From a virus, in IMG/VR virus record IMGVR_UViG_3300020174_000075, positions 1-24,215 of that record: 24,215 nt of DNA; one strand, 5' to 3'. The position numbers and the translations under genes were made by a program. The notes beneath the pieces are model-generated. The model ran no database searches. It saw only the letters and a program-made list of their open reading frames with translations, and was not told the origin of the DNA. Shown here piece after piece: positions 1 to 24,215 of the stretch. Position 1 is the stretch's first letter, and each line of letters opens with the position of its first letter.

Positions 1-54
1 CCAATTAAGGCTGGTCTACAAAACTTCGTAAGCGGTGGCTTAAATTTTGGATAG
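1..54 (+). CDS. C-terminal end of an unidentified upstream gene (partial)
   Basis: The first 17 codons of the window are open in one frame, end in TAG at 52-54 and encode PIKAGLQNFVSGGLNFG. The next gene starts 9 nt later on the same strand, so this is probably the tail of another late structural gene. The fragment is too short to assign. A tail-tube or baseplate protein would fit the neighbourhood, but that is inference from position only. Confidence 0.5.
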   Translation, partial: PIKAGLQNFVSGGLNFG

Positions 55-63
55 GTGATTTAA

Positions 64-309
64 ATGGCAAAGAAAAGACAAAGAGCCCATCAGGTTTCTA
101 AGGGAGAACGCAGATCCCAAGATCCTAAATGGAGTAAACAAGCAAGAAAAGAATGGGTTGGTAGTACAGCACAAATGATTGCAAAGGTAAATGCATGGCA
201 TGCTGGCAAAAATGTAATGCTAACTATTGAAAACCCAAATAAGAATGAAACAAATAAAAAAATGATTCGTGTAAATGCGAATGACGTGTGGAAAAGAAAG
301 AGTGCATAA
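64..309 (+). CDS. Small basic hypothetical protein in the tail gene block
   Basis: An 81-aa protein very rich in Lys, Arg, Asn and Gln, with a highly charged N-terminus and no Cys, signal peptide or membrane segment. The start has an AGGTGA ribosome-binding site 7 nt upstream. Its stop overlaps the next start as TAATG (307-311), so it is translationally coupled to the gp26-like gene and is probably made with the tail proteins. I do not recognise the family. The basic composition could suit nucleic-acid or acidic-protein contact, but no function is supported. Confidence 0.8.
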   Translation: MAKKRQRAHQVSKGERRSQDPKWSKQARKEWVGSTAQMIAKVNAWHAGKNVMLTIENPNKNETNKKMIRVNANDVWKRKSA

Positions 310-1019
310 TGGCTTTACCAAGATTAAATGATTCCCCAAATTATGATTTAATTATACCATCAATGAAAAAAAGTGTGAGCTTTAGACCATTCTTAGTCAA
401 AGAAGAAAAGATTTTATTAATGGCTTTAGAATCTGATGATCAGAAACAGATTCTGAATACAGTAATTAATACTATTAAAGCTTGTGTAACTGAAGATATC
501 GATACTACAAGATTAACTACATTTGATATCGAATATATGTTTCTAAAAATACGAGCTAAAAGCGTAGGTGAAACATCGACTATTGTTATGAAATGTAATG
601 AATGTGAATCTAGTAATGATATTACATTAAATATTGATGATGTAGAAATAGAAGTACCAGACATCTCTAATACTATCGAATTGGATAACCAGATTTCTCT
701 TGAAATGAAATGGCCTACCTTCGATAGTATAGTTAGAGGCGATATTCTTTCTTCAGAATCAAGTGTAGATCAAATCTTTGGATTAATTAGATCAAGTATT
801 GATGTTATAAAAACAAATGAAGAAAGATTCTCTGCTAAAGATCAGACTGCTCAAGAATTAGATTCCTTTATAGAATCTATGAACAATCAGCAATTTACTA
901 AGGTAAGAGAATACGTAGAAAAAATGCCTAAGCTAACACATGATGTAGCTTTCTCTTGTAAAAAATGTAATCATCAAAACAATATTGTAGTAGAAGGAAT
1001 GCAAAGTTTTTTCTCATAG
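309..1019 (+). CDS. 26: gp26/gp51-type baseplate hub / tail assembly chaperone (zero-frame product)
   Basis: A 236-aa protein resembling the T4 base plate family that contains gp26 and gp51. The hallmark N-terminal stretch around residues 19-41 (SVSFRPFLVKEEKILLMALE) is present. Two CxxC pairs (C96/C99 and C217/C220) probably form a zinc ribbon. The start is the ATG at 309, fused to the previous stop as TAATG; an in-frame codon at 288 lies inside the upstream gene and has no advantage. It precedes a tape-measure-like gene, the position of lambda G/GT-type tail assembly chaperones. The last codons contain a slippery heptamer (1007-1013), and a -1 frame extends to 1201, so a longer 297-aa product is likely. 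The family assignment is strong; the exact T4 equivalent (26 or 51) is less sure. Confidence 0.85.
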   Translation: MALPRLNDSPNYDLIIPSMKKSVSFRPFLVKEEKILLMALESDDQKQILNTVINTIKACVTEDIDTTRLTTFDIEYMFLKIRAKSVGETSTIVMKCNECESSNDITLNIDDVEIEVPDISNTIELDNQISLEMKWPTFDSIVRGDILSSESSVDQIFGLIRSSIDVIKTNEERFSAKDQTAQELDSFIESMNNQQFTKVREYVEKMPKLTHDVAFSCKKCNHQNNIVVEGMQSFFS

Positions 1020-1106
1020 GTCTATCTCATGAGACACTTGTAAATTATTATAGGACGAATTTTCAGTTAATGCACCATTATCACTATTCGTTGACTGAGA
1101 TAGACC
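1007..1106 (+). promoter_or_regulatory. Programmed -1 ribosomal frameshift signal (slippery heptamer plus stem)
   Basis: The heptamer T TTT TTC lies at 1007-1013, in phase with the gp26-like frame (AGT TTT TTC TCA TAG). Five nucleotides downstream begins GGTCTATCTCA (1019-1029), which is perfectly complementary to TGAGATAGACC (1096-1106): an 11-bp stem closing a 66-nt loop. Heptamer, short spacer and downstream structure are the standard parts of a bacterial -1 frameshift site. Slippage keeps Phe-tRNA paired in both the P and A sites. The alternative frame is open from 1013 to a stop at 1199-1201. Confidence 0.8.
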
Positions 1107-1201
1107 ATATGATACCATGGGAAAGAGAAGTATATCTTGATATGCTAATCAACCATTTGAAAGAAGAACAAGCAAGGCAGGAACAACAGGGACGGGTATA
1201 A
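1013..1201 (+). CDS. -1 frameshift extension of the tail chaperone (GT-like C-terminal part)
   Basis: In the -1 frame, 62 codons follow the slippery site without a stop and end at TAA 1199-1201, overlapping the ATG of the next gene (TAATG). The resulting fusion would be 235 + 62 = 297 residues. The extension contains IPWEREVYLDMLINHLKEEQ, a helical, charged segment that looks like real protein, and it has no credible start of its own: its first ATG (1070) lacks a ribosome-binding site and would give only a fragment. In lambda-type tails the frameshifted GT product links the chaperone to the tape measure. By analogy this segment may bind the major tail tube protein or the product of the next gene. 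Confidence 0.78.
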   Translation, partial: LIGLSHETLVNYYRTNFQLMHHYHYSLTEIDHMIPWEREVYLDMLINHLKEEQARQEQQGRV

Positions 1202-2814
1202 TGGCAACTCTAGATGACGTAACTCAAAAATTAAAAGAAAATAATATAGAAAATCAGTTAGGTCATGAAGGCACTCGACTTGAGCTTACTAAGATCGGTA
1301 TAAGATTTGATAGATTCTTCAGTATGATGAGCATGCAAAAATTGAAGAACTTGGAAACACAAAGAGAAGCCAAAAAAAAGTTACCGGCAATACCCCAGCC
1401 AAAATCCAGTACAGGTGGAGATAGCGGATTTAGTTTACTTGGCGGATTAACGGGTCTTGGTGCAATAGGAGCTACCGTAGCAGGCATTGTGGCATCGTTG
1501 ACAGATTTAGATGCAGCAATTAAAGCATTAAGAATAGGACAAATTGCAAAACGTCTAAATGATACCCGAAAGGCACTAAACACTAGATTTACTACATTTA
1601 TTGATTCCATTAGAGATTTTGGGAAAAGTATAGCAGCCTTTGGTAGAAATCTTAAAAATCTTTTAATTATTCCAGATGAAACTAAAACATTATTTAAAAA
1701 TATACCTAACAATTTTTTACAGGGATTATATAGAATATTAGGATTAGGTGTTGATGGTAAACCTGTCGTAGATACATCAGAGGGTGTTAAATCATTTTCA
1801 AAGACCATACAAGCAATTCGAACCTCTATATCAAATTTCTTAAAACCGGTTACAGATCTTTTTAGCAATACAGAAGGTGAAGGTAGAATTTCAAAAGCAG
1901 TTGCCCCTATTACAGAATTTTTTGATGGATTGTCTAATAAAATAGGTTCTATTACTAAATATTTCCCTACAGTTAATTTTGAAGCTTTAAAGGGGATATT
2001 AGGTGGTGGAGAGGCCGGCGGCGGCATAATTGGATTCTTCCAAAAAATTATATCAGCACTTGATCCTATTTTAACGCCTCTTAAAAAGATAATCGGATTT
2101 GCACTTAGACCATTTTTCCAAATTATTATTTCTGCAATTGATTTCTTTGTAGGATTTTATGATGGATTTATGGAAGGGGATAATAAAAAATTATTAGATA
2201 GAATTAAATCGGGAATCGAAGGTGGTATAAAAGGAGTTATTAAAGGGTTTACAGAGGCTATAGATTTATTGTTTATTAAATTGCCGGCATGGTTTGCTGA
2301 TAAACTAGGATTTGAAGATGCATCGAAAAAACTAAAAGAGTTTAGCCTAACTGCATTGGTCGATCCTGCATGGGAAGCAGTAAAGAATTTCTTTAAAGAA
2401 GCATTTGCTAATCCTACTAGTAAAATTAGACAAGTTACTGCTAGTGTTGGTAGTATGTCTGAGCGACTTACAAAATATATCTTAAGAAACACTTTACCTG
2501 ACCCGAACGTTGAACGGGCATGGTATGATCCTACGCGACTAGCAGTTATGGGTATTCCTAATTCTGTATATGAATATGCTGGATATACTAAAAATGATAA
2601 AGGGAAATTTGTATTAAAACCAGATACAAATATTAGGGCAGAAAAGTATGAAGGCGTTCAAGGATTAAGATCGGCAGTCCCACCTGGACCAGGCGGATCC
2701 GCGCCAATTATTTTAGCACCATCAACATCGACATCGTCAACAACAAATGGATTTTCTCTTCCAGGAAATGCACAAAGCCCGGTTGATGCATCAGATATGC
2801 TATTATCCCACTAA
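1201..2814 (+). CDS. Probable tail tape measure / baseplate hub protein (gp29-like role)
   Basis: A 537-aa protein with a helical, charged N-terminus (about residues 1-65, coiled-coil-like), then a Gly/Ala-rich hydrophobic segment (about 76-103) and further hydrophobic stretches near 270-330 and 345-375 alternating with amphipathic helices. The C-terminus is Pro/Ser/Thr-rich and low in complexity. Long helical proteins with internal hydrophobic segments directly after a frameshifted tail chaperone are the usual position and look of a tape measure. T4 gp29, which sets tail length, is of similar size (about 590 aa). I see no enzymatic motif such as a lysozyme or peptidase. The start overlaps the frameshift-frame stop. 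The role is inferred from position and composition rather than from clear homology. Confidence 0.6.
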   Translation: MATLDDVTQKLKENNIENQLGHEGTRLELTKIGIRFDRFFSMMSMQKLKNLETQREAKKKLPAIPQPKSSTGGDSGFSLLGGLTGLGAIGATVAGIVASLTDLDAAIKALRIGQIAKRLNDTRKALNTRFTTFIDSIRDFGKSIAAFGRNLKNLLIIPDETKTLFKNIPNNFLQGLYRILGLGVDGKPVVDTSEGVKSFSKTIQAIRTSISNFLKPVTDLFSNTEGEGRISKAVAPITEFFDGLSNKIGSITKYFPTVNFEALKGILGGGEAGGGIIGFFQKIISALDPILTPLKKIIGFALRPFFQIIISAIDFFVGFYDGFMEGDNKKLLDRIKSGIEGGIKGVIKGFTEAIDLLFIKLPAWFADKLGFEDASKKLKEFSLTALVDPAWEAVKNFFKEAFANPTSKIRQVTASVGSMSERLTKYILRNTLPDPNVERAWYDPTRLAVMGIPNSVYEYAGYTKNDKGKFVLKPDTNIRAEKYEGVQGLRSAVPPGPGGSAPIILAPSTSTSSTTNGFSLPGNAQSPVDASDMLLSH

Positions 2815-2837
2815 AAGAAAAGGGAGCCGAAGCTCCC
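2813..2837 (-). terminator. UUCG-loop intrinsic terminator ending the gp32 transcript
   Basis: Read on the minus strand, GGGAGC-TTCG-GCTCCC (2837-2822) is a 6-bp GC-rich stem with a cUUCGg tetraloop, followed by TTTTCTTTT. This is a textbook intrinsic terminator and of the kind common in T4. It would stop leftward transcription from gp32 before it enters the convergent tail genes. The U-tract overlaps the last bases of the tape-measure-like gene. Confidence 0.85.
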
Positions 2838-2845
2838 TAATCCCC

Positions 2846-2870
2846 GACTACCGAAGTAGTCTTTCTCCTT
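2846..2870 (+). terminator. Second tetraloop hairpin, terminator for the rightward tail transcript
   Basis: GACTAC (2846-2851) pairs with GTAGTC (2856-2861) around a CGAA loop and is followed on the plus strand by TTTCTCCTTTATT. It lies just past the end of the tape-measure-like gene and would terminate the late rightward transcript. On the opposite strand it is also a UUCG hairpin but lacks a U-run there. The 120-nt intergenic space therefore holds one terminator per direction. Confidence 0.65.
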
Positions 2871-2935
2871 TATTGTGTACCAACTTTTGTCCGAATCTTA
2901 TTCAGCGACTAGGCCTAATTGGTTGGCTTACCTAA

Positions 2936-3841
2936 TTAGTCGTCATTTGCCAATCGTGCAAAATATGACATAGTATCTTCATCACCAGATGTATCAATCT
3001 GCTCTGCCGTTACTGGCTCTGCCATACGTGGCTGAGGTGCTGGTACAGGTTCATTAATCATGTTTTCCTGCTTAATAGTATAAGCACCTGCAGTTGATTC
3101 TTCACCAAGAACACGCATTAACTTTGCTTTTAGTTCATCATACGTTTTGTAGTTCTTTGGATCTGTAAACTCACTGAGATTATGTAGTTGGTTATAAACT
3201 GATTCCAACTGGGATTCATTTCCTTCATATAGACCAGATGGGCTAGCAAACTCAGACTTATCATAATTACGATAACCTTCGACTTGACGGATCTTTAATT
3301 TAAAGTCTGCGCCTTCCCAAAAATCAAACGGGTTAACAGGATTTTCATCTGCAAATTCTGGCTGCATAGAATCCATGATTTTATCAAAGATCTTTTTACC
3401 AAACTTATAGATGAATACCTTGCCTTCATTCTGTGGTGCAGAAGGATCTTGAAGAACAAGAACATTCGTCACATAGTGAAGACGACGCTTTTGGTCACGA
3501 GCTTTCTGCTTATCAGATTCTACACCCGAGTTCCAAAGGCGCGAGTTAAGTTCCCCGACTGGATCAGTTTGACCAATAGAAGTAAGGCTGTTTTCGATAT
3601 ACCATTGACCAGTTGGTCCTTTGAATCCGTGATCCCAGTATCTGACCCAAGGTAGTTCTTGATCTGCTGCTGCTGGGAGGAATCGTAGTACTGCATATCC
3701 ATTACCTGCCTTATCTACGGTTGGCTTCCAAATCCGATCATCTGTATATGATTTCTTTTCAGTACCACCACCGGTAGATTCCGCTGCTTGTACTAGTTTC
3801 TGGATTTGGTCACGATTACGTTTTAGATTTTCGAATGTCAT
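2936..3841 (-). CDS. 32: gp32-like single-stranded DNA-binding protein
   Basis: A 301-aa protein, the same length as T4 gp32. It coats ssDNA in phage replication, recombination and repair, and contacts the polymerase and helicase-loading machinery. Visible parts: a basic N-terminus (LKRNRDQ) for cooperative binding, a central OB-fold core with typical motifs (AVLRFLP, VRYWDHGFKGPTGQWYIENS, YVTNVLVLQDP, FIYKFGKKIFDKI, NPFDFWEGADFKLKI) and an acidic C-terminal tail ending SYFARLANDD, the usual protein-interaction tail. Unlike T4 gp32 it has no Cys, so the T4 zinc site is missing. It sits alone behind its own TTTACA-17-TATAAT promoter and ahead of a strong terminator. gp33 is the next gene upstream, a neighbour also in T4. 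Confidence 0.95.
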   Translation of the reverse strand: MTFENLKRNRDQIQKLVQAAESTGGGTEKKSYTDDRIWKPTVDKAGNGYAVLRFLPAAADQELPWVRYWDHGFKGPTGQWYIENSLTSIGQTDPVGELNSRLWNSGVESDKQKARDQKRRLHYVTNVLVLQDPSAPQNEGKVFIYKFGKKIFDKIMDSMQPEFADENPVNPFDFWEGADFKLKIRQVEGYRNYDKSEFASPSGLYEGNESQLESVYNQLHNLSEFTDPKNYKTYDELKAKLMRVLGEESTAGAYTIKQENMINEPVPAPQPRMAEPVTAEQIDTSGDEDTMSYFARLANDD

Positions 3842-3880
3842 TTGTATTTCCTTGTATTTGCTGAAGTATTAAACTGAATT

Positions 3881-3909
3881 ATTATACCGTATTTTCGTTG
3901 TTTTGTAAA
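3881..3909 (-). promoter_or_regulatory. Early-type promoter for gene 32
   Basis: On the minus strand, TTTACA (3909-3904), a 17-bp spacer and TATAAT (3886-3881). The predicted transcript starts near 3874 and gives an untranslated leader of about 33 nt before the gp32 ATG at 3841. It is one of ten matching promoters in the window. Confidence 0.85.
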
Positions 3910-3925
3910 CATATTATATATCGAT

Positions 3926-4165
3926 CTATTCAAAAAAAGCTGAGTCCAATGAATTTGTTTTTGGAAGAAAATTTAAAGCCATAGCTTCAGCTTCTAATTT
4001 CTCTTTTATGATAGGTGATATAAATTTTCTTACATCTTCAGGATCAATTTCATTCCTTTCACAAAGATGTAAGATAGTATCCATATAGGATAATTTCGTT
4101 TCGATTACTGTTGCTTCGATAAGCTTAGTAAATTTTGACTTGGTCAAAAAGTTATCTTCAATCAT
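3926..4165 (-). CDS. 33: gp33-like late transcription co-activator
   Basis: A 79-aa protein. In T4, gp33 bridges host RNA polymerase (beta flap) and the DNA-loaded sliding clamp, so that polymerase carrying gp55 fires at TATAAATA late promoters. The helical core (KLIEATVIETKLSYMDTILH, then ERNEIDPEDVRKFISPIIKE) has the look of marine T4-like gp33 proteins, and the hydrophobic/acidic C-terminus LDSAFFE resembles the clamp-binding tail. It is shorter than T4 gp33 (112 aa). The start overlaps the upstream stop as ATGA. It lies directly upstream of gene 32, as in T4, which supports the call. Confidence 0.85.
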   Translation of the reverse strand: MIEDNFLTKSKFTKLIEATVIETKLSYMDTILHLCERNEIDPEDVRKFISPIIKEKLEAEAMALNFLPKTNSLDSAFFE

Positions 4166-5298
4166 TTATCTAATACCTTTAATAGGATTGTGTCTGAGTT
4201 TAATCTACCATTTGGAATAGTTGTCTTAGTGGTAAGCTTCTTCCATTCGGTATCGATTTGCTTAACGGTCTTAGTTAGAACACCTGGTAAAAATTCATCA
4301 GGCTTACGTAATCTAACTGTTCGACTATTCACAGTATCGATATTCTTAATTGTAGTACCAGAAATTTCGAATCCACCAACACTCTGTGTAATGTATTCGG
4401 TAAGCATCCTGGATTTTGTATTAAAGGTATACAATCTGATTTTGCCAATAATTTGTATAGGACTAATTGAAACCAATTTAAAATTAGAATCTTCAGATTT
4501 GTATTGTACCTTTGAAACTTGTTTGTCTGCTGCCTTAGGCTGTTTGACTCTCGTCTTACGTTGTGCCTTGGCAGCAGACTTAATCCTATCAAGATCGAGG
4601 AGCATTTCCTGACAGGACTTAATGCGGCGATTGAGTTCGGGCCTTTTCAAATGTGAGTAACCCTCGACGGCATCATCACAACGCTTATGATAAGCATCTT
4701 CATAATCTACCAACCATCCCTCAATCACCTGGCGGACAGGCAATGTTGCCGATCCTGCCAAACCGTGTTTCTTAAATAAACTATAAACGTCGATAGTAGT
4801 TTTTTCGCCGTCTATCCATTGATCTTCTAACCCAAGAAGATCCTGCATAATAGTATTACTAATCTTATTCTTAAGCCTTTCCATAGGCGAAATACTAGGA
4901 CGTGCATCAGAATCGTTCTTTTTAATTAGCTTATCCTGGTAAATTTCTTTACCAAGGGAAATCATCTCAGAAGTCCATTTTGATAGTCCCGATGAATAAG
5001 CCTTAGACTTATCATCGTCATCCTTCTTCGGAGCATGTGTCAGCCAGAAGGCTGTTGCTGCACGTGAAGGATGTGAATAGAAATGATATTCAGGACAAGA
5101 CATAATATACTGTAGATTAGCAGATTTTTTATGTTTTTCTTTAAGATAGTTTTTCAGTATCTTAGATATATCAGAATTCGACATTTCAGTTTGAAAATAA
5201 TATAGAACCTGATCGAAGCCTTTTTCAATTGGTACAGCACTTAGTCCGAAACGACGACGTGTTGGTACCACTTTCTTTTGCTTTTTTCTAATAGCCAT
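4162..5298 (-). CDS. Conserved-looking hypothetical protein upstream of gene 33
   Basis: A 378-aa soluble protein with a very basic N-terminus (residues 1-16, RKKQKK...TRRR). A second basic linker (about residues 243-265, rich in Lys/Arg/Gln) separates a mostly helical N-terminal two-thirds from a C-terminal part that looks beta-rich. There is no signal peptide, membrane segment or recognisable catalytic motif. It is the first gene of an early-type transcription unit that also contains gp33, so a replication or transcription role is possible. T4 has the helicase loader gene 59 at this spot, but I see no resemblance to it. Function unknown. Confidence 0.85.
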   Translation of the reverse strand: MAIRKKQKKVVPTRRRFGLSAVPIEKGFDQVLYYFQTEMSNSDISKILKNYLKEKHKKSANLQYIMSCPEYHFYSHPSRAATAFWLTHAPKKDDDDKSKAYSSGLSKWTSEMISLGKEIYQDKLIKKNDSDARPSISPMERLKNKISNTIMQDLLGLEDQWIDGEKTTIDVYSLFKKHGLAGSATLPVRQVIEGWLVDYEDAYHKRCDDAVEGYSHLKRPELNRRIKSCQEMLLDLDRIKSAAKAQRKTRVKQPKAADKQVSKVQYKSEDSNFKLVSISPIQIIGKIRLYTFNTKSRMLTEYITQSVGGFEISGTTIKNIDTVNSRTVRLRKPDEFLPGVLTKTVKQIDTEWKKLTTKTTIPNGRLNSDTILLKVLDK

Positions 5299-5334
5299 AA
5301 TATTTGCTCCTCAACAAAATTTTATTATACAAGC

Positions 5335-5363
5335 ATTCTACCATAGATTCAATGGAATGTAAA
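5335..5363 (-). promoter_or_regulatory. Early-type promoter for the 5298/gene 33 unit
   Basis: On the minus strand, GGGGG then TTTACA (5363-5358), a 17-bp spacer and TAGAAT (5340-5335). A GAGGAG ribosome-binding site precedes the ATG at 5298. The -10 differs from consensus at one base, as in two other copies here. Confidence 0.75.
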
Positions 5364-5373
5364 CCCCCTATTT

Positions 5374-5733
5374 TCATCCACGCCTCATTTTTGCGTATAT
5401 TTCTGGGTTATCTCCTCGACCGACCGGTACTGTGTTTGACTTGTGAAGAGTGGCAAGACCGATGATGTATTCGCCTGAGTATTCATTAGCTTTTGTTTTT
5501 CCCTGGATGGGTGTAATGACGTCCGACGTCGGGACGCTGAAACGTGTTTCTGCATAATTCGGAACACTCGAGCCATTTGATTTATCCTTATCTTTGAGTT
5601 GATCTGGATGAACACCCATTTTCCGAAGCCATTTGTTATGCTCTTCTAAAGCTTTCTTAAAGCCAGGTGCATTTTTCATTTTACGTTTTTTAGTATTAAG
5701 ACTAGTCATACCACGGACAAGATGCATACTCAT
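5374..5733 (-). CDS. Hypothetical protein of a type common in marine T4-like phages
   Basis: A 119-aa protein with a basic N-terminal half that includes LNTKKRKMK and HNKWLRKMGVHPDQL. The C-terminal half is Ser/Thr/Pro-rich, with a conserved-looking NYAETRFSVPTSDVITPIQ stretch. No Cys, membrane segment or catalytic motif is seen. The MSMHLVRGM...LNTKKRK opening looks familiar from marine myoviruses, where it has no known function. It overlaps the upstream stop as ATGA and is the last gene of the unit beginning at 6276. Confidence 0.8.
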   Translation of the reverse strand: MSMHLVRGMTSLNTKKRKMKNAPGFKKALEEHNKWLRKMGVHPDQLKDKDKSNGSSVPNYAETRFSVPTSDVITPIQGKTKANEYSGEYIIGLATLHKSNTVPVGRGDNPEIYAKMRRG

Positions 5734-6023
5734 TTACCGCACTCCTTTTCCCAAGCATTATACCAAGACTCTGCAGATCCTACAATCATATTAGTATAGA
5801 CTATTGCATAACCGGTACCAGCTTCTAGATCTTTTTTACGTATTTTATATTTGTGGGGATGCTTAATATCATCCCAGTTTTCTAACATTCGCTTGCATAA
5901 AAGATCGAAGTCACCGTCTGTAAGAACGCATTTATTTTGTTTGTAATAAAGGTACGATGACATACAAAAGAATGGTACCAGACGATGAATACTAATGTTT
6001 GCTATATCCGGATATACAGACAT
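5730..6023 (-). CDS. Hypothetical protein with a helix-turn-helix-like segment resembling the ligase Ia domain
   Basis: A 97-aa protein when started at ATG 6023, one base after the upstream stop and preceded by a GGGG-containing stretch; an in-frame codon further upstream at 6074 lies within the preceding gene. Residues about 23-42 (YLYYKQNKCVLTDGDFDLL) resemble the YY...D...SDxEYDxL signature of domain Ia in NAD-dependent DNA ligases, which recognises the nicotinamide half of NAD+. No adenylation domain follows, so it is not a ligase. The resemblance is short and may be superficial. Coupled on both sides to other small genes. Confidence 0.75.
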   Translation of the reverse strand: MSVYPDIANISIHRLVPFFCMSSYLYYKQNKCVLTDGDFDLLCKRMLENWDDIKHPHKYKIRKKDLEAGTGYAIVYTNMIVGSAESWYNAWEKECGK

Positions 6024-6024
6024 A

Positions 6025-6276
6025 TTAACCCCAATCGGATTCGTATGACGCCTGCTCGCGTGCGCGATCCCCATAGTGTTCGTCTAGATACTTTGGAGCA
6101 TCTGTCCAAGCATTAATGTTGACTGAATCGTCACCGCGATCTTCTTTAGCAGTAACTGAATAATCCCGAACCTTAAAGTTACGCTGCATTTTAGCATTGA
6201 ACTTTTTGCTGGCTTTGCGAATAGCTTCTAGACGCTGTTCCTGGGACATATTTTTAGTGATAATAATTTTAGACAT
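6025..6276 (-). CDS. Small charged hypothetical protein
   Basis: An 83-aa hydrophilic protein starting MSKIIITKNMS. The start at 6276 is preferred over an in-frame ATG at 6303: the promoter -10 lies at 6312-6307, so the transcript starts near 6300, and a GAGGAG ribosome-binding site sits just upstream of 6276. The N-terminal half is helical and basic (RLEAIRKASKKFNAKMQRNF); the C-terminal half is acidic (WTDAPKYLDEHYGDRAREQ). There are no Cys residues, membrane segments or known motifs. It is the first gene of a three-gene early-type unit with 5730-6023 and 5374-5733. Function unknown. Confidence 0.8.
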   Translation of the reverse strand: MSKIIITKNMSQEQRLEAIRKASKKFNAKMQRNFKVRDYSVTAKEDRGDDSVNINAWTDAPKYLDEHYGDRAREQASYESDWG

Positions 6277-6306
6277 TTGGATCTCCTCTTCCCAATTATT
6301 CATACT

Positions 6307-6335
6307 ATTCTATCATAGTTTTATCCAAATGTAAA
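6307..6335 (-). promoter_or_regulatory. Early-type promoter for the 6276 unit
   Basis: On the minus strand, a G-run then TTTACA (6335-6330), a 17-bp spacer and TAGAAT (6312-6307), followed by a polypurine leader (GGGAAGAGGAG) shared with other promoters in the window. Confidence 0.8.
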
Positions 6336-6349
6336 CCCCCTAAATCGAT

Positions 6350-6613
6350 TTAATTTGAATAAATTTTATAAAGGTGATCTTCAAAAGCTTCTACTTTTTC
6401 AATCCGATTAGGCCAGAGGATATATTCTTTTTCAGGATTTTTCTTAAGATTATTGAGGAGAGGAATAATAGCATTATAAAGTTTATCCAATTTATCTTGT
6501 GTTACAGTAGCAGTGCTAGCAACGCTTTCTACCTTTTGCGTAGCTTCTTGTACAGCTTGTAGTTCGGATTCATCTACTGCTGTAAATCCGAAATCGAAAA
6601 AATCATCAGACAT
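6350..6613 (-). CDS. Small acidic helical hypothetical protein
   Basis: An 87-aa protein. The ATG at 6613 (MSDDFFDFG) is chosen because AGGAGG lies 7 nt upstream and because it overlaps the end of the preceding 47-aa membrane-protein gene; earlier in-frame ATG codons lie on or before the ribosome-binding site. The N-terminus is acidic and aromatic, the middle (about residues 15-60) is predicted helical and coiled-coil-like, and the end is mixed. No known motif. It is the last gene of the group behind the late-type promoter at 7162-7169. Function unknown. Confidence 0.8.
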   Translation of the reverse strand: MSDDFFDFGFTAVDESELQAVQEATQKVESVASTATVTQDKLDKLYNAIIPLLNNLKKNPEKEYILWPNRIEKVEAFEDHLYKIYSN

Positions 6614-6749
6614 TTCCATTCCTCCTTGCATTCATGTATTGAACAAAGCAGACCCAAGTTAAGATAGCCCAGAAAATATTATACATTAATCCTTGGCTTA
6701 TTGGATAGGAAAACATACCTACCATCACATAATCATACCATCTTAACAT
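6606..6749 (-). CDS. 47-aa single-pass membrane microprotein
   Basis: An ORF of 48 codons starting MLRWYDYVMVGMFSYPIS and ending in ARRNGNV. An AAGGAG ribosome-binding site lies 6 nt upstream of the ATG. One hydrophobic aromatic segment (about residues 20-38, GLMYNIFWAILTWVCFVQY) should span the membrane, followed by a positively charged end, which suggests that the C-terminus faces the cytoplasm. It starts 13 nt after the secreted protein gene and overlaps the next gene, so the three are co-expressed. A lysis accessory or superinfection-exclusion peptide is conceivable, but nothing in the sequence proves it. Confidence 0.7.
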   Translation of the reverse strand: MLRWYDYVMVGMFSYPISQGLMYNIFWAILTWVCFVQYMNARRNGNV

Positions 6750-6762
6750 TGGGTCTCCTTAA

Positions 6763-7098
6763 TTAGAATTTAACTGCAACACCTACAGTTGTATCCGTTT
6801 GTTTAAAATCTGCATCCAAATCGTTTTCAATATATACATCGATATTAGAAGTTACCGAATAGCTAAGATCGACATCAGCAGATGAAATATTAAATTTCAT
6901 ATTATCTGTAGTAGTATCTACCATATTTACTGTTGTGCTAAGGGTAAAATCACCTGATGTGATTGAAGGGCCAAAGAAGAGCTTATTAATTTCTGTATCC
7001 AGATTACGCTCAACCCCAACTGTTGTTTCAATTGAAGATTCAGCATATGCACTTGATGACATACCAAGCGCGAAGAGTGCAACCATTAGTTTTTTCAT
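6763..7098 (-). CDS. Secreted small outer-membrane-like protein with signal peptide
   Basis: A 111-aa protein with a clear Sec signal peptide: MKKLMVALFALGMSSSAYA, cleavage expected after A19. The mature part of about 92 residues is made of alternating polar/hydrophobic stretches typical of antiparallel beta strands and ends in VGVAVKF. A terminal Phe is the BAM-recognition signature of Gram-negative outer membrane barrels. At this size it could form only about 6-8 short strands, or pair with a host barrel. A TATAAATA late-type box lies 64 nt upstream of the ATG. A host-surface role such as receptor masking or exclusion is inference. Confidence 0.8.
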   Translation of the reverse strand: MKKLMVALFALGMSSSAYAESSIETTVGVERNLDTEINKLFFGPSITSGDFTLSTTVNMVDTTTDNMKFNISSADVDLSYSVTSNIDVYIENDLDADFKQTDTTVGVAVKF

Positions 7099-7161
7099 TT
7101 TTTTATTCTTTTCCTATTTGTGTTAAAAAAGGATAGACCGACTGGTACTATCCCTTAGGGA

Positions 7162-7169
7162 TATTTATA
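7162..7169 (-). promoter_or_regulatory. T4-type late promoter box (TATAAATA)
   Basis: The exact T4 late consensus TATAAATA, read on the minus strand, lies in an AT-rich intergenic stretch between the tRNA cluster and the secreted-protein gene, about 64 nt before its ATG. A gp33 homologue in the window shows that the phage has the late-transcription co-activator. An 8-mer match can arise by chance in AT-rich DNA, so the call rests on its intergenic position and orientation. Confidence 0.55.
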
Positions 7170-7185
7170 TTTAAATTAATTTATA

Positions 7186-7259
7186 TGGAGCGGGTACCCG
7201 GAATCGAACCGAGGTCTTTGGCTTGGAAGGCGATTGTAATACCATTATACTATACCCGC
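7186..7259 (-). tRNA. tRNA-Gly (anticodon UCC), with a mismatched anticodon stem
   Basis: A 74-nt cloverleaf with encoded CCA. The acceptor stem GCGGGTA/TACCCGC is perfect, the D arm contains ATGGT, the T arm is CTCGG-TTCGATT-CCGGG, and the discriminator base is U, as usual for tRNA-Gly. The anticodon loop CTTCCAA gives UCC, reading GGA. The anticodon stem is ATCGC/GCCAA: only three of five pairs form, with A-A at 27-43 and C-C at 29-41. Either the gene is decaying, or the stem is repaired by base changes elsewhere, or it tolerates the mismatches. Confidence 0.88.
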
Positions 7260-7454
7260 AGGGTGTGGGGCTAACCGTTGGCCCCACGCGGATGTATTAA
7301 GGCATCACCCTTAAATTTAGCAGAGCCAACTTATAAATGCTGGATGCGATTGCGTTCCTTTCTTATGAAGGCGAACGGACCATTCCCACCTGCGTCTTAA
7401 TTTTAGAGTCGTTGCAGGCTTAACCACGTTTATACTCGTTCGACTAACTATATA
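7260..7454 (-). other. Structured spacer between tRNA-Leu and tRNA-Gly; possible small RNA
   Basis: About 195 nt between two tRNAs without a convincing gene. It contains a strong hairpin 5 nt before tRNA-Gly (GTGGGGC at 7265-7271 with GCCCCAC at 7281-7287, extendable through the loop) and an imperfect stem around 7350-7378 (CGTTCC/GAAGGCGAACG). There is also a CCTGC...GCAGG pairing at about 7388-7417. No U-run follows the strong hairpin on the minus strand, so it is not a normal terminator. A short GTG-started ORF here has no ribosome-binding site. It may be a processing insulator or a small RNA. Confidence 0.35.
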
Positions 7455-7539
7455 TGGTACCCACGGCCAGACTCGAACTGGCACGCCGTATGGCCACGGA
7501 TTTTAAGTCCGTTATGTCTACCTATTCCATCACGCGGGC
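7455..7539 (-). tRNA. tRNA-Leu (anticodon UAA)
   Basis: An 85-nt class II tRNA with a long variable arm and encoded CCA. The anticodon stem ACGGA/TCCGT closes the loop CTTAAAA, giving anticodon UAA, which reads UUA. The T arm is GCCAG-TTCGAGT-CTGGC. The acceptor GCCCGCG/CGTGGGT includes two G-U pairs, and the discriminator base is A, as LeuRS requires. UUA is a frequent codon in these AT-rich genes, which fits the idea that phage tRNAs top up codons scarce in the host. Three nt separate it from tRNA-Arg. Confidence 0.95.
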
Positions 7540-7542
7540 ATT

Positions 7543-7619
7543 TGGCGATTCCGGAAGGATTCGAACCCTCGACCCACAGCTTAGAAGGCTGTTGCTCTAT
7601 CCAGCTGAGCTACGGAACC
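7543..7619 (-). tRNA. tRNA-Arg (anticodon UCU)
   Basis: A 77-nt tRNA with encoded CCA. The acceptor is GGTTCCG/CGGAATC, the D arm GCTC...GAGC, the anticodon stem ACAGC/GCTGT with loop CTTCTAA (anticodon UCU, reading AGA), and the T arm GAGGG-TTCGAAT-CCTTC with one weak pair. AGA is the dominant Arg codon in this window's genes. The first ten bases of the tRNA are also the last codons and stop of the membrane-protein gene just upstream (7610-7789). Confidence 0.93.
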
Positions 7620-7789
7620 ATATTCATAAAGATAATTATAACTCCTAATATCATTGTAATCCATAATGCATTTCGAAACATAAAGCCAACAATGGCAAAA
7701 AAAGAACCTACAAGAAGCGCGCCAATTACTACCAGTAAGAGGAGCTGACCGAGTAAAGGCAGCGCTTCTTGTAACTCTGCGGGCGTCAT
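7610..7789 (-). CDS. 59-aa two-pass membrane protein overlapping tRNA-Arg
   Basis: A 59-aa protein starting MTPAELQEALPLL, coupled to the upstream gene by TAATG at 7791-7787; in-frame codons further upstream lie inside that gene. Two hydrophobic segments (about residues 13-35 and 39-57) separated by a short turn with a single Arg form a helical hairpin, and almost nothing is soluble. The stop codon TAG (7612-7610) is made of bases 8-10 of tRNA-Arg. A small two-helix protein could be a holin, antiholin or membrane regulator, but no family is recognised. It is transcribed from the promoter at 8371-8399 together with the tRNAs. Confidence 0.75.
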   Translation of the reverse strand: MTPAELQEALPLLGQLLLLVVIGALLVGSFFAIVGFMFRNALWITMILGVIIIFMNMVP

Positions 7790-8031
7790 TACCACACCCA
7801 CTCTACTTCAATACCAAATTCTTTTTCACCTTCATAACGATCAGTTGCACTATTATAACCACTATTATAATAAGTTTGGATATTAATAACTTTTTTACCA
7901 CTGGATTTATAATCTTCTCTTAACATATCAAACATTTCTGATAGACCATCTGCGTCCTCCCCATCGTATCCAGTAATAGGATGGGTAGTAAACATTGAAC
8001 CAAACATTTCAGTAGTTTTACATTTAGCCAT
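7789..8031 (-). CDS. Small acidic hypothetical protein
   Basis: An 80-aa soluble acidic protein. The first half is helical (LSEMFDMLREDYKSSGKKV). The second half looks beta-like with aromatic residues (INIQTYYNSGYNSATDRYEG) and ends FGIEVEWVW. There is one Cys and no membrane segment or known motif. The ATG overlaps the previous stop (TAATG), and its own stop overlaps the next start, so it belongs to a tightly coupled three-gene unit ahead of the tRNAs. Function unknown. Confidence 0.75.
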   Translation of the reverse strand: MAKCKTTEMFGSMFTTHPITGYDGEDADGLSEMFDMLREDYKSSGKKVINIQTYYNSGYNSATDRYEGEKEFGIEVEWVW

Positions 8032-8339
8032 TATGCTACCTCCTTTTCACACATCCGATCGATATGACGCTGGATCCTTTCATCAGTCCAGTTTGCAAAG
8101 TCCAAAGACCGGGCGTACGACTTACTCGTACGATCGGCAGTGATATAGTAAGCTGACTCTACCAGCTCCTGACGCTTGTACTCTTTTAGAGTACCACTAG
8201 GAACACGAGACTCCCAGTATTGCAAATCGGTTGCTTCAGGCATCATGCCCATGAAACATCCGGGTTGCTTGCTGAATTCTTCAGCTTCAGCCCGTTGAGC
8301 GTTAATGAAATCTACCAAACCTTTATCTAACTTGTACAT
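8031..8339 (-). CDS. Hypothetical protein, first gene of the tRNA-containing early unit
   Basis: A 102-aa soluble protein. The start at 8339 (MYKLDKGLVDF) is fixed by the conserved polypurine leader that ends right before it. An in-frame codon at 8372 overlaps the -10 box and can be excluded. The protein is mostly helical and charged, with a Met/Cys-rich short segment (PGCFMGMMPEA) near residue 30 and a helical basic C-terminus (WTDERIQRHIDRMCEK). No motif is recognised. Early promoter position suggests a host-takeover or regulatory role, which is inference. Confidence 0.78.
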   Translation of the reverse strand: MYKLDKGLVDFINAQRAEAEEFSKQPGCFMGMMPEATDLQYWESRVPSGTLKEYKRQELVESAYYITADRTSKSYARSLDFANWTDERIQRHIDRMCEKEVA

Positions 8340-8370
8340 AATTAAGCTCCTCTTCCTAATTGTTATATAC

Positions 8371-8399
8371 ATTATACCATACTAATTTAGGTTTGTAAA
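8371..8399 (-). promoter_or_regulatory. Early-type promoter with conserved leader for the 8339 unit and tRNAs
   Basis: On the minus strand, GGGGG-TTTACA (8399-8394), a 17-bp spacer and TATAAT (8376-8371). The leader contains AACAATTAGGAAGAGGAG followed by CTTAATT and the ATG at 8339. The 25 bases ending at that ATG are identical to those before the gene at 16778, and the sequence just upstream of the -35 is shared as well. Confidence 0.88.
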
Positions 8400-8419
8400 C
8401 CCCCTTTTTTCATTTTATT

Positions 8420-8674
8420 TCAAAAAGCCTTTGCTTCTGCAGGATTATCTGGCCATTCCTCGAAAATGGTTTTTAGATCTTGGTAACCACCAATATGGTT
8501 CCCACCATCGTCAAAGATCTGCGGTACAGTTTTAAAATTATGTTCTTTAAACAAAGAAACTGCATAATCATTACCAGGTACCTTTACCTCTTCATAAGGG
8601 ATTTCCTTACTATCTAAAAGTTCCATAGCTGCGTCACAAAAAATACACCCAGATTTTGAATAGATTATATACAA
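8420..8674 (-). CDS. Glutaredoxin
   Basis: An 84-aa thioredoxin-fold dithiol reductase. The active site is C10-I-F-C13, close to the classical CPYC/CPFC but without the proline. TVPQIF carries the conserved cis-Pro loop, and GGYQDL is the second glutathione-contact region. Its natural role in T4-like phages (T4 nrdC) is to re-reduce ribonucleotide reductase, which links it to the nrdJ gene at the right end of the window. The start is a TTG at 8674, overlapping the end of the previous small gene, with AAGGGA about 10 nt upstream. It is the last gene of its operon. Confidence 0.9.
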   Translation of the reverse strand: MYIIYSKSGCIFCDAAMELLDSKEIPYEEVKVPGNDYAVSLFKEHNFKTVPQIFDDGGNHIGGYQDLKTIFEEWPDNPAEAKAF

Positions 8675-8808
8675 GATACAGTTTCCCTTTTATTTTTTTC
8701 TACTTCTATGTCGAGTGCTTCTCTTAGCTCACCAATTCTACGATAAGCCAATTGAAGCTGTTTTTGCAAATCGTATACATTTTTCTTTAAAATATCTACT
8801 TCAGACAT
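8665..8808 (-). CDS. 47-aa coiled-coil microprotein
   Basis: A 48-codon ORF from ATG 8808 to TAA 8665 encoding a highly helical peptide: MSEVDILKKNVYDLQKQLQL, then YRRIGELREALDIEVEK. Heptad-like spacing of Ile/Leu/Val suggests a short coiled coil. It overlaps the metallopeptidase gene by 13 nt and the glutaredoxin start by 10 nt, filling the gap between them exactly. It lacks a strong ribosome-binding site and probably relies on translational coupling. Function unknown. Confidence 0.65.
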   Translation of the reverse strand: MSEVDILKKNVYDLQKQLQLAYRRIGELREALDIEVEKNKRETVSCI

Positions 8809-9194
8809 TTCATATTTTTCTTGTTCCATTCTTTTAGCATAACCTCCTGTAATTCATAAGCCTCGATTTCCCATGGCAGTTTCATATATTCATCATATGT
8901 TTTATAGTTAATAGTATTAATATTTTGATATTGTTTTCTTACACCCTGTCTTACATGTATCATTTCGTGGAAGACTGTTGTAATAAGATCATCACCTTTT
9001 AGTCTTTGATCAATTTCAATTTCATATTCTCTTTTATCTAGTTCCAAACAATATCCGTGTGCATCCTTTAGCTTTTTAATTTCTATATAAACATCGCATT
9101 TAGATATCCTTGGCATTAGATAATTCCAAGCGAAGATTGCTGCTCTATAAACGTTTTGTCGTTTCTTAGATCTATTCCCCGTCACTAGGATCAT
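8796..9194 (-). CDS. Putative zinc metallopeptidase (HEMIH)
   Basis: A 132-aa protein with a zincin motif: HEMIH at residues 76-80 inside the helix ITTVFHEMIHVRQG, and a downstream Glu in LPWEIEAYELQ (E109 or E111) as probable third ligand. This is the arrangement of small SprT-like and minigluzincin domains. The upstream part has beta-strand character (DVYIEIKKL, YEIEIDQRL). Such compact domains may cleave host or phage proteins or act as inactive zinc-binding scaffolds; the substrate is unknown. It overlaps the SWIM gene by 23 nt and the coiled-coil gene by 13 nt. The motif is clear, the biological role is not. Confidence 0.8.
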   Translation of the reverse strand: MILVTGNRSKKRQNVYRAAIFAWNYLMPRISKCDVYIEIKKLKDAHGYCLELDKREYEIEIDQRLKGDDLITTVFHEMIHVRQGVRKQYQNINTINYKTYDEYMKLPWEIEAYELQEVMLKEWNKKNMKCLK

Positions 9195-9372
9195 CGAATA
9201 AAGCCTCTACCTGTTTGATATGTTTACATTTACGATATGCAACACAATTACAGTCGAATCCATAATTATTCATTTCTACAAAATATTTATTACCTTTACT
9301 ACCAGTTACTGGCCATTCTAATCCAATAGCCCAGTGACCTTTAGTATTTACAATTTCGGATGGATGGCTCAT
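9172..9372 (-). CDS. SWIM-type zinc finger protein
   Basis: A 66-aa protein with a CxCx5CxH pattern: C41, C43, C49 and H51 in FDCNCVAYRKCKHIKQVEAL. This matches the SWIM zinc-binding domain, which occurs in transposases, SNF2 ATPases and recombination factors and binds DNA or protein. The N-terminal 35 residues look like the short beta strands that precede such a finger, so the whole protein is essentially one SWIM domain. It is coupled to the 57-aa gene upstream (ATGA at 9372-9369) and overlaps the metallopeptidase gene. A DNA- or protein-recognition adaptor is likely; partner unknown. Confidence 0.82.
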   Translation of the reverse strand: MSHPSEIVNTKGHWAIGLEWPVTGSKGNKYFVEMNNYGFDCNCVAYRKCKHIKQVEALFDDPSDGE

Positions 9373-9542
9373 GCTGCAATCTCACGATCGTAAGATTCAA
9401 TCATAACCAGAGAAAGCAAACCATTGAGTTTGCGTCTTTCATCTGAGGTTAGACGGGAAACCTGATATCTGATATTTTCATCAGAGCTATCTTTGGCAAT
9501 GCTAATAAGAGCCGACTCAAGAACTTGGTAACGATATGACAT
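9369..9542 (-). CDS. 57-aa helical hypothetical protein, first gene of its operon
   Basis: A 58-codon ORF from ATG 9542 to TGA 9369, starting MSYRYQVLESALISIAKDSS and ending MIESYDREIAA. It is placed exactly behind the conserved promoter and polypurine leader (GGAAGAGGAG, 7 nt before the ATG) and overlaps the next gene as ATGA, so it is very likely translated. The sequence is all-helical and rich in Arg, Ser and Leu, including SRLTSDERRKLNGLLSLV, a helical-hairpin pattern. No family is recognised. Confidence 0.8.
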   Translation of the reverse strand: MSYRYQVLESALISIAKDSSDENIRYQVSRLTSDERRKLNGLLSLVMIESYDREIAA

Positions 9543-9572
9543 AGGGAACTCCTCTTCCTAATTGTTAATATT

Positions 9573-9601
9573 ATTCTATCACAATTTGGAAGGAATGTAA
9601 A
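9573..9601 (-). promoter_or_regulatory. Early-type promoter for the SWIM/metallopeptidase/glutaredoxin operon
   Basis: On the minus strand, GGGG-TTTACA (9601-9596), a 17-bp spacer and TAGAAT (9578-9573). The shared AACAATTAGGAAGAGGAG leader leads to the ATG at 9542. It sits between the end of the glycan cluster and the next operon. Confidence 0.85.
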
Positions 9602-9615
9602 CCCCTAAAATTAAT

Positions 9616-10233
9616 TTAATTTCTTTTTCTAGGATATACTTCTGCACGTACATTGTCTGGAACCTTAATCTTAAATTCGTCATGAACATGGTGTAAAACA
9701 AATTCGGTGTTCTTAAATTCTTTAAACATTTCAGACCAAATAGAACGCCAGTTAGTCGCTAATCGATTAGTATTCATATTTCCACGGTCAGAGTTTAGGA
9801 TAAAGTCAGAAACACTACGAAGATTAAAATCGAATATCGAATCGAATCCGTACAGATGTACTCTATCAGCCTTTAGTTTATTTGCAGCATAATGTACTGC
9901 CATATGACCACAATTAAAGTTAGTATAGTTGCCGGCATACTTAGGAAGATCTAAATAAAATTCTTTAATTTGTCTAGCCGTAGATAAATGAAAATTTGGA
10001 TTTTTCTCCATCCAAACCTTTGGCCTATATCCAAGTACCCATTCACCTGGTACAACAACTGTTCCTTCAGTCATAGCCTTCATCATTTTAAAATCTACAA
10101 TGCAAGTTGCATAATGATTTTTAGGATAAGGGAACGGTGCAAGATTACATGTAAGATTTAATCCCTTTCTTTCTCTTCTAGTATAGAGATGAACCCAATC
10201 ACCATTTCCAATAACATGAACTGATCTAGCCAT
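9616..10233 (-). CDS. Glycan-cluster protein, sialyltransferase- or MptE-like Rossmann enzyme (tentative)
   Basis: A 205-aa protein with SVHVIGNGDWVHLY at the N-terminus (a nucleotide-binding-like strand-loop) and a central NCGHMAVHYAANKL followed by ADRVHLYGFDSIFDF. A small-residue helix followed by the strand-Gly-x-Asp pattern recurs in CMP-sugar-using GT42 sialyltransferases and in DUF115/MptE-like proteins of surface glycan loci. A C-terminal HHVHDEFKIKVP could hold catalytic or substrate-binding His. It is the last of nine overlapping genes and overlaps its upstream neighbour by 8 nt. A glycosyltransferase or nucleotide-sugar enzyme is the best guess; the identity is not secure. Confidence 0.6.
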   Translation of the reverse strand: MARSVHVIGNGDWVHLYTRRERKGLNLTCNLAPFPYPKNHYATCIVDFKMMKAMTEGTVVVPGEWVLGYRPKVWMEKNPNFHLSTARQIKEFYLDLPKYAGNYTNFNCGHMAVHYAANKLKADRVHLYGFDSIFDFNLRSVSDFILNSDRGNMNTNRLATNWRSIWSEMFKEFKNTEFVLHHVHDEFKIKVPDNVRAEVYPRKRN

Positions 10234-10876
10234 TCATTAAACTCCTAATATGATCTTTCCCTTTTTTACCGGTCCAGTGTATCACTTTTTTCTTTTTACT
10301 ATCTACACCATCTAATAAATCTAATCTTAACCAATTATATACTGATGGTAGGTCCTTTATGTATGTAAGCTTAGAGATTGGATCTAACATACTATGCAGT
10401 ACTTCTTGGTCACCTACAACAGGGCTTTTCTTTACCTGCTCAAGCCATGCACGAAGTATTTGTGGTTTATTACGAAATCCAACTATACCAGAATTATGCC
10501 ATAGTTCTTTTCTTCTTTTAGACCAAGGTCTATCTTCAGCCATTAAAAGCTTTTCATTTTCAATTAAACTAAATATATCAGAAATGTTATCTAGTACTTC
10601 GCAATCAGTATCGATCCAAACTGTTTCTACCGATGGGCATGTCATCATAGCCAACGGTTTCATAAACCATCCTTTAAGATTATTATTCTTAAAATTTAAG
10701 ATAGCATGGAACTGTTCAAATACGTAGTTCTGTGTTTTTTCACTACACCCAAAATTAGCAAAGATAAGAGGTGTATCATTATGTTTTTTATAATTTTCTA
10801 CAAACCACGGAAGCATCCATTCAGTCTTTTCATCGCATCCTGTTAGGAATACCTTATCATACTTCTTCGATGACAT
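10226..10876 (-). CDS. GT-A glycosyltransferase, GT8-like
   Basis: A 216-aa protein started at ATG 10876 (MSSKKYDKVFLTG), with a GGGGA purine stretch just upstream; an ATG 12 nt earlier is also possible. It has the family-8 layout: an N-terminal strand-helix nucleotide-binding part, the metal-binding DxD motif in VWIDTDCEVL (D89, D91), HNSGIVGFRN in the middle, and the C-terminal KVIHWTGKKGKDH, whose His typically completes the metal site. It should transfer a sugar from a nucleotide-sugar donor to an acceptor that the sequence does not reveal. It overlaps the GT25 gene upstream by 20 nt, so the products are made together. Confidence 0.82.
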   Translation of the reverse strand: MSSKKYDKVFLTGCDEKTEWMLPWFVENYKKHNDTPLIFANFGCSEKTQNYVFEQFHAILNFKNNNLKGWFMKPLAMMTCPSVETVWIDTDCEVLDNISDIFSLIENEKLLMAEDRPWSKRRKELWHNSGIVGFRNKPQILRAWLEQVKKSPVVGDQEVLHSMLDPISKLTYIKDLPSVYNWLRLDLLDGVDSKKKKVIHWTGKKGKDHIRSLMNG

Positions 10877-11507
10877 ATCCGTCCCCATAATTATGTTTTG
10901 CCAAACAGCCGGCTTCCTTTTGGATCGTAGTAAAACTATCTACTGCCATGCACACCCACGGATAATATTCTTCTAGAAATGGGAAGTTATCAACATTTAG
11001 AAATACATCTGTTGGTCCACCGTGCGTCTTAGCTTTCTTAATAAGCTTTGCTGCACCTTCAGGATTAACCATATAACCATGCGCGCCACCAAAATATTTC
11101 TTTTGTACTAATCCATCTACACCTAATTTTATAGGGGTATTAAACTTTCCATATGATGGTTTAGAGAATGTTAAACAGCCTTTAAATTTTTCATTAACTG
11201 GTACTTCACCTGTTACAATGGCATCATGTTCAAAGATAACAATTGTTTCTTTTTGCTTAACAGACATTTCCCATAAAGAATGGTGGGATAAAAATGCCGC
11301 CATACAATTGTCAGGTCTAGAATATTTTTCATGGAAGAAAGATGGTTGAATACCTTTTGTATGTAAAATTAGATGAGGATTATCTTTAGGAGTTGTAGCA
11401 GCGTGATGCTCTACATGTAGACCATATCTTTCGGCAGACTTCATACAACGCATTGCTGCCTGTACCGATTTAGGGTTATCCATTAATGTTATAACAAATG
11501 CTTTCAT
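10857..11507 (-). CDS. Family 25 glycosyltransferase (LPS-type), copy A
   Basis: A 216-aa protein beginning MKAFVITLMDNP, the typical GT25 opening in which a first strand is followed by the donor-binding loop. AFLSHHSLWE (residues 71-80), the acidic EHD motif in IVIFEHDAIV (93-95), GAHGYMVNPEGAAKLI and PTDVF follow in the order expected of the family. GT25 enzymes often add galactose or related sugars to lipopolysaccharide. It overlaps the methyltransferase gene upstream as ATGA and shares its N-terminus and motif order with 12090-12785, so the two are paralogues. Confidence 0.87.
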   Translation of the reverse strand: MKAFVITLMDNPKSVQAAMRCMKSAERYGLHVEHHAATTPKDNPHLILHTKGIQPSFFHEKYSRPDNCMAAFLSHHSLWEMSVKQKETIVIFEHDAIVTGEVPVNEKFKGCLTFSKPSYGKFNTPIKLGVDGLVQKKYFGGAHGYMVNPEGAAKLIKKAKTHGGPTDVFLNVDNFPFLEEYYPWVCMAVDSFTTIQKEAGCLAKHNYGDGYVIEEV

Positions 11508-12085
11508 TTTTTCTCACAGACTAGAACATATCCCTTTTCTCTACCACGGAATTCTTCTACTATATTCATATCGACTTTATCTATCATATCAATTAACTCT
11601 TGTTTTTCTATTTTAAGAGGATCTGTTTTATTTGATACATGGTTCTTTTTTTGTACTGTATGTTCTAAAAATAATCTTCCAGAATCATTTAATTGATCTC
11701 TCCATACCTCTAGAGTTTCAAATGGTGTAATACTATGATCAAATGAGTTGCTATAAACAATATCAAATGAGTTAATCCATTCCTCTTTTACCATATTAAA
11801 ATCATGTTCAATAGTCATAGGAAATTCTTCTGCATTAGTACTTATTTCTGAACCAATAATGAATGCGTCTGATAAATGTTTTTGAAAATAAAGCTGTTCT
11901 TTTGCATTACGAGTACCATGACATAATACTCTCTTTGCATCTGGCATTCTTTTTACTATTTGTGTTATAGTTTCAGGTTTGACATATGCAATATTTTTTT
12001 CTTTTATCTTATCAATTTTCTTAAGATTACCTTCGATCTGAGATTTAACATAGTCCTCGTAATCTTTGTATTTAAAAATTTCCAT
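11504..12085 (-). CDS. SAM-dependent methyltransferase-like protein
   Basis: A 193-aa protein with a class I methyltransferase outline. A helical N-terminus is followed by a motif I-like strand-turn (AKRVLCHGTRNAKEQ), an acidic residue after strand 2 (IGSEIST), strand 4 as DIVYSNSFDHSI and strand 5 as SGRLFLEHT. Motif I lacks the usual GxGxG, but HGTR...E variants occur in phage and surface-glycan methyltransferases. It probably methylates a sugar or another small group made by neighbouring enzymes. A GAGGT ribosome-binding site precedes the start, and it is coupled to the GT25 gene downstream. The enzyme class is likely; the substrate is unknown. Confidence 0.72.
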   Translation of the reverse strand: MEIFKYKDYEDYVKSQIEGNLKKIDKIKEKNIAYVKPETITQIVKRMPDAKRVLCHGTRNAKEQLYFQKHLSDAFIIGSEISTNAEEFPMTIEHDFNMVKEEWINSFDIVYSNSFDHSITPFETLEVWRDQLNDSGRLFLEHTVQKKNHVSNKTDPLKIEKQELIDMIDKVDMNIVEEFRGREKGYVLVCEKK

Positions 12086-12089
12086 ATTA

Positions 12090-12785
12090 TTACCTCGAAG
12101 TAGTAGAAGGTGTACCTTGAACTTCTGTATAGAATGTCTTTGTTACACCTAATGCTGGGATTAGTTGTTTACACATAATAGCATCATTAGGCCATAAACC
12201 ATGATCTTCTACAAGCCTTAGCATCTGTCTAGCCCCTTTTGGTTTAATTATATATGCTGAGTTTCCAGCTAACCCTTGGGGAACTTCGAATGAATCAATT
12301 GTTGGTACAAGCTGTAGTTCTTTAGTATTTTCATCAATTATCTGTTTAAATAGGTTTGCCTTCCTAGTTGCAAATAATGGATTATTAATGCCTATAATAA
12401 AAAACTTATCAGTATCGATAATATTAATATCTAATTTCTTTATAAACTTTGCATCATGTTCTAAAATAAGATATGGTTCAGCATCATTATAACAATTTTT
12501 CCATAAAGTATAATGACTCAAAGAACAAGCGATTCTAGCTTGTTTATTTACGGTAGGATAAGCAGACTTTTTTAAACCAGTTTTAAAATCAAATACTGAT
12601 CCTTCCCAGGGATAGTTCCATTCTAGGCGGTAATCTCTCATCATTTTGTTTACTTGACGTGGTATTACTGCATCAAACTTCTGAATCTCAAAGGAATTAC
12701 CTACGACTTTGCTACTTTCTATACACACGTCTGCAGCATGTTGAGAGACTTCGTGGTCTGGTATTGTAATTACAAATGCCTTCAA
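12090..12785 (-). CDS. Family 25 glycosyltransferase (LPS-type), copy B
   Basis: A 231-aa protein with MKAFVITIPDHE at the N-terminus, ACSLSHYTLWKNC (about residues 86-98), the EHD motif in YLILEHDAKF (109-111), LAGNSAYIIKPKGARQML and WPNDAIMCKQL, the GT25 motif order. Compared with copy A it has an extra acidic/aromatic insertion around residues 45-78, which may change the acceptor. The start is a TTG at 12785 overlapping the previous stop (TTGA), with AGGA upstream; no ATG upstream would fit better. Placed between two methyltransferases, it presumably acts on the same glycan. Confidence 0.85.
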   Translation of the reverse strand: MKAFVITIPDHEVSQHAADVCIESSKVVGNSFEIQKFDAVIPRQVNKMMRDYRLEWNYPWEGSVFDFKTGLKKSAYPTVNKQARIACSLSHYTLWKNCYNDAEPYLILEHDAKFIKKLDINIIDTDKFFIIGINNPLFATRKANLFKQIIDENTKELQLVPTIDSFEVPQGLAGNSAYIIKPKGARQMLRLVEDHGLWPNDAIMCKQLIPALGVTKTFYTEVQGTPSTTSR

Positions 12786-13309
12786 GGCTTACGTCCTACA
12801 AATACATGATCTGCCCAACGGCGAGATCTTTCGTCTGGTTGTGATCGATCTACATAATCAGTAATAGTTTCTAATCCTGCCTCTTCGGCAATAGCCTGAA
12901 ATGCATCATCCATAAATCTCCAGCAATCAATAGAGTCGTGGTACTTACCTGCTGATGGTGCAATAAGAATAATATAACCACCAGATTTAAGTACACGTGT
13001 CATTTCGATAACACTGCGAAATGGATTCTTTACATGCTCAAGTACCTGTCCGCATACTACAAGATCAATAGATCCTTCTTCAAATGGTAATTCATAATCA
13101 CCAGGCATAACATGTGTAACATTTGGTCCGTTCTGGATATCTGCAATATAATAGTCTTTTACTACATCCTTAAACATTTGCTTGTACGATCTATCTTGAC
13201 CAGGCTTAATATCTCTACCACCAACGTCAAGAATAGTAATACCTTTTTCTAATCTAGATCCTAGTAGATCTCTAGATCTTTGCATATTAATACGGGATGA
13301 TGGGTGCAT
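12782..13309 (-). CDS. Class I SAM methyltransferase (Methyltransf_11 type)
   Basis: A 175-aa protein with the standard motifs: motif I ITILDVGGRD (residues 25-33), an acidic residue after strand 2 (YYIADIQNG), motif around strand 4 IDLVVCGQVLEHVKNP and post-motif LKSGGYIILIAPSAG. The EHV sequence is characteristic of methyltransferases acting on small molecules and sugars. It also has WRFMDDAFQAIAEEAG, the usual late helix. Length is normal for a stand-alone catalytic domain. An AAGGA ribosome-binding site lies in the end of the upstream gene, and the genes are 2 nt apart. The substrate is probably a sugar residue of the product glycan. Confidence 0.9.
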   Translation of the reverse strand: MHPSSRINMQRSRDLLGSRLEKGITILDVGGRDIKPGQDRSYKQMFKDVVKDYYIADIQNGPNVTHVMPGDYELPFEEGSIDLVVCGQVLEHVKNPFRSVIEMTRVLKSGGYIILIAPSAGKYHDSIDCWRFMDDAFQAIAEEAGLETITDYVDRSQPDERSRRWADHVFVGRKP

Positions 13310-13311
13310 AA

Positions 13312-13905
13312 TTAAATCCTTATCTCAAATTGTACAGCGCCGTGTTGCTTAATTTTAAATTTATGTTTACTTACAAATTCTTTTACTGCCTTTGTTACAC
13401 CAGGCTTACCAAATCTTTGTCCCCATTTATAATCATCGCCAAGAATCATACCACCAGGTTTTACGATTTTTAATGAATTTTCTAGATCAGCAGTTACACC
13501 TTCATATGAATGAGATCCATCTAAATAGATCCAATCTAATTGATCACCTTTAAATTCTTTAAAGAAATCGTCTGATGTTTCTCTGCAAACAGTTACGTTC
13601 GAATAGGGACTAAATCTACGATTTACATCTTCGTATACTTTTTCGTAGTATTTCTGAAAGCCTTCTTCAGTATTCGATCCTGTTACTTTTTCATATCTAC
13701 TTAGATATTCATCCCATTCAAATTCAGTAGATCCTTTATATGGTTCTACACTCCACGGATCTACCAGATATAAATGCTTAAGATTTTTCATAAAAAAGTT
13801 ATAGGATGTGTTACCCCACCATACACCAACTTCAGCACCAATTGTATCTTCTTTAATAAGGTGCATAATATTATGCGAATCCTTATTAATTCTACTTCCC
13901 ATCAT
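13312..13905 (-). CDS. Class I SAM methyltransferase (Methyltransf_24 type)
   Basis: A 197-aa protein when started at ATG 13905, which overlaps the previous stop (ATGA) and has GGAG 9 nt upstream. An in-frame TTG at 13920 overlaps that ribosome-binding site and is unlikely. Motif I is GAEVGVWWGNTS (residues 23-34), strand 4 is LDWIYLDGSHSYEGVTADLE and strand 5 follows with VKPGGMILGDDYKWG. The YLDGSHxYExVxxDLE signature is typical of methyltransferases found in polysaccharide and small-molecule loci, including TylF-like sugar O-methyltransferases. An O-methyl group on a sugar is the natural guess. Confidence 0.9.
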   Translation of the reverse strand: MMGSRINKDSHNIMHLIKEDTIGAEVGVWWGNTSYNFFMKNLKHLYLVDPWSVEPYKGSTEFEWDEYLSRYEKVTGSNTEEGFQKYYEKVYEDVNRRFSPYSNVTVCRETSDDFFKEFKGDQLDWIYLDGSHSYEGVTADLENSLKIVKPGGMILGDDYKWGQRFGKPGVTKAVKEFVSKHKFKIKQHGAVQFEIRI

Positions 13906-14588
13906 TTCGTGTGTCTCCAATAATTTTTCTTAGCACCTGTATCAAAATCGAATCCCCATGTTTCGATATCCTTTTGATACCAATCAGCAACAATCTGAAT
14001 TGTTTCTGGTGTATATATTGTTTTATAATCTTCGTTTAATCCGGTAACATTTCTAGCTCTGCTCATTTCAGGAATTTTAAAATATGCACAGAGATCACTG
14101 TTTAGGTTTTCAAATCTCATCATATCACATTTAATATTTCCTTCTTTATCGGTAACATAATCGTATGCATTATACCAACCACGGATAGCTCTGTGCCACA
14201 TATATTTCATATCTCCCCATTCGAATCTTTCTTCTAGGAAATGTTCAAATGAATTGATTTTATGTTTACCAGGTTTTTCTTTTTTCTCTACCTCAATTAC
14301 TTTTTTTGCAAAGAAATAGCGTGACACTACTCTATCCCAAGGATTTCTAATAACAGCAAATGCTTCGTGCCCACGCGCGAAAGCAGGATTTAGATCACGC
14401 CATCTTGCATGTTCATATCCATGATGATCCCCAATACTATTCATATGAGCTAATACAGACTGGGTATACTGTTTGCTTTTATGAATCTGCGGAGTAGCAG
14501 GAATAATCTTATTAGCTAGCTGAGGCGACCTACGTATGGTCATTCCAGCATTTTTTGGGATGTGTATAAAAATTCTTTTAAGAAACAT
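13902..14588 (-). CDS. Sulfotransferase (PAPS-dependent)
   Basis: A 228-aa protein with the two co-substrate motifs of carbohydrate sulfotransferases: the 5'-phosphosulfate loop IFIHIPKNAGMT (residues 6-17) and the 3'-phosphate site AVIRNPWDRVVSRYFF (78-93). The C-terminus (TPETIQIVADWYQKDIETWG) matches the helix that usually ends Sulfotransfer_2 domains. The enzyme would move sulfate from PAPS to a hydroxyl of a sugar or another acceptor. It overlaps the GT8-like gene upstream by 11 nt and the methyltransferase downstream by 4 nt, so it works in the same pathway. The PAPS must come from the host, since no PAPS synthesis gene is seen here. Confidence 0.9.
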   Translation of the reverse strand: MFLKRIFIHIPKNAGMTIRRSPQLANKIIPATPQIHKSKQYTQSVLAHMNSIGDHHGYEHARWRDLNPAFARGHEAFAVIRNPWDRVVSRYFFAKKVIEVEKKEKPGKHKINSFEHFLEERFEWGDMKYMWHRAIRGWYNAYDYVTDKEGNIKCDMMRFENLNSDLCAYFKIPEMSRARNVTGLNEDYKTIYTPETIQIVADWYQKDIETWGFDFDTGAKKNYWRHTK

Positions 14589-15363
14589 ATTTCATTAACT
14601 CTTTTACGTTCTCGCCTCTATTTGGTAATTTATCTTTTAAGAAAAAATGTACAAAGTGTGCTTCTTTTACTTTGTTATCTTTAATTCCTTTAAAGAGGCC
14701 GTTCCATTTCCAATCTAGATGTTTAACATTCATCTTCTCTTGTTTTACCCAGGTATTTAGGAGAGTTTGATCTGTTGACCATTTCCATGGTCCCATCCCA
14801 TCAACAAAGGCTTTAAACTCTGGTCTGTTTATAAATTGGTGAGGGGTTTGTCCTTTTAGATATTTCGATATACGTTTATTCATAACCATAATACCCATAT
14901 TAAAAAACTCGCCACCAGTTTGCTTATCCCATTTCCAATCTAGTTTAATGGAACTATATTGCATACGAGAATAGTTAAGTATCTTTTGTCTGTACTGATC
15001 AGTAATAGGCATTTCGCGCTCGACCACGCCCGCGAAGTCAATATCCGTATTTAGTTCATCAAAAACATTAGGAGAGCCAGGTCTAATCCAAACATCAGCA
15101 TCAATAATAGCAATCTGATCATACTTTGGCCAATATGTAAAAGCATTCTCTTTTTCAAAGATAGGTAAAAATCCGCCATGCTTTTCGTACGATTCTCTAC
15201 TACGATTTGTAGAAAATACGTCTGGTTTAATTCTTAATATAGGGGTTTTTTGTACCTCATGATCAATACCGTGTTGTTTACAGTATTGGGATACAGACTC
15301 TACACAATGATCATAAAGATGTGAACGCTTGCCAACATAAACCTGATAAATCAATCTTTTCAT
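14578..15363 (-). CDS. GT-A glycosyltransferase, GT8-like, first gene of the glycan cluster
   Basis: A 261-aa protein with a metal-binding DAD motif (residues 88-90) in YDQIAIIDADVWIRPGSP. EFFNMGIMVMNK follows about 75 residues later, and the C-terminal KEAHFVHFFLKDKLP supplies a His, the usual order for retaining GT8-type enzymes. An insertion of about 50 residues between the DAD and the NMG motif is rich in Tyr, Arg and Trp and may shape the acceptor site. Only a weak GTGAG ribosome-binding site precedes the start. No early promoter lies immediately upstream, so the cluster is probably read through from the EF-hand membrane protein gene 37 nt away. Confidence 0.85.
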   Translation of the reverse strand: MKRLIYQVYVGKRSHLYDHCVESVSQYCKQHGIDHEVQKTPILRIKPDVFSTNRSRESYEKHGGFLPIFEKENAFTYWPKYDQIAIIDADVWIRPGSPNVFDELNTDIDFAGVVEREMPITDQYRQKILNYSRMQYSSIKLDWKWDKQTGGEFFNMGIMVMNKRISKYLKGQTPHQFINRPEFKAFVDGMGPWKWSTDQTLLNTWVKQEKMNVKHLDWKWNGLFKGIKDNKVKEAHFVHFFLKDKLPNRGENVKELMKYVS

Positions 15364-15400
15364 AACTACTCACTTTATTTAATTATCTAGTATTATATAT

Positions 15401-15766
15401 TTACTTTTTAGCGGAAGGTTTACCTTTGACTGCATCAGCACCAAAGAATGCTGCAACTAATACCGAGATAGAAACAAAATAAGTTGGTGCAATATCACTA
15501 ATTAATTGTGCAGCTTTATCTTGACCCATGATAGTAGTAACAAGAATAATTGCTGGATAGAGTAACATACCAAATAATGCGAACCAAGTCATTTTTCTCA
15601 TAGCATCTCTTTGTGCATCAGCATCTTCAAGTTCTTTACGTTTAAACTCCATATGCATTGCAAGCTCTTCTGCAGTGATATGGCCATCACCATTAGTATC
15701 AGCTTCATCTAGACCTTCAACAGTCTTCCGTAAGGCTTTGATATCTTCCTTTGTCGGCTCTGACAT
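15401..15766 (-). CDS. EF-hand membrane protein, holin-like
   Basis: A 121-aa protein with a complete canonical EF-hand calcium loop, DTNGDGHITAEE (residues 23-34), followed by a charged helix (about 36-57). Two transmembrane segments follow (about 59-80, WFALFGMLLYPAIILVTTIM, and about 90-111) and a short basic tail ends KGKPSAKK. A GGAG ribosome-binding site precedes the ATG. Small two-pass phage proteins with basic tails are often holins; a calcium-binding domain in front would be an unusual regulatory element. Similar proteins seem to recur in marine myoviruses, without known function as far as I can recall. The holin role is inference from topology. Confidence 0.8.
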   Translation of the reverse strand: MSEPTKEDIKALRKTVEGLDEADTNGDGHITAEELAMHMEFKRKELEDADAQRDAMRKMTWFALFGMLLYPAIILVTTIMGQDKAAQLISDIAPTYFVSISVLVAAFFGADAVKGKPSAKK

Positions 15767-15968
15767 TTTTATACTCCGTAAGGATTTCTTGTGCTATTTT
15801 TTTTGCATCATCAAAACCATTACGAAGTGAATTAGACTTATGCCCATCCTGAACAAACCAATTTAGAGTATTTATACAAGATCCGCTAACATTTTCCGGA
15901 AACTTATATTCACCAGTAAGTTCCTCGAATTCTGTTCTAAGCATTAATAATTCAATTAGATTTTTCAA
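15717..15968 (-). CDS. Small hypothetical protein
   Basis: An 83-aa soluble protein starting at a TTG (15968) with GGAG 7 nt upstream; an ATG at 15944 is an alternative giving 75 aa. It overlaps the nucleotidase gene upstream by 17 nt and the EF-hand gene downstream by 50 nt, an unusually long overlap for this window. The sequence is helical at both ends with a central SGSCINTLNWFVQDGHKSNS stretch. No motif or membrane segment is recognised. Codon use and gene packing support translation, but the function is unknown. Confidence 0.7.
   Translation of the reverse strand: MKNLIELLMLRTEFEELTGEYKFPENVSGSCINTLNWFVQDGHKSNSLRNGFDDAKKIAQEILTEYKNVRADKGRYQSLTEDC
15869..15876 (-). promoter_or_regulatory. 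Possible late promoter box ahead of the EF-hand gene
   Basis: TATAAATA occurs on the minus strand within the upstream small gene, about 100 nt before the EF-hand/holin-like start and in the right orientation to transcribe it and the glycan cluster. In DNA this AT-rich several such 8-mers are expected by chance, so this is only suggestive. Confidence 0.25.
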
Positions 15969-16464
15969 TCGCTTTCTCCAGTTCTACGAATAGGTATTCT
16001 TCAACATCATCTTCATTTGCTTGGAAGCGAATACCAATACCTCCAGCTTTTTCCCAACGAGTAATATTTTCAGGTTTATCATCGATGAGGATGTTTGGTT
16101 TTCTATTTAAAGGATTAATAGCATACTTATGTTTATTCCCAGTAAAGATTATATTTTCCACTAGTGGTGGAAGATAATCCCAACGAGTAAGCCATTGTCT
16201 TTTCCAATAAGCAGAATTCATCGTATCACCCCTAAGAGGTGAAGAACAGATACCCCAGTCATCTTTGGAGATCTTTTTAACAAACTTGATAATTGAATTT
16301 GTTTCATTGAAGGTATCGAGTGTATAAAAGAAATCAGTATTGGCAAGGGTAGCAAAAGCAACTTCGCGATCCTGAATTGATTTCCAATGATCAACTTTAA
16401 ACTTTTTAGCTATACCACCAAAGAAGTCTGCGATTACTCCATCCATGTCAAGATATACTGTCAT
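15952..16464 (-). CDS. HAD-family nucleotidase, probable 5'(3')-deoxyribonucleotidase
   Basis: A 170-aa protein with the HAD motifs in order: motif I YLDMDGVIADF, with nucleophile D6 and D8; motif II GICSSP (S74/S75); a Lys region KHKYAIN; and motif IV ILIDDKPENI (D128, D129). The DMDGVxADF opening and the size match 5'-nucleotidase C-type deoxyribonucleotidases, which dephosphorylate dNMPs or NMPs and balance nucleotide pools. Phages often carry these near other nucleotide-metabolism genes. Its start overlaps the previous stop (TAATG at 16466-16462). Confidence 0.87.
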   Translation of the reverse strand: MTVYLDMDGVIADFFGGIAKKFKVDHWKSIQDREVAFATLANTDFFYTLDTFNETNSIIKFVKKISKDDWGICSSPLRGDTMNSAYWKRQWLTRWDYLPPLVENIIFTGNKHKYAINPLNRKPNILIDDKPENITRWEKAGGIGIRFQANEDDVEEYLFVELEKAIEKSN

Positions 16465-16778
16465 TATACTGCCTCATTAATTAGTGTTTGTTCACCTAGA
16501 CGTCCAAAGCCCATTGGCTCGACTACGGAATATATTCCTTCTGGTGTACGAATAACATCGCCAACTGAAATGGAATACATGCGATCGATACGGGTAATTT
16601 TTTCTTCAGGACCAATATTACCAATCTCGAATACATCATCTAAATCGTCTGCTTCGATTTCACATACGATCTGATAATTTTCTAGAAACAGTGTAGGATC
16701 AACATATCCGTATAACCGAGCGTAGAAAGCTTCGTTTGAATCTTTTTGACCCTTGTTTTGTAAAACCTGATATTTCAT
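16464..16778 (-). CDS. Hypothetical protein, first gene of its early unit
   Basis: A 104-aa acidic protein behind a full promoter-leader cassette. The N-terminal part resembles a small alpha/beta domain (FYARLYGYVDPTLFLENYQI, then CEIEADDLDDVFEIGN). The C-terminal part is a compact beta-rich segment with MYSISVGDVIRTPEGIYSVV, reminiscent of small YopX-like or plasmid/phage proteins of unknown role. There is one Cys and no membrane segment. The start is fixed by the leader, and its stop overlaps the nucleotidase start. Function unknown; similar proteins are widespread on mobile elements as far as I can recall. Confidence 0.8.
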   Translation of the reverse strand: MKYQVLQNKGQKDSNEAFYARLYGYVDPTLFLENYQIVCEIEADDLDDVFEIGNIGPEEKITRIDRMYSISVGDVIRTPEGIYSVVEPMGFGRLGEQTLINEAV

Positions 16779-16809
16779 AATTAAGCTCCTCTTCCTAATT
16801 GTTGATATT

Positions 16810-16838
16810 ATTATATCGCAGTTTTACTAGAATGTAAA
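16810..16838 (-). promoter_or_regulatory. Early-type promoter with conserved leader for the 16778 unit
   Basis: On the minus strand, GGGGG-TTTACA (16838-16833), a 17-bp spacer and TATAAT (16815-16810), then the AACAATTAGGAAGAGGAG leader with CTTAATT before the ATG. The sequence before the -35 (16833-16860) is nearly the same as at 8394-8421. Confidence 0.88.
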
Positions 16839-16867
16839 CCCCCTTTTTTCATTTTATTTGATTTTTT

Positions 16868-17740
16868 TTATACCACAAATGATTTTTTGTACCCCCTGTA
16901 GATAGGATATCCAATGGATTTCATATATTCTATAAATGGTTTCTTTTTAGGATTATTAGGTCTAAGTTTAGAATGCAAATAGAAATACTCCTTGTAAACT
17001 ATCGGATCTAATAGTGGATATCTAACTTCTACTTTATATTTTTGATATTGTTCTTCAGAATCTTTTAAGAACATTTCCAAAAGTTGATTATCAGTAGAAG
17101 TATAAAATTCATCTGCACCTAATCCAGATAAAGCTACCCTATTTTTACAAAATGATGCTAATACAGAGTGGCTTTCATTATCAGGCAAATTAGGCTTTAC
17201 CAATGTCTTGGGTATAGTATCAGATTCTTTCCAACATTTATATTCACGATTTAACTTTAATCTTTTGTCTAATATTTCAGGATCTTCACTTTCTACATAG
17301 CTTAAGGTCCTAAAATCTAAATCCTGACGGATAGCCCCTGTAACAATGGAACCGCTGTCATGACCACAACTAAGAAAGATTGTAGGATTATCCTTACATC
17401 TAAATGCAATTGCATTATCTAATGCTATAAAAAAGTTTTTATAAGAATATTGTTTTTCTTTTCCCTGAGGTGGATTATAGTACAGATCTGTTATACTAAT
17501 ATTATCAGTTCTACTAATAATTTGGTTGTCTTCTACAACTATTGTAGAATTTCTTGGTAATTTACCAGCACATTTAGTACCGGCAAAGTCTGTAATGTAA
17601 ATAGTTTTATTACCATCTTTAATTTCAATACAGAAATCACCTCTTAGATGTTTACCGACATCTAATCCAAATTCGTCATACAATGCTAAAATATCGTATG
17701 GACAAAACCCTTTAAGAACGAAAGATCTTTCGGCGGTCAT
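16868..17740 (-). CDS. Asparagine-synthetase-like ATP pyrophosphatase without a glutaminase Cys
   Basis: A 290-aa protein. Residues about 119-132 (PTIFLSCGHDSGSI) are the SGGxDS-type PP-loop that binds ATP pyrophosphate. ALSGLGADEF (about 203-212) and VRYPLLD (239-245) are the other two AsnB synthetase-domain signatures. The first 60 residues (LRGDFCIEIKDGNKTIYITD, then FAGTKCAGKL) look like the beta-strand core of a class II glutaminase, but the essential N-terminal Cys is absent. It is about half the normal AsnB length (about 550 aa). Ammonia-dependent asparagine or amide synthesis, or modification of another carboxylate, would fit. It overlaps the nuclease gene upstream by 29 nt and has AAGG upstream of the ATG. 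Confidence 0.82.
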   Translation of the reverse strand: MTAERSFVLKGFCPYDILALYDEFGLDVGKHLRGDFCIEIKDGNKTIYITDFAGTKCAGKLPRNSTIVVEDNQIISRTDNISITDLYYNPPQGKEKQYSYKNFFIALDNAIAFRCKDNPTIFLSCGHDSGSIVTGAIRQDLDFRTLSYVESEDPEILDKRLKLNREYKCWKESDTIPKTLVKPNLPDNESHSVLASFCKNRVALSGLGADEFYTSTDNQLLEMFLKDSEEQYQKYKVEVRYPLLDPIVYKEYFYLHSKLRPNNPKKKPFIEYMKSIGYPIYRGYKKSFVV

Positions 17741-18383
17741 ATTCAGCCTTTGTTTTAAGTAAAAGATCTACATAATTATCACGATGCTCTTTGAAGACCA
17801 TTGGCTCATGGTTATCAACATCCATAATAATAACTGTATTAGTAATAGGCATGCCAGTACGTTCTTCAAACATAATGGCATAGCCTGACATTTGTGCAAA
17901 GTAGTTTGGGATCTTTTCTTTTTTCTTAGGCCACTTCGAAGTCTTAAAATCTACAATAGAAGGTACCCCATCGAAATCAGCAATAGCATCGCATCGACCA
18001 GCAACGCCAAGGTGATCACTATAAAGAGGTACCTCAAGACCATAGATTTTTCCAATCCGCTCGTCCAGAATAGGACGTAGGTTCTCGAGGCTTTGTCTAA
18101 TGTGGAGGAGAAAGTCTTCAGTATTTTCATTCTTTAAATACCTTTCAATAATAGAGTGTACATGTGTACCTCTGTTTGCTGCACGTGTGCCAATACGATT
18201 GGCCTCATCTTCCCCTACCCTTTTTCGCCATTGTAAAATGGCTTCTTCATTAATAATGCTTAAGACTGTAGTAATGCTAGGATAACGATTACCGTTAGGA
18301 GCAAGGTAAGTCCTGCCAGTTGGCTTTGTGTCTGCAACGAGATCATCATATCCCAAATCAATTTTTTCATGTATAAACCTCAT
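17712..18383 (-). CDS. PD-(D/E)XK nuclease, RecB/Cas4-like exonuclease
   Basis: A 223-aa protein with the RecB-like nuclease pattern: GTHVHSIIERYL (His near residue 74-76), a conserved Glu in GLEVPLYSD (E117), GVAGRCDAIADFDG (D132), the D-x-K core VDFKTSK (D145, K147) and the QxxxY helix AQMSGYAIMFE (Q164, Y168). Such enzymes degrade or process DNA ends; in T4-like marine phages comparable proteins are annotated as exonucleases and may support recombination or host DNA breakdown. It has no Cys cluster, so no iron-sulfur site as in Cas4. The start overlaps the previous stop (ATGA). Confidence 0.88.
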   Translation of the reverse strand: MRFIHEKIDLGYDDLVADTKPTGRTYLAPNGNRYPSITTVLSIINEEAILQWRKRVGEDEANRIGTRAANRGTHVHSIIERYLKNENTEDFLLHIRQSLENLRPILDERIGKIYGLEVPLYSDHLGVAGRCDAIADFDGVPSIVDFKTSKWPKKKEKIPNYFAQMSGYAIMFEERTGMPITNTVIIMDVDNHEPMVFKEHRDNYVDLLLKTKAEYDRRKIFRS

Positions 18384-18610
18384 ACTTTAATTGTATTCCC
18401 ACTTCCGGATGTTTTTTTAATTTGTTTCATTTTATCTTTAAATCCATCAGGTACTTTGCTATGAAGTGTACCAACACCTGTTACAATCTTAGGCGTACTT
18501 AATACTTTAACAATATCCTCATCTTCTAACATAGGTGCTAGTTCATGGAAATTGCAATTTACATCCCATTCTTCGCCAGTAGAAATTCTACGCAGTGTAT
18601 AGGTTGGCAC
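18380..18610 (-). CDS. Small hypothetical protein with FmdB-like opening
   Basis: A 76-aa protein beginning MPTYTLRRISTGEEWDVNC, which resembles the opening of FmdB-type zinc ribbon proteins and a widespread phage family with a conserved C-terminus. Only one Cys remains, so zinc binding is unlikely. The C-terminal part STPKIVTGVGTLHSKVPDGF followed by KDKMKQIKK matches the phage version. The start codon is GTG at 18610 with AGGA upstream, inside the previous gene (23-nt overlap). Role unknown. Confidence 0.78.
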   Translation of the reverse strand: MPTYTLRRISTGEEWDVNCNFHELAPMLEDEDIVKVLSTPKIVTGVGTLHSKVPDGFKDKMKQIKKTSGSGNTIKV

Positions 18611-18770
18611 TGATCTTTTCCTTTACATATTTTATCTGGGTCTCTAAATACTTGACAGCTTCCTCCACATTATAAGGATAATCTAGTCTTTGAACCATAT
18701 TAGGACTAATCTTAGATTTTTCAGTTTGCAATTCAGTAATAAGATATTCCATTTTATCTAAATCAAGCAT
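18588..18770 (-). CDS. 60-aa helical hypothetical protein
   Basis: A small protein started at ATG 18770, which has GGAG 7 nt upstream; an ATG two codons earlier would be too close to that site. It is acidic at the start (MLDLDKMEYLITELQTEK) with a helical C-terminus (EEAVKYLETQIKYVKEKI), and looks like a two-helix protein. No Cys and no motif. It overlaps its neighbours on both sides within the operon from 19347 to 16868. Function unknown. Confidence 0.75.
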   Translation of the reverse strand: MLDLDKMEYLITELQTEKSKISPNMVQRLDYPYNVEEAVKYLETQIKYVKEKISANLYTA

Positions 18771-19347
18771 AAGCATTCTCCATAATATTAAACCAATCCG
18801 GTACTGGACGTTTTGTCCAAGCCATTTTAAACCGTTCCTGTTTAGTTTGGTAGAATGCCTGATAGGCTTTTACAGGATCACCTAGTGCAATACATTCTGG
18901 ATTAGAATTCATAGCAAGTTTAAATTCTGTCATAGGACCTTGCGGAATATTGCGTGGATGGTTTTTTAGAGGCCATAGGTGTACACGTTCGCATTTATGA
19001 ATCTTATCATATCTGTATGTATATTCCTTGCAAAGAGCATATAGATGTTCCCAGTGCCAGTCATAGTTATCACTAGATTCCATTGTCCATACAGTGCACG
19101 GATGACGTTCATGAACATTACACATAAGTATTAATTCCATTTCAAGGTCATCGGCACCATCATATAGATCATAATATTTAATCATACGTTTACCAGATTT
19201 AGATGGTTTAAGTCGCATCTTACCATCTAGCAATCGATGTACTGTCGATAGCATCTGAGCTGATTCTGTAATCATTTTGACTACATGCTTGTCACACTGC
19301 ATTTGTGCAGCAACTACTGGATCTTTATCTAATACAAATATGTTCAT
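18763..19347 (-). CDS. Conserved phage protein of unknown function, His/Cys/Trp-rich
   Basis: A 194-aa protein starting MNIFVLDKDPVVAAQMQCDK, followed by HVVKMITESAQMLSTVHR, then CNVHERHPCTVWTMESSDNY with WHWEHL. Many His, Cys, Trp and Tyr residues sit in conserved-looking clusters. The N-terminal signature is familiar from marine phages and large DNA viruses as an uncharacterised family. The fixed His (CDKH, NVHERHPC) and the acidic residues could form a metal site, hinting at an enzyme acting on nucleic acid or nucleotides, but this is inference. It is the first gene behind its own promoter. Confidence 0.82.
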   Translation of the reverse strand: MNIFVLDKDPVVAAQMQCDKHVVKMITESAQMLSTVHRLLDGKMRLKPSKSGKRMIKYYDLYDGADDLEMELILMCNVHERHPCTVWTMESSDNYDWHWEHLYALCKEYTYRYDKIHKCERVHLWPLKNHPRNIPQGPMTEFKLAMNSNPECIALGDPVKAYQAFYQTKQERFKMAWTKRPVPDWFNIMENAYA

Positions 19348-19356
19348 AATACCCTC

Positions 19357-19385
19357 ATTATACCGTATATTAGTCTTGAAGTAAA
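19357..19385 (-). promoter_or_regulatory. Early-type promoter for the 19347 operon
   Basis: On the minus strand, GGG-TTTACT (19385-19380), a 17-bp spacer and TATAAT (19362-19357), only 9 nt before the ATG at 19347, so the transcript would be nearly leaderless or have a very short leader. It overlaps the end of the upstream gene (stop near 19370). The -35 differs by one base from the other copies. Confidence 0.7.
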
Positions 19386-19786
19386 CCCGGAAAAGTTTCT
19401 TTTACCAAAGCTTTAGTAATACCAGCTGGTTTTTCTTTATTCACCATATCGATTACAAGCTGTGCATCTTTAGGATGTATGCTTTCGATAACGCTAATAA
19501 AAATAGTTTCACGTTTAAATGCTGGTAGCTTATCACCCGGACCACCTTTAACAAAATATTTAAACTGCTTATTCTGTCCAATTAGGTTACTAGGATGATT
19601 GTGCTCTTCTGATGCAGTATATGGTGGTGATCCTGGTGGAAGATTCCATACTACATTTTTATCCATTGAACCACGGATAATATCTTTTAATGCCCATGTT
19701 TCATTTTCTTTTAAGATCTTAATCTTATCTTCTTTCTTTGAGGCTTTTTGTACTTCTTCTAATACCTCGAATACATATTGTTTCAT
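19370..19786 (-). CDS. Hypothetical protein, DUF6433-like (tentative)
   Basis: A 138-aa protein: helical N-terminus (YVFEVLEEVQKASKKEDKIK), then VVWNLPPGSPPYTASEEHNH, and a basic segment KGGPGDKLPAFKRETIFISV. The C-terminal helix pattern includes IHPKDAQLVIDMVNKEKP. This order matches an uncharacterised family common in marine T4-like phages, which I recall as DUF6433. It follows RNase H in the same operon, with overlapping TAATG and a CAGGAG ribosome-binding site inside the RNase H gene. A role in DNA replication is possible from context only. Confidence 0.75.
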   Translation of the reverse strand: MKQYVFEVLEEVQKASKKEDKIKILKENETWALKDIIRGSMDKNVVWNLPPGSPPYTASEEHNHPSNLIGQNKQFKYFVKGGPGDKLPAFKRETIFISVIESIHPKDAQLVIDMVNKEKPAGITKALVKETFPGLLQD

Positions 19787-20637
19787 TAAACAAACTCCTG
19801 TACACTTTCAATTAGTCTATTCATTCTTTTTGCAACAAGATATGGAAATACTTTAGCTTTATTTTCTACTGGATCTTGTTGTTCATAATTATCTATAATT
19901 AGTGTTTTTAGATTTTCTGGTGTCTTAGTAAGATCAATTAGAGTTTCATTACGCTGATAGTTACGATACCAAGATGCTGCATAAAGTAATTCACCTTCAG
20001 ATAAATCTTCTATTATAGATTGCATTTTCTTTTTCGAAAGAGGTGTTTGCCTACGTCCTTCAACCAGTACATCATCATCTGATAGTACATTCGGTATGCC
20101 ATCTCCAGTATCACCTCTTAGTATTTTCTCTTTTAGGTTAACACGAGGATTATCATCTACAACTTGTTTCTTTAAGAGTGGTGACCATTGTTTTACATTT
20201 TTATATTTCTGAAGCTGTTTGAAATCGCCATCCGATGATACAATCATTACATCTTCATAATTGCCAAATTCTTGTGTACGTTCTACAAGTGTACCAATAA
20301 TATCATCTGCTTCACAACCTTCTAGATGAATAACTTTGTAGGGGAAGTTTTCACGTATTTCGTCTTTAATGGTATGCATAATACGGAAAGCTTCATTCCA
20401 ATCGAATGTAGATTTTTCGCGATCTTTTCTACGGTTACCTTTGTACTGAGGAAAGTATGAACGCCGCCAATTGTTCGCGCCATCGCACGCGAGAATTACT
20501 TCACCATATTGATCCCTAAATTTCTTATTGTACATACGCAAAGAATTCAGAGTCATATGACGTACCATAGCTTCATCTAAGGTTTTATGTATAAGGATAG
20601 ATGCTAAGCATATACCACTAAAGTCGACTATAATCAT
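19786..20637 (-). CDS. rnh: T4-type RNase H (5'-3' FEN-family nuclease)
   Basis: A 283-aa protein of the flap endonuclease/5'-exonuclease family. It removes RNA primers from lagging-strand fragments, working with gp32. Metal-binding acidic residues appear in order: D5 (MIIVDFSG), D52 (ILACDGANNWRR), E109/D111/D112 (EGCEADDIIGTL), D136/D138 (SSDGDFKQL) and D176/D179 (LRGDTGDGIPNV, the H3TH region). Basic residues in FPQYKGNRRKDREK form the arch that grips 5' ends. Length is close to T4 RNase H (305 aa). An AGGTGAT ribosome-binding site lies in the short gap after the upstream gene. Confidence 0.95.
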   Translation of the reverse strand: MIIVDFSGICLASILIHKTLDEAMVRHMTLNSLRMYNKKFRDQYGEVILACDGANNWRRSYFPQYKGNRRKDREKSTFDWNEAFRIMHTIKDEIRENFPYKVIHLEGCEADDIIGTLVERTQEFGNYEDVMIVSSDGDFKQLQKYKNVKQWSPLLKKQVVDDNPRVNLKEKILRGDTGDGIPNVLSDDDVLVEGRRQTPLSKKKMQSIIEDLSEGELLYAASWYRNYQRNETLIDLTKTPENLKTLIIDNYEQQDPVENKAKVFPYLVAKRMNRLIESVQEFV

Positions 20638-20645
20638 AATATCAC

Positions 20646-20870
20646 CTACAGATTAAATTTAATATTTGATTCATATTCAGACATATCGAATTTTGCTAAC
20701 ATTTTGATTAATTCTGATTTATCATTTGCATAAAACCGATAGACTGGATTTCCACCACCTGGACCAAAATTAGATATCAGCTTAACCGAAACTTCGAATC
20801 GTTGGCATGTCTTTAGTAGTTCGGCAGGAGGATATTCGCCGTCGATATCCAGTTGTACAGTGTAAGTCAT
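20646..20870 (-). CDS. Small hypothetical protein ahead of RNase H
   Basis: A 74-aa alpha/beta protein: MTYTVQLDIDGEYPPAELLK, then VSVKLISNFGPGGGNPVYRF and a helical end. The pattern strand-helix-strand with a Gly-rich loop before a strand suggests a ferredoxin-like fold. One Cys. It is the first gene of the RNase H operon behind a conserved promoter and leader, and lies 8 nt from rnh. No family is recognised. Confidence 0.78.
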   Translation of the reverse strand: MTYTVQLDIDGEYPPAELLKTCQRFEVSVKLISNFGPGGGNPVYRFYANDKSELIKMLAKFDMSEYESNIKFNL

Positions 20871-20898
20871 AATATATCCTTTTCCTAATTGTTAGAGT

Positions 20899-20927
20899 AT
20901 TATACCATAGTTAGCCATGGATGTAAA
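20899..20927 (-). promoter_or_regulatory. Early-type promoter for the RNase H operon
   Basis: On the minus strand, GGG-TTTACA (20927-20922), a 17-bp spacer and TATAAT (20904-20899), then AACAATTAGGAAAAGGAT, a variant of the shared leader, before the ATG at 20870. It is arranged back to back with the plus-strand promoter at 20963-20991. Confidence 0.85.
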
Positions 20928-20962
20928 CCCACTAATTCTATTTCATATGGAAAAAAATGGGG

Positions 20963-20991
20963 TTTACAAACAGAGTAAAATTCGGTATAAT
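20963..20991 (+). promoter_or_regulatory. Orphan plus-strand early-type promoter
   Basis: GGGG-TTTACA (20963-20968), a 17-bp spacer and TATAAT (20986-20991): the same design as the minus-strand promoters but pointing right, with no annotated plus-strand gene ahead. The transcript would begin near 20997-20999 and run antisense into the gene at 21025-21429. A hairpin-like GTT...GGG...CCCAAC followed by GTTTTTCTT at 21029-21037 could end it after about 40 nt. Confidence 0.75.
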
Positions 20992-21024
20992 AAGCTATGG
21001 TTACGCAGGGGATAGAATACCCAA

Positions 21025-21429
21025 CTACGTTTTTCTTACATGGTTCGAATGTATTTTACAGCCGATAAACTCATTAAAGTAATCGTCGGTTAAAAGCACA
21101 TCGTTTTGGAATTGTAACTTAGCTTCGTAATAAGACATTTCGCCTTTACTTACACAGAGTCTTAAGATTTCTCTTTTGTAATTATCTGGCCCTTTTTGTT
21201 CAAGTAGTAATTGAAATTTCTTATTAGATCCATAATATTTTCGCCAGTCAGATTCAACTCTGGTTTTGATCCGTCTAGTTCTTTTACTATTTTTTGGTAA
21301 TATTTTAGGCCGCCAGAAGTTCTTCTTACCGATATATTTTTTATTTGTATCCAGTTCTGTGATAAGATACACAAATCCCTGGTACTCTTCTGGTGTGTCG
21401 TCGAAAGGTTTATCATTATAATACCACAT
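21025..21429 (-). CDS. GIY-YIG-like nuclease domain protein
   Basis: A 134-aa protein with GFVYLITELDTNKKYIGKKN at about residues 18-37, a GIY-YIG-like core (first strand GFVYLI, second KKYIGKK) with a downstream DWRKYYGSNKKFQ and KREILRLC helix region, and a Glu in MSYYEAKLQ as candidate catalytic residue. This layout is used by free-standing homing endonucleases and by structure-specific nucleases in T4-like phages. It could be a phage nuclease rather than a mobile gene, since it sits inside the nrdJ operon and no inserted target is visible. The start is 4 nt after the preceding tiny gene. Confidence 0.78.
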   Translation of the reverse strand: MWYYNDKPFDDTPEEYQGFVYLITELDTNKKYIGKKNFWRPKILPKNSKRTRRIKTRVESDWRKYYGSNKKFQLLLEQKGPDNYKREILRLCVSKGEMSYYEAKLQFQNDVLLTDDYFNEFIGCKIHSNHVRKT

Positions 21430-21433
21430 ATAG

Positions 21434-21559
21434 TTATTTACACAGATCTTCGTATCTTGTAGTATAAACCCTATGTTTAGATAAATCTCTACCTAGATAA
21501 CCTGGCACTTTTTCTTTTTTATTTAAATATTTTTGAAATAATTTAATTAAAATCTTCAT
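21434..21559 (-). CDS. 41-aa basic microprotein
   Basis: A 42-codon ORF from ATG 21559 to TAA 21434, with GAGGA about 9 nt upstream. The peptide starts MKILIKLFQKYLNKKEKVPG and continues YLGRDLSKHRVYTTRYEDLC: a basic amphipathic N-terminal helix and a charged, Tyr-rich end. It overlaps the zinc-ribbon gene by 17 nt and lies 4 nt before the GIY-YIG-like gene, so it fills the space between them. No family is recognised. Confidence 0.65.
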   Translation of the reverse strand: MKILIKLFQKYLNKKEKVPGYLGRDLSKHRVYTTRYEDLCK

Positions 21560-21686
21560 TAGATATATCCTCTACCTCTGCCCTTCTTCCACAAATCGCG
21601 CAAAATTCCGGGACATCATCAGATTCTACTAAAACTATAGTAATATTATCACACTCTTCACATTCTATTCTGTACTCATTTTCCAC
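21543..21686 (-). CDS. 47-aa zinc-ribbon microprotein
   Basis: A 48-codon ORF from GTG 21686 to TAA 21543. It carries two CxxC knuckles, C9/C12 in YRIECEECDNIT and C29/C32 in FCAICGRR, separated by an acidic strand region: a complete small zinc ribbon. GGAGAAG lies about 8-10 nt upstream of the GTG. It follows the DUF1289-like gene in the nrdJ operon and overlaps the 41-aa gene. Small zinc ribbons like this are common in T4-like phages and may recruit nucleic acid or protein. Confidence 0.78.
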   Translation of the reverse strand: MENEYRIECEECDNITIVLVESDDVPEFCAICGRRAEVEDISNEDFN

Positions 21687-21831
21687 TGGCAATCTTCTCC
21701 AATATCTCTTTTTTTCTAGTATTAGATGCGGTAAACCATTCCCGAATCTCTTCAGAGGATCTACCGCATCCTATACAGATACTATCTATCAAAGTACAAA
21801 TTTTAATACATGGACTAGAAATCGATTTCAC
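21676..21831 (-). CDS. DUF1289-like small cysteine protein
   Basis: A 51-aa protein starting at GTG 21831 within the end of nrdJ (17-nt overlap), MKSISSPCIKICTLIDSICI, then GCGRSSEEIREW. It matches DUF1289: SPCIxxC, a variable loop, then CxGCGR followed by an acidic helix with Trp. Four Cys (C8, C12, C19, C22) probably bind a metal. In bacteria these tiny proteins have no firmly established role. Its placement directly after a cobalamin-dependent reductase makes redox or metal chemistry thinkable, but that is inference. Confidence 0.8.
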   Translation of the reverse strand: MKSISSPCIKICTLIDSICIGCGRSSEEIREWFTASNTRKKEILEKIASGK

Positions 21832-24031
21832 AGGCACCGCCAGCACAAGCTGCTGCTCCTAATGTATCAACATCAGTATATTTCTTTTCAGTGAGATCTT
21901 CCATCCAATTAATGGTTTTAAGATTAGTTTGGATCTTATTCCATTTATGAAGTAGATAAGCATCCTTAAGACAATACTCTGCCTTTTTAATATCACCTTT
22001 TAAGTAATTATCTGCAAAGTTATTAAAACGTCGTACCCAATCTTGTCTTGCTGCATTTTCAGAAGATTCTAAGGTAATATCTAATCCATAGCCTTGTGCT
22101 GTTGAACAAGCATCCCATAGATTAGAGAATACTTTTAGCGCATCTACAACAAGACCTGATGCAAAGATTGAAGCAGCATCATATTTCTTTACCATTTCCT
22201 TTGCAGTAATAACAGCAGTATTTGGTGCCTGATTAAAATCTTTATCTCCCATCATAGAAAGGAAAGAAATACCAGCAAATGAATGTCTATTTTCAAATAC
22301 ATATTTTTCTACTTCATCCCAATCGTCGACAAGGATAGTATTTGAAACATTATGACGTACGCCTTTATCTGCACAAAGATCTTCATTTGTTCCAGCATCT
22401 ACCCAATGCTTTTGGGCTTTCTTAACTAATTCCAAATGCTTAACACCAATTAGATCATCTTTATAAATTGATCCTTCGTTTGGTAAAATAGGAAACGAAA
22501 CTACGACGTCAGTACCTGATGCAGACCATACTGATTCTTCAACCATATAAGGATTAGATTTAATAATGGCTTGTGTAATCTCAGATTCTTTATTTAGCTG
22601 AACATTTCTTATATACATAGGGGAATGTTCAGCATGAATACCGGAAGCAGTTTGAAGTAATACGGAAGCATTGCCACTGGGCTTAACACAAGTAGTCCTA
22701 GCAGCAGGATTAATGCCGATAAGTGCAGAAACTTTTTTATTTGTTTCTCTAACAATCTTAGCTCCCTTTTCTAGAATTTTTTCGTTAAACAGGATATCCG
22801 GATTGTTCATCCAACCTGTAACTGATACACCTAATAGCGCTTCTCTATCAAAGATTTTCTTTGATGTATCTGATAAGAACCTAAAGTCAGTGTACCCAGC
22901 TTGTAGGGTACCGAGGATAGACGCTGCACGGCATGCCTTATAAAAGTCTTCCTCGGTATTGCACATGCCTCCGTTAATCTCTGTCAAGTTACATCCTTGC
23001 CAGCCAGATTTTCTACCAATCTGTGGGAACATACCAATCTCTACACAGGGATTAGTTGTATGCTCTGTTGATTCAACGAAAACAAATCCTGGTTCACCAA
23101 ACTGTTTAACAGATTCCATAATCTTGCCAAACTGTTCTGGTGTAGTTTTATCTCTAACAATAACAGCAGAATTGTTTGATCTGCCTCTTTGTGGATTATC
23201 CATAAACCAATTGCCAGTCTTTGCTGTCATCATTTCATCATCATCTGGTGAAAAAAGACAGATAGTTGCTGAACGACGAACCCCACCTGATAATACTGCA
23301 TCTGCTGCATGCATAGCAATATCATATACATTGATAGGTTTAATCGCAATAGGTTCTTTGGAGTCTAGTACAATACCTTGAAGTAAATGTTCGATTTTGT
23401 CGAGTGAACGACGTAGACCTTCTGGTCCTGGTGCTTTAAAGCCACCAGAAATTTTAGCTCCCTTTGGTCTAATATTTGTAAGATCAAAGAATACTCTACG
23501 TCCTTCGTAATCGGGATGTTTACCCCCACCAACAAAATAAGAAGACATTAGTACATCTAGTGCTGATGCCCAACCTTCAATAGAGTCTTCTACAATATAA
23601 CCTTTAGCCTGTTTAGTACGGGCTTGTAATTTTGGTAATTTTTTAATATGATGTTTCTGTACAGAAAAGCCTGCACCTGCACCGCAAAGAAGAATATAAA
23701 ACAGTTCACCAAAAAAATCTGGTCTATCTGCATATGATGAGGTACAATTATACATGCGCATTTGGTGTTTCATTAACTGATCACCACCAAATTGCAAAGC
23801 GCGCTGAGCACCGAGAACTCTTTGTTCTTTATAAGCTTGTCTTGCTTCTTCGAAATATTCTTTTAATTCATTATTCTTTGTAATATAGTTTTTTTCGTGC
23901 ATTTCAATAACACGATCTACTGCTTCATCCCAAGTTTCATATCTAGCTTCATCTTCAATATACCGGGAGTAGCCTTCGTAAAATTTTGTTTCGGACAAAA
24001 ACCTTCTTGTGTCAACAGCTGCTGTTGCCAT
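21815..24031 (-). CDS. nrdJ: Adenosylcobalamin-dependent ribonucleoside-triphosphate reductase (class II)
   Basis: A 738-aa protein, close to the 739 aa of Lactobacillus leichmannii RTPR, the monomeric class II reductase. It makes dNTPs from NTPs with a thiyl radical generated from coenzyme B12. Visible: MRMYNCTSS (C96, one partner of the redox pair), SGGVRRSATI, the radical-site block TTNPCVEIGMFP (N327, C329, E331), WQGCNLTEINGG (C347, likely second partner), NPAARTTCVKPSGNAS and a flexible tail with C729/C734 that shuttles electrons. No second subunit is needed. Start with a GAGGTGA ribosome-binding site and its own promoter. The glutaredoxin in this window may support it. Class II needs host B12 or a close analogue. 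Confidence 0.95.
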   Translation of the reverse strand: MATAAVDTRRFLSETKFYEGYSRYIEDEARYETWDEAVDRVIEMHEKNYITKNNELKEYFEEARQAYKEQRVLGAQRALQFGGDQLMKHQMRMYNCTSSYADRPDFFGELFYILLCGAGAGFSVQKHHIKKLPKLQARTKQAKGYIVEDSIEGWASALDVLMSSYFVGGGKHPDYEGRRVFFDLTNIRPKGAKISGGFKAPGPEGLRRSLDKIEHLLQGIVLDSKEPIAIKPINVYDIAMHAADAVLSGGVRRSATICLFSPDDDEMMTAKTGNWFMDNPQRGRSNNSAVIVRDKTTPEQFGKIMESVKQFGEPGFVFVESTEHTTNPCVEIGMFPQIGRKSGWQGCNLTEINGGMCNTEEDFYKACRAASILGTLQAGYTDFRFLSDTSKKIFDREALLGVSVTGWMNNPDILFNEKILEKGAKIVRETNKKVSALIGINPAARTTCVKPSGNASVLLQTASGIHAEHSPMYIRNVQLNKESEITQAIIKSNPYMVEESVWSASGTDVVVSFPILPNEGSIYKDDLIGVKHLELVKKAQKHWVDAGTNEDLCADKGVRHNVSNTILVDDWDEVEKYVFENRHSFAGISFLSMMGDKDFNQAPNTAVITAKEMVKKYDAASIFASGLVVDALKVFSNLWDACSTAQGYGLDITLESSENAARQDWVRRFNNFADNYLKGDIKKAEYCLKDAYLLHKWNKIQTNLKTINWMEDLTEKKYTDVDTLGAAACAGGACEIDF

Positions 24032-24068
24032 TCTGTCACCTCTTTTGTTTGATTTTTTATTAATGTAT

Positions 24069-24097
24069 ATTATATATCAAATGGCGAGTTTTGTAAA
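24069..24097 (-). promoter_or_regulatory. Early-type promoter for the nrdJ operon
   Basis: On the minus strand, GGGG-TTTACA (24097-24092), a 17-bp spacer and TATAAT (24074-24069). The leader is about 30 nt, with no B12-riboswitch-like structure visible, so cobalamin does not appear to control expression through the leader. Confidence 0.85.
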
Positions 24098-24149
24098 CCC
24101 CTATTTAGCGCTATTCTGAAAAATATTTTTCTACCATTTCAAGTTCATT

Positions 24150-24215
24150 TTAAATTTTAACCTTTGTTCTGTTATATAAATGCTCAGATACGATTTCATC
24201 TTTAGATTGGCCATG
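24150..24215 (-). CDS. C-terminal end of an unidentified gene (partial)
   Basis: From the right edge, one minus-strand frame is open for 21 codons (HGQSKDEIVSEHLYNRTKVK and one more) and stops at TAA 24152-24150. In the same frame a further 12 codons (NELEMVEKYFSE) run to TAG 24113-24111. The peptide looks like a helical soluble protein end. Another frame gives a shorter, less protein-like ATG-started ORF. The fragment is too short to assign; the next operon starts with nrdJ. Confidence 0.4.
   Translation of the reverse strand, partial: HGQSKDEIVSEHLYNRTKVKI

Follow-up and report, generated by a model that had tools for sequence, protein, structure and literature searches.

Genes 26 and 51 of a marine T4-like phage very probably constitute a single tail assembly chaperone locus that is expressed by a -1 frameshift, following the logic known from gpG/gpGT. 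The locus was analyzed in a 24,215-base virus record of this phage (IMGVR_UViG_3300020174_000075; this whole stretch of DNA is referred to as the window) and in homologous loci. A sequence-only reading of the window had placed a frameshift at the end of a gp26-like gene and had raised the idea that the contractile T4-like lineage uses, or has regained, the frameshift logic of other phage tails. That this lineage uses it is supported by the presence of a slippery heptamer and of a -1 frame in 130 of 130 distinct loci, and it is the conservation of these two elements that is the decisive evidence.

Gene order and putative recoding site

The genes of the locus are encoded on the plus strand in the order tail tube, 81-aa ORF, gp26, gp51 and tape measure. 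The window begins with the 3' end of the tail tube gene (1-54, stop TAG 52-54), which is present as whole gene on contig L001 (phrog_45, tail tube, E 1e-30); this contig is 99.9% identical to the window and carries upstream the head closure, DNA end protector and tail tube genes. The tail tube gene is followed by the 81-aa ORF of unknown function (64-309; phrog_23239, unknown function, E 3e-9), the TAA of which (307-309) overlaps the start ATG (309-311) of the gp26-like gene (309-1019). The 236-aa product of this gene had been recognized as gp26-like from its sequence, and the profile searches agree, as it matches PF12322 (T4_baseplate, E 9e-62, 209 bits versus a cut-off of 24.5) and phrog_150 (baseplate hub, E 8e-62). 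Its AlphaFold2 prediction has a pLDDT of 88 and in a fold search matches viral gp26 models and the T4-like "hub assembly catalyst" of phage ZZ1 (E 2.7e-6). Neither the sequence search of the PDB with the gp26 alignment nor the PDB fold search gave a significant match; the fold match to 2ob9_A, the tail assembly chaperone gp14 of HK97, is a weak hint (E 2.1, probability 0.44, 55 columns). Downstream, the tape-measure-like gene (1201-2814) has its best match in phrog_305 (tape measure, E 5e-8), further tape-measure matches being weak, and its position is that of the annotated tape measure genes of phiM12 and HTVC008M. The putative chaperone locus therewith lies between the tail tube gene, with the 81-aa ORF interposed, and the tape-measure-like gene, as expected for G/GT frameshift genes.

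The last codons of gp26 read ATG CAA AGT TTT TTC TCA TAG and contain, at 1007-1013 and in the X_XXY_YYZ phase, the heptamer T_TTT_TTC that the sequence-only reading had pointed out; the short form ends at the TAG at 1017-1019. After a slip by -1 the frame continues with CTC ATA GGT CTA and is open for 62 codons (1013-1198) up to the TAA at 1199-1201, the final A of which is the first base of the ATG of the next gene (TAATG), again as described before. In the window, no ATG, GTG or TTG occurs in the -1 frame from its upstream stop up to the conserved domain, so that the independent start weighed in the sequence-only reading is absent. The extension (1013-1201) had been expected to hit C-termini of gp26-type proteins; a known family was indeed matched, but it is gp51, namely phrog_634 (baseplate hub assembly catalyst, E 1.6e-26, positions 55-115 of 121), and tblastn with the gp51 extension matched 671 phage records at E up to 10 and 609 at E up to 1. 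Unlike in T4, gp51 of the window is not a free-standing gene with a gp26-like N-terminal domain of its own, and the N-terminal part of the long form can here only be obtained from gp26, via the frameshift.

The site is flanked by two further elements. A Shine-Dalgarno-like (SD-like) sequence, AGAAGGA, is located at 992-998, 8 nt 5' of the heptamer; it was absent from the earlier description of the signal. On the 3' side a spacer of 5 nt (1014-1018) separates the heptamer from a perfect 11-bp stem with a 66-nt loop, formed by the arms GGTCTATCTCA (1019-1029) and TGAGATAGACC (1096-1106), which is present just as previously described. RNA folding of 1005-1125 recovers this stem (MFE -29.2 kcal/mol, z -2.56 versus dinucleotide shuffles), and 0.34% of the synonymous-codon shuffles made from the extension yield a perfect 11-bp stem at that position. 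As 11-bp perfect inverted repeats within 100 nt have six start positions in the whole 24-kb window, the stem taken alone is modest evidence and insufficient for the case.

Conservation of the heptamer and of the -1 frame

Two scans of IMG/VR resulted in 160 loci, half of which were found by gp26 alone and were thus not selected for carrying the extension. Both the gp26 and the gp51 part are readable in the 130 distinct loci, and a set of 93 loci is non-redundant at 85% identity. Throughout the 130 loci gp51 is located in the -1 frame relative to gp26, and TTTTTT[T/C/A/G] is found in the X_XXY_YYZ phase at or near the gp26 stop. Codon usage was tested, since the FF pair is itself conserved at the protein level. 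In each of the 93 non-redundant loci the codon preceding FF has T as its third base and TTT is the codon used for the first Phe, compared to a TTT share of 74% among the Phe codons in the remainder of gp26. Evaluated against each gene's own codon usage, the phase of the heptamer has a joint log10 P of about -36, a figure that is inflated by kinship, with exceptions in 0 of 93 loci. Codon usage does not account for the phase of the T-run; elsewhere in gp26 TTTTTT occurs in the same phase at only 21 of 21,588 positions. A -1-frame stop codon stands immediately 5' of the heptamer in 25 loci, so that the frame opens exactly there. Both frames are conserved as protein.

These observations bear on the alternatives to a frameshift. 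One of them is that gp51 is a separate small protein, translated from a start of its own or through termination-reinitiation where gp26 stops, with the T-run being incidental. Databases do annotate gp51 as own short gene, the SD-like element could in principle drive initiation, and in KVP40, ValKK3, phiM12, Atu_ph04, RL2RES, Vibrio 1.244 and Limestonevirus a TAATG or TGATG in frame with gp51 stands at the stop of gp26. However, 68 of the 93 loci contain no ATG, GTG or TTG between the stop upstream and a point 24 nt beyond the heptamer, making normal own initiation of gp51 impossible there, and the same holds for the window up to the conserved domain; moreover, the 25 loci with an in-frame stop directly 5' of the heptamer, the invariant codon phase of the T-run and the occurrence of the same domain in fusion with a gp26-like domain in T4 gp51 all speak against it. 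An own start of gp51 was therefore rejected for the window and for most loci, and the explanation as a whole is judged very improbable. A long form generated by transcriptional rather than ribosomal slippage on the T-run would suit the runs of 8-9 T seen in 36 of the 93 loci. But only six T are present in 45 of them, the window included, and six T are short for RNA polymerase slippage; the fixed X_XXY_YYZ phase, the SD-like element and a stem 5-7 nt downstream are all unnecessary for a polymerase, and this explanation is regarded as extremely improbable. The chance that a single long gene was broken up by decay, or by a mistake in sequencing or assembly, is practically negligible. Homopolymer runs are error-prone, and phage IME-SM1, with five T against the six of its relative Ps15, has a false read-through annotation; but the same layout recurs across 130 distinct contigs and in numerous cultured phages that were sequenced independently, with both frames protein-conserved.

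SD-like sequence and downstream RNA structure

In most loci an SD-like sequence ends 7-9 nt upstream of the heptamer. Its pairing to the anti-SD amounts to -6.3 kcal/mol compared to -4.8 kcal/mol in synonymous shuffles (p 6e-7, 93 loci, kinship ignored). The 11-bp stem was considered as a family-wide element and rejected, as 53% of cells were paired at its columns, no better than after a slide by 4 nt. Thus, of the elements that the sequence-only reading wanted compared across homologous loci, the heptamer and the -1 frame are conserved throughout the 130 loci and the 11-bp stem is limited to the window's subgroup: 11 of the 93 non-redundant loci retain it with 10-11 pairs, including a compensatory exchange of G-C to C-G in the window-type stem of two loci (L107 and L033), and loci outside this subgroup have different pairing partners and structures. 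In place of the rejected family-wide stem a general structure test by synonymous shuffles was used. The downstream RNA is more stable than the shuffles (mean z -1.45, n=91, p 9e-13, kinship ignored), compared to a z of -0.41 for control stretches of gp26 in the same fold test, and the longest helix starts 3-8 nt 3' of the heptamer in 24 loci versus about 7.4 expected (kinship ignored).

Proposed mechanism

Under the -1 frameshift reading, the majority of ribosomes would terminate at 1017-1019 and release gp26 of 236 aa as the short, TAC-N/gpG-like form. A minority would slip by -1 on T_TTT_TTC (UUUUUUC in the mRNA), aided by the upstream SD-like element and the downstream stem, and would produce the gp26-gp51 fusion of about 297 residues as the long, TAC-NC/gpGT-like form. 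The signal, the reading frame, the lack of a start codon, the conservation and the homologies are shown directly, and from them we infer the slippage itself, its efficiency and the role of the products as chaperones. By analogy to lambda gpG/gpGT, the short and long forms may both coat the tape measure protein, whose gene follows, tail tube subunits may be recruited by the gp51 part of the long form, and the frameshift may set the ratio of short to long form. T4 and its close kin would obtain equivalent products from two paralogous genes, 26 for the short and 51 for the long form.

Comparison with T4 and probable direction of evolution

T4 encodes gp26 and gp51 as separate genes, as the sequence-only reading had it, and these are placed on opposite strands, which means that no frameshift can join them. 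The T4 gp26 gene ends with GAG TTC TTT GAG and lacks the heptamer, in contrast to T_TTT_TTC in gp26 of the window. T4 gp26 corresponds to the short form, and T4 gp51 matches the frameshift fusion along its length. An HMM of the virtual fusion matched T4 gp51 at positions 24-280 of 297 (i-E 1e-10 at Z 100,000), and an HMM of gp26 only matched five of five T4-type gp51 proteins (full-sequence E 0.001-0.005), whereas six other T4 proteins gave no match. Profile comparison by hhalign gave 97.3% and 98.8%, and in PHROGs both T4 proteins belong to phrog_150. Judged by these sequence comparisons, T4-type gp51 is composed of a gp26-like domain and a gp51 domain, and this two-domain make-up implies that T4 would encode the short and the long form as two oppositely oriented genes. 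Both T4 proteins have been described as hub assembly chaperones, with gp51 absent from the finished particle (PMC3004832).

In a tree of the gp26 domain, T4-type gp26 and the N-domains of T4-type gp51 group on one side (93/90) and the single-gene lineages on the other, with midpoint root and long branches. Parsimony over the lineages suggests that the frameshift layout is probably ancestral and the T4 duplication derived. The idea that the T4-like lineage regained the frameshift is accordingly not favored, since many lineages share the frameshift layout and the arrangement in T4 looks derived. T4, for which the literature makes an exception to the rule of a conserved tail frameshift (PMC5009743), would thereby become a derived case with duplicated genes.

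Cultured phages and lineage variants

The heptamer and the -1 frame are found in cultured phages of at least seven lineages. These comprise Kyanoviridae (P-SSM2, S-PM2, C48C1, HTVC008M), Schizotequatrovirus (KVP40, ValKK3), Emmerichvirinae (AS-szw, Aeromonas 65) and likewise Ahp1, Pootjesviridae (Atu_ph04, RL2RES), Emdodecavirus (phiM12), Menderavirus Ps15, the jumbo Asteriusvirus SP27 and Desulfovibrio phage 7757. In KVP40, ValKK3 and a few others an ATG directly follows the gp26 stop, and reinitiation could contribute there; a search for further loci like that of Vibrio 1.244 found none. In AS-szw, Aeromonas 65 and Ahp1, large Aeromonas phages that share their family with Aeh1, gp51 is unannotated or mis-annotated in the -1 frame. 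Five loci (L163, L164, L174, L175, L188) have public gp51 versions that start late or doubtfully (34-57 aa) or a spurious small ORF; the gp51 -1 frame begins within gp26 in all five. In Stenotrophomonas phage IME-SM1 (L169, 2468-3310) the annotated gp26 continues in the wrong frame. A +1 shift was considered for this phage and rejected, as it has one T fewer than Ps15, most likely due to a sequencing error or a true single-base deletion.

In Ackermannviridae gp51 is still located in the -1 frame and the canonical heptamer is absent. The enterobacterial members (L166, L185, L186, L187, L190-L204) carry [GA][GA]TTTTCAT[TC] at the gp26 end before the stop, a site also written as [GA][GA]TTTTCATT. 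Kuttervirus, Taipeivirus and Miltonvirus have no start codon ahead of the conserved gp51 domain, and in several enterobacterial Ackermannviridae a -1 stop stands just 5' of the site, which is likely an atypical frameshift site; GGTTTTC of Serratia 3M is similar to the T7 gene 10 site. Other Ackermannviridae have TAATG.

A tentative reading of this diversity, which we hold to be possible rather than probable, is that a three-part signal of the dnaX type (SD-like sequence, TTTTTTY and stem) is ancestral to the gp26/gp51 family and is being replaced lineage by lineage. With the same reserve, the routes of replacement might together be stop-start coupling in some vibrio and rhizobium phages, the atypical [GA][GA]TTTTC in enterobacterial Ackermannviridae and gene duplication toward T4. 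If so, the gp26/gp51 family would represent a natural series of gain, retention and loss of recoding.

Relation to known systems

In lambda, gpG is the short form and gpGT a rarer long form made by a -1 frameshift (Xu, Hendrix and Duda, 2004; PMC5009743). The window resembles this system in the short/long pair encoded between the tail tube and tape measure genes and differs from it by the protein family as judged from sequence, the contractile tail and the heptamer TTTTTTY. Tail chaperone frameshifts of this sort are known from the majority of tailed phages, and a 2016 review described the tail frameshift as conserved "except T4" (PMC5009743). In Vandenendeviridae and Andersonviridae the chaperone is made by a -1 frameshift at a T-rich site with the motif GTTTTT (PMC12846349); the mis-annotation of the downstream frame as own gene or as intergenic is a likeness to the loci described here, while the motif and the phage families are different. 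The tail assembly chaperones of T4-like phages are treated by Vladimirov, Gautam and Davidson (2022, Virology 566:9-15); papers citing this work (PMC10885494, PMC12846349) indicate that in some T4-like phages a short chaperone gene is accompanied by a distinct long one of fused type, and they describe poly-T slippery signals as known from TAC-N genes of this phage group. The kind of frameshift proposed here is thus already known, including its discussion for T4-like phages, and is not a first; the SD-like element, the structure statistics, the lack of start codons, the spread over lineages and the Ackermannviridae variant may be new or may already be published.

A comparison from 2010 reported that cyanophage gp51 reaches no more than about 20% of T4 gp51 in length and that gp51 is missing in Aeh1, and names no frameshift in its main text (PMC3037559). 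The frameshift would explain this puzzle, the "missing" 200 residues being gp26, joined to gp51 by the slip. It would equally concern many database records, in which gp51 is given as separate gene with a doubtful start or is absent.

Other features of the window

Convergent with the tape measure gene, a gp32-type single-strand DNA binding protein is encoded at 2936-3841 (phrog_224, E 7e-111). A 111-aa protein with a signal-peptide-like start and a beta-barrel-like look (6763-7098) had no Pfam match, and three minus-strand tRNA genes, Gly(tcc), Leu(taa) and Arg(tct), are located at 7186-7619. A minus-strand gene cluster with a flavor of glycan modification (9616-15363) contains a methyltransferase (12782-13309) and a sulfotransferase-like protein (13902-14588, PF03567, E 1.6e-6). 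Toward the end of the window a SegE-type GIY-YIG homing endonuclease (21025-21429, PF19835, E 1e-33) is followed by a ribonucleotide reductase (21815-24031) with features of class II, B12-dependent enzymes.
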